Source of the DNA: Boswellia sacra
Taxonomy: Eukaryota; Streptophyta; Magnoliopsida; Sapindales; Burseraceae
Direction of reading: 5' to 3'
Assembly: GCA_013180625.2 (NCBI GenBank)
Contig: SNVD02013093.1
Coordinates: 434,001-498,000, forward strand
DNA length: 64,000 nucleotides
Of this stretch, positions 1-64,000 are shown piece by piece. The position numbers were made by a program, and so were the translations under genes. Every line of letters starts with the position of its first letter. The first letter of the stretch is position 1. Below the pieces are notes generated by a model. That model searched no databases. It saw nothing but the letters and a program-made list of their open reading frames with translations, and was not told the origin of the DNA.

Positions 1-274
1 AGAATAAGAAAAAATGATATTATTTTTCCATAATGAATGACGAAATCTGAAAACTCCATCAATCCAAAACCCATCTAACAACAAGACTGGTCTGGAAAAT
101 GGAAAAGACAAAATTGAGCCGCCAACTAGTTTAAAAAAATCATGGAAGTATAATATGTATAAACAATAATTTAGAAAAAAAAAATCAATAGGATATAATT
201 ATAAGCCTGAAAGCCTTAATTTAGAAAATATAATTATTCAGGCACATATGTAACTAAGGTTAGAAAAAGAAAAA
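1..274. other. AT-rich intergenic DNA
   Basis: AT-rich, no convincing coding potential on either strand. It forms the left flank of the MULE-like element that begins near 275. Confidence 0.6.
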
Positions 275-1696
275 TGGGCTAATCACATAGACCAACACCC
301 CACCCCCGCACCCACCCCTAGAGATGGACACAGGTCGGGTCGGGTCGGGTCGGGTCCAACCTGACACGACCCGATGAATGGTCGGGTTTGGAATTTTTGA
401 CCCGTGTTTGGGTTTTTCAAGTATAGAACCCAAGGTGTAACTCGAATCATCAAGTCGGGTTGATCGGGTCGGGTTGATCGGGTTTCGATTAACATAATTT
501 TTAGAGCTTATTTTGTGTGACAATTTGGGTCGGGTCGGGTCGAATATGACATGCAAAAAACAACCCGATTTCAAACCCGATTGTAGGAAACCCGATTTCG
601 GATTACTGCAACACAAAAACCGACTCCAACCCGATCAAACTCGATCGGGTCGGATATTTTTGCACACCCCTACCCACCCCAGCTTTTTGACTTAATTTCA
701 CTTATATTGGCTGTTTACCATTTTGTATTACTACCTATCCCTAACATTATAAAAATTCATGATGGATCACCCTTCTAAAAAATTTCAAAAAACTAAGCTG
801 GTATGAGTCAAACCCATTCCTCCATAAAATGCGATAACTTCCTACCGCCAAACCAACTCCTTTAATTCGTTTAATATACACAAATTTTATCATTTATTAT
901 AATACTATTTTAAGGAATTAAACAAAATGTCAAAGAGTTCCTCCACTTCGCCCCGATAGCAATAGCAGCACTTCCACCCCCTTCAAACAATTCAACTGAA
1001 ATTTGCATTTGCAAACGATGCATCATTCAGACGTGACAAAATTTGTGTTTGGATGGCAAGAAAAATTGGGAAAGAAAGATGAAGCGAGAGAAAAAAACAT
1101 AGGAAAAAAAAGTTCAATGCAACATCAGAGCAATCACCCCCCCAAAATTAAAAAAAAAAAAAGGACAAAACTGTTGCACCATTAACACCTGTCGCTACCA
1201 CCACCACCACTAGCAATCCATTCATTCATCTAACAAATAAAAGTGTGATGGTTGAATTTGTGATAGGAAGCCAAATCACGGACATGGACCTGGACCTGGA
1301 TCTCAATTTTTTTTAATTGAGTCAATCTGCTGCTTTTGATGAGTGGGAACAAGAGTTTAAGCACCTAAACAATGCTAGGAGAAGTTGGAGAAGCGGTGGG
1401 AGTGGTTGGCGGCAGAGAAGTTTGCAGTTCTCTCCCACACTATGTGAGGTTGAGAAGGAGAGGAAGAGAAAGAGGAATCGAGCTGTTTCAGTTTAGATTT
1501 AGGTTAAATATATATTTTTTGTTCATTTAAAATCACATGATCTATTTGGCCTGGTGGTAGAGGAAGGTTAAAGTAGTTTGTAGTCTTGGGCCTAAAAAAT
1601 TAATAGAATGACGGATCATGATGAATTTTTGCAACGTCAAGGATAGGTGGTAATTCAAAATGGTAAACAGGGTGGGGGGTTCTGATGATTAGCCCA
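275..1696. mobile_element. Non-autonomous MULE-like element with long terminal inverted repeats
   Basis: The left arm starts TGGGCTAATCA at 275 and the right arm ends with its complement at 1696. After the nested hAT element is removed, the arms stay alignable for roughly 200 bp; for example 711-775 matches the reverse complement of about 1600-1670. Both flanks are A-rich (AAAGAAAAA-type), so the expected 9-bp duplication is present only within a one-base ambiguity. No transposase is encoded. The interior from about 1000 to 1500 is less AT-rich, with a CCA run, a short Asp/Leu-rich reading frame near 1270-1310 and a purine-rich stretch. It could be captured host sequence, but I do not recognise a gene. 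Confidence 0.6.
319..672. mobile_element. hAT-type MITE made largely of CGGGT repeats
   Basis: The ends are TAGAGATGGACA and TGCACACCCCTA, imperfect inverted repeats of the TAG...CTA hAT type. They are flanked by a perfect 8-bp duplication CCCACCCC (311-318 and 673-680). The interior is dominated by short CGGGT/ACCCG repeats on both strands, typical of subterminal transposase-binding repeats. It has no coding capacity and sits inside the left arm of the MULE-like element around it, so it inserted later. Confidence 0.8.
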
Positions 1697-2670
1697 AAGA
1701 AAAAAATATAGTGAATTCTAAGTCCTAACGTTTAACATCATGTCTACTATTGGTGATTAATGCCAATCATAAATCTAATATATAATTACACGTTCAAACA
1801 ATTATAATATAAAACATTGATTTACCTAAATTAGTTTGAAAAGCAATATATTACTCAACTTGAGGTCAATAAATGTGAAGTGCAATGTTACATCTATAAC
1901 CAAATTTTACAAATAAATCTTTATGAGAAAAGTTACAATGCAGGACATGATAATTAAATATCCAATAGGATTTTTTCAAGTTAGGTTGTAAGGAAAGGTG
2001 GTTATAAATTAATTATAGATGTAGTAACTAAGAATAATAGTCCAAAACTTTTTACCATATCAAGCACATTTAAACCTTCAATATGGCTAAACTTTCCAAC
2101 ATGTGGTCAAACACAATAACAAATTTGAGAAGAAAACTTGCCTATTGTTAAGTTGGCTACTTCTCTAAAATCTTAAGTTTGCAAAGGTTCGTGCACTTAA
2201 TTACAAAGTGGACCAAAACATATATTTTTAATTAATACTTTTAAATAACACAGAAGCGAGTTGAATTTGTGACTGTTAAATCAAGACGGCCCTTAGACCA
2301 TGTTGCTTTTAGAAAAATCGCAAACTTAACATTAATATTTTATTCTTTAATATATGCAAGATTATTAGCCAATGTTATAAGAGCCCTGATCACAATTTGC
2401 TTTAACTGCACATTTAACTACGAAATATTTGTATGATACTAATATAATGTCAAAATAATTAAAATGGCCAAGGATTGTAAAATGGTAACTGAGTTGCAAA
2501 CTTTTTTGATCATGATCTAATCAAGTTGAATTAAATTGGACAAAAAATACTCTCCTCTTCATCGCCACATGCAGAATAGTAACTAAAGGAAGAAGGACAG
2601 ATCTAACTTTTATTGGACCGGCAGAGGTATGGCGTTCGATGCTGGAGTGAATTAAGCGGCAGCTTTTGCC
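1697..2670. other. Intergenic DNA 3' of the DUF247 gene
   Basis: AT-rich sequence without a credible gene. The part nearest 2670 is presumably the 3'UTR and terminator region of the minus-strand DUF247 gene. Nothing else is recognisable. Confidence 0.5.
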
Positions 2671-4251
2671 TCATAGTAAAGCAAAACTGTGTAAACAGTT
2701 TACAACAGTCACAGCAAGTGCTACGGTGGCTCCAACCAAAGCAATCACGCTCCAAGGGCTTTCAAAATATTTGTTTTCAAGTTGAGCCATCCAGACATTG
2801 TACTTTTTTCCGCAGTGATTGTGGATTTCTTCTATGATATTGCGACAGCTGTCATCAAAAGGTAGAGGCATGTCATCAATCCTTATCTCCTTGAAGAGTT
2901 TAACTACGTCTTCATCGCTATCAAATACATGCGTGAGTATACCACTGACGCGCAACTCCTTCACATCTTCTGTTCGAATTATGAGTGAATCAAGGAAGTG
3001 AATATACGTGGAGACCTCAAACTTACTGTTGTAAGAATCTAAAGACAATTCATAAGCTACCAAGTTTAAAAACTTGAAAATTGTTGATGTATTCAATCGG
3101 ATGGAGGGTAGCTTTAATGTTCCTTGACTGAAATTAATATCTGTGAAATAACATGTACCACTGGATTTCAACTTAATCCCTGCTTCTTTAAGCTCCCCAA
3201 CATTATGCATGGAGGTCAAATTCAAGATCGGACCATGCGGTAGGGGTAGGAAATAAAGTAGCACAAAGATGATGCGCCCTAGACTGCCGCATAGCATTGC
3301 TAAAACTTTCGCCTTGTATTGTTCAAGTTTCCGCACAACCGACTTTTTATGTAACGGAGTTGGTTGGATTAAGCTTTTCCGCATATGGTCGAGAAGATGA
3401 CAGGGATCTTTTGGTGGTGGCAGCATATCTGGACGCAGTACTCCACTGTATGACATCTCAGCGATAAACTCTTGGATTGATTCCATCAGCTTCTCAGTAC
3501 TATCTTTATTCGCATCGACCAACAACTTGAGAACTCTATAGGGAAGTTGGTTCTCCAACAGTAATAAATCCATGGTAAATTCGATGCCTCCAGTGACGCC
3601 TACTATAATTTCGAATTCCTTTGAGTTGAGAATTTCCTTTTTTCTAAACTTGCGACTATAGATGTAAAGCAGCACTGCGCATCCATCCATAAGAAACATC
3701 CAGGCAAGCTCATCATCATTGTAGGATTGCGTTACATCCAACTCGTAGCAGTTCCTCAGATCCTTTATCTCCCCTATAATATCAAGATATAGCTGTTCCT
3801 TGTTGATGCTATGCTCTTTTATGAACACGGCAGCTAATCTAAGCTTCATCTCTTGTGTAACTCTGAGATTTGTATTTTTATGGTGGTAAGGACCAATTGA
3901 AACCACCCTTGGGTCAAAGTACTTGTTAAAATTCTGATGGTTGCGCATGCCATCTCGGACCTTTGGTATACTTGGTTTGATATTTGCCTCTTCATCACCT
4001 GCCTTATCATCTGTTAACAGATTATCCAAAGATTTGAGATTCTCCTTCGCTTTGTTGCTCAACCCTCCGCTCTTTTCAACAATTATTTGGTCAATTCCTT
4101 TGGTTGTTTCGCCAGCTTGTTCTTGGATGCTAACCTTTTCTGTTCGTCCCTCCTCCATGGAAACCGCCATTTCAAGATCGTTTTCGGACATCTTGGAATC
4201 TGCCTTTTCATTAATTAGTAATATTTGATAATGAATAGATTCATCACACAT
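2671..4251 (-). CDS. DUF247 (UPF0481) plant membrane protein
   Basis: A single 526-residue frame of the plant DUF247 family (the UPF0481 protein At3g47200 type). The family hallmark begins near residue 93 with PSIPKVRDGMR, followed by the YFDPRVVSIGPYHH signature that opens nearly all members. An acidic region (WMFLMDGCAVLL, about 185-196) and a QLPYRVLKLL block follow. One hydrophobic helix lies at the extreme C-terminus (about 501-522), typical of tail-anchored members. The first 90 residues are hydrophilic and unconserved, so translation could also start at Met21 (4191). Family length is usually 400-550 aa and there is no intron in the coding part. Molecular function is unknown. Grass relatives act in self-incompatibility, but nothing here suggests that role. 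The reading frame is intact. Confidence 0.92.
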   Translation of the reverse strand: MCDESIHYQILLINEKADSKMSENDLEMAVSMEEGRTEKVSIQEQAGETTKGIDQIIVEKSGGLSNKAKENLKSLDNLLTDDKAGDEEANIKPSIPKVRDGMRNHQNFNKYFDPRVVSIGPYHHKNTNLRVTQEMKLRLAAVFIKEHSINKEQLYLDIIGEIKDLRNCYELDVTQSYNDDELAWMFLMDGCAVLLYIYSRKFRKKEILNSKEFEIIVGVTGGIEFTMDLLLLENQLPYRVLKLLVDANKDSTEKLMESIQEFIAEMSYSGVLRPDMLPPPKDPCHLLDHMRKSLIQPTPLHKKSVVRKLEQYKAKVLAMLCGSLGRIIFVLLYFLPLPHGPILNLTSMHNVGELKEAGIKLKSSGTCYFTDINFSQGTLKLPSIRLNTSTIFKFLNLVAYELSLDSYNSKFEVSTYIHFLDSLIIRTEDVKELRVSGILTHVFDSDEDVVKLFKEIRIDDMPLPFDDSCRNIIEEIHNHCGKKYNVWMAQLENKYFESPWSVIALVGATVALAVTVVNCLHSFALL

Positions 4252-4288
4252 GAATTTAGATAATTTTTGTAGGGAAATCTAGTAATTT

Positions 4289-6562
4289 ATTAGGCATTAT
4301 ATTAGGAAAAGATAATTGTATATATTCTGGACCACGTACAATTAAGTTTTTTGTGATTTACAGAACTTAAACTAGCTTATTCATTAATTAGTAAATAATA
4401 TGACGTCTCTTCAGCCAGTTTGAATGTAGCTATACATATTTCATAAAAATATTAGGGACACCAATAAAAATAACAATAATAAAAATTATATTTAAAGGCT
4501 CACAATAGAAAACAAAAAAGAAAAAGCAAAAGATTTCCCGTGCTTCTTTAAGTGTTGTAAATAATTAAACCAACAGTTAGGGTGTTTATTTTATTTCAGT
4601 CATCACTTAAATATAATTAGGTCAAGAATAAAGGCCTCTTAAAAAAAAACTTATTTTAAGCAGTATTTGGAAAATGGAAATTTATCACTTTTGTGAATTA
4701 ATATGATCTCAATTGAATTTCAAATTTTTATTTCATAAATAACCTTATACTTTAAATGACGAAAATTAATACTATAATTAAGAATTATATAAGCTTAGTA
4801 AAGAAAATTATATCCATATTAATAATTAAAATAAATAAATAAATATTTGTTGTAATTATAATGATTGAATTTCATTTAATTTGTAAATGTATTAATTTCT
4901 TTAATATTTTTTAAAAAAGAGTAAAAAGAGAAACCAAGAATCAAATATGAAAGTTTCTCTATTCCTCAAGAAATCAAAGGATAACTTTAATGTTAACTAA
5001 ATAATCTAACCTATAATAAATGACCAGTTAATTATTACAATTCTAAAGCGGACCAAAATAGAAATGAGGAACGATGAGCAAATTTCATGCATAACCTTAT
5101 GACGCTTGAATTCGTCAAATGAAAAGCCAAATTTACTTTTATAAAAACTCAATTTGTAAGTGACAAACATTCACATTATTAACTAACAACATTAGAGTTT
5201 CAAAGTGATAGACCTGAACCTCAAGGTAGCGACAGTAAGCGAACCAGACTGCACTTCAGGGATCACAGCAGTGCCTGCAACCAAAAACAAAAACAAATCA
5301 ATAATATAATAGTGTCAAGAATTTACAAAAAGGAAAATCGTAAGTTAAGGGAAAATCTATCAAATACTAGCACATACCGTTAGCAATCTATGAAAAAAAT
5401 ATATATTCCAAGCAATTTGAGACAGAGATTGAAGAAGAGAACTAACAAGGCAGTGAGTAAATTGATTTGCAAATGTACAAGTGGGCGACAGCTTTCTGTA
5501 TAAATAGGGAAAGATTTCACAAATAACCCTACGTAACTTATAAATAGAACTTAAAATGAAAGGCATCCGAGAGCTACATACTATTTAATTATTATAACGT
5601 AAAGAAAGAATAACTTTTTCCTTCTTTCTTTTTTAACTATTTTTTTTTATTTAAGCTTTGTGTTGAGAAGTACTTTAATTCCACTAATTAATGTCTTATT
5701 CCTGGAGGATAAATAGATAATTCCACTATCACATGGTTAGTAATATGATTTGTATCGGAATATATGCAAAACCAAAAAAAAAAAAAGAAGGATTTATAAA
5801 TGAACAAAGCTGAACATTTTTAATTTCCTGTATTTATTTTGCAGAACAGTTTTTTTAAACAGTTTTATAAAATCAATACCCAATAGAGTCTCAATCATTG
5901 TTGATGATTTTGCTCAGTCCCTGGAAGGAAAAAAAAAGGATATATTCTTTGAATCATTTCTTTTTTAATAGTTTAAAAGAAGGCCTTAACAGTTCCCATC
6001 TTTAATACTATTATGAGCAATCTTCTTACTTTAATGAAACAGCATCAAACAAAAAATTTTCTAAAAAGAAATTTAGATTTTGCACTTATGAGTGGGTTGA
6101 TAAGAATATTGGAATCTTATTCTTTGACATAGTGGAAACGAGATCGTTTTGCTTAAGTTTTTAAAAAGTTAGCAATCTCTTCAATTGGTTAAATCATCAA
6201 GAAGAATTTTATGGTTGTTACTTCGCTTGGGGTCATACAGCAACATTCAGGAATATTGCCTTCTCTACTTTAAGTTTTAGGTACAATCTAATTTTTTTTA
6301 ATTTAGTCAAACCTTAATTTTTTTTTATCCTAATATTTTGTTGAATTGTCAAATTATCTAATAACTCTTTGTTTTTTTGTCCTGACCGAGTATTCTATTG
6401 CCAAGCAATCATTTAAACCATATGTTTTTCTAAACCTTACCAAATGAAGTTGTCTAACTATCTAGTAGGGTTTACTCTACACTCAAACCTGACTTGATAT
6501 CTATCAAAATTTATTAAATGTCAAAATACAGTGTCAATTTGTCAAATAACAACTCAATATTA
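4289..6562. other. Upstream region of the DUF247 gene
   Basis: Apart from the candidate leader exons and TATA box at 5214-5506, this is AT-rich DNA with homopolymer runs and no credible coding region. Short frames here have no recognisable protein features. Confidence 0.5.
5214..5470 (-). promoter_or_regulatory. Probable promoter and 5'UTR exons of the DUF247 gene
   Basis: On the minus strand a TATA-like TATTTATA (5499-5506) precedes a CT-rich leader. A leader exon could run from about 5470 to a GTATG donor after 5378. A second 61-nt exon, 5274-5214, has a TTGCAG acceptor and a CAG/GT donor. A further acceptor (ATTACTAG) lies about 35 bases upstream of the DUF247 start codon. The exon structure is inferred from splice signals only. 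The 61-nt exon could alternatively belong to an unrecognised gene fragment. Confidence 0.35.
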
Positions 6563-7489
6563 GGGGGTTTTTTTTGTGTCTAAAATCTAGATGAGTCTAA
6601 ATTAAACCAAGTTTGAATTGGTTTCAATATTAAACTTTAAATAATATGTTTTTATTTTTTTTAACATTTTAATTAAAATGTCTGAAAGCTCATATTTTTG
6701 CACACATTTTCTTATTTGTTTATATTATTTTCACTTATGATTTTATTTAACATAATAGAAGTATTTACATATCAATATTTATTATGAATCTAATTTATTA
6801 ATGTTTATAATTGGGTAAAAAAATTATTTTTTTAAAGGATTTGATATAGTTAAATTAAAGGATAATATCAATAAATACCCTGAGGTTTTAACTTAATATC
6901 AACCTGCAAAGGAATATGTATTTTTAGTCAATTACACTCTTGAACTTGTATTACAATAATCACCTAACATTTTCTATTAAAACTTGAACTAACAGTAAGA
7001 GGTAATATAGTAATTTTGTACATAAGAATTTACCATCTATTTCAAAATTCATTGGAAATTGAATTAAAAAAATTAAAACCCATAAAAAAAAATCAACGCA
7101 ACCACCTCCCTTAAACAAGCCTAGCAACCGGTGCCACCACCCCTAAAAACCCCAGCTGCCACCACTCAAAAAATCCAACCGCCATAACCACATTAACCAC
7201 CAACACCCCAAAAATGCAACCCCCTAAATACCACCAACCATCCACCAGAAAACCTAGCCATACTCCAAAAATTCTAGCCATCCAATTGCCGCCACTATCT
7301 CAAACAATCCAGCCACCCAACTACCCCCAATAATGTATGAAAAACCTGGCCAAAACCAAAAAGACCAGCTGTGGAGCCGGCACCACTAATTAATCCAAAA
7401 ATCCAATTGATGCCACCGCCTTACATGCACTCACATACCCACCATCCCAAAACCCCTAAACTAAAGTATCGAAAAATAAAAAAGGAGGA

Positions 7490-7794
7490 AGAAATCATCA
7501 TTGGAGATCATTACAGTCAGAGCCAAGAAATGCGAGAAGCTGGCTCAGTTAAATTGGCAGCGAAAAAGAGCAGCCTGGAAAAGAACGAAAGGGATGGTTA
7601 ATCACAGTCCACGACTTATATGGCTCGCCCGTTGGTGCTACTTCAATGATTACACCACTTTTTCATGTCTCATGGCTCTGACCGAGTTAGTCACTTCAAC
7701 CTTGGTTCTTGACTCATCCTCCGACTTTGACATGGTAACTGGAAACCCTGGGGTGACCTTGGAGCGTAGCGCAAGTATGGGGCCTATGATATGA
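7490..7794. other. GC-richer segment inside the MULE, possible captured gene fragment
   Basis: This stretch stands out from the AT-rich surroundings. It has open frames on both strands; the minus strand gives a 45-residue frame including PGFPVTMSKSEDESRTKVEV, and the plus strand a 97-codon frame. It resumes beyond the nested hAT at 9239-9330. I cannot assign it to a family. It fits the Pack-MULE pattern of carried host fragments, but this is inference. Confidence 0.35.
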
Positions 7795-9238
7795 TAGGGA
7801 TGACAATTTGACCCATCAGGTTTAAGACCCCATTATACTTGGCAAAAATGGCGATGATCCTAGGCAAAATAACCCACCCTGCCCCGCCCTGCACCACCCC
7901 GCAAGATATAGGGGCCTCTTTATAAAGTTTTAAAATTTTGATATTGTTTGTTTATTTTTTGAGTTATATTTGTTAAATTTTTTATATACGTGAATTCTTT
8001 ATAATTTTATAAACAATACAAATATTTTGGTAAAAGTCACATTTTGATTAATAATTATGGGTCTTTTAGTATATTAACATTAATTTAGTCATGTTATAAT
8101 GATAAAATAAAATATTTATATTTTACATTAATTAAATTTGTATAATATATACAATCTTGATATAGATTATTAAGTACTAATTCAATTATTGCAATATTAA
8201 CAAGATCATTTCCAAAATGTATACCTTTAATATAATGAATATATTATTTTCTAAATATATAAATAGAAATATGATAAGAATAATCTTATAACCTTAAATA
8301 TATGATTTATCTTAATTTAAATTAATTAATTTTATTAATGTTTCATATATATATATATAGTTAATTAATTGGTATATGTCATCATATTATTATTATTATT
8401 ATTATTATTATATTGAAATTAAATCAACATGCTATTAGAAAATTATTTAATTGTATTATCAACTATTTAAAAAATTATCAATTAACTAGTGTACAAGCAA
8501 TAATACATTTTTAACATTATTTCTAATAGAGTATATAACATTATTACTAATAAAATCAAATTGTAATTAGTGGTCACTATTTTTTTAGATGATATACCTA
8601 ATTTGTACAATTACCATTTCACTTGCATAATACCAATAAAAATGAAGACTTACATAAACATTATGGGTAATGGATTTTTTTTATATAATATAAATTAACT
8701 TTAGTTCTTTTAAGTTTAAGTATAATCACTATGTAGCTCATACAATGCAAATATAAATAAAAATCTATACAAATATTTTTTTAATCTAATGTAAATTAAC
8801 TTCTTCTTTTTTTTTTTTACTTTTAATGATTGTCGAATAATCAGATTTGCAATGAAATATTTTAGGATATATATCATATGTATATGTATTTTATTTTAGA
8901 TTAAGAATAAATTATATTTATGTTATTTTAAAAATTTATAGATGTATGTATGTATTTTTTTTAATGAAGTAGATTGAATATAAATTTTTTATAATTTTAA
9001 ATAATGGTTATAAAAATATTTATATTTTAGATAAAATAATTTAATAAAATTTAAATTTGGTGGGTTGTTGGGGGGGAGGGGGGGTGTTGGGTGTCGGGTG
9101 TCTAAGTCTTCTCTTTAAAATTTTGCCCAACCCTATCCCGCCCCATTCCGAGGCAACAAGGCGGGGTAGGAAAAAATTCAACGGGGCGGGAATGGGTAGC
9201 TACCGCCCCAAACCTGTCCCATCCCATTGCCAACCCTA
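7795..9238. mobile_element. Non-autonomous hAT element, AT-rich interior
   Basis: The left end is TAGGGATGACAATTT and the right end the complement of TAGGGTTGGCAA. GC-rich subterminal runs rich in CCCCGC/GGGGCGGG (7870-7915 and 9130-9215) enclose a very AT-rich middle. The flanks GCCTATGA and GCCTTTGA match at 7 of 8 bases, but the left one is separated from the terminus by five bases (TATGA), so the left junction is irregular. The frame 9057-9239 only reflects the terminal GC-rich repeat. Confidence 0.6.
8386..8412 (+). repeat. (ATT)n microsatellite
   Basis: About nine ATT units, inside the AT-rich core of the hAT element and just after a short (TA)n run at 8345-8359. Confidence 0.9.
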
Positions 9239-9906
9239 GCCTTTGATGGTCTACGGTACTGTTTAACCTAGAAAGGATGTTGGGCGATTAAGCCGAGAGA
9301 GTGTGGTGAAAGGATAGAAGAGACATGAGAGATTTTTTGTGAAGGTTTGGGGATTTTTATTTTTTAATTAAGGTTTAGGAGTTATGAAATTAAGTTTTTT
9401 TAATTTTATTAATTTCATAAAAAAAAGGTTAAAATTGTCTTTTTTTATTTTCCTCAAGGTTAAAATTAACATAAAATATTAGATGATGATTTTAATATAA
9501 GTTCAAAGATGTGATTGATTAAAATTGCATAGTCGTTCTCCGGTTCACATTAAATCAAAATTCGAGGGTACTTATTAATGTTGTCGCTTAAATTAAGTGA
9601 CTATTAAATAATTTAAAAAAATCTAGACAACCATAATATAAAATTAGAAATAAATAATAATATTCATACAAGGTTATATACAAATTAGTAATAAATAAAG
9701 TATATAAGAGCATTTTAGAGAATTAAAAGAGTAATAAATAATTCAGACATTTGCATTAATATAAAAACTAAAGTTTTTAGCTTTTTTCTATTCATACCAA
9801 ATAATTTGGGAATCAAACTTAAATTCAAAATATAAACATCTTAAAAGTGTCTAAAATCTGAGAATAAGACAAATTCAAACTTCATATGAAAAAAAAAAAC
9901 ACTCTT

Positions 9907-11298
9907 TGATATTTGGTTAAAATTTAAGAAATATTAAGGCTTGACAAAAACTCAAAACAATCTTTTTAACTTAACTACTTTGTACACTTTTCCTTATGAA
10001 TTTTACCTTTAACATCTCAGTATTTTTTGTCACAATCTTAACTGAATTAGGAATTTTATGATTTAGGGATTTTCATTCAATTAAGGATCTTAACTTTTCC
10101 TAATTTGATTTAAACCTAACAATTTAGCGATTTTGACTCAAATAGGGGTTTTGACTTTCTTAATTTGACTCAAATTCCAATATGTCTTAATTAGTATAAA
10201 TATAGGGTTTCATTATTAATTTGCTAGAAGTTGATTATTTGATATATGTTAAAGATTATTCACACAGATTGTTGATTGATTGTTTGTTTATAAATGTGAG
10301 TATTTGATTAGAGATTGTTTATTATTGATTGTGGTTTGTTCTTGTTACGGGTTTTCCGTCAGAGACCCTCCTCATTCCACACCCCATTGTTCAATTTAAT
10401 TCCCATTGCCTATGTTTTGCAGGGCAGGGTGGGCTAGGAAATTTTTATGCAGGGAATGCTTTCCCCAACCTCATCTCATTTCCTATACCAACATCTTTTA
10501 TTTAATGAAACTTAAAGTTTTAACAAAATAATATAACATTTTATTTTTAAACAATAATATAATTTTATACTTTCTAATAAGCAATATATTAAATTTCAAA
10601 TAAAAATAATATTTATAAGTGTATATATTTTTTATATGTAATAATTTATTATTTAAAAATAAAAATAATAATATATTTTACATTTTTATATATAATATAG
10701 GATGCGAAACAAGTGTATGATGGGGAATGTTAAACCCATTCCCACCCCAGTAACGGCTAACCTCACAAACCCTCAACCCGACCGTACATTTTGCCATCCC
10801 TATAAAGGATCATAGAATATTCAAGATACAAGGCCTTGTGCAGTACTTACAACAAATTAAGGGAAGAATTGTTGAAAACCAAGTAAATATCAAGGGCATC
10901 AGCTCAGAACTGGGTTGATAGTGTTGGAAAAGTCTTCAATATAAGATAGTGAGATTACAGACTTGTTACATAAGACGCTACAACATCAAACCTCGAACTT
11001 GCAACAAAGTTGCAAGATGTATGAGTCTTCTATTAGACATTAATAACTATGAGTATTAAAGCCAATCCTACTTGTACAAATAGTAAGATTGATTTGAGTG
11101 AGAGAAGCTAGCATTTTGCTTGTTTTATTCTTTAAATACAACAATTTCTATAGTTACCATAATATTGTTATCAAAATGACGAGAATCTCAAAAATGAGAA
11201 AATTTTAAGGGAAAAAAAAAGTGATGATTTCTCAGATGTCAAAGGTTACAAGTTCAGGCAACTCATCGACTTACTTGATGTGCTTTAAAACCCCAACT
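9907..11298. other. Intergenic DNA with decayed LTR and hAT remnants
   Basis: The part 10030-10372 resembles the solo LTR at 28844-29209: shared blocks include TTTTGACT..TAATTTGACTCAAAT, the AGTATAAAT box and a CTTGTTAC...TTTCC-TCA end. It looks like a diverged LTR copy. A CATTTTGCCATCCCTATA end at about 10787-10804 is a typical hAT terminus whose partner was not found. The remainder up to the 3' end of the next gene holds nothing recognisable. Confidence 0.45.
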
Positions 11299-14200
11299 TT
11301 ATTTCTGCAAACTATGTACTTGGCCTTTCTTTATTAGTTTCCAAAGAGCAGATTTGGCTTCCTCCAATGTTTCAACAGCATGACCTTCTTCAAAGGACAA
11401 CCTCTGTATATTAAACTGCAAATATTGAACAGACCAACCAGAAGAAATGTAAGAGATGTGAATACAGGATGGTTGTTCCACAGAATGCACATAGAATACC
11501 TGTGCACCTTGACGGACTCGAATATCAGTTCCCTTGCTGTCTATTGATATGAGTGCAGCATCATCTACCTCAGTCTCCATGGATAATAGCTCTTTGAGCG
11601 GCTTTGAGAAGATCGCATTAAGTTCCTAAAATAAAAGTAAATTTGAGACAAAATGGGCAGAATACACATAACATTCTAATTATTGATGGTGTGAAATGCT
11701 CCATGCATAAAATGTGCATTGTCTTATATGGGCAAAGGAACAAGTAATTACAAGCACTAGGAGAACAGAAAATTTTTCAGTTAGTAATGTGCGAATTGAT
11801 ACTATGTGTCACCAGGAAGAAGCCTATGAATACCCTTATCTACTAATCTATTGCATATTGATCATAGAAAAATGAAACTGAAATAAAAATAAATAAATAA
11901 AGACTGCAGGGCACATCATCTTTGTTAAAACTACTAATAAGACAAAGTGTCCACCTTTAGATTTTGCTCGCCTCCATCAACTGCAATTTTATCAGGCTCA
12001 AGGGCCTCATATTCCTTGACATCAACCCAAGCAACAGTGCCAAAGCCTCCAATGAAGTATATGTCACTGGCAACAAATTGGTAAACAAATCTTCATCAAA
12101 ATCAATAAGAAATGAGCTTATTGCAGAAAACTCCTTTGGAATGAACATAAAAATTAACAGGCAAATGCAAAATTAAAACCAAGTCATGAGTCAAACTGTC
12201 AAAGATATCCAAGTCTCAAGTAAAAAAACATCATAACCGATTCCAGCACCATCAATTTTAGCATGATTAAAAAAGAGAATATTTCACAATCTGTCAAGAA
12301 ATCCGGGAAACTAAAAGAAAAGGTACATGCAGTAGCAGCTTAAGAGGCCAAAGCCAAAAAAATGAGAGGTAATGCTGCAAAAATTTTTTAATTTAGCTCC
12401 CATTGACCAAGAATTAACAACTAAGGTCTGTATGTTTTTTATATAAAAACAGTACTCATAGTGGTTAAATTAAGAAGCTTTTGCCTTTTATCATTTATGG
12501 ATGCAGATCACACAATAAACTCGTTGAACTAAAAACCAAAGACAAAAATAAACAGTAGAAAGAAATCATCAAAAAATTCCCACCATGTGACAGATTGCAT
12601 TGCAAGTGATTGATATACGATGCAACACAAGACACTTCATCAATTCATATTGGGCAAATGTTGACCCTATTAGAATAATGCCTAAATCTAGTGTAAGTTA
12701 ATTACTTATATAATAAATCGTTTTCCTACTTAAATAAGGAATTTGTATAAGACTAGGAATTAAGTATGTTTTCGAACACCACAAACTCGATGCATGAAAA
12801 ACCTATGCCAAATTGGAATCCAACTCAAGACTAAACCATCCATCCAATTGCAACCAATCAATATATATGTTTAACAAGGTATTAATTCCTGAAGTACTAC
12901 ACTAATCAACTAAAAATGTCTAACTTGATAACAATAACTCCAATATTCAAATCTTTGTCAAAATATGTAAATAGAAAACAAGTTTGGGAGTTCAATTTCA
13001 AATCCAAAGTTTAATTGACAAAAATAAGATAACAATGAATAAAATAAACCCTCATACTTCTAAAGATAAAGTAAATGGTCTCCATATTGTTCCAATGTTC
13101 TATCAAACGATACTTCCCTTATCACCAAACTTACTAAAAAAATTCTTGAAGATAAGGTGAGCTGTCAACTTAATCAGTAATATCACACATAACTCAAAAA
13201 TTCAGTATAATATAGAAATTCAAGTGCAAAATTTTCCCAAAATTTACTGTAGATGTAAACAGTACAAAGTTTAACAATGGATATAACACTAGAAATTCTA
13301 TGCAAAATTCTCCACAAGATTTGCCACTTAGATATAATGAATACATCAACAGCAGAAGGTATAAGATGAATCTGAATATCATAATCCAAGCAGTGTTAAT
13401 AGTTCCAAAGTAGATGCTTTAGATGCAATATGATGGGAATTTGCATGAAGACTTGTCTAAATAGGAAATACACCAATGCACCTAAATAATACCTAATCAA
13501 ACCACAATAAACAAGACCACAAAACTAAATAAATAAACTGAAATCAAACCTTATGTTTTGCATCCTAAAATAGTAGAAATTTCCCCACTGTTGGGAAGGC
13601 CCCTGTTGATGTTTTGCTATATACTGCTTATGAGCCCACTCCTAACAACAAAACCAGATGATAATGATGAGTTAATGAAACTCCTTAGGAAAGCGGACAA
13701 AAAATAAAGTCATCAAGATCCTGCTGGACACTGTTAAGATCATTAAATGCCAATTAGAATCATGTCTACAGGCCTAGAGAAAAATGCAAGAATTTCATCT
13801 TCATAAGATGCTCCCAAACATTTATTTAGAAGTAAAGAAATAAATAGCAAAGGAAAAGGTAACAACCTGTTGATGCTCTGGAAGTGGGAAGACATCCCCA
13901 AAAATTGTTACTCTTGCATTCGATAAGCCACTCCATCCTGGTATCTATTAAACCTAACTGTCAGTAAATCCATAAGTCGGAAACAAAAGGAGACATTCTA
14001 ACAGGAATAGATCAAATTACTAACCTGGACAACAAGCGTGCATCTAGGGTCAGCTAACAAATTCCGTGTATGGATGGCCAGTGGTGAAAATGAGAATATT
14101 GGATCTGTAAAGTAAAAAAATCATAAATACAACAATATATTATGTCAGGCATGTAGAACAACACAGCCAAATGCATAGTAAAAAGCTGAAGAAACAGAAT

Positions 14201-16585
14201 GATGTATTATGGGCAAATGATAAAGTCATTACTACAAAATTCAAATTAAATCAGTATTAATTGTAACAAATTCTAGACAACTATAAAAAAATCCAAAGAC
14301 TTACGCCCCATCGAATCAGGTGCAAAATCAACAAGGGACCCAAATGGATATCCTTCTCGCCGGTGGTGCATCCGAGACATTACAGTGCATAGATGCGCAA
14401 ATCTAGCCTTAAATAACAAAGCAACAAAGATTTATTTATTATTATTTTTTTTTAATGAGATAATGTAGAGACAATGTGCAGTAGTTATTACTCATTGAAT
14501 ACACCAAAGTCAGTGCTTTCAACACTTATCACCAAACAAATTACCGATAATCTCATACCTGCTCCATCAGATTGCGAACTGCTAAGGCTGGTCGAGGTAA
14601 GCCATGAGCAGAGGTTGCACTCTGCACTCCGCCAGATATTGGGGTTCTGAAAAGCCCCGCTCTTGTTCCCCCACCTGCTCCACTTCCATGGGGGACTGCC
14701 CCACTTGTTCCACTTCCATGAGGAACCACAAGAGGTGTCTCCATCTTTACTATTTTATCTGCATCCTTTTCACTACTTTGACCGTGGTGTGAGTTACCCT
14801 TCAAAAAATGAGAGAGGCCATCACTACTAAGCCGGAAAAACCATTTGACACACCCATTAATTGTCTATATCATAGGAAAGCAAATGTTGGAGACATTACA
14901 TAGCCACACAAACAGATCTAGAACCTCATATAAGCATGTAAAAGACACACTCCAATATCTCTTGCAGTCTTCAGCAATAGTGATATTTTTAGAATGTCAC
15001 AAGTTGAACAGTATTGGAAAACCTCCCAAATTGTCTCAAATACTCTCCAAGATTCACAAACAACAGAAGCATAACAGACAAAGAATAAAAGTTTAAGGTA
15101 AGACTTTTTCCACAGCATCTCTAATGATATAAAAGGAATATAAAAAAGAATATCAAAGAAAAGTGATTGAAGAAAATAATTTGATTAAATAACTTTTTAA
15201 GAAGTTCTGATTCGGGTTTAGAAACTGGGGACTTAAAAAACAATATCAACAGTGAAGAACCAGCATAGCTGCAAAGTTGAACTAAACGCAATCCCAGAGG
15301 GTACGGTTAATGTTCCACACATTGACACACTAAAAGCTAAAGCCGAATTGTTAACACACCCTTTAACTATAAGCCATATGGTCTACAACAAAGTACTCAG
15401 TGGAAGCACGAACAACCACTTCTCCAGATATCCTAATGAATTCCCTGGGGCCAGAATAAGAAACTCCACCAGATAAAACCACCAACCAATTCAACTTCAC
15501 CAAGGTAGTATAAGTAACCCATTATATTCACTGTTCTATATCACTAATTCCAAAACTTACGTGCGATACAAATGTCCTTCCACTTGATAATAAATCTATG
15601 CATCATGTAATTTAATTCTGTATTCAGAAACACACTTACAACGCCTGCGAATGACTTAATTGAACCAAATTGATTCTATCTTGCAACAAGCTACCTTAAA
15701 GAACATGGTTCCAACTATTAACAAGTACCAGATTCTACAATCAAAATGCTTTGAAAACAACAGAATACCACTTAAACTAGCATTCTATAAGGACAGTCTC
15801 AGAGTGCTTCCTTAGACTCTTTTAACTATTTCTACAAAAGCAGGACCTATAAAGTAACTATTCCAAAAGAACTTCACCTGCTTTTCTTATCTCCCCCCAC
15901 AGCCAACCCCCCCGCCCCAAAAAAAAAAAAAAAAAAAAAAAGAATTAAAGAAGAACCCATCATATGCTTCCCCATAAAGCATTTAAAGCAATTTTTTTTC
16001 TTCAATCTCAAGCACTTGCAAAGTTGATATAAAGCACAATTAACGAAAATTCAAAGCCCTTTCAATGTTGTGAAAAGCATTCCCAAAAACACTATAACCA
16101 CTTCCCTTGCTGTCAAAAGCAAATTTTTTTACCCTATTAATCAGTATTCAATATTAATCTTCCCATAACACACTATTTCACTTTGCCCGGTATCGTTACC
16201 GGGACAGCAACTAAGCCAGAATCCTAATCCTTTTTGCTTATTACATGTCCACTGATTCATTTAAGGCAAGAACTTAAAATTTAGATAAATAAATAAACAA
16301 TCATGCACAAGTAGTGTGAACTACCTGAGATAAAGAGAAAGTATCTCCTGACACCAAGCCGAACCCATTATCGAGAGGCTTCTCCTCTTCACTTTCATTG
16401 GGTACTTCACGTGGTAGAGCATGAACACAGAGGCCAAGGCCAGCGAAATTAGAAGGGGTTTCAGGGAATCTGAGGGACCCAACTCGCCTGTTATTGGAGG
16501 GAGTAATGAGAGAGTAAAGAGAAGAGGATGAAGAGGAGGATGAAGCTAGAGAAGGGTTGAGAAGTGAAGTCAAAAGGGCTTCCAT
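11299..16585 (-). CDS. Chloroplast pyridoxamine 5'-phosphate oxidase-like FMN-binding split-barrel protein
   Basis: Nine exons (minus): 16585-16325, 14798-14559, 14407-14305, 14104-14025, 13944-13867, 13641-13550, 12066-11955, 11625-11500, 11415-11299. All introns are GT-AG and all phases join, giving 402 residues. The N-terminus is Ser-rich and resembles a plastid transit peptide (MEALLTSLLNPS, then a Ser run). The split-barrel core starts near residue 160 (RPALAVRNLMEQARFAHLCT) and contains REGYPFGSLVDFAPD, HTRNLLADPRCTLVVQIPG and FYYFRMQNISDIYFIGGFG. A C-terminal HugZ/DUF2470-like part (DDAALISIDSKGTDIRVR) follows. Best match from memory is the Arabidopsis At3g21140/At1g51560 pair. A related split-barrel protein binds glutamyl-tRNA reductase, but catalytic activity here is not established. 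The frame is intact. Intron 1 (1.5 kb) holds a poly-A tract and intron 6 is about 1.5 kb. Confidence 0.93.
15919..15941 (+). repeat. Poly-A tract in intron 1 of the split-barrel gene
   Basis: About 23 consecutive A on the plus strand following a C-rich run (CCCCCCGCCCC), within intron 1. It could be a poly-A relic of a retroposed sequence on the plus strand, but no source is recognised. Confidence 0.7.
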
Positions 16586-16913
16586 TGAATTGAAGAAACG
16601 GAGAATAAGATTTTTTGTTTTTGTATAGGGGTTTGGAAAAAGTGCAGTCTGTAGCTTCGGAAGCAGAGGGTTTTTGCTTTTTTGTTTTGTTTTGGGACTT
16701 TCTGTGTATAAAATATAAAAAACAGGAAACAGAAAAACAAGGGAGAGGAATTGCAAGACTTTACCCTAGCGGAATACGAAGATTGCGTCTCTTGATTATA
16801 ATTTTTTTGGAAGATAAAAATAAATTAAAATAATTTGGGTCTTCATAAAAATAGATAAACTATAATTTATGATTTATGGAGTATATTTGTTAATTAATGC
16901 CTAAAATTACGGA

Positions 16914-17085
16914 GGTGTTCTTTTATGAATCCCAGTATTTTTGTTTTCAATTGAATTTAAGAATATGCGGTTGATTTTGAATTATTTTGAATTTTGAAAA
17001 GAATATGTGGTTGAGATTGAATGTAAATTGTATTGAAAAATGTGTAGTACAAAAAATAACATTTGGATTCATAAAAGAATAGAGT
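16914..17085. mobile_element. Short foldback MITE
   Basis: GTTCTTTTATGAATCC near 16917 recurs as its complement GGATTCATAAAAGAAT near 17066-17081, enclosing about 140 bp of AT-rich DNA. The size and hairpin form suit a MITE. The target duplication was not resolved, so the family is open. Confidence 0.45.
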
Positions 17086-18518
17086 GTACATGTTTAGAGA
17101 TGTTGGTGGTTTGTTTAATAATGTGTCAAAACTTTGTTTTTGAGAAATTAGGGGATAAATTTTGATATTTACTGTTCAGAGTATTTATTTTCACTTCTCT
17201 GGATAAAGCTTATAGAAATAGATATTCTATAAATAAAGCTTTTATTCAAAAATTATTGACTATTTAACATAATAAAAATAGAAATGCTTATTGTAATTAA
17301 ATTCGAAGACTTATTGGCTATTTAACAGAATAAATATAGACGCACTTATTATAATTAAATTCAAAAACTATTTATTTCGGCTTTTTTATTAGCCAAAAAA
17401 ACTTTTTTAATGTCAAAAGCTCCTCTAAATTTTTTTTAGATTGTTTAATTGTCATTTAAAAAGAGCTTATAGATTATTAAAAAAATGTTTTATGTCTTTT
17501 AAAAGAAGTTGAGGCTTTTAAAAAAAACTCTTTTTAAGTTTTTTTTTAAGTTGTAAAAATCAATTATAACCTTACCATATTTAAAATATTTATATTATCT
17601 TTCATTTTAAAAAAATAATTTTAGTAATTTAACATAAATAAATACTTGTATGTTTATCCAATCAAATAATCATCTATTTTTTATATAAGCTATAAATTTT
17701 TACAAAGTACTACTTTAATAAGAATTACTTCAATAAACTCTATTTAAAAAAACTAAAACAAAAAACAGATCACAATCAGACCCTTATAAAAAAAAAGCTT
17801 TATTATAACGAAGGAATAAGATAAAAATTTAAAATTAAATTAAAAATATCTTTGATATTTTATAATTTAAAAAAATATTTTCAAAAAAGTTATTGAAAAA
17901 GCTTCAAATACATAAAATAATTTTTTAATTATTTATAAACTTTTCTTAAATGTAATAACAAAATAAAAATAAAATAATTAAAAAAGTTTTTGATATTTGA
18001 TCAATAAAAAAGTCAGAAACAATCGTGCTGTTATGTTATTTGATTAAAATATTTAAATTTGTTGAAATATTAATATTTAAAAAAATCATAGACTGGGTAC
18101 CCGAATCCCCGGTCCAGTGTTGCTAAGGAATTTTCCTGGGGTCGAGCCGGAGACGGGACCATGCTCCCCTCCCCGGCCTTGAATGAATAGTTAAATTCAA
18201 TTTTAATTTGAATTTTCAATTGAATAAGAATTGTAGCCAGATCCAATCAAATAAATTAGGGGTTTGTATTTTAATTCGACTTGGTCGTGTACCCAACCCT
18301 AGCGGGTTGGCGTCGGTTATGCAATCGTGTTCGGGTTTCAGTCAGGTTATATGGAACCTGAATGAACCGACCCGATAAGTATCATTTTAAAAATTCAAAT
18401 GCCTCGTGTTAGTTGACAATTGGTTAATACACTATCTTATTCTAGACTTTGTAACACCAAATGATTGATATAAAACACTCCCAAATTCCTGATCTAATGA
18501 AAATTGAACCCTCGAAAC

Positions 18519-18780
18519 TTTGAACCATAGCCTCCAGGCCCTCCTCCACTTCAACGTCGCCGGCTCTCGCCTCCAGTCCACCATCCTCTTTTACGGCCGC
18601 CTCAACCCTCCTCACTCACGGCTTGCCTCCAAGTCTTGAACGTGCTCTGTTGCAGCCCGCCTCCACCCTCCTCTGTCGCATAGAGTCCATCAAGTACCTC
18701 CAGCTCCGCCTGGTCCTCACTCAAGCCGTCAGCCTTGGTTTGTCTCTTCCTCTCTTTTGCTTCTTCATTTACTTTATGCC
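18519..18780 (+). pseudogene. Unidentified C-rich gene fragment with a probable frameshift
   Basis: One plus frame reads SLQALLHFNVAGSRLQSTIL and on to about 18630. A second frame continues LERALLQPASTLLCRIESI and KYLQLRLVLTQAVSLGLSL from about 18634. Together they look like one broken coding segment of about 85 residues whose composition differs sharply from the flanks. I do not recognise the protein. It could be a decayed gene, a captured fragment or a non-coding first exon. Confidence 0.3.
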
Positions 18781-19880
18781 GATAAAATAACCAAGCCGCA
18801 AAACTATCTATTTGTTCTCAAACTAAAATGTAAAACACTACTACGTTGGACTTATAATTACTAAATTATATAAGATAATTAATAAAAATGAGCAAATTTT
18901 ACAAATATCTCATTTTCCTTTTAATAATTTGCAAAAAATTTAAACTGCGTGTGCTGTATTTGAAAAACTCAATCTTGATGGTTCGAATATATTTTATACT
19001 TGCATGTGCTGGTAGCGTTAAGGATTGCGTTGCTGGAAATAATGGTCCACATCTAACTAAAGTTTCATATCATATTTTGTTTTATTTTATTTCTTTTAAC
19101 CTGCATTTACTTAGACTCGAAGCTAACAGAGTATTGAGGCATAGCAGATTGAGAACGGCTGCTAGAAATCATAGACATTTTGTTTTGTAATAAATACATA
19201 CTGTCTTGTGAAAATTGGTAGATGGTTTTTAAGTTCTGATTTACATCTAACTTCCAGGACGAATGAGATAATTTATTAGATGTTAAGGTCCTTGTTGGTT
19301 TCGAGTTTATCCTGTGTTTTCATAATTCAGCAATCGACAAATTTTGTGAAAATTTTTTGTATTAATATATTTTGAGTGATTGCAAATCTTTTTTATGCTT
19401 GTTATTAGATTTGGAGTAGCGTTTGGACATGTCATTATTTTGATGGCTTATTATTTACTAATTTGTTAGATATTTTGGACATTTTATTAATTTGATAATC
19501 ATAGATTCATGGTTGGATAGGTTATTAGATGAAGCAATTTAATTTCTCACGGCCTAAAACATATTCAAGACTTTAAATGGTTTAAATTTATGCCAATGAG
19601 CCTTATTTTATATATAAAGTAGCCTTTAAATCATATATGAGCCTAATGGAGACATTGTAATTAAAAAAAAAAAAAAAAACTTGAAAATGGCCTGATGGAA
19701 ACATTTTTAAATAATTAAAAAAAACTGTGAAAATGGGCTTTATTCATTTATTTTTCCTTCAAATCGAAACAAGCCCTTAAAACCCCTAAAACCTCAAATC
19801 CCTGTATAATCCTTATCTACTGTCTCTGCAAAGTTAAAAGCCAAAAGCAGAAGCAGGTTCATGTTCATATTTGGTTTCAG

Positions 19881-22800
19881 ATGAAAGCTTTGAGAGGTTT
19901 AAGAGCACTCACATCGTTCCCTTCAAAAGCCCATCTCAACCTACGATTGTATTCGGCACAGCCTCAGCAAATCCACAATGAGCATGAGAACGAGAACGAG
20001 AACGACAGTGATTCGTCAGTTTTTGATAGTTCCCATTACACAGTAGCATTACCGACCCTGGAAAAGCAAGAGTATACCTGGGATGAGAAATACAGAGAGA
20101 GAGCCGACCAAGTAGTTTTTGGAAAAGAGACCCAGAAAGGGAAGCTGAGAATATTCCATGAAGAAGAAGAAGAGAGGAAGAATAGAGCTCTCGCAAGGGC
20201 ACTGCTTCAGGCTGCTTTAGATAGAGAAGAAGAGCAAGAAGAAGAGGTCAAAGAGGAAGACCAGAAATCACTTTCTGTTGGGATTATTGGTGCACCCAAT
20301 GCCGGAAAGTCTGCCCTCACTAATTACTTGGTTTGTTTCTTTGCTCTCAATTGCCAAGAGGCTCCAACCACCTTAAATCCTAGGGTGTCATGTTATTTGT
20401 TTCAAATAAATAGCCTATTGAGGACTTGTATACTTGTTTTCCTATGTTTCGTTGTTGGTGTCTGAATTGCAATTATCAATAGGTGTATTAATTTATATCA
20501 ATATTTTTTATTTATTTATTATTATTTTTTCACACGGACTTGCTTTTATGTTTCTTTGTACAAAAGACATCTAAACTTTTCTGAGGAGTGTCACATACTT
20601 GTCATATTCTATTAATCAAGTTTCATTTTGAAAATTTTGGTCTCTGCTCCTAAATTTCACTAAGAATGTTTAAGGAGACGTCTCTCAAGTTTCTGTCTTC
20701 TATGGGTGGTTAGAGATGCTTCCACTTTCTTCTGGCATATCATGTTTTGTATAGTATGTCAGATATAATTATTGAGAATTTTTTGCTGGAAACTTCAACG
20801 ATGTATGACCATAATAGTGGTCTGATGATGACAATTGCTTTGTTATAGGTTGGGACCAAGGTTGCTGCTGTTTCACGGAAGACAAATACAACTACTCATG
20901 AAGTGTTAGGAGTGATGACAAAGGGGCAAACTCAAATTGTATGTTTTTTTTTTTTTTTTTTATAATTTACTCGGTTTTATTTATCTGAGATGTGTGTGAC
21001 CTGTCTTTTGTATTGGAGGGTCAACACCATCGTAATATTGATAGAATATTGGTAGTATGATTAAATTCTGAAAATATTTTGTCACAAATTTTTTGTCGTT
21101 TGACTAAAATTGATGCAGAGCAATTATGATCAGTTATCAAACTATTAAACCACCTTAGTGGTTTAGCTGAAGTATTAGACAAGCATGCTTGAGGCAACTC
21201 AAGAAACTAAAATATCTAGACAGAAAGTTGATGACAATATGAATTAAGCCCTTAAAAGTTTCTTAGAAGTACCAAAAGTCGGTCTAGGGAGGAGAAACTG
21301 AACTTCTAGTACCACAATCTTGGCAAGCTCCTATTAATAAAATAAATACAAGAATACGCCTGAAACAAAATCCTGCTTATTCTTCTCTCTTTCCACATTT
21401 GCATCATCAAACTGAACAAAGTGGAACTGCTTTCTGAGCTATTGAGTTATCGCCTCTGATGAATCTTCTTTTCCAAAAGGCAACCAAATTACCACTGTTC
21501 ACTTTTGTGATCACAAATTGTGCAATGACAAAGGATATGGTCCAACTTTTCCACATCTGATTACGTATATAGCACTTAAGTAACAATAACATTTCCCTTT
21601 TCGAGAATAAGACCTGAAGCAGCATTTGTATAAAATAGATGAAGCTTTTTTTTTAAAATAAATCTTGGATTTAAATCATTTTATTATAACAAGTGAAATT
21701 GATCAAACTTTATAGTCGCATTTGTTTACAGTTCAATTTTTTAGGTCTTCTATGTAAATTTAGCTTTATTTATGGTTTCTCTTTTCAAATAGAAAGAAGA
21801 AAATAGTGGTGCATGTATTTCTGAGATTTCATATCCTAGATAATTTTGGAAGAATATAGATTTCTGATAGGCCTCCAGTAGATTCACATATACTAGGTGA
21901 CACAACAGGCGTGAAGCATTGAAGATATAAGGGCAATCAAGGGCAGAATGGAGAAATTGCTTTTATAATTCTGTTATGCTTTTCTGTCTTTTATAATTCT
22001 GTTATGCTTGGCTGTCAATTGTTGGTTATGTTTTGGGGAGGGAAAATGTTAGTTAGGGAATATATAGAGGGAGGGAAAGAGAGAGAGGGGAGGAACATTT
22101 TTGTAACTCAGTGAGAATTATTTTCTCTTGGGAGAGAGGCAGGGCTCTCGAATCTCCTGCCAATCAGCTACCTGTCTTTGTTATTTTTTTTCTGATTTGT
22201 TCTTTCAATATAGAAACGGAGTGCAGTTAGCTTTCTATTTCAGTTTCGGTCAATCCAATTGTGTGTGCATTCAGTGTGTGTGTGAGTGAGAAAACCAGGA
22301 TCCTATCAAATTGGTATCAAAGCAGTAAGATCTTGAATGGCTAAGATAACGGAAGCAAGAATGGAGGTGTTAGAGGAAAGACTTACTCAATTCCAGGAAG
22401 TTATCGGAGTGGTTAAAGAAGGACTGTCCAGGGTTCCAGTCCTGGAGCAGAAGGTGGCGGCCATACTAGAGTGTTTGTAGAGGTTGGCGAAGGTTAACGA
22501 GAGCGGTACAATAGCTTCGTCGTTGGGAGCCAAGCAAAAATCATCGACAGGGAAGAACAGAGAGGGTACTTACCTCCCTGCGTCGTTGTCCAGACAGAAG
22601 GCACCGATGGAGGGAAACGAAGGAGGATCGACTCCTTACATCGCGGGAGGAGGGAAAATCGATGGCTCAGCGAGAGGCGAGATCAGAACCCGTCGGGTCG
22701 AGATGGCGGTGTTCCAGGCCACTTTGGAACGATCGGGCGCTAGTTCATCAGTGCCGCCATCTACGCCTAGGAGCTACCACGTCAGCGAAACCTACGGGGG

Positions 22801-25800
22801 AGATAACAGACTGCAGCGACAACTGCAGATGCCGCTGTTTGACAGAAGCAATCCTGATGGGTGGGTCTTCAAGGCGAGAGGTACTTTCTCCCTCAATCGC
22901 ATGACGGACACGGAAAAAAAAGAGGAGTCGGCGGTGAGTTTTGACGGCCAAGCCCTAGCCTGGTTCCAGTGGAAGGATCGACGCCGGCTGATACGTCACT
23001 GGGAGGAGCTGAAGGCTCTGTTACTGACCCGATTTCGGTTGAAGCAGGAAGGAACCAATTTTGAGAAATATTTGGCGTTAAGGGATAGTGGAACAGTGAG
23101 AGAATATCGAAGACAGAGCGGAATAGTGAGAGGAGATCGGAGGCAGTTTGAGACCCTTGTATCGTCTCTTCACGGCGTCGCTGAGGAGGTTCTGGAGGAA
23201 ACTTTCGTAAACGTACTAAAACCAGAGGTGGAGGCTGAGTTCAGACTGCTGCAACCTCATGGGCTGGGCCGGATAATGCAGCTGGCCCAACCAATTCAAC
23301 ACCAGAACTTGGCCTTGAGAAATTGCATGCTCAACTTTAACATGCAGCTTGTAGAGACAGGACTGGAGAATGATTTTGTCCTGGCTTTAGTTGTTTTCTC
23401 TCTGCAGTATATTCGAGTCAACCATGAGTACTGGAAATATAAGGTGAAGCATGTTTGATGGAAAGTAACATTGAAGGTTCTGGAAGTGATGAAAACATGC
23501 ATTATGTCAACCTTGTGGTCGGGGAAATTAGGTGAGGTCATCAGGAGTATGCTACTCTGTGATTCTTCCATCCACAACACACTCTTTTGGATTGTTTATA
23601 CAACTACAGAAGCCTTAGAGAAACTTTATGTCATCCGCACCTTTGACTTGATGGAAATTGAAGATTTAAGGCATTCTGTTGATTGCATGCTGCGGTCGAT
23701 AGAAAATGAAGATCTGTTTGTTGCTTCTGCGAATCTTCTCACTGCAGCTGCATATTATCAGCCTGTTTTTCTTATTGCTTTATTTTGTGAAAAAGATTAC
23801 AGGGAGGCTCAACCTAGTAATGGTGATGGTGCAAAGCATCCAACAAATGAAGCTTCCTTAGGGATGCTGAGGTCCAAAAAATCAAGTCTGGTAGATACAC
23901 TTAGGCAGTATATCGAAAGATCTGATGACCTTATTAATAGCAATCCTCACATACTGCTGTACCTACTTAACTTTCTAAAGGCATTGTGGCAAGGGGCTGG
24001 ACACTACACAACTATTTTGGAGTGGCTAAACAGCTTTGGAATGTTGACTTTGGAGTGGTTGAAAAGCTCTGGAATGTTGTGGAAACAACTGTCCAACTCA
24101 GTTTCAGCAATTTCTAAATTGCAATTTCCTGAACGTGAAAATATGACAGAAATGGAGGCTTTGAGAATCTATGGTCGGACTCATGGAAATGTTGATTTAG
24201 ATGACTATGCTGAGGAGTTAATGATTGATCTTGAATTGTCCAAGACGGTTGCTAATAAAGTCCCTACGCCACCACCATTGGTCCACTATGGAAATAACTT
24301 TACAACTTTTCCCATGATGGAGAAGTTGCTGGAGGAACGGGAAGCTATACTAGGTGAATTAAAACAAAATTTGAAGGCGGCACAAGACAACATGAAGGGA
24401 GTGGCAGAGGACCTGGAGTTGATAGCTAAACCAGAAAGAGTGTTGAGTGAATGCCACAAGAAGGAAGAATCGGGAACTAAACCTGGGGTCTTAATCGAAT
24501 GGAGAAGCTTATTCGATTTTGAGGCTACTTGGGAACAACCTGACTTAATCCAGAATCAATTTCCTACTCTTCACCTTGAGGACAAGGTGAAAGTTGGGCG
24601 GGGGGTAATGATAGGCCTCCAGTAGATTCACATATTCTAGGTGACACAACAGGCGTGAAGCATTGAAGATATAAGGGCAATCAAGGGCAGAATGGAGAAA
24701 TTGCTTTTATAATTCTGTTATGCTTTTCTGTCTTTTATAATTCTGTTATGCTTGGCTGTCAATTGTTGGTTATGTTTTGGGGAGGGAAAATGTTAGTTAG
24801 GGAATATATATAGGGAGGGAAAGAGAGAGAGGGGAGGAACATTTTTGTAACTCAGTGAGAATTATTTTCTCTTGGGAGAGAGGCAGGGCTCTCGAATCTC
24901 CTGCCAATCAGCTACCTATCTTTGTTATTTTTTTTCTGATTTGTTCTTTCAATATAGAAACGGAGTGCAGTTAGCTTTCTATTTCAGTTTCGGTCAATCC
25001 AATTGTGTGTGCATTCAGTGTGTGTGTGAGTGAGAAAACCAGGATCCTATCAATTTCTCCATGAATACTCAAAATACTTTTTTGGGCCTAATTCAAAAGA
25101 AACTTGGAACTAGGAAATTGTTTATCAGTTTTATCTGACATAATATCTCTTGTAGAGGTTTGAGTTTGAAGATTTGGTTAAGGTTAAACAATAAATAAAT
25201 AATTTTACCCTTCTTTAAATATTTTTGCTAGTTTTTTCTGGGAACCTTTGTACTAATTTCAACTACGTGATATAGTGCTTTTTTGATACCCCTGGACTTA
25301 TGCTGAATAAAAGCGGGCAGCCTTACAAAGATATTAAGGTTCGTGTGGAAAGTGCCTGGAGCTCAGTCAATCTATTTGAGGTGCTGATGGTTATTTTTGA
25401 TGCCCATAGACATCTTACCAGGTCAGTATGATAGTGATTTAGTTTGATTAGGTTTAATTTTTCTGCTAAATCTTTCTCATAGAACCATTGTCTATCTTTC
25501 TTTTTAGCTTTTACTTTTTGGAACATTTTCACATCGATTCAATTAATATGCGGATAATTGCAATGGCCCTATAAGGTTTACATAGTCAAGTCATTGTGGT
25601 TTCAGAACATGAACCACCCTTCCTTACAGACCTGGCATGTGGCTCAGCCGCCTCCTGTCCTGCTTTATGTGCATATAATTTAATTAATGTTGAATAACAG
25701 TTTCCTATATTAATAATAAATAATTTTGAACTGCACTTCATTTTTGAAGAATTTTCTAGTTATCTACTTCCTTACAGGCTTGCTTGGGCCTGTGAACCTA

Positions 25801-28113
25801 AGAATGGCACAAAATTTTATATGGCTTAATTTTTTGCTTTGAGGACTGCTGTCTTCTGACTAATCATGGAGTCTTTATTTTCATTCATGTAGACCTGATT
25901 CAAGGGTCGTAAGGTTAATTGAATGTTTGGGTGCACAAATTCACCCAACACAGAAGCGGGTTTTATGTGTGAATAAGGTTGATTTAGTTGGAAAGAAGAA
26001 AGACTTGCTAAAAGTTGTTGAGCAATTTCAAGACCTTCCTGGATATGAAAGGTAGGTTTTTTATTGCCCATAAAAATTCTGTTTACTTTTAAAATATTCA
26101 GCAAGGAGGTCTACAGTGTCTCCTGTTAACTTGTTTGTATAATTTGTATTCCAGGATTTTCATGACCTCTGGATTGAAGGGTGCTGGAATAAATGATCTT
26201 TCTCAATATTTGGTAGAGCAGGTATGTACGTCATTGTTATTCTACATTTATGATATGTGTTCATGCATTTTTTCTTTTTACAATTTCTTTAATGTGGTAT
26301 TTCTGATATATATTCTTTGAATCTCAACACTGAAAAGGTTCAGATGTGTATAATGTAGCATCTTTAAAATTTTTGCTTGGTCTTTGTCTAGTTTAGGATG
26401 TTGAAATAATCATATTCTGAACATTTGCCATTGCCTAGTCTATGCTAGGAGGTTTAGAGTTATGCTATGACCATTGATTTTCTGAATAACAAATTACTTT
26501 CTTGTATTGTCCTTTTTCTCTTCTTTTAAGTGGCAATTTTGATTGTTAAATTGGAAATCGTTTCTCAAAGGATCAAGCGTAATATCTCTAGTTGTCCGTA
26601 AAGTAAACTGGAAATTTAATTCTCAGAACATTTATGAATGAAAGAAGCTGCTTCCTGTTCTGTATCTAGAGGTTTTATCATATATGTGCATATTTTTAGT
26701 TCAAATTTGGTTGCAAGAGTTGCCTATATTTTGTCCAAAATGACAAACAAATTTCAACCAGATTGTTAAACTTGAAATGCTTGCAATATATTTACTGGAT
26801 CATTGAAGCCCTTCGAATTTGTACAAGAGATTTGCCTAACGTGCTCTTCATTCTATTCTAAGTCATGCTCCTAACTCTGGCTCTTCAATGGCTTTTTATC
26901 CTTAGGCAGTTCAACGACCTTGGTCTGAAGATCCACTAACCATGAGTGAAGAAGTTATGAAGAACATATCATTGGAAGTGGTCCGTGAAAGGTTATTAGA
27001 CCACGTCCATCAGGTAGAGAATATTATCCTGTTTATGTTGTGTAAGGTTGGGCTATTTTCTAACAAAAATATGTTTTGGATGAGGGTGGGGAGGGCTGCA
27101 GAAGGGTGTTTCTCAGGCCACTAAATTGGAGGTTTGTTCATTTCAGGAAATTCCCTATGGTATTGAACATCAATTGATAGACTGGAAGGACTTACGAGAT
27201 GGTTCTCTTCGGATTGAACAGCACTTCATTACGAACAAGTTAAGCCAAAGAAAGATTCTTGTGGGGAAGAATGGCTCTAAAATTGGGTAATCTACTCAAA
27301 GCTCCAATATTCCATCTTTTTCTTTTGGTTTCATCATGTTGATGACTGTTATTCTTACTTTTTGAGCAAGAAAGTACTTGATATCTAAAATGCTGAGAAC
27401 TGGTATTGAAGTGATATTTATCTGTTTAGTTCTCAGTTTGTTCACTATTACTGATGTCTGGTAGAAAAAAGCTGAGATATGTGATTCACTTCCGTCCATG
27501 TGAAGAAATTGCTGAACAAACAGAAAGAATTCAGAGCAAAAATCTCTACTGTATTGAACAATAATTACATAGCCATATACAACTCTCTAGAGAAGCGAAA
27601 ATAGGAATATCTATGTCTATTATGTGGAAAACATAAATGCATTTTTACATAATACACAAAAAGGAAAGAAAATCAGACATAATAGCATTGACTAAATATA
27701 ATTAAATATGCCTTATTCTATAATACATACAGTCGCCACATCTCAAAAATTGCATAAATCACACTGTCGAAATAATCATTGTTTTACAGGTTTATTGTGA
27801 AAATTTAGATGTGGGGCTTTTTTCGGAGCTGATGTCAAGAAGTAAAATTGTTGAACCATTTATATTGTGGAATTGGGATACTCTTTAAGTTTAATTATAG
27901 TTTTGGATACCTTGTGACTTTCATAAAGTAAAGCTGCATCTTGTATAACTTCATTTCCCTTTATTTTTTCTACAATAAAAAGAGAAAACAATAATCTCAG
28001 CTGAAGATGTATACTTTTTCTAATGCAGGAGAATAGGCATTGAAGCTAATGAAGAGTTAAGGTCCATCTTCAAGAGGGAAGTACATCTCATCCTCCAGGT
28101 TAGACTTAAGTGA
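19881..28113 (+). CDS. ERG: Era-like GTPase, ERG type (mitochondrial ribosome assembly)
   Basis: Eight exons: 19881-20330, 20849-20938, 25276-25421, 25893-26051, 26155-26221, 26906-27013, 27147-27286, 28029-28113. All are GT-AG and phase-consistent, giving 414 residues; the Arabidopsis relative is slightly longer. The N-terminus (MKALRGLRALTSFPSKAHLN) is basic and presequence-like, then comes an acidic stretch (about 35-125). GTPase motifs: P-loop GAPNAGKS at 137-144, switch region TNTTTHE near 162-168, DTPG at 184-187, NKVD at 256-259 and TSGLKG at 286-291. The C-terminal KH domain carries GKNG at 380-383 and ends LILQVRLK. Bacterial Era binds 16S rRNA 3' ends, and plant ERG is a mitochondrial member needed for seed development (family knowledge). 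Intron 2 is 4.3 kb because of the inserted LTR element, which leaves the splice sites intact. Confidence 0.94.
21865..22308 (+). repeat. 5' LTR
   Basis: 444 bp, TGATAGG...CCTATCA. It contains a direct repeat of the unit CTTTTATAATTCTGTTATGC (about 21961-22008), a TATATA-containing segment near 22060 followed by GA-rich sequence, and a terminal GT-rich run. It differs from the 3' copy at three positions, near 21892, 22070 and 22174. Confidence 0.95.
22312..22323 (+). other. Primer-binding site for initiator tRNA-Met
   Basis: TGGTATCAAAGC starts 4 nt after the 5' LTR. It matches the complement of the plant initiator tRNA-Met 3' end (TGGTATCAGAGC) except at one base. Confidence 0.9.
23321..24160 (+). 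pseudogene. NUP188: Captured, intron-free fragment of nucleoporin NUP188
   Basis: Plant NUP188 is a large scaffold of the nuclear pore inner ring. Recognised here from family memory: LALVVFSLQYIRVNHEYWKY and KVKHV, then a TGA where the family has Arg, WKVTLKVLEVMKTCI, LLCDSSIHNTLFWIVYTTTE, ALEKLYVIRTFDLMEIE, NEDLFVASANLLTAAAYYQP, and LLYLLNFLKALWQGAGHYTT. Around 23664 the text jumps from LMEIE to DLRHSVDCML. From memory these are separated by roughly a hundred residues in NUP188, so an internal deletion or skipped exons is likely. A 33-bp tandem duplication (about 24016-24081) doubles LEWLNSFGML. No intron-like interruption is visible across about 840 bp, arguing for capture through spliced RNA. 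The stop codon is a CGA-to-TGA type change. Confidence 0.8.
24595..24608 (+). other. Polypurine tract
   Basis: A G-rich stretch (GGGCGGGGGGTAA) lies immediately upstream of the 3' LTR, where plus-strand priming is expected. It is not a perfect purine run. Confidence 0.6.
24609..25052 (+). repeat. 3' LTR
   Basis: 444 bp, same ends and length as the 5' LTR with three base differences. It supplies the stop codon of the chimeric frame (24623-24625) and is followed by the ATTTC duplication. Confidence 0.95.
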
Positions 28114-28843
28114 TGTGCTCAACAAATGAACCAATAATCAAGAAATGCTTTAGTTCCTATTGTGTACCATTAGAGGGTGTATATATACCAAAGCCAAAGT
28201 TTACTTGTTTCATTTACTTACAAAAAGGCGGCTAGATTTGGAGCTTTTTCTGGCAATGATATATAGTGTTCTAATCGTGTACCTAGATGGGGTAACAAAA
28301 ATGATCGAAGAGCCTCATATTTTAAGGGAAGATCCTGAACATTTTTTTCTGTGTTTTGTTTATTTTGGAAAATTTTGTTTAGAGATGCAGTACCGATTCT
28401 TTTTTTTTTTTTTTTTTTCAATCAGAGTTTATTCTGATAATTACAAATTATGTATCTCAGAATTTGTACTACATGAAACCCAGATGAGATTATTTATGAG
28501 AAAATTAAATTCCTTGGTCATTAAATTTGCAGCTATAGTATATGGCGTAGTGCTTGTGGAACTTGAACTACCCTACCCATGTTCACCTTGAGGTAAAAAT
28601 AAACATAAGTGAATTCGAGTCTCATTTTGGTACTTTGCTGGGCTTATGCTGATGGTAGAAGGTTCAGACTGTTTGTGGGTATAAAAAATATCCGAGGGGA
28701 TGTGTTTGTATTTCAAGTCTCGTTTTTAATGGCTTCGCCAGGCTGCTCTTGAATTTTGATTCAGGTCGTACTTAGCCTATTTATGATTTTACTTTAAGAG
28801 GATAAAGCTATTGGAACCAATATCCTTAAGCCCAAGGTGATTC
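28114..28843. other. ERG 3' flank
   Basis: Presumed 3'UTR and downstream sequence of ERG, AT-rich with a poly-T run (28400-28418). The 143-codon frame at 28160-28591 has no family features and is probably chance. Confidence 0.5.
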
Positions 28844-29209
28844 TGGTGTCGCATAGTAATATTTTAATTTAGGATTATTGAGGTTATTTTTGTCATTTAA
28901 TTTTTTAGGTTAATTGAATTAGGACTCTTGTATCTAGAGATTTTATCTCAATGAGGGATTTTGACTTTTCTAATTTTACTCAAATTTCAATACGTTTAGA
29001 CTAGTATAAATTAAGTATTTTAGTTGTTTGAATTCTTAGGTTTGTTATAAATTGATTGTTGAAAATAAAGAATTGTTTTCCTCTAATTGGTGTTTGGTTT
29101 CTTTTTGAGAGATTGTTGATAGTGTTGAGTGGGTGATTATTTAGGTGTTTGTTTGAGTTTGCTTTGGTTGGTCTTGGATTTGGTTGTTTCTTGTTACAGT
29201 TTCCCATCA
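28844..29209 (+). mobile_element. Solo LTR (366 bp)
   Basis: Begins TGGTGTCGCATAG and ends TTTCCCATCA, with a perfect 5-bp duplication GATTC on both sides (28839-28843 and 29210-29214). No internal retroelement sequence lies next to it, so it is what remains after LTR-LTR recombination. It contains an AGTATAAAT motif near 29002-29010. A diverged relative occurs at 10030-10372. Confidence 0.8.
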
Positions 29210-29214
29210 GATTC

Positions 29215-31011
29215 AATCAAAACTCAAAACATTGATACTCTTTGCCAACCTATTGGCCTACAATTACATCTCTATTCAACATAAAACTATGAATACCATT
29301 TGTTTATGGACTCAAATATTTGGGAATTGAGGAATGATGTGAGAAAATGAATAGAAAAAAAAAAAAAGATTTAAATTTTCACTTGAACACACTTGTTTTG
29401 TTTCTGAATAATATATTAACCTTTTTAAACCCAGCAAATTTAAAAATAGAGAAGGAGAAAATGAGCAAGAAACCCAAATGTAAAACCAAAAACCGTGTGA
29501 TCAAGTTGCTTTGCAAGTAGAAGTTTCGTTGCTTTCCTTGTTTATTTCTACTCCAACTCATGGGCAATCAACAACTGTAAATATGAGAAGAAAATAGAGA
29601 AAACCAACCTACCAAAAAAAAAAAAAAAAAGAAAGAAAGACCAATGCTATGTTCAAAGAATAATGCAACACTGAATAACATCCAAGTAAGGGCTTTCGCG
29701 GATTTGAAAAATTAATGATGAAACAAAACAATATTAAGGGTCTATTTAGGATTATTATAACGTAGGAAAATTGCTATTGAAAAGTGTTGTAAGAAAAATA
29801 AGTGTTAAGAAGCTGTAGGGTGTTTGGTAAAGTAGTTTTTCAGTATTGTTGTGTTATCTAAAAGTTAAGAATATGTCTTTAATAAATTTGATTTTCAAAC
29901 ACTAATTTTTAGTGAAAATAAAAATTAGACATAAAGTTAAAAAAAATTTATAATTATTAATATTAGATTTAAATAAATATGAATAATAAAATTAAGTAAA
30001 TAAACATATTAATGTATTTTTATTTAAAAATAATTAAAAATAAAATTTAAATTTAAAAAAGTCATCGGAGGTTACCATCGTCTATCACTACCCTTCGCAT
30101 GTGAAGTGACACCTTCACCTCTAGAAGACTTATCGAAAGATGCTTAACATGGATCTATCGATGGTTCCATCATTGACGTCAGAAGTCAGCCATAACAAAT
30201 AGTTAAAGTTCCGGCATTTGGAACTTTAACTGTTAGACCCCTACTTGTAAATAAGGAACCTTCAATGGTCCTTCTAGAGCATCCATCAGTGTTTCCGACA
30301 ATGGTGGTAGTGTCTCTCACACACTAACAGACAATGGATGATGTTGGCTCTTATGTGATTGTTTTATTTTTTTCAAGAATTACTTTTAAAATTAATTGAA
30401 ATAATTTAATTGAAATTAAAAATTTAATGTTCAAGGGAATTTTTGGGTTTCTATTATCTTTGATGGATTATTTTAGTATTTCGATTGATTTAGAAATTAG
30501 CTTTTCAAAATCAAATTTTTAAAAGTTATTTCTTACCTATTTTTGAATTCTAATACAAAATTAAATTCTTCGAGTAACAACTTTTTAAAGAATCAAATTT
30601 ATATGAGTTTATCAAACAGTGAAATTCCTATAACTAGTTGCAGAAATCAAAAGCTATTGTACAACAAGGGGCCAAATGCACTTTAAAACTATGGGGATAA
30701 TTGAAGAAAATAACCAATCCGCAAAATCAAAGGCACAAACTTCACAAATGACATATCACGCACACACAAGCACCAAAGAAATAATAAAACAAGAAACAAG
30801 AATTTACATGGTTCGGCCAAACTCAACCTATGGCCAGAGGAATGCAGTAGTTGATTTCAATCACTGTCAGCAATTACAAGGAGAATCACAAGAACAAATA
30901 ATCCAGGAAGAACTGTGATCAGAAAACACTGATCTCTCTCTTAGCCTCAATCTCAATTCTTTGTCCCTTGTTGTGTTCACATGGCTATGGTTTTAGTTGC
31001 TCCCCACTAGA
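29215..31011. other. Intergenic, repeat-derived sequence
   Basis: AT-rich, with poly-A runs at 29351 and 29614. A segment at 29735-30620 opens AAGGGTCTATTTAGGATTAT and looks repeat-like but has no resolved ends. From about 30650 the sequence resembles a retrotransposon LTR, including the TTTACATGGTTCGGCC motif near 30803-30818, continuing on the far side of the hAT and MULE insertions. No host gene seen. Confidence 0.45.
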
Positions 31012-31019
31012 GTGACGGC

Positions 31020-32159
31020 TAGACATGTAAAAAGGGTCTAGCCGTGCATGAGCACGAGATGCGAAATTGCACAATACAAGTACAACACGAATACGAATAC
31101 TACAGCGACATGGTTTAATACGAAATGAGAATTGGACTGGACTATATCTAAAATTTTGGCATGATAGGCCATGGCATCATGAAGCACGATTAGATCGTGC
31201 CAAGCACGAAGCACGATAAGCACGAATAGGTACGAATGAGCATGGTTACTTTTTTAATTCATTTAATTAAATAAGTCCATTTTGAATGAAAATAAATAAA
31301 TTATTGGATCTAAATGAATATATTAAGGGATCAAGTTGCTTTATTGTAGTGTTGTAATAATTAAAAGTCAAGTAAAATTTATTTTCTTTCCTTTTTTTCT
31401 ATTTTTTCTCATGCCTTTTATATTCTTAGTTTATTTAGTCCTGCACTCCTATTTCATTCCTTCCCATAAATCTTTATTTCTTTTAATCTATCTTATACAA
31501 TGAATCATTTTTCAATCAAAAGAAATGATACAAAATGAGTCTTAATTGTAAAAATGGAAATCTCATACTGTATTTGAAGAATTATACTTTTAATTCAAAT
31601 TATTAATAAAGAATTTAATATTTATTTAAGAAATTGATTAGTATATCTATATTTGTTTAAATAAAATTTTAAGATTTTTACTTTTAATAAAGCGAATGAA
31701 ATAATTTTTAAATCAGGATAGTAATAATTAATAAAAATAATTGAATATTTTAATTTATAAATTCTTAAAAAAATTTAGGTTATTAAAAAATTTAATTTGA
31801 TTTTAAATATAAGCCTAATTTCCTTAAAAGAAATGTTTAGAGCTCTTAAATAAAGGGTTAATTAGTCTCTTCAAGATACACATGTCTTTTTAATTAAAAT
31901 TTAAAAGATTAAGACAAAAAAAATTTTGTACGTATTTTTACCCAATTTGAGTCAAGTACATTCCTAGGCACAAGATGGGCCATTTGCGCCATGCCATAAG
32001 GATCGCGCTGGGCCTTCAAATTTTTTTTTTTTTTTTTTAGTGCTAGGCATAGTATGACACGAAATACTATTTGTGCTAGGCCAAACACGGTACGAATAGT
32101 ATTATGGATTTAAAATTTTTGGGCCGTGCCGGGACGTTACAATACGTTTTACACGTCTA
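31020..32159. mobile_element. Non-autonomous hAT element (1,140 bp)
   Basis: The ends TAGACATGTAAAA and the complement of TAGACGTGTAAAA are inverted repeats with one mismatch. The element is flanked by a perfect 8-bp duplication GTGACGGC (31012-31019 and 32160-32167). Subterminal regions carry many GCACGA/CACGAAT repeats (31045-31230), as expected for hAT transposase binding. It encodes no transposase. Confidence 0.88.
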
Positions 32160-32291
32160 GTGACGGCTTATCCTAAAATTACAACACTGTCAAGATATGA
32201 AATAAACCCTAAGGTACCACATTTATATCCTCAAAAGAAATAAGTTGAAATTCCACATCAGCATCACAAGGCTGCGGCTTCATTTTTTTGG
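32160..32291. other. Spacer between the hAT and MULE insertions
   Basis: About 130 bp of older DNA, including the hAT duplication copy at its left end and the MULE duplication TTTTTTTGG at its right end. Its GCTGCGGCTTCA (about 32271-32282) recurs directly beyond the MULE at about 38119-38130. Confidence 0.7.
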
Positions 32292-32425
32292 GGGCAAATA
32301 TCACGGACCACCCTTACCTTTTGCCAAAATTACGTTCGCGCACAAACTTTGACATTTTTTATCATCAGATACCACTGTACTTATGAAAAGTCGTCATTGA
32401 CCACCCTTTTGTTAAAATCTCCGTT
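32292..32425 (+). repeat. MULE left terminal inverted repeat
   Basis: Pairs with the complement of 37980-38108. Shared blocks include GGGCAAATATCACGGACCAC, CACAAACTTTGACA and GAAAAGTCGTCATTGACCAC. Confidence 0.9.
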
Positions 32426-33235
32426 AAAAACCCGTAAATCACTTGAAATAAGAGGGTTATAACGGTCTTTTCACAAAAAAGTCCTGGATATATAAAAGTA
32501 AGAAGTCAACAAATAAAATAACGAGCACTTTCTCTAGAACAGAGTTGTCCCCACAGTAGCTGTCGTCTTCGACTTGGCGCAATCCTTGAGCTTACTATGC
32601 GTCACCTCACTGTAGACATCGTCGACTGAGACCGCAAGAAATTTGTTGAAGCTGTAGTGAGTAACGGGTAATGATCTCCCCACAGTAACCTTAGCTTTTG
32701 TTCAGTTGCATGGACATTAAGAAGTGTTTGGGTCGTTTGGGTTTGTCGTAGTGTCAATAACGTAGTGGGAATATTATGAATTTTGTATGATTTTAAGTGT
32801 TTTGTTGTTACAGAACTCTATTGTCTGAACCTATTTATGATTTTCGAACATTGTTGAAACCCTAGATTTTATAGAAATTTGGGGGAATTTCAAATTGATG
32901 GAAAAAATAAGTAATTTATGTGACTAGTTGGTTGAATGAACTGTTATATTAACATGCATGCAATATTTCTAAGTGAAACTCGTGTGCATGGGTTCTTCAT
33001 TCACTGTTTATTATATTTCTATTAGTTTTGTAAGTATTTTTCTTTGCGGTTTTTATTATGTACCTCGTGCATGTCAATATCTGTGGTGCATGCAATATTT
33101 CTTCTATTAACTGTAGTGGTGCGTGGTTCCTGCCTTTGTTGTTTACTATTCTTATGTGATAGCTAGCTAAATTTTTTTTAATACTTTTTTTTTCCTTGTC
33201 TATCCCAATACCTGATGATGCATTTTGATCATTAG

Positions 33236-36200
33236 ATGGCTATTTTTTTCTTAATTTTGGAATATTTGGATAGTGAGTATCCAATAGGAGATGTAGACCC
33301 TGACACAATTAGTTTAATAGGGTTGTTTCAAGCTGCTTTGTATCATTGCAAATTAGAGGTTGTAGATCATACAGATGTTAATTTCTTTGTCAGTTTACCA
33401 TGGAATGGACAGAAATATCTCATTGACAGTGACTGTAAGTTCTTGCAGTTGTTACATATGTATGGAGTTAATGGTTTGACTGAATTAAAAATCACAGTTG
33501 AGATTATTACCCACCATATTGACCCACTAGCAAAGATGTCACCCGATGACTTAAGAGGAAATGAGCCACCACAGATAGAGTTGTCAGGTGTTGTAATGAA
33601 TTCAAAAAATGAGAATGAAACTGAGTTGCCTAACCTTGAAAACTTAGAAAAAAATCCAGTAAATGAACCAACAAGTGGTGATTTATCCCCTACAAGGCTT
33701 GAAAGAGTTAGTGAGGTTGAAACTGAGTTGCCCAACTTAGTACAAAATGCTTTTGTAGAACCATCATCTACTGAGTTACCTGTTGCATGTGAGAAAGAAG
33801 TTAATGAGCATGATAATCAATTGCCCAACTTAGAAACCAATGCAGAGACTCATCCTATAGAAGTTGAGGTGCCTAATGTAGGTGAAACTGAGTTATCTAA
33901 CATTAATCCAAATGAAAATATGAGTGAATGGTCAGTAGGACAGTCAATAGGGCATAGTGAGTATGACATAGATACTGACTCTGATACAGATTATAGGCCA
34001 GAAGATAGTATAGAGTCTCAACATGATGATGCAGGGGTAGACAGTGGTAGTGGGAGTAGTGGTGAAGAGGAGTCAGCTGATGATAGCTCCCATTACCAAA
34101 GTGATGGTGAGAATTTTAAAAAACTAGTTAGTGGTTCAGATGAAGAAGAAGTAGGTAGTGCTAGAATGGCAAGGGTAGACAGGCAAAATTTATTTACTAA
34201 GGGCTTAGATGGTGAGATTATATTGAGGGTGGGGCAAACTTTTGATAATCTGAACCATTTTTGACAAGTACTAAGAAATTACTCAATTAGGAATGGTACA
34301 AAGCTTAAAAGAGTGAAAAATGAGAGGGATAGAATTACTTGTAAGTGTGCTACACAAGAATGCCCTTGGAGGATTCATGCCTCAAAAACTCAGGACCTTG
34401 TAACATTCCAAATCAAGACCTATTATCCTAAACATAAATGCTCAAAGGTACCTGACACCCCTGAGTGCACCTATACTTGGATTGCTAAAAAATATAAGGA
34501 TCATTTCAGAGAAAATCCAAACTTAGGTGTAGACTAGTTAGAGAAAGATTTGAAGAGAAGATTTGGCCTTGAACCTTCAAAATAGAAACTGTATAGGGCT
34601 AGAATGCATGCTCTTCAAATCATAAGTGAACACCATCAGAAAGCCCTTAATTTATTACATAAATATGCAAATATTGTCCAGCTTACAAACCCAGTGTCTA
34701 CTGCCTATGTGAGGGCAGATGCTGAAATGATATCTGCTTCACCAAAATTTCAGGGCTTTTTTATTAGTTTTCCTGCTCAGAGGAAAGGATTTGTTGAGGG
34801 TTGCAGGCCTTTTATTGGTGTAGATGGGTGTCACCTCAAGGGTCCACTAGGAAGGGTGCTTTTAGCTGCTGTGTCAATTGATGCCAACAATGGTATGTTC
34901 CCTCTAGCATTAGGAGTTTGTGAGGTGGAGTGTACATCAACTTGGAATTGGTTTCTTCAATTATTAGGAGAACACATAGGAGGGGTTGATGGATGTGGAC
35001 TGCCTATGACTTTCATGAGTGATAGGCAAAAGGGGATTTTTAATGCTTTAAATGAACAATGGCCATATGCATCATCAAGGTTTTGTGGTAAACACTTGTA
35101 TGATAATTTCAAGAAAGGACACAGTGGACCAGGTTTGCAATTATTATTCTGGAGGGCATGCAAGGCAGCCAATATCCTTGACTTTAAAACTGCCATGAAG
35201 GAAATCAAAGATGTAGACCCAGGTGCTTTTGACTATTTGTCAAAGATTCCTATCACCAGTTGGAGTAGACATGCGTTTGACGAAAGTTGACCATGTTACA
35301 AACAACATTACAGAGTCATTCAACTCCTGGATCAATAGACATAGAAGTCAAACTTACCTGAGCATGCTAGAGGACATCAGAAGGAAAATAATGAAGAGGA
35401 TGCAAAAAAAGTAAGCAACTTTTTTATTCCAATAGTGTACACTGTTTTCTTAATACTTTGTCATTTTATGTCATTTTTATTATTTTGTTCATTTTTTAAT
35501 TTAATTAACAGGTTTAGAGAATGCATGAGGTGGCATGGTGATGTGGGTCCCAAGATCATAACCATTGTTAATGAGAGGGGGAAATCAAGTAGAGTGATGG
35601 AGGTGATGTGGTGTGGAGATTTGGAATTTGAAGTGGTTAACAGAGGGAGGGTGTATATTGTGAGGTTAAATGAGAGATTTTGCTCATGTGGACTATTTCA
35701 AATATCTGGAATCCCTTTTACACATGCAATTGCTGCTGCAAATGAGAGGAGGATTGATGTACATCAATTTGTAGATAAGATATTGTCAAGGGATAGGCAT
35801 ATAGCATCATTACAACCTTTACATAAATCCAATTCCAAATCAAAGTGAATGGCCAGAGGTGACTTGCAATAACTTAGAGGCTCCCAAGATCAGAACCGAA
35901 ACAGGCAGGCCAAAGAAAGCAAGGAAGAGGGCAACAGATGAACCCAGCCCATCAGGCTGTCCTTTGTTTACAATGAGGTGCACAAATTGTGGTGGCTACA
36001 ACCATAATAAAAGGAGTTGCAAGTCTACCCCACAGCCAAAAAAGAAAAAGGTTATAAACTCTGTTGCTTACATTAAAGTTTTTCCTTTAATTCACTTTAC
36101 ATTCTATCCATTTTGCTAACTACTTCTTTTAATAACTTGATAATGTTTAAGGCTCGAACCTCCTCATCTCAGCAAGGTTTAGTTTCCTTATCCTAACAAC

Positions 36201-36700
36201 CCTCAAGGTCATCTCAGCAAACCCAACAGCCTCTAGCATCACTATTATCCCAACTTTCACAGCAACCCTCATCTCAGCAAGGTTTAGCTTCCTCATCCCA
36301 ACAACCCTCAAAGTCATCTCAGCAAGCCCGGCTGCCCCCCACATCATCTCAGCAAGCCCAACAGCCCCTACCATTATCATCATCCCAACTTTCATAGCAA
36401 CCTGCACATGTAACTCAAACCCCTCCACCATTGTCTCAAGCATCACAAAGTCATGGATTTACAACTCCTCTATCCTCACAACAATCAATGGGGTCAAGCA
36501 CATCCAGAAAAGGGAGAGGTAAAGAAAGAGTTAACTTTTATACGCATAGAAGTCAAAAATTTTGTTTAAGTTTCCTGTGATTCTTACTTATTCATCTTTT
36601 TATTTACAGTCACAAGGTGGTTCAGACAAGACAACCATTAAAGATCAAGCTAAATTCTCCTGGGAGTGTGGTACAAACTTCCATTTTTTTGTTATTTTGT
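33236..36700 (+). pseudogene. MURA-like MULE transposase, disabled by stops and frameshifts
   Basis: The N-terminal part (33236-34264) has a MuDR PB1-like start (EYPIGDVDPDTISLIGLFQA) and a long acidic Ser/Asp/Glu region. The DNA-binding MuDR domain follows (KCATQECPWRIHASK; KHKCSK) and the MULE transposase core FIGVDGCHLKGPLGRVLLAA, MSDRQKGIFNAL and ITESFNSWI, which should hold the DDE residues. Same-frame stops occur at 34262, 34535 and 34583. A frameshift near 35280 links SWSRHAFDES to KVDHVTNN, and another lies near 35800-35830. An intron 35411-35511 is well supported. The SWIM finger reads FCSCGLFQISGIPFTHA: the third zinc Cys is Phe. A CCHC knuckle (CTNCGGYNHNKRSC) remains. The C-terminus is Gln/Ser-rich. 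Confidence 0.88.
36164..36402 (+). repeat. Imperfect tandem repeat coding a Ser/Gln/Pro-rich tail
   Basis: Two units starting CATCTCAGCAAGGTTTAG (about 36166 and 36271) repeat with one internal expansion. In frame with the transposase tail they read SSQQGL...QQPS, with TAA and TAG stops included. Confidence 0.7.
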
Positions 36701-37092
36701 ATGGTGAGGGTTTGGTTGCTATTTATTTTGTAAATGAGCTAGAACAGTCCTCTATGTCCAGTGTGCTGTAAGTTAGGGCATAGTCATATCATTATTTTGA
36801 AAATATTGTTATGCTACATATGGCACCATAGCATTGTACACATAGGACATAATATTTAGAACAAGAACTGTTAACAGGTTTGCAAAGCTTGTAATTTTAC
36901 TTCTTTTGATAATGGCAATATGGTTGTCTACTTTAGTACAATTTCAGTTTGCTTATGTGTATGTCACTAACATACTAACACATCATTTCATATTGCATTT
37001 TGTTCCACATATATTGCTTATCATTACATTACAAGGCATGCAAAGGAAAAAAATACACTGGACACTTGAACAATAATTGCCCTACATTAACT

Positions 37093-37536
37093 TTACAAGG
37101 CATGCAAGTGAACACTTAGGAAAATGTACACTATACACTTCAACAACATCACAATCTTTTTCATTTCCTCATTCATTTGTATGACCATCTCATTGCTTCT
37201 GAGCAATTGCTTCAAATCATGTTGCATATCTCTGATAATATGGTCACTGCCATCCATTTCGTGGCCATGAACATGACACCAGTCTTCAGTCAAAGTTATT
37301 TCATCATTGTCAGGCTCCCACCACCTGTAGAAGTTGCATGTTCCAGTTTTGCATACAAAATATAGCTTACTAGGATTTTTGGAAGATTCAGATATCATAA
37401 CTGCTGCCTTTGCATCACACTTGCATTTTCTATTCTTGAATTTGATTGTGTGCCCGTTGATCATTTTACTTCTCTCATTTTTATAACTTGATGTGTTGCT
37501 ACTGGCCCTTGCATAACTTGAGGATGACTGACTCAT
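37093..37536 (-). CDS. GRF-type zinc-finger protein encoded by the MULE
   Basis: 147 residues, intact. A Ser-rich start (MSQSSSSYARASSNTSSYKN) precedes a GRF-type zinc finger at about 38-75: CKCDAKAAVMISESSKNPSK then LYFVCKTGTCNFYRWWEPD, with Cys38, Cys40, Cys62 and Cys67 as likely ligands. A charged, probably coiled helix follows (about 97-125, RDMQHDLKQLLRSNEMVIQM) and then a hydrophobic end (about 129-147). Zf-GRF domains bind single-stranded nucleic acid in better-studied proteins; in plants this small architecture is common next to transposons. It lies inside the MULE inverted repeats on the opposite strand, in the position that the second gene has in MuDR. Whether it is expressed or helps transposition is unknown. 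Confidence 0.75.
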   Translation of the reverse strand: MSQSSSSYARASSNTSSYKNERSKMINGHTIKFKNRKCKCDAKAAVMISESSKNPSKLYFVCKTGTCNFYRWWEPDNDEITLTEDWCHVHGHEMDGSDHIIRDMQHDLKQLLRSNEMVIQMNEEMKKIVMLLKCIVYIFLSVHLHAL

Positions 37537-37979
37537 TGCAATGGCTATTGCTGTTTGATGTGTTGTTGTTGTTTTAGATGAATGTTGTGTTGTTTTAAGA
37601 TTGAAAGAGTTGTAGAACTGCAGATCGATTATTAGATGTTGCTGTGAGATTGAATGAGTTGTAGGTTTGGAAATGCAAGAGTGAGTGGGCAGAGTAGAAT
37701 GCAGATGAACTCAGGGGATGAGTTTCATGAATTTATAGCGTAGGCATTTATGTCTTGCATGAGCAGGGACATAAACAGGCAACGGCTAGGATAAAATTTT
37801 AAACTGATGAAGGGTAAAATTATCATTTAAATAAGCTTTTGGGTAGGGGCATTAATTTCATTTTAACAGGGGCAAAGTAGATATTTCGTATCCCCTTGTT
37901 AATTCAAATCTTGCACATGCTTTTCAACAACTGCTGTTAGGGATACTATGGTAATTAGACGCATATTGGATGGAAAAGT

Positions 37980-38108
37980 AATCTTAATTAACGGAGATTT
38001 TAACGGAAGGGTGGTCAATGACGACTTTTCACAAGTGCAGGGGTATCGATGACAAAAAGTGTCAAAGTTTGTGTGCGAATGTAGAGGGGTGGTCCGTGAT
38101 ATTTGCCC
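37980..38108 (-). repeat. MULE right terminal inverted repeat
   Basis: Inverted partner of 32292-32425, ending GTGATATTTGCCC directly before the TTTTTTTGG duplication. Confidence 0.9.
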
Positions 38109-38168
38109 TTTTTTTGGCGCTGCGGCTTCACTTTGCTGGTGCTATAACTTTGCGAAAAGAATTTTTGC

Positions 38169-38280
38169 GCTGCAGCCTCAAAGACTCAAGCTATGGCTTC
38201 AACTTATTGTTCACCGGAAAGAATTCTAGTGCTGCAACCTCAAAGACTTGAGTTGCAACTTCGACTTTCTGTTCACCTTT
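38169..38280 (+). repeat. Two tandem copies of a 62-bp unit
   Basis: Units start GCTGCAGCCTCAAAGACT (38169) and GCTGCAACCTCAAAGACT (38231) and run through TTGTTCACC / CTGTTCACC. They lie just outside the MULE and probably belong to the older LTR that it entered. Confidence 0.65.
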
Positions 38281-38571
38281 TCTCTGCTGACTGCAACTTT
38301 AGCTTGTTGTGTGAACCAACTTTTGCCTTAATGATGAATTCCCAGAAAGCCAAATTCTCGCAAAAACAATTTTTTTTTTTAAAAAAAAAGCTAAATACAA
38401 AGTATTAGAGATGAAAGTAAAATTAGAAGTAAAGAACATTATTTTGGGAATTAAATGAGGTTTAATGAAAAAATAATATTAAATTAGCATTTTTAATGGA
38501 AAGAACTTAGAGATGGGCGCTAAAGAGTTAAAAATAGGGGCTAAATAAAACTATTTAAAGGAAAACAAAAA

Positions 38572-39216
38572 GAGTAATTAACATTGTTACCCTCAACGTT
38601 TGGGCGAAATAACACTCTCTTCTAAACCTTCGGCAAAGTAATGTAAAAACCTCTAATTTTCAAATACCATTAGTTCATCTATTAAACGTATTATAGAAAG
38701 ACAATTTTGCTCTTATTTATATTATAAGATTTATTTATTTATTTCTCTTTATAATGGAGAAAAATTTTAAAACATTAATTTTTATTTACAAACTATTTTT
38801 TTAAATGGTTTATTTGCAAACCATTTTCTTTTTAATTTTATTTTTAAAAAATAAAAATTTTAAAAAATAAAAATTAGAAAGAAAACCAGTTAGACTACCA
38901 TTTTTATTTATCTACAAACCATTTTCTTTTTAATTTTTATTTTTAAAAATCACTTTTTACAAACCATTTTCTATAAAATTTTAAAAAATATAAATTTTTC
39001 GAGTCCTGTTGGTGTTTTTAAAATTTATCTCCTATATAAAGAGAAATAAATAAATAAATCTTATAACATAAATAAGGGCAAAATTGTCTTCCTGTAATAT
39101 ATTTAATGAATGGATTAACGATATTTAAAAATTAGAGAACTGTATGTTACTTCTCCGAAGGTTGAGGAGAGAGTGTTACTTCGTGTAAACGTTGGAGGTG
39201 ACAATATTAATTACTC
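38572..39216. mobile_element. Foldback MULE-type MITE (645 bp)
   Basis: The left end GAGTAATTAACATTGT and the right end ATATTAATTACTC begin inverted repeats alignable over about 200 bp each, covering most of the element. Both sides are flanked by AAAACAAAAA (38562-38571 and 39217-39226), a 10-bp duplication, though of low complexity. No coding capacity. Confidence 0.78.
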
Positions 39217-40904
39217 AAAACAAAAAACATAAAAAAAATCAGAAAAGTTTTAGAGGAAATCTACAAGATTTTGCCCTAGTAAAATAAGAAGGTTTACCTT
39301 ATATTACATTTTTTATTCTCTCTCTCTCTCTCTCTATCATATTTTTGGAAACAAGAAAGAAAGTAGAAACTACAAATTGTCTCAATGGGCTTGTTAGATA
39401 CCTTGACAACGTCAGATAATTGTCAAACAATGTTAAAGGTACGTCTAACAAAGTGTGAAGTAATCCAACAATATTATATGCTAATTGAATTATTTTCAAT
39501 ATATGTAAAGAGAGTTAGAAATAGATTTTGGTATTTAAAATTGAACTTGGCTGCAAGAGCTAAATTTTTAAAATGTTTACTTTGCAAAGGGAGTTCTCAA
39601 AACTTTTGTACATTTGATGTTTCTCATATATTTTCGAAAATTTTGGCTCGAGATGTTGAAGGGCCGTCCTGAGCCCAATAAGTATCCGGCTTAAACGAAC
39701 TTGGGCCCAATATGGCCCATATATCATGACTGTGACACAATGCATTTGTTGATAAGAAAACCCAATTACTTTTGATGAAAATTTGGTATATTCACTTGTA
39801 AACATTACGTTTAAGTGTGTCTTTATCTATTCTAACATTTGATGGTTTTTCTTTTATTTTCCTTTTTCGTAAGAGTCATAGAAAAAATAAATTACATGAA
39901 TTGTCAAATTTATAAACCGTACAGCAAATCATACAAAAGTGCGATAGCCACAAAACAAAGTCAGGCAACTGTGATTTACGAGCGCCAATCAAAATCTCTC
40001 TCTCCTATACTCGAATTATATAAACAAGACACATACACCAAAAAGAAAAAGAAAAAGAAAAGGATAAAGATATAGAATATGATGTGCAATTTTTGACAAT
40101 TCCAAGTTACTTCATTTTATTAGAATTCTCACGTTTTCTTACACTTTCTCACAAAACAAATAGTCTTGAATCATAAATTTCGTAAAATAACTTTTAATTC
40201 TGTAGTTTTGCTTCATTCATGCAAAAATGTAAAACCGAAAGTGAAGAAAAGAAAACACACATAAAGTAGATAAAACGTCAAATCTTATAACATAAGCGAG
40301 ACACAAATCATCAACATTTTATTTATCTATCTTCGTATAATTAGGGTTTAAACAAACTTAAAACATGGAAACACATTTTCTACGTTAGAACTCAACCGAT
40401 AACAAATCATGGAACTTGCTTTTCATATGGGAAACGAGGATTGTGAGAAAAACACTACGCAAGCACATTCGTTTGCATGATTGTGTCCGCCAGTTTTTGA
40501 ATATGTCTAATCACTGACTAGTTTGGCACAAGTGTTGAAATAATGTACAAAATTGGGGTGAAGAATGAGAGTTTTTTGAGCCTCAGCCGATTGACCAAAA
40601 TGGTTTTCTCCTTTAGAAAAGTAAATAAATAAAGAAATGAAAAAGTCAATAGTTTTAGCCGACACAGCTAGCAGGACCTAAAGATACGGCATAAATTAAT
40701 TTTGAAAACATTCACGAATATCCCCGTTAAGGATTAGGCTACTGTAAATCTACAAATTTTCAAAATTAACACTTTAATCCCTATGTAACATATATGTAAT
40801 AAAGATGAAAATCGGGCACACAAATCCATGGACGGGCGATACCAAACCTAATAAGGCAAGTCGAGGACAAAAATTTTGAACCCTCGATAGGGCTTGGAAT
40901 ACCT

Positions 40905-41466
40905 ATAAGACATATTTGCTATGCTGTATAATAATGTATGAGATAGCATAAATTTATTTGGATTAGATTGGATTGAATAATATAGAATAAGATTAGATAA
41001 GATATAATACTATAATATGTTTGGTAGAGTATTGTATTAGATAAAACGTAAAAATAAATTATAACATGAAAAGTTTAATTTAAATATAAAATAAATTTAA
41101 ATAATAATTAAAATTATTTTTGAAATAAAATTTGAATTATTAAATTTTTTATTTATTTAAATAATTAATTTTTATTTAAATATCTAATAAATTATTTATT
41201 AATTATATAAATATTTAATTTATCTAATTTTTTGGTATTTATTAGTGAAAATTGAGACAAAAATAAGTTTATACGGTGTTAACCCATAGGTAGATTTGGT
41301 ATAAAAACGCTCAACTTTTATACAAACAGTACCGCTACAATACCCGCTATAGTGTCGCTACAGTACCCGTGTTATACTATACAGTCCCGCTCAAAATCTG
41401 ACCAAACGCAGTATAATTTCTTAATGCTGTACTATGCGGTGCTATATAACGCATCAAACACGCCCA
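40905..41466. mobile_element. Probable MITE with diverged terminal repeats
   Basis: Left ACATATTTGCTATGCTGTAT and right complement CGTGTTTGATGCGTTATATA are similar inverted termini enclosing AT-rich DNA. The target duplication was not resolved, so the boundaries are approximate. Confidence 0.4.
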
Positions 41467-41642
41467 TAAGTCCTAACTTTTCATGAGTCTAGTTTTAGGA
41501 CTAGGCAAACTTGTCAAACCGAACCTAAACCCAAGTCTACTTCAAATTATTTTTTTTAATAGAAATTATTAAAAACACCATCTAAAGCCACCAATCCGAG
41601 GGTATCATACTAATAAGACAAGAATAGGATTAAAAAAATATA

Positions 41643-42215
41643 GGATCAATTTCACAAATGTCTTTTGAGATTTGTCAAAATCTCACATAATCACCTCTAG
41701 TTCTAAAAATCTGACATACCTCTCATCTTTGTTAACAGCAGTTAAAAATTCTATTTAAAAAATATAAATTTTACAAAATTACCAATAGTTTATTATTAAA
41801 AAATTTAAAATAACAAAAAATTAAAATTAGAAAAATAAAGAAATTATCCTAAAAGACTTAAACATTATAAGACAATTCTTTACATGCAAATGCGACAAAT
41901 TTTTTATTATTTCAAGATTTTAATAAATGATTTTAGTTTAGGTTTTTTAATAATTTTTTTAAGTTTATGTATCATTTATTTTTGTAGTACTTTTTTAAAT
42001 ATTTTTAAGATAGCTATTGATAAAAGACTATTAGCATATTTTATGTTTTATTTTAACATTTTTAATACTCAACTATGGGTAATTTAAATAATTTATATTT
42101 TTTTAACAAAAATTTTAATGGTTTGTAACGATAAGGGAGATATGCTGGATTTTAAAACCAAAAGTGATCACGTGAGATTTCGATAAATCTCAATAGAGGT
42201 TTGAAAAATTAACCC
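41643..42215. mobile_element. Foldback MULE-type MITE (about 573 bp)
   Basis: Inverted repeats of about 95 bp: left GGATCAATTTCACAAATGTC pairs with right GGGTTAATTTTTCAAACCTC, and GAGATTT-TC-AAATCTCAC occurs in both arms. The flanks AAAAATATA and AAATATATA match at 8 of 9 positions. AT-rich interior without a gene. Confidence 0.65.
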
Positions 42216-42406
42216 AAATATATATAGGGAAATATCAACACTAATTTTTAACACAATATTTATAGCTATTGATCTCACAAAATCTAATGATTAAGAGTGA
42301 AAGTCAACAAATTGTAATTAATATTACTAATTCATCAATCATCTCAATCATTAAATTTTGCAGATCAATGACTAGAAATTTGTATATAATTTTATGTCAA
42401 AAAATC

Positions 42407-42444
<38 letters not shown>
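42407..42444 (+). repeat. Compound (TA)n(GA)n microsatellite
   Basis: About eleven TA units followed directly by eight or more GA units. Confidence 0.9.
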
Positions 42445-43171
42445 TGCGCACGCACAATCCTAGATCCCCATGCATAGAAAATATTGAGACTTAAACTTGT
42501 GATGAATGTGTATATATACGAGACAACTCACTGTTATCTTGTTTCTAGAAGAAATCAGAAGGATTAACGATTAGTTCTGGAAACCTGTGGACCTCAGATT
42601 AAATTCCAAACTCTTGGGGGGCTTGAGAAATCTGAATAATTTAATATAAAGTTAGAAAAATAAAATAAAGAAAACAAAGCATCACAACAATTAACCAGTA
42701 GAAAAGAGGCAGCTAGTAACTCACGCTTTCTCAGGGTCCTTTTCAAAAGGCCTGCTGTCCTCTCATCGTGGACAGTTTCTCTTGTTTTGCTTGAATTCTA
42801 TTTCTTTGAAAATTCTCCCTCCCCCTTTTTCTCCTTTCTTTGTTTTCAAGTTTTCTTTTGGTGGTTAGCTAACAACTTATGAACATAAAATTAATCAATT
42901 GCTTCTCTTTTGTGTCCTTGTTTATTACTTTCCTAGGAGATTAATGTCACTTCAGCTAACAACTAGTTATCAAATTATTAAAACCACTTTTGCAAAAGCC
43001 TGCATCCATGTTCAATGGTGTGTTAACAGGAACAGGTAATGTGTCTTCTATGATTGATTTTGAATTTGTCTATAAGGGACTCCCACTATGATGATCAATA
43101 TTCAATACCAGTTGAATTTGGTTGCTTCTGAGGCTTCTTGTTATCAATTCAAGTAACACAAAGTTGATCAA

Positions 43172-46100
43172 ATGAGGATGTCCAAAGTTTCTATCAAGCT
43201 GGTTTCATCAGGTCATTACATATGGATTCTAGTTTTCTTAACTGTTATGGTATTGTTGGGAGCTTTATCAAGATCAAGTTTTGAAAACAAGTTTTCTGAT
43301 GCTAGCAACAAATCTCAATTCCCAACAAGAGTTGCGACAAAAGGTGCAGGCTACCCTCCTGTTTTGGCATATTGGATTTGTGGCAGCAATGGAGACAGCA
43401 AGAGAATTTTGAGGCTAGTGAAGGCATTATATCATCCTAGAAACCAGTACTTGTTACAACTTGATGCCGGATCATCGGAGCTGGAGAGGGCAGAGCTGGC
43501 TCTCTCAGTTCAATCTGAAATTGTTTTCAAAGCTTTTGGGAATGTTGATGTTGTTGGACAAAGTTATGCCCTTGACAAGATGGGAGCTTCAGCTCTTTCT
43601 GCTGTTCTTCATGCTGCTGCTTTGCTGCTGAAGATTGGTCCAGACTGGGATTGGTTCATCCCCCTAAGCGCTTCTGACTACCCACTTATGAGCCAAGATG
43701 GTAAATGCTATACTATCAACTTTTATATTTACTTAATTTTGATCTATTTGTTATGTGCTACATTGCTAACAATAGCATATTGGGAAAGTTGAGACCATTA
43801 AAAATAAGGCTAAAGAGCAATTCTCATTCAAATTTGTTCATCCTTGAACTTGCATTAGTTGGACAATGTTAATCAAACTGGTGTTTGGAAATCTAGCTGG
43901 TTACTTGGAGCTCAAAATTCTGTTGGAAATGAATACTCAAAAGAGCTGCTTGAACTTGCAGGGCATAACAGAATCTTCCAAATGTTAGCTCAGTGAAATC
44001 TACTTCTCCTAAGCTATAAACTATTTGTTATTACTCACTGGAAAGCACTAATTGTTGTTGTTTACATCTTTGAAAGTGTTTCAATTTATTCAACCAAACC
44101 AAATCCATCAAGCTACTCTTTCTTAGACTTCTTCAAATTCAGGTAATTTCCTTGGTAACATTTATTTAATTCTGGTCATATAACCTTAGTTTGACTAAAA
44201 TTCGATTTCTAAGACCTCTTGTACAACTCTAACAGAGCCAAGTACTCACCTGTAATCGCTTACCAATATTATATCTTCTAGTCAACATTTATCTACCATA
44301 TTCATTAATTTTCTTTGAAAAATCTTGGCAGCAATGTGGCTTTGATTGTGTACTTTGTTATGAGCAGGCTTCATTTGCTAATCTGTAGAGAATATTTAGT
44401 AACTCTTGTAGTATGCAACGGATTATCCTATAAATTAAATAGCATATGAAATAGACTAATATAACATAGCAGGTTGAGTTGAGATGAGATGAGCTCAATT
44501 GAATTACTAGCATGCTTTGAGAATATGTGTGTGTGTGTGTTGAAGTAATGGGAGCACCATGAAGATTAGATTTTGCTTATCATTAACCCAAGTTTACAAG
44601 ACCCTTTTTTGGTGCAAATTGACCCATCAACTCCTTAGTTCTGAATATTTGGTCTATTTGCAGATCTACTTCATGCTTTCACTTTCTTGCCCAGGGATTT
44701 CAACTTTATTGATTATACTACTAACAGTGGCTGGAAGGAGTAAGCAAACTGAATTACTATCTATGTTTAACTTGTGTTTGTTTTATTTATTTATTTATTT
44801 ATTTTTGTTAGACTTAAAAATAAATGTTTGGTCCTTACTTAGTAGTTTAAGTTTTTTAGATAAATGATTTTTTTTTTTTTTAACATAGTATAGAGTTATG
44901 TTTCCTAAACAATTTGTACACTAAACTTCCAATATTAAAAAATTACAATTGTCAGGCAAACTTGAGCAAGGAGAGGTTTTAAAAATTCTAGCTTGACAAA
45001 CTCTAAATGTTGTTAAGAAAATACTTATTAAGTTGATTAAAATTCTTTTTGGGTAACTTCCACCAGATAAAAAGAAACAGGGCAATTTTGTTTACTATTT
45101 GAATCTCCTCACTTTTTGCCTTTTCAAAGTATTGTTGTCATCCTTGCTTTATATAATAGATAATTATATGTGATCTCCCTAAACATTTATATAAAAAGAA
45201 AAATTATCTGGGAGCCTCTGTCGTCAAGAAACCTAATGCAGATTTTAACTTCTTTAATAGAGAGAAGGTTGATTGGCTATATTTCTTTAGAAACAGAGTA
45301 TAATCTTTAAATCTGGGGTGAAATTGAGCTAAGGTCACTTTAATTTACCCATAGAATATGGAAAGACATTTAAGGTCCTTCATATTTGGTGAAGTAGAAG
45401 TCCCTAAGTGTGAAATTGTGAAATTGTTAACCATTTTCTTAAGTACTATTTTATCTGAAATTTAATCAAATTAATAAAATTAACATGCCTCTATGGAGAA
45501 TAGTTAATAAGGGTGCGCCAAACATACATTCATGTCACTATTTCCTATATTTTGGATCTTTAAATCGCTATTTCAAATCTATAAGCTAGTGTCTATTTTA
45601 CCAAAAATAAAGATCATGAATATCATTACGCCATAGGAAATTTTCATTTATGATGAAGCTAGATTCTTCTCATATTTGCAATGCAAAATAAAGTAATATG
45701 TACTTCAAGTTTCAATTTCTCAGCATTTTTAATCAAATTAATTTTCTCGAAACTCAAGAAGGAAACTGATTCAATTTGGTGATTGCAGGAGGCTGAAGAT
45801 TGACCAAATTGTTATAGACCCTAATTTATATTATAAAGAGAATACTCCAATTATGCATGCAGTTGAAACTCGAACAACCCCAGATGCTTTCAAGATCTTT
45901 GGAGGTCAGTTTCCTTTCAATTAACTTCATTCAACTTTTATTATCATGAATTACCAAATACTTCATTAAATTTAGATACATATTTTGTGTTATATGTACA
46001 ATTTTTATGGGCCTTTGCTTTAATATAACAACAGATTCAGTTTTTATTAAATAAAAGGTCATACTAATAATATTTATATCATATTTTATTATAAATTTGA

Positions 46101-47065
46101 CTCTCCATAATTTACAGCTTGCTTATGTTATTAATACCAGAAAGAGTGAAGTCTAGAATGATAACATTATTGAACGCATTTTTATAAAATTGAAAATTTT
46201 ACATTAACTAGTACCCATGCATCTATAATTAATATATATATATATATATATATAAAATATTCATTTTTTATATATGTTGCCGACTCAGGTTCTACATAAA
46301 TTATTAGTATCACGTTTCATGTTATAAATCTATATTCATTTTTTAAAATTAAAATTAAATTAAATTTTATGATCAAATTAGTCATCCTTTTTATGATACA
46401 TATTTTAAGAAAATCTTTACTTTAAATTTACATATTATGTCTAATCTGATAATATTTATTTCTTCTAATTTTCTTGTCAAATAGGCTCACCCTGGATGAT
46501 TCTCACAAGAGATTTCATGGAGTACTGTGTGCATGGATGGGATAATTTCCCAAGAAAACTGCTAATGTTCTTAACCAATGTACCATTTCCTCTTGAGTCA
46601 TACTTCCACACAATCATCTGCAACTCTCCAGACTTCCAAAACACCACAGTGAATAGTGATCTCAGCTTCATGATCTGGGACACTCCCACAATCACTGGGG
46701 AGCCCCAAATCCTGAAGGTTCAAAACTATGATCAAATGTTAGCCAGTGGAGCAGCCTTTGCCCGACGATTCAAAGAAGGTGATCCTCTGCTCGAAAAGAT
46801 CGATGTAAATGTCCTCAATCGCTCTGCCAATGGAGTTGTTCCAGGAAAATGGTGCTTATCCTCGGGGCAAAAAATATTAACGAGTAAGAGTAGTGTAGAG
46901 AGCTCAAGGAGTACTGATTATGATCAGGAAGAGTTGTGTTCTACTTGGGGGAATAACATTGATGCTGTCAAGCCAGGTTCTAATGGAATTAAGCTAAGGG
47001 CTTTGCTTTCTAAGCTTGCTGCAGATGGGAATGTGAGGAGTAGCCAATGCCAACAACAAAGATAA
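43172..47065 (+). CDS. GT14 family beta-glucuronosyltransferase-like protein
   Basis: Four exons, 43172-43700, 44664-44739, 45789-45904 and 46485-47065, all GT-AG and in phase, give 433 residues. A type II signal anchor lies at about 16-36 (YIWILVFLTVMVLLGALS). The Core-2/I-branching (GT14) catalytic domain follows: PVLAYWICGSNGDSKRILRL, LDAGSSELERAEL, WDWFIPLSASDYPLMSQDDL, FNFIDYTTNSGW, GSPWMILTRDFMEYCVHGWD and VPFPLESYFHTIICNSPDFQ. Plant members such as Arabidopsis GlcAT14A add glucuronic acid to the galactan side chains of arabinogalactan proteins in the Golgi; this substrate is inferred from the family. The last 60 residues are hydrophilic and variable. Met3 is an alternative start. The frame is intact and no transposon interrupts an exon. 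Confidence 0.93.
46231..46254 (+). repeat. (AT)n microsatellite in GT14 intron 3
   Basis: About twelve AT units inside the last intron of the GT14 gene. Confidence 0.9.
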
Positions 47066-48319
47066 AGAGTTTAAATGTTCCTGGAAAAAAAATAATTTGT
47101 AAGTGAGGGAAGAGTACCACTGTCTATATTTCTGAAAATTTTGGATCACAAATTCTATAGGTGAGGGACGGTTGAAAAAAAAAAAGTTAAACTCTGATGT
47201 ATAAAATTTACATTTATGTTCATTGAGTTTTTCAAAATTGTTTTTCTAATTAAGGGTTGCAATTTTTAGCATGACATGAAGTTAGCAGTTTAGAGTTAAC
47301 CTTGGTCATATACATGTTATTTTTGTCTTTAGGTTACTCAACACAATTCATATTAATCATGTTGTATTTGTGTTGAGGATATAATTTAATCAACGGTCAA
47401 CACATTTGATAAGATGAATAATTTAACGTGTTATATCAATCTATAATTTACGAACACTTTTAATATTGACATGAATAATTAACCATGTCGTATTAACTTA
47501 TTTGTCTATTTATAACACAGTTATCACCTATAACACAAGTATTTATTAATATGAAATTAACACATTATTAAACAAATTAAAAAGCATGTAATTATAAATT
47601 AGAGTGATTATAACTATATTATTAATAATTGTTTAAGTTATTAAGATAATTATAAACAATATAAATATGTTGAAAATGTGTTTTAAGTAAATGGATTAAG
47701 TGAATCAAAAGTTGATGAGGTGAGCTATATATGTGACACAAGCGACACATTTAATAAATGTGTTGTATCCATGTTTTAATTCTAAATACAAATAGTTAAA
47801 TGAGTACTATCTATATTGACTTTAAATTTCCCATATAATAACACTACAAAGATGTGATACGCAAATACATCTTTGTAGTGATATTTATCTAGTATCTTTA
47901 AGTCTTTGTAATCTCAATTATCAAGGTTTGGTCTTCCGGGTGTAGACCTTGCAAATATTAGTGCATATTAATGCTGAGGCCTAACTTTATAGCTTTAAGA
48001 TTTGGTGTTTTCGACAAGCGAAAATAAAATAAAGAAAGTAAATCACAATTACCTCTCCTCAGCTTGGAAAAATATTACCCATCTTCAAAGGTTTGAGAAA
48101 AATATTGTTGATATACAATCCCTTCTTGGCATTAGAGATTTCAAAATATATACCCTTAAAGTATTATATAAGGGTAAAACTCTCTAAAAACACATGTGAA
48201 TTTCTTATGTAATAAGAGATGTAAACTTATTTTTCAAAACCTTAAAGAAGGCAAGTGGTATCTTACTAAACCTTGGAGGAGATAAAGTAATGTACTTAGA
48301 GAATATTGTTTTATTAGGT

Positions 48320-48540
48320 CACTTAATAATAATTCTGATACTACTCTTATAAGTTATCTATATAAACTCACTCATACAACCAATGTGACATTATTAAATA
48401 ATTGTCATATCATTCATATTATAATTAATATAATTAAAATTTGAAATTCAGTCATCCAATTAAACTATAACATATCAATTTGTATAAATAAGTTTATATA
48501 GATAATTTGTAAGAATAGTATTACTCAATATAAAATGATT
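48320..48540. mobile_element. Small foldback MITE
   Basis: GATACTACTCTTATAAGTTA near 48337 pairs with the complement of a segment ending near 48530; TTATCTATATAAACT occurs inverted in both arms. The repeat arms are about 50 bp. Ends approximate. Confidence 0.55.
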
Positions 48541-49055
48541 TTAAATTTACAAACTTTCAATATAAATTGCTTTGTCATAAGATGATTGAAAAAGTAAATT
48601 ATACAAACTCAACTCATTTAATTACTACTGATAATGCGTCAATAAAAAAGTAATATCATATTAGTTTGTATACAAATTATCTAAATATATAATGGAAGGT
48701 ATTTAAGGGAAAAAATCGAAGATGTTAATAGTGATTATTACTATAAAAGAGAGTATTGAATTGCTCTAACACTTGTTTGTAAAGAACATATAAAAGGAAA
48801 AAAGTAATGATACTTTTTAGAGATTTTATCCCAAATGATATGTATTTAATTAATTATTAACAAATGAATGAGTTAATGATGTAATGAATGATGCGATAGC
48901 TTTAAATTCATACCAAGTTTTTTGAAATGCATGATTTTGGAATGTATATAACTACTCAAAAAAAAAAAAAGAAGATAATTAAATTTTATGTTCAATCCAT
49001 TGATTTTTATATGTGTTTTCTATATTAAGAGATCCCCATTTTATACTATGATATT

Positions 49056-49256
49056 TATTTTAAGAATAATGATACTATTCTTAAATTTTTATCTCAAATC
49101 TCATCCTAAATGATGTGACAAGTAAAGTTTTATTTATTGTATACATTATAGGATAATGTGGTGAGTAATAGCGTAATATATACCACATCACTTGCCACAT
49201 CATTGGGAATGAGATTTGGGATGAAAATTTGAAAAGAATATTATTAATCCAATTTT
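49056..49256. mobile_element. Small foldback MITE
   Basis: The left arm (TTTTTATCTCAAATCTCATC, then AATGATGTGACAAGT) pairs with the complement of the right arm (ACTTGCCACATCATT, GAGATTTGGGATGAAAATTT). The arms are about 65 bp. Boundaries to within a few bases. Confidence 0.6.
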
Positions 49257-50501
49257 AAACATTAGTGTTGTAGCTTTATCTATTAACTTAAGTCTTGAGT
49301 CAATTAATTGCTCATTGCACATTTATTGATTCTTAGATTCTCATCAAAATCGGTGTGGTTATTTACACTCAAGAAAATGATCACACTCTCTGCTTGTATT
49401 ACTCTTAGCACACTAATTATTATAACTTTTTTTTTTAAGTCAGATGATTTTTTATTAAAAAATTGCTTTTATTGACATCTTACACAGTTATAAAAATATT
49501 TTATATAGTACTTTTTCTTTCGATTAAGAATTAATCAATTGAATTATATTATTTTTTAGATTTTGAGGATCAAATGAATAAGTTCCAATGCCTTAAACTT
49601 AGTAGTGAGGTATTTTGAGATAGCAAGTGCAAAATATTATTTTAAATGCATGTAACCTCAACCCGATCAAAATGTACTATTATAATAAAATAATGTGACA
49701 ATTTCTTTTCTTCTTTCTTGATTAGCATTTTCAAATTGGTTGCCAGTACAAAGATTAGCTGTAAAACAGATATCCAACCAACCAAAAAGACATTAGTGAT
49801 GAAACCCAATAAAATCAACAAATCCAATACCTAAATATGTGGCTTAGCATTCCCTAATTATCCAACTAAATCTTAAGATGGGAATTGATTGACATATATA
49901 TAGATTAGGTGGTACAATAATAGGTAACAATAATAATAAACGATAGTCATGATTCCTGTCCATCAATTTTTATTAGCAGATGAAAAGCAAAAACTTATGG
50001 TTAGAATGAGCCCTCGCTCACCTCGCTAGCAACCAAATTAATAAATTAGAAATCTCAATAAACCCCACAATTATGACTATTGTTTGAGAAAAACTCATCA
50101 TCTGGCTCAAATTAAGTTGCAATTCAGCTCAAGCATAGACATAATTAGCAAGTCAATTTAACTCTAGCTACTTTCTACTTTCTATCTCTCTTCTTATTCT
50201 CCTCTCCGTTTAGTTCTTCTACAAATAAATACTTTCAATGGCAACCGCAATAACCTTTTCTCACCCACTACTATTCTTTGTATCTTCGATCTCATCTATC
50301 AAGTGTAGAAACGCGATTAATTTCGGACTTTTTGTATTTTTTTTTTTTTTGGGTTTCATATGAAAAGTGGTACTATGCTTTTAATTACATTAGCAAAGTT
50401 ATTGGAGCCATAATATTTACTTCGATTGGCATTATATGTTTTAAAATCCAAGTTATTATTGATCTAATAATGTCATTAAACCAATAGAAACCATTAAATT
50501 T

Positions 50502-50896
50502 GGGGATAATATCGTACACTATCCCTAAAGTTTGACATAATATCATCTAGAAATATAGTTTTATATTTGTATTATTTCAATCCTTAATGTTTGCGTATTT
50601 GTATCATCTAGATCTAGTTGACTAATTTTGATTGCTTTTTTTTCAAATGGATAAAGTATATTTTCGTCAACTAGACCTAAATATTCAATAAATTTGGGAT
50701 AACATTGATTTTATTTTTATCACAAATAATTATTAAATTGTCAATTAGTTTGTGAAAATTAAAGTAAAGGGCATTACTCAACTAGAACTAGATAATACAG
50801 ATAAGCAAGCCTTAACGACTGAAATGATATGATTACGAAACAATGTTTTTAGATGATATTTTATCAAACTTTAGAGGTAGTGTAGGATAATTTTCT
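50502..50896. mobile_element. MULE-type MITE (395 bp) with 9-bp duplication
   Basis: Flanked by ATTAAATTT (50493-50501 and 50897-50905). The left end GGGGATAATATCGTACACTA pairs with the right-end complement AGAAAATTATCCTACACTAC. The arms are about 65 bp and share CTAAAGTTTGA and ATATCATCTA. Non-coding. Confidence 0.82.
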
Positions 50897-52867
50897 ATTA
50901 AATTTAATCGGTATTCCTAGTCCAAATTTAATTGATACCGTACCTTCAATAATATTACCAGTTTAATATATTAGTTACACACGGAATTTGGTCCTTTTGA
51001 TCAGGTGAATGACCATTATTATTAAGCCAATAGGTGTAAATCTCTAATGCTTTCTTTGAAGGTTGCCGAAATCCCACGAACTTCTCTTACCGTTTGTTAA
51101 TTATAAATTCCATTAAATTTTAACTTAATAGACTGATCTTAATAGAGTGATCTTTCATCTTTCTACAATTGTATTTATGAAACTCTAACTAACGAAAAAA
51201 AGAAGAAGTTAATTTGTAAGATTTTCAAAACTACATGTATGATTAAATAATCTCTATTAACATTAGTAAAAGCTGTATGAGATCTACCAATTTAATAATA
51301 TTATCATTATTATCAAGATGATAACATAAGAAATGGATCCCATTAGATCAACAAAAAGCAATGAAACCTTCTCAATTACATTTATAACCCTCTATGTCTT
51401 TTTATTTACTTTGTATTATAACAATGGCAGCTGGCGCATGGACTATGGCATTGAGAAGCCTCTTCTATCTGTATATTATAAATATATTTTTTGAACAAAA
51501 TTCCTAACCATTCACAAATTGATCAATTAAATTAATTGGAGGGCTTGTCATAATCAAATCAAGATTAACTATCAAGCTCGCACTATATTATATTTTGTGA
51601 CTCTGAATTAATGTCAAGTTTCTTGTGGTGAAAAGAAAAGATCGTGGATCGAGTTTTGACTTGTTTTATGTTTTTAATTTCGAACTCTTATGAATACCCA
51701 TCACATGTATTTCACAGAGGATGCCAAGTTTCTGACACAAAATAAGGTTACGTATTCGTATCAATAGCTTAATATGATTTGAAAGGACAAAACCTTCGTT
51801 TCAGGTTATGGATTGGACGATGTGGACACCTATTGATCATCCATTTTATACTAAGAGAGAAATTAATATTATTCTTTGTTTCTTAAGATAAGGTTTAAAC
51901 AATATTATATTTTTAAAGAAAAAAAATTGATTGATATATTCTCAAAAACAACCTTCATATCATTATATATAATTCTAAAACTACAGCATAAAATTACATA
52001 AAGAGAGAGGGAAAAAATCTCTTTATCTTTCAAAAATTTTGGGATATAAAACGGGGATTACTAAACCTTAAAAAATAAATATAAGATTATCTTTTTGTAC
52101 GAATTATTTTAACCTGTTCATCACAATCTTGTTTTGCTCATTATAGAAAAAGAATTAAAAAGGAATGAAATAATTAATTTCAATGGACCAAACATTTATG
52201 ATTTGAAAGGACCAAACACGTTCTAGCTTTAATTGTTGTCAAAATAAATTAGCTAGAATTAAAGATAAATTAAGATGAATAAAATAATATTCAGAATCTC
52301 ACATATAAAGATATTATAGCTAGATTTTTGGACCGAAATTGATCTACATCAATTCTTTATTATATATTTCTATTCTATCAAAACTCATGAGATTATAATA
52401 ATAATTATTATTGTTTACACATTAACACTTCTTTTAATTCCATGACAAGTCCCTTAAGCATCGGAGATTTGTCAAATCACGAAAGATCGATCCAACAATC
52501 ATAAATCCAAAGTTAATTACTCACTACCATAAATTATAACATTTTTTATTCAAAATTATTATTTTTTAAATCTTTTGATAATAATATCTATATATTATGA
52601 TACTAAAATCTCGTAACAATAATGTTATCGTTATTAATATTAAAATATAATACGTTAAATGATTAGCTAATTAAATACAAAAAAAAAATTTAAGTAGAAC
52701 TATTAAATTGATGTACTTTTAGTACACGTGTCACTATTATATTACATCCAAATTTTATGTTTAATACAAACCCCTTTCATTTTTTCATCACATTATATCT
52801 CTAAAATCCTCCTACATAAAAATAAAAAAATAAAATTACAAAATTAACCTAACTTAACACGCGGCAC

Positions 52868-53707
52868 TCAAGCATTGCATTCAGCCCAGCCTTCCTCTAA
52901 ATCTCGCTTTTGCCTAGCTCTCTTCCTCCCTCTCATCGCACGCGCCAGCCTCGTTTCGACGGCCACGATCAACTTAGCCGGCACTCCAGAGACTTCCTCA
53001 AGCTTCCTCAGATTCGGCCACGTCGCAACCGAGATATCCCCACCGCACGCTCTCAACCCCAACCAAAACGACGCCGCCAAGCAGACCCTAAAAGGCGCTA
53101 TCTTTAACACCTGTAAGCACAGCTCAAGCGCCTGGCAAGCAGCGGGGACAACTAAATTACCATCCAGCCCCAGCCTTTTACACCAAATCACAAAAATGCC
53201 CTCGGCCTTGCACGTAGACGCAGTCTCTCTCTTTCGATTCCTACGGATAAGCCCCCCGGGAAATCCAGCCGGAATATTGGAAATCTCGCCGGAAACATCA
53301 GATACAGAGCTCGAAGGCGAAGTGATCTTCCTGTGCTGCTTCGTTTTCCGATGGGATCTGATCATCGCAGCGGAGCTCTCAGTGCTCGATATGCAATCCG
53401 ATGATGAAGAAGAAGACGATGATGGAGTGAGAGTTGTTGCATGCAGCGCAAAAGGGCTCGCTTGAAAACAAGATTGGCAGATAGGGTTCGACGACGATCG
53501 CGATCTGGCGCCGCCGGAGATGAAGTTTCCGGTCAAGCAATTGCATTTACAGCACAGAGTTTGACGAACATGGCGAGCGACGAGGAAGTTTGCTTCGTGA
53601 ACCCTAGCGTCGCAGGCCCAGCAGAGAAACGCCGAGTCGGCGTCGCAGTAGAGAGACGCTTCCCGGCTGCAGAGCTCGCAGGATCTCGTTGCTTTAGCTT
53701 CTTTCAT
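52868..53707 (-). CDS. B-box zinc-finger protein, BBX32-like
   Basis: Intronless, 279 residues from the ATG at 53707. A single N-terminal B-box has Cys10, Cys13, Cys21, Cys29, Cys32, His37 and His46 (CELCSREASLYCDADSAFLC then WACDARVHEANFLVARH). A second Cys-rich stretch follows (LCCKCNCLTGNF...CQSC). The middle is Ser-rich. The C-terminal block from about 167 (EGIFVIWCKRLGLDGNL, CLAASFWLGLRA, TWPNLRKLEEVSGVPAKLI, ETRLARAM, EEGWAE) matches the tail of Arabidopsis BBX32 (At3g21150), which works in light signalling and flowering through partner proteins rather than DNA binding (family knowledge). There is no CCT domain, as in that class. The 5' side on the minus strand is CT-rich, as in many plant leaders. 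Confidence 0.9.
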   Translation of the reverse strand: MKEAKATRSCELCSREASLYCDADSAFLCWACDARVHEANFLVARHVRQTLCCKCNCLTGNFISGGARSRSSSNPICQSCFQASPFALHATTLTPSSSSSSSSDCISSTESSAAMIRSHRKTKQHRKITSPSSSVSDVSGEISNIPAGFPGGLIRRNRKRETASTCKAEGIFVIWCKRLGLDGNLVVPAACQALELCLQVLKIAPFRVCLAASFWLGLRACGGDISVATWPNLRKLEEVSGVPAKLIVAVETRLARAMRGRKRARQKRDLEEGWAECNA

Positions 53708-54420
53708 TGTCAAGCTTCAATAGGGTTTTTGTTTTCTTTGTTTTTGAAAAATGTTGTTTTTTTTTTCTTTCAAGTGTAATTATTAACTTGAGTGATATTT
53801 GGAAAGTTTGAAGCTTTGTTATGAGAAAAAGGTTTGAAATTTGGGGAGCAAAAGAGAGAGGGAGAGGTGAAAGGAAGGCCAAGAGATGAGAAGCTTATTA
53901 TTATTATTATTATTATGGTGAATTTGAGAGTTAAGTAAAGAGAGAGGAGGAGGAGTTTGGTGGTGAAAAGCTTATGCAAACAAGAAGAGAATAAGAGAGG
54001 AGGGAAAGAGAGATATCAAAGGGAGGCCAAGAGATTCTATGGTATGAAAGATGAGCAAATGGAAGGGGAGAAAAAGATTTTGTAGAAAGTGAGAGGGAGA
54101 GATTTGCGACGAAAGAGAAGGAGAGCAAAATTAATTAGCAATTAATAAATGAATTATTATGTGATGATTATATTGAAGAGAATAGAAGAGAAGAGAAGAG
54201 AAGAGAAATTAAGAAGACACAGGTCGATGATGTTGTCGTTGTGGTGAGTAATTGATAAGCACAATTTGAAATTGTATTGGTGTGTGCGTTTTTGTGGTTG
54301 ATAAGAAGACTTGTTGGGAAAGAGAATGAAAAGAAAAATGAACGATCAAGTAAAAGTTGTTAGATGCCCAGCTATATACGCTCTTCGTTTCTTTTTCTCT
54401 CATGTCATGACTCATGCACA
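53708..54420 (-). promoter_or_regulatory. CT-rich leader and proximal promoter of the B-box gene
   Basis: On the minus strand this is a long pyrimidine-rich tract (53830-54210) with (CT)n and (CTTCT)n runs and an (ATT)n run at 53898-53915. Such tracts are common in plant 5'UTRs and core promoters. No clear TATA box was fixed, and short frames here are by-products of the composition. Confidence 0.45.
54185..54207 (+). repeat. (AGAAG)n microsatellite
   Basis: Four to five pentanucleotide units within the purine-rich strand upstream of the B-box gene. Confidence 0.85.
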
Positions 54421-55548
54421 ATGCTTGTCCACATAATCCTAGGTTCCCTCGAACGTCTCAAAAACCATCTAATTTAAGAGCCTATTACATCTTTGGAGGC
54501 TTTTTATTTTGCATATTTATCAAATTTGCTCCTTCAAATATTGGACATTTTCTGCAACATTTGTTCTAGAAGGTTTTTTTTTCATTTACACCCCATAACA
54601 AGTTTTTTAAAGAATATTATCATCAATGGGTAGCTTATTTCAAGGAGAGACTTAAGGATGAGCTATTGATTACATTAATTACATGTGTGTACCAAAATAT
54701 TGATATTATTATTTATAATCGTTGTCATATATATATATATATATATGCTTTGTATGAATAATCATTTCTATCATTTTGTTCGATAATGTCAAAAGAGCTT
54801 TAAAAATCATTGAAAGTCAATTGTTAGCATAACCACTATCATTCTTATTGTAATTGCATCCAATAAATAATATACAAGATAATTGTTATCAAGACTATCA
54901 TAGTCAATTGAGTTTATATTTATGTGTGATAATTATTTAATTAATGATACATAGTGATAACTATTATTAATGATTCTCTTTAATATATTGCAAAACCCCA
55001 AGTCTCATATTGATTAACTAGGTGAATATTTTCCTTCACAAAGATTGTATACCTTTCATTGGATACCCAGTAAAATAATTTTAATATAAGATACAAATAT
55101 ATAGTACAACAAAAGCTTATAGTTTTATAGTTTATCAACCCAATATTTAAAAGAAACAATACATGGAATTCCTCATTGTCTCCTAAGAAGGATGATATTT
55201 TATATTATCAAGTTTTATAGACTCGCATCCATTACTTAAAAGAAATATTACTTAATTGATCACTAGTTTGCATTAGATACAAAAGGTCATAATGAGAGAA
55301 ATTGATTAATGTTTTGGGTTGAAATTATCAAAAAGAGAAATTAAAACGAAGTAAGGACAAATTAGTTGATATTGAGGGGGCATAGTGCAAAACAGATGGA
55401 AGAAGTAATATTAAAGAATAAATTTGTGGCGAGTCTTTAGCAAAATATCTTCAGCTGGCTCTACCAACAACTGCAGAAGTCACAGTCGCAACCACACCAC
55501 AAACCCCAATTCTGGACCAAGAATTTGAAAAGACTCTTGGGAGACTTA

Positions 55549-55573
55549 CACGTGGCAGAATTTGGCCACGTCA
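55549..55573. promoter_or_regulatory. G-box/ABRE pair
   Basis: CACGTGGC at 55549-55556 and GCCACGTCA at 55565-55573. These ACGT cores are classic bZIP (HY5, ABF) and bHLH sites. They lie about 1.85 kb upstream of the B-box gene, whose family is light-regulated. The link is inferred from position only. Confidence 0.4.
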
Positions 55574-56443
55574 TCATCTTGAAACCGTGTCATGTTGTCC
55601 AGACCCCCTGAGCACTAGACAGCTGTTGGGGCATATGTTCATTTATGCTTTTCATCTTCCCAATTTGCCCCTCACTTTCTTTTTCATATTTGATAGTGGC
55701 CAACCCTTTTTTTATGATTATTTTTTTAAAAAATAAGAACTTAAGGTTTATTTTATACTAAAAAAATTTATTGTTCACAATAGCAATGTATTAAAGAAAA
55801 TTTAAATTAATGTATAGAAATTTCTATAAATTAATATAAAACCTGAAAAATAAATTTTATTTTCTTCACAATTCTTTTATATTCTAAAGATAATTTTAGA
55901 TATTGAACAAAACATGTTTTTAGATATAAAAATATTAAATATAATTTTTTTGGGTATATATAACTTATAAAAGGAAAATTTCAGAATTACTAAGAAAATT
56001 CGCTAAATTTGTTAAAAATATATTTTTTGTTATTAATGTATTAATTTTTTATCATTTAAGAAAATTTATTAAAATCTTTTTAGATTTTTTAAACCCACAA
56101 AAATGATGAAAAGTATGACTCAAGATTTATGGATGAACTTTTAAACAAAATATTTCTATATATCTTTTAATTTTTTAAGGTTTTATCTTATTTTTGATGA
56201 AAACTGCAATTGTTACTCCTATGAAAATTTGAACAAAAAGACTAAAATACTTCAATTCTATCCAAGTAAGGATATCTTAGTAATTTCACACCACCGTACT
56301 GTTGTCTGGTTTCTGTTTCAACGTTCAAAAACGGGGGTCGCGTGAGGTGAGAGAACCAAACCCAAGAAAGGAAAGAACCATGAAACGCACTGTGAGAGGA
56401 AATGCCCATCATTATGGTGGGACCAATCGACACCAGTAAACAA

Positions 56444-56586
56444 TGACGTGGCGGAATATCTACCGACAGATACAACTGTTGTGTTAATTCGTAGCCACAC
56501 AAATTGAAATGAATCATGAATCAACCACAGAGCAAAAGAATAAAAAGAAAAAAATAAGGAGCACCAAGGCGTGACGGACACGTGGC
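56444..56586. promoter_or_regulatory. Second ACGT-core cluster
   Basis: TGACGTGGC at 56444-56452 and CACGTGGC at 56579-56586 within a GC-richer island (56300-56690). This may be a distal part of the B-box promoter or the promoter of an unseen transcript. Confidence 0.35.
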
Positions 56587-58662
56587 GGGTACATGGAGGT
56601 TGGAGCTGGCGGCTGATAGTCGACCACGCAGTATCCAGCGGCGGTGGTTGCCTCACGAGCTTGGCGTGATTGGAATGATTTCTGCGGTAGCGTATCTTTC
56701 TATTTTTAACGGTTCATAGTATCACACGAATTAATAGAATGAAAAATACGCACATGTTAATCATTTAATAGAAAATAAATACATTATATATTATTTTTTA
56801 TTTTCTCCAACTCAAAATAATGTCTAATATTAAAATTTATGTACTACAAATGCGATAAAATTGTTTAGAAATTTAAAATTATGTAACCAAATATCTATAT
56901 ATAGAAGTTTCACAAGAGAAATTAATAAGAAATAACGATATAATGAATACTAAAGTAAAAGACATAAATTTATCTTGTTGAATGAATAAGTAATTGAAAC
57001 AAATAAGAATGGTTTATTTTATATTTCATGAATGGATTAAATAGTAGTAATATCTTAAAATAATGATTTTTTTCCTTAAGAGGGGCGCCAACACCCACTA
57101 GTTATTATGTGGAATCATCCATTGGTAGTATTATATATCTCAAATTTTATATCTCATTTGGAATTGGAATTGCAATAATTATTAATAATTTTAAATTAAA
57201 GTTATGCAGTTTGGGATTTAAGAATTATAATGTAAAATAAGAATTTTATTCATATTAAGAAACCTTGTGAATCCCTTTATCTTTTGGGTTTGTGTTTTTC
57301 ATATGTAAATAGGATTAATTGTAACCTATTTTTATTATTAATCCTAGTATTTGTAGGATTAGGAAACCTACTAGTCTTGGAGGATTTAGAGTATTATACA
57401 TATACATAATTGATGTATTAGGCCTTTGATTCACATAATTTAAGAGATCTTAAAACATATTTGAGAGAGTCTAAGAGAGTTAGAGGGCAATAATGAGGTG
57501 CGTGGTATTCGGCTTAAAATAATGTTATTATCCTTTATAGTGAAATTTACTTACAGCAAAGTTGATGTAGCTCTTATAATGAGAGTAAATCACTATAAAT
57601 CTTATCTTATTTTTAATTAGATATTTAATATCATGTAAGTTAAATGACCTAAGTATTCTTGGTTTAGATTGTATTTAAAAAAAAAATACAATCTAAACAC
57701 ATATGAATTAAAAAAATAAAAGTCCATTATAAAATCTTAATAATAACAATAATAATAATGATATTAAATAAATAAATAAAAGAAATGTTGCACTTTTCAA
57801 AATTTTGTCACAATTCATGTAATTGAACTTTAAATGATATTTCATTAATTTAGAATTATAACATCATTCATTGGATCAACATATATATCATCAACCTACA
57901 AAACTCATCATTTAATTCAACATTCTCAAAAAAAAAAAAAAAAGAGAGATGAATACCATTATTATTTAAGAATCAAATTAAGTTATTTAATGATAAATTA
58001 TGATTTATCAATATTGATTATTACAACTTTTTAAATCAAAAAATATATGTAACACTACAAATAATCTTGAAAACAATCGCATCAATCCATCCCATCATAT
58101 CTCAACATTAAAAAAACACATATCGCTTCTTTATCCAAGGCGGGTACCCCACCCCCATCCCATGATGCATGCAGTTGTGTGGTTATTGATTACTTTCATA
58201 ATTACCGTTTATGGTAGCAGCACATGATAAAGGAAATACGTTTTCATGATTGATTTAATTTTGCTTCCTTCGAATTTATTAAATTTTACATCATGATTGA
58301 TCTTCAGTTAGCAGCCTTCGTGTCTTTTCCATCTTGTAACTCCAATATATATATATATATGTATGTACTATGAGTTTGATTGGTCCCAAAAATTTAATTA
58401 TATTAGATAAAATAGAAGGATTTTTTTTAGTTAGACATAAATATCACCTCCTCTTTTCTTATCTTCAAATGCGAAATTTGTCTTTGATTAGATTTTCTTA
58501 TGTGAATCGAATGAAACAATTTCCAATCTAACCTTTTTTTTTTTATAAAGATATTTCATATATATAATTAGTAGACACTCGTACTCTTAACTACAAATAT
58601 TTATCATATTTTTTAATGTCTTGCGTAATTTAAATTCGACCAATTTTACATAACATTACTTA

Positions 58663-59297
58663 GGGGCGTTGTTTTTTCGTCTAAAATCTAAGATCGAACA
58701 TATTCAAATTAAATTGAGCTTAGAATAGGTTTGAATATTAAAATCATAATAATATATTTGTATTTTATTATTATTTTAACATATGATAAAAGTGTCTGAA
58801 AATTATTTTTTTTATACATATATCTTTATTTTATATATTATTTTCACCTATGATTTTATTTGACCTGGAAGAAGTATATGCATATCAATATTTATTATGA
58901 ATCTAATTTATTTAATTAGATGTGTATAATTAGGTAAAAAAAGTTATTTTTTAATTTTTGAAGGATTTGATATATATAGATAAGTTTAGTTACTATTAAA
59001 TAATTTTAAAAATATATAGAGAACTATAATATAAAATTAGAAACAAATAATATTTTTTTAAATTAAAATATTAGATTATATAAAAATTGATCAAAAAAGT
59101 ATATAAGAATATTTTGGAAGATTAGAGGAGTAATAAATGATTTAGACATTTGTATTTAAATAAAAACTAAAATTTTTAGTTTTTTTTTTAAATTTAGATC
59201 ACATTGTCTGAGAATTAGACTTAAGTTCAAAAAATAAACACCTATTGAAATATGAGAATAATTCAAATTCAGACTTTAGATGAAAACAAACACTCCT
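58663..59297. mobile_element. PIF/Harbinger-like MITE, intact copy (635 bp)
   Basis: Flanked by TTA on both sides (58660-58662 and 59298-59300), with ends GGGGCGTTGTTTTTTCGTCT and the complement of AGGAGTGTTTGTTTTCATCT. Along its length it aligns with 6563-6858 plus 9588-9906 and so represents the uninterrupted form of that split copy. Non-coding. Confidence 0.75.
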
Positions 59298-59381
59298 TTA
59301 GAGATGTTTATTTTTAGGTATAAAAACAATTATTATTAGATGTTGATGCCAAAAATTTTGGCAACACATAGCGCTCGCTGC

Positions 59382-59958
59382 TAGGGATGTCAAAAACCCA
59401 GGACCAGGCCGAGGACTAAAGGTTTTTTGATACCCGTCCCCGAAAAATTCCCCGAAAATTTCGGGCCGGGGGAATTTAATCCCGGGACCGGGGAATTGAA
59501 TTCCCCGAATATATACCCGGTTTTTTTTAATTTTCTGTACATAATTAGAGCATTTTATGTCTAATTTCTAAGTGTTGTTCAATATTCACGTGTAGCCTAG
59601 TGGTATGTTTGTATGTTGCCTCCCTTGAGGACTCGGGTTCAAGTCTCCTCGTCCGTATTATCCAATTTTTTTAGTAAATAGTAATTTAATTGGGTTGGGT
59701 TTAGTTTATATTTGTTAGGCTGGGCACTTATTTAATTAATTCCGGGTTGGGCTTAGTTTATATTTGTTGGGCTGGGCACTTATTTTATTAATTCCAGGTC
59801 AGGGCCGAGCCAGGGAGCATGATCCCCAGCCCCGGGCAATCCTCGGAAAACTCATCCCCGTCCCCAGCTTAAATCCCCGGAATTTCGGGCAATTCCTCCG
59901 GTATTTCCAGGCCGGGGAGCCGGGTACCCGTCCCCGCCGGGTAAATTTGACATCCCTA
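59382..59958. mobile_element. hAT-type element (577 bp) with an internal tRNA-like segment
   Basis: Termini TAGGGATGTCAAAAAC and the complement of TAGGGATGTCAAATTT are flanked by a perfect 8-bp duplication CTCGCTGC (59374-59381 and 59959-59966). Subterminal regions are rich in CCCCGG/CCGGGG. Relics with the same composition lie at 18090-18180. Confidence 0.85.
59593..59646 (+). other. Pol III-like A and B boxes (tRNA-derived segment)
   Basis: TAGCCTAGTGGT (59593-59604) fits a tRNA A box and GGTTCAAGTCT (59636-59646) a B box, at tRNA-like spacing. No complete cloverleaf is formed, so this is not a functional tRNA gene. It is more likely the head of a tRNA-derived SINE caught inside the hAT element. 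Confidence 0.5.
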
Positions 59959-60077
59959 CTCGCTGCTAACCTGTAGGCACTAGAATTTTTGATGAATGAA
60001 CTACTTCAAATATTTTGCAAGATAACAGAATAGAAAACAAAAGGGTTAGAAGACTAGTCGGTAGGGTTGCCGGCTAA

Positions 60078-61688
60078 TACGTTTGAATTTGATGGAGAAG
60101 TAGAAGAAGAAAATGAGAGGGAGGACTTGGGCTTTGTAACTGCTTCCTTTATTAAAGAAATTTCCAACTATATAATAGTCTTCCAATGTTGAAAAGAATA
60201 CAAACAATGCTAAGAATTAGGAAAACAAAAATGCCCCACTAACGCTAAAGACCAACACTTCATAGGTAAACACAACTATCCTATTAAAACTAAAGATCAA
60301 TACTTCATGGATTTATTAAATGGAACAAACAAATTAACTATGGTACACTCCACGATCTCCACTTCCAACTAGTGTAGTAAAGTATGGAAATCAATTGCTT
60401 TGCAAGGTTTCATGCGAAATGGTTGGCTCATTTTCTTTTGTAATTGATTTCACTCCTCGATTAGCCGAGCGGCTCCTATTGTATCCGCCAAGGTGCTAGG
60501 TTGTTTAATTTTCACATCTAGGCAAATGTCATCTTGAAGTCTTGTCATAAAAAAACCAATGAGAAAATTTTCAAGTAGGCCATCAACTTGGTGGGAAATG
60601 CCTTGATCTTTCTTTGTCTCAAACCCCATAGCCCTATAATAATGGTAGAGTAAGGGCCCCCCCAAAGTGGAATTGACCGGTGGTGGTTGGTCGAAACTCC
60701 AAGAGGTATCCACTCCATTCTCAAGGAATCGTATGTGAGACTTTTGCGTTTCGAAAGTTTCCTGGTAAGCTGCTATCGTTGAGGTTTGTTTAAGTCGAGT
60801 TAGAGCTTCCGATGGGTCTTCATAATAGGTTGGACCAAAATGGAGAAGGATAACTTTGGTGAACTCATCCCATATAAGTGGTTCACGAAATTTCATCAAC
60901 CACTAGTGCCACTGTAGGGTGATGCCTTCTAGACGGAAGGATGCTAGCAAAACCTTGTTGGTCATATGCAATATCTTTGAAATCAAAATACTTTTATATT
61001 ATGTAGACTTAACCAATTGGGTCTTTGCCTTCAAACTTTGGAAAGGATTTTGATGTGTTGATAATGTTAGTCATTATTGGTATTAGAATGACTAGCATTT
61101 GGCGAATGTGAAGATTCTCAGGACAAATGGGTTGATTTTGGGGTGGCTAATATGTGGACTCCAGTAGGCTCGTAATCTTTGAAGCTCAATTAATACCGTT
61201 TGTAGAGTAGCGTTAATCTAATCGAAGCTTCACTCGTGTCATGCTAAGATTTTATTGACCACATTGTGGAATTCCACATTTGTTTTATTGTAAGTTTCTA
61301 TTGTCGGAACCTAGCTTTGATACCACCAATGCGTATGAATTTGATAGAGAAAAAGAAGAGGAAAATAAAAGGGAGGATTTGGGCTTCTTAGCTACTTTTA
61401 TTGAAGATATTTTTGACTATATATAATAGTCTTACAATGCTGGAAAGAATAAGAAACAATGCTAAGAAATTGGACAACACAACTATGCCACTAAAGCTAA
61501 AGCTCAACACTTCATGATAAACGCCACTACCCTACTAAAGCTAAAGATCAATACTTCATGAGCTTATTAAATGGAACAAAAAAACAAACTAAACTAGACC
61601 AAGTATCCACGTTCTTCACTTCTAGCTAGTGCAGTAGAGTATGGAAATCGGTTGCTTGGCAAGGCTCTGTGAATGATGGCTCGTATCA
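60078..61688 (-). mobile_element. Deleted Ty3/gypsy-type retroelement
   Basis: Two diverged LTRs, about 60078-60430 and 61330-61688, share most of their length; both include the AATAGTCTTCCAATG / AATAGTCTTACAATG block and the AGTATGGAAATC block. The primer-binding site on the minus strand, TGGTATCAAAGC (61325-61314), abuts the right LTR, so that one is the 5' LTR. Only a gag segment lies between them. The target duplication is not clear. The visibly diverged LTRs make it much older than the element in ERG. Confidence 0.75.
60450..60899 (-). pseudogene. Retrotransposon gag fragment
   Basis: 149 codons with the gypsy gag pattern LIWDEFTKVILLHFGPTYYE, LTRLKQTSTIAAYQETFE, and LLENFLIGFFMTRLQDDICL followed by DVKIKQPSTLADTIGAARL. 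It is truncated at both ends relative to a full gag and sits directly against the 3' LTR. No protease or pol follows. Confidence 0.8.
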
Positions 61689-62959
61689 CTGACTAAGACC
61701 TCTGACACTCAAGTTAGTGACAGAGGAGAATATTATTTTAAGAAGAGGTTAGAATCTATTTTACCTTATGTCCTAGTGTCCAATTTAATAGGTCATAGCT
61801 TTGTATACTTGTTCAACAATGATCCACACTTAGGAAAGAATCCTTCATAGATATGTTGTATATTGAAAAATAAAGACAGAAGAAAACAACAAACTGGATT
61901 TTATTGCTCTCAAATTCAACATTGTGACTCACAACAACATGCTCTACTTATAGAGCTAGTAACCCAACGGCTGTAGCAATATGCTTCGGCCATTAACTCT
62001 TAACAAAGTGCTAATGTACAAAAGACTTGATAAACATGCAACAGACTCCAGCTTACTCCTATAGACTAAGCCAATACAAGCCACGTGGATTAACAAACTA
62101 AAAATAAATAATTAACTTATCTAAAGACTAGGACAATACAACAACTACTATAACATATCAAATAAAACAACCTTGACACTTTCAACAATCCCTCCCTTAA
62201 ACTGAGAATTTCAAAACATTCCTTTTAAAGGATATTAGTTGCATGCCAACGCTTCTTCAAACTAGACCTTCCAAAGTGCAAACATTTAGCAATTTCCTTA
62301 GTTTTTGAACATTTTGAGGTGTTTAGTGAATATATCAGCAATTTGGTTTTCACTTCTATATAAGGTAAGATCAATGATTCATCATTGGTGAGATTTCTAA
62401 GAAGTGATACTTTACACCTATATGTTCATCTATGTAAAACGGGATTCTCAGTGAGTTTAATTTGTGAACTACTGTCACAATAAATTATTGTTGCTCTCTA
62501 TTGCTTTAAGTGTAGCTATTCAAGAATTTTTCTTAACCAAATAGCTTGGCAAGCACATGAAGTTGTAGCAACAAATTCAACTTTCAGTGGTTGACAAAGT
62601 GACAATGGGTTGCTTCTTTGATGACCATAAAACAACTCTTGAACCCATCATGAAAACATATTTCGATGTGCTCTTCCAATCATTTATATCTCCAACATAA
62701 TCACTGTCTGTAAAGCCAATTAAATCTGACTTTTCTCCTTTTTTGTAGAGCAATCCATAATTAGCAGTACCTTAAGAACTACATAAAGATCCTTTTTGCA
62801 GTTGAAATATGAATCTCCTTTGGACACTCCATGAACTTGCTTATAAGGCTTACAATATGCATAATGTCAGGACTTGTAGTTGTCAAATATATTAAAGTCC
62901 CGCGATTTGCTTATAAAGTGAGCCATCAATCTTCATTCCTTCAGGATCTCAAACATACT

Positions 62960-63854
62960 TCAAGCCCATTTTAGTTGGGTGTGCAAATAGGATTGTAATT
63001 GGCCATTTGAAATTTGTCTAGAACTTCTCCCACATATTTCTTTTAAGAAATAAAAATTCCAGCAATAGATTGCTTTAATACTATGAAAATAATGCATCAT
63101 TCCAAGATCAGACATATCAAATTCAACTATCATAGACTTATTAAATTTTTTAAACATGGCACTATCATTTCCAGTGAAAATAAGATCATCTACATAAAAG
63201 CACACAATGGGCGTCTTTCCCATCTCTAATTTTTATAAAACAAGTATGCTCATATAGACATTTCTTTAAATCCCTCCTTGAAAAAATAAACATCTATATG
63301 ACTATCCCAAGCTATTGAAGCATGTTTTAGTCCATATAGTGGCTTTTTTAATTTATACATCTTATGCTCACTTTCAAGCTTCACATAACCAAGAGATTCA
63401 TCAATAAATACCAGTTCTTATAAATCTCCATGCAGGAAAGCTGATTTCATGTCCAAGTGGAAGATAGGCCATGAGTTTTGAGCTGTAAAGCAATCAATAA
63501 TCAGATTGTATCATTTCGTGCAAAATCCATGTTAAACTCTTGCTTATAGCCTTTAGCTACTAAGTTATATATATATATATATATATATGCCTTGTACTTG
63601 TTAGCCTCTCCATTCTTCTTTAATCTTGTCTTGTACACCCACTTGACGTCAATTATCTTATGCCCTCTTGGAAGATTAGTCAACTCCCCAGTGTTGTTCC
63701 ATTCAACAAATACAATTTTTTCGTCCATTACCTTTTGCCATTTTGGTTCTTTGATAGTCTCTTCAAAAGTTGTAGGATCACAATTGGAAAATGGAGCAAA
63801 ATGTGTAAGTGGGTCCTCAGATTGGTCAATTTTAGTCACCTCATAGTTAGTCAT
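62960..63854 (-). pseudogene. Copia reverse transcriptase, frameshifted
   Basis: From 63854 leftward: EETIKEPKWQKVMDEKIVFV, LTNLPRGHKIIDVKWVYKTR, then LVAKGYKQEFNMDFA. In other frames come a HLDMKSAFLHGDL-like block, KLKKPLYGLKHASIAWDSHI, and the catalytic FYVDDLIFTGND (about 63198-63163), then EFDMSDLGMMHYF. Between KYKA and LVAKG a (TA)n run has replaced one Arg codon. Stops and frameshifts show that it is inactive. Confidence 0.85.
63566..63588 (+). repeat. (TA)n microsatellite inside the copia coding region
   Basis: Eleven TA units, located exactly where the conserved KYKARLVAKG codons should be. On the coding strand it reads as alternating Tyr and Ile. Confidence 0.9.
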
Positions 63855-64000
63855 CCATGCAAGACTTTTTCTAACATGTTGTGGCTATTATTCATTATCT
63901 ATTTAAGCTGCAGTTGGACTTTGAGCATCTATTGGAACACTTTGAGTGATTGTTGGCTGTTGCACATTCTCCATAGGTTGTTGCCTTTTCTAATCATTTT

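Follow-up and report, generated by a model that had tools for sequence, protein, structure and literature searches.

The stretch of Boswellia sacra DNA analysed here, 64,000 nucleotides long and referred to as the window, carries at positions 21865-25052 an LTR retrotransposon that interrupts a GTPase gene within an intron; in a paralogue of this gene the site is empty (Table 1). The first-pass annotation had described a complete element with 444-bp LTRs, a 5-bp duplication and a primer site, and this is borne out: the two LTRs, 444 bp each, differ by 3 mismatches and 0 gaps, they have TG..CA ends, the insertion is flanked by an ATTTC target-site duplication (TSD), and the 5' LTR is followed by a primer-site-like stretch, TGGTATCAAAGCAG, which we take to be of the initiator-Met tRNA type. 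An assembly artefact is ruled out by the presence of copies on many contigs with differing flanks and TSDs.

Table 1. Features of the element and of the interrupted GTPase gene, in window coordinates
Feature	Position	Strand	Basis
Open frame with upstream exon (G1 motif) of interrupted GTPase gene	19731..20465	+	
Target-site duplication, left, ATTTC	21860..21864	.	sequence comparison
5' LTR, TG..CA	21865..22308	+	LTR alignment
Primer-binding-site-like sequence	22312..22329	+	read from letters
gag, premature stop at 22478	22337..23322	+	Pfam match
Intron-free NUP188 coding sequence taken from the host, with a premature stop at 23456	23323..24164 (about)	+	structure match, host-gene alignment
In-frame join across an internal NUP188 deletion, which lacks parts of exons 4-7 of the aligned segment	23657..23669	+	
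33-bp tandem duplication within NUP188, frame kept; not in host gene, not in L012-L014	24016..24079	+	
NUP188/PPR join, shared 12-base stretch, 11/12 identical	24153..24164	+	
Captured DYW-type PPR gene fragment	24155..24277	+	comparison with relatives
Integrase C-terminal and chromodomain remnant	24278..24601 (about)	+	
Polypurine-rich stretch 5' of 3' LTR, common to family	24590..24608	+	
3' LTR	24609..25052	+	LTR alignment
Target-site duplication, right, ATTTC	25053..25057	.	sequence comparison
Open frame with downstream exon (DTPG motif) of interrupted GTPase gene	25276..25431	+	motif read by eye

Besides the paired LTRs, TG..CA ends and 5-bp TSD, the gypsy-type features of the element include a gag domain (PF03732, E=1.1e-5, 26 bits against a cut-off of 24.1), and a chromodomain match (PF00385, E=1.3e-4), which scores 22.3 bits and so stays under its cut-off of 25.1, lies in a C-terminal position that fits. 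A Pfam search found no complete pol (protease, RT, RNase H, integrase core) in the element, which is therefore non-autonomous. It is a gypsy-type LTR retrotransposon, probably of the chromovirus branch, with the frame order gag, NUP188, DYW-PPR, integrase tail and putative chromodomain; in the window copy the two premature stops interrupt the gag frame, while some siblings are open. The gypsy integrase/chromodomain tail proposed earlier stands from about 24278 to 24601, but its start, at 24155-24277, lost the integrase label, comparison with relatives having identified it as a fragment of a DYW-type PPR gene; queried alone against the PDB, this fragment gave no match. A protein search with the gag frame returned 5 matches that span no more than 13-14% of the query, which fits its NUP188 end, and a search with the NUP188-tail frame likewise returned 5 matches.

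The middle block of about 840 bp, which the first-pass annotation had ascribed to NUP188, matches the NUP188 structure 9sob_B with E=8.6e-33, ruling out a chance match, although a Pfam search of the block gave no NUP188 family match; its limits were corrected to about 23323 and about 24164. Six pieces of the block align exon by exon with a host NUP188 gene on contig C3708, five of them at 93-97% identity and the last, which contains an indel, at 82%. The host frame is open over the segment, and there the same exons are separated by GT..AG introns, which are missing from the element; the source was therefore a spliced mRNA. Three siblings (L012-L014) retain more NUP188 exons and show use of a donor site within exon 6, which resembles alternative splicing of the mRNA. 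Intron-bearing NUP188 fragments are also dispersed elsewhere in the genome, and these could speak for capture at the DNA level, by a Pack-MULE, a Helitron or a repair insertion with no RNA intermediate. Given the precise absence of introns, the preserved alternative splice and the presence of LTRs and TSDs, however, we regard such a route as barely credible; for the window element neither captured introns nor DNA-transposon ends were found, and Pack-MULE and Helitron capture were rejected.

The search for the parental gene and for sibling copies thus yielded both an intron-bearing donor, the only donor gene located for any of the family's host pieces, and sibling insertions with TSDs of their own. 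NUP188 is present in 12 insertions of four structural types, 8 of which have simple matching TSDs; L009 and L010, 99.4% alike over 6 kb including flanks, represent one locus and are counted as one insertion. At 5 sites all 13 element copies are split from the single host copy with data there, at 5 further sites 3-9 element copies are split from 6-7 host copies, and the element clade has a support of 89. These shared differences support a single NUP188 capture, which would lie behind all 12 insertions. Together with the intron-bearing donor, the sibling TSDs and the empty paralogous site, they uphold the earlier proposal that a non-autonomous gypsy-type element captured a host transcript and then transposed.

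Beyond what the first reading contained, the window element holds a second captured gene, the PPR, and is one member of a multi-gene family. Judged by sequence comparison, this family has evidently taken up fragments of about six host genes and rearranged them: relatives carry pieces of PI-PLC, malic enzyme, a second PPR and possibly METTL13, an assignment that is weak (5wcj, E=0.023). We found 51 3' ends of the family and examined 36 copies, counted without L032, a solo LTR, and without L033, which bears pol, and with L034-L053 entered without a check of full 5' LTRs; host sequence was present in 36/36, pieces of at least two host genes in 32/36, and at least three host genes in 8/36, or 6/36 if METTL13 is left out. 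The elements measure about 2.7-3.3 kb, with open stretches of up to 844 codons, and at the joins between NUP188 and the second PPR the shared bases number 7-9. In the pol-bearing relative L033, itself broken and with an LTR 75-80% similar, pol-like frames were read by eye.

The composition of the family bears on the idea that the element acts as a decoy or silencer, small RNAs from its NUP188 segment repressing host NUP188. Such a role has been proposed for Drosophila TART-A (PMC7785250), also a retroelement with a segment of a host nuclear-export gene (nxf2), there at 93-96% identity, and the length of the Boswellia segment, its closeness to the host gene (93-97% identity for the most part) and its presence in 12 insertions would suit it. 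TART-A, however, is a non-LTR element with the segment in its UTR, and the evidence of silencing concerns TART-A. Moreover, the Boswellia family also holds unrelated genes (PPR, PLC, malic enzyme), and therefore capture looks indiscriminate, which makes a decoy role quite improbable.

We then considered the reading frame. Frame was kept at 29 of the 36 junction classes (P=8e-9 against the one third expected by chance), classes that are not independent and some of which are one join split by binning; when junctions were grouped by source pair, it was kept in 17/20, with the mixed PPR-to-second-PPR pair scored out of frame and METTL-to-PPR (1/2 copies) scored in frame. The gag-to-NUP188 join is in frame in every copy where it reads. 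Where NUP188 is joined to the second PPR (6 copies: L012-L016, L019), the frame is lost every time, and those types spread anyway. One explanation, which we find unlikely, is that the host pieces are passive passengers in an unselected frame and that open-frame copies are merely young. The LTR divergence of only 0-2.7% (14 copies measured) and the absence of an open stretch of at least 670 codons from 26/36 copies agree with it, but youth accounts for the scarcity of stops and not for the keeping of frame at most junctions.

The retention of frame might instead reflect a functional module, in which a Gag-NUP188 fusion assists docking of the particle at the nuclear pore; besides the consistent gag-to-NUP188 frame, the retention of NUP188 through four structural types could be read in this way. 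However, the types retain different NUP188 pieces, other family members have no NUP188, and the NUP188 and PPR parts change near-neutrally, with dN/dS between copies of 0.64-1.41, compared with 0.23-0.71 for gag and about 0.2 for protease (PLC parts gave 0.06-0.08, from only 4-5 changes). We therefore consider a docking module very improbable. Against the host gene the dN/dS of NUP188 spans 0.48-1.46 (9 copies), and because of this range some constraint on it can still be accommodated. Nevertheless, NUP188 function is probably not under selection. The constraint on gag may be inherited from autonomous lineages.

Our preferred reading, to which we give a probability of roughly 0.8, combines one capture of spliced NUP188, template switching and a trans-mobilised gag-fusion element in which the open frame itself, rather than any NUP188 activity, would be the object of selection. 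Reverse transcriptase would switch template onto packaged host mRNAs, and by such a switch spliced NUP188 mRNA would have entered the lineage once, becoming linked to gag at the boundary of a NUP188 exon, while its 3' side would have been joined via short shared sequence to an element RNA already ending in the PPR fragment. Later switches among element RNAs, short-repeat deletions and the 33-bp duplication could then have produced the four NUP188-bearing types, presumably mobilised in trans by pol-bearing relatives. Open gag-fusion frames may have spread because the Gag fusion acts in cis or because they escape nonsense-mediated decay. More tentatively, and at somewhat less than even odds, the lineage might be a frame-selected exon-shuffling machine that repeatedly inserts host mRNAs between gag and the 3' tail, with mainly the open fusions spreading and seeding the genome with a changing library of putative Gag-host fusion proteins, whose host portion would serve mostly as filler that can be translated. 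Since nested, datable intermediates and the NUP188 donor occur in one genome, the order in which capture, recombination and deletion took place can be worked out. The frame bias makes it a testable question whether selection acts on the frame when an element is non-autonomous, and why, and the captured, dispersed fusions provide material from which new genes, or small RNAs directed at the donor genes, can arise.

Capture of host genes by plant LTR elements is commonly regarded as a series of isolated accidents. In maize, segments of a plasma-membrane ATPase, a xylan endohydrolase and a glucanase form a chimeric gene in the LTR element Bs1 (PMC13317346), and the captured sequences are described as exons only (PMC4717578). 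The Boswellia element resembles Bs1 in having intron-free host coding sequence between two LTRs, a donor elsewhere in the genome and transposition after capture, but differs in belonging to a eudicot family, with 51 3' ends found, in which remnants of gag, integrase and chromodomain surround pieces of about six host genes that are combined in many ways. The soybean TRIM GmaRetroS15 is likewise short and non-autonomous; this LTR element occurs in several copies, has TSDs and contains exon-only fragments of three host genes. Gene-bearing TRIMs, however, measure 1.2-1.4 kb, and the section of that paper dealing with them reports no gag-fusion frame (PMC4717578), whereas the Boswellia elements are longer and have open stretches of up to 844 codons. 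A survey of maize B73 lists 425 intact LTR elements with gene fragments, representing at least 189 captures, and in the portion cited here no element combining pieces from two or more standard nuclear genes was identified (PMC2774510), in contrast to the 32/36 Boswellia copies. In the literature, which was covered in part, we found no earlier case of a nuclear-pore gene captured by a plant LTR element. Rice and sorghum, with 672 and 1,343 LTR-captured genes, respectively, are treated in the cited portion at survey level (PMC3726574).

The first-pass annotation had described a complete LTR retrotransposon with 444-bp LTRs and a 5-bp duplication, and this description was confirmed: the two LTRs of the window element, 444 bp each and ending in TG..CA, differ by 3 mismatches and 0 gaps, and the 5-bp duplication ATTTC is present on either side. 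The interior runs from a primer-site-like stretch through gag, NUP188, a DYW-type PPR fragment, an integrase C-terminal stretch and a chromodomain to a purine-rich strip. The frame of this copy is shut by two stops, at 22478 in gag and at 23456 in NUP188. Substitution rates for LTR dating are 1.3e-8 and 4.7e-9, and K=0.0068 between the LTRs gives an age of ~0.3-0.7 million years.

Features of the window, and host-gene pieces and types of the related copies (L-numbers)
Feature	Location	Evidence or remark
LTR retrotransposon, complete	21865-25052	paired LTRs, TG..CA ends, flanking duplication
gag	interior, after primer-site-like stretch	PF03732, 26 bits (cut-off 24.1)
NUP188 block	23323-24164	
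DYW-type PPR fragment	24155-24277	
Chromodomain	after integrase C-terminal stretch	PF00385, 22.3 bits, under cut-off 25.1
MULE transposase-like open frames	33236-35290	by eye
Fragments resembling retrotransposon sequence (gag-like, copia-like)	60450-60902 and 63501-63884, minus strand	by eye
Type A	window, L009/L010, L011	
Type B	L012-L014	longest NUP188 part
Type C	L015, L016	NUP188 placed after integrase part
Type D	L017-L020	PLC placed before NUP188
PI-PLC X domain	L017	PF00388, 1.2e-10
Malic enzyme	L036	PF03949, 7e-82; solved malic enzymes at ~1e-63
P-class PPR	L030	PF01535, 1.7e-17
DYW-type PPR	L015	synthetic PPR-DYW structure, 1.1e-40
METTL13, tentative		E=0.023

The annotation had also read the middle block as NUP188, captured by an element that then transposed, and had proposed a search for the parental gene and for sibling copies. 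The observation was confirmed, the interpretation is supported, and both searches succeeded. The identity of the block is certain, as it matched 9sob_B (Nucleoporin, DUF3414) in two stretches at E=8.6e-33 and a NUP188 gene is located in the same genome, on contig C3708. There the segment is an open frame with GT..AG introns at its exon edges, NUP188 proteins of other plants align exon by exon, and the elements have the exons fused at those very edges. Two copies, L013 and L014, retain eight exons of the aligned segment and nine bases of exon 6, joined from a donor site internal to that exon, a pattern that looks like alternative splicing of the mRNA; L012 is without the first of the exons that these two retain. 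Partial NUP188 copies with introns were found on six other examined contigs (C3831, C2572, C5772, C4363, C1284 and C5058; L023-L028), suggesting another route by which the same gene was duplicated. In Citrus unshiu, the hypothetical protein CUMW_253080 has an unrelated N-terminal part, which we take to be PB1/MuDR-like, fused to exons of NUP188; a transposon may have captured this gene independently there.

The 13 NUP188-bearing copies examined represent 12 insertions, since L009 and L010 are one locus and were counted once. Target site duplications were simple and matching at 8 of the 12 (window, L012-L017, L020), there being no call for L011, L018 and L019, while L009/L010 was not simple, with TGGAC at the outer edges, outside a rearranged 5' LTR. 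On its 5' side this locus has an extra 146-bp LTR piece before or after the 5' LTR. Five sites separate all 13 element copies from C3708, some of which could be changes in C3708 itself because it is the sole host copy with data there; five more separate 3-9 element copies from 6-7 host copies, and the element clade received an ultrafast bootstrap of 89. These sites and the clade support argue for, but do not prove, a single capture behind all NUP188-bearing copies. A lone LTR, L032 (G000:C951:246792-247233), is 99% identical to the window LTR, with no second LTR within the 801 bases examined.

A 44-base strip comprising the purine tract and the LTR start occurred at 51 genome sites with at most 3 mismatches, and its reversed control at 0. 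We examined 36 of the 51, 13 picked for NUP188, 3 for LTR similarity and 20 irrespective of content. All 36 copies carried at least one host-gene piece, 32 at least two and 8 at least three (6 if the METTL13 piece, possibly a captured host gene, is left out); in the content-blind subset the first two counts were 20/20 and 17/20. The malic enzyme piece is presumably of NAD type. A relative bearing pol with broken frames, L033, has similarities of 75-80% in the LTR and 67-70% in gag.

At the 5' join of the NUP188 piece, gag is readable to AATTACAG and NUP188 starts exactly at an exon start, which would fit either a read-through transcript that was spliced or a switch across 2 bases in common. 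At the type B 3' join, host ..GAAGAAGAAG and the second PPR have 7-9 bases in common, and the type A NUP188/PPR join lies within 12 bases, 11 of them identical. These patterns suit, without proving, template switching during reverse transcription, which would be the source of the joins between pieces. By script, 29 of 36 junction classes, some being a single join divided by binning, were in frame (P=8e-9 against the one third expected); grouped by hand by source pair, 17 of 20 were (P=3e-6). Frame was lost in 6/6 copies having the NUP188-to-second-PPR join, and the other out-of-frame joins were two in L043, one in L049, and single ones in L044 and L051 that probably stem from later frameshifts. 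Open stretches of at least 670 codons, up to 844, were present in 10 of the 36 copies. Between copies, dN/dS was 0.23-0.71 for gag (7 pairs), 0.19 and 0.23 for protease, 0.72 and 0.75 for integrase/chromodomain, 0.82 and 1.38 for NUP188 and 0.64-1.41 for the PPR parts (5 pairs); for NUP188 against the host gene it was 0.48-1.46 (9 copies). From the junction-frame counts and these values we read the NUP188 and PPR amino acids as little constrained, yet the open frame as under pressure. The PLC part, with 0.06 and 0.08 on just 4-5 changes, may be an exception.

The family of the window element is one of serial, combinatorial, mostly frame-keeping host-gene carriers, a variant on known capture. 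Earlier accounts describe a chimeric ORF with three host genes in maize Bs1 (PMC13317346), exon fragments from three genes in GmaRetroS15 (PMC4717578), gene fragments in 425 intact elements of maize B73, none of which was identified as carrying two or more standard nuclear genes (PMC2774510), and capture of nxf2 by TART-A, with silencing of nxf2 proposed (PMC7785250). Among the matches listed from the open-licence literature, none concerned NUP188 capture or a family organised like that of Boswellia sacra.

Upstream of the window element, a GTPase G1 motif occurs in an open frame, for which Der was the best NCBIfam match (E=2e-7) and Era scored E=3e-4, all under cut-offs; DTPG and NKVD motifs were seen by eye in exons downstream. 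Flanked in this way, the element lies inside an intron of a GTPase gene of the Era/Der type, which we take to be ERG. At a paralogous locus on contig C4120 the joined flanks align at 85% over 2409 columns with the element absent and a 22-column gap right at the insertion site. A BBX32 protein also encoded in the window points to the Sapindales as the probable order of the plant: its identity is 67% with Pistacia, 61% with Melia and 58% with Xanthoceras.
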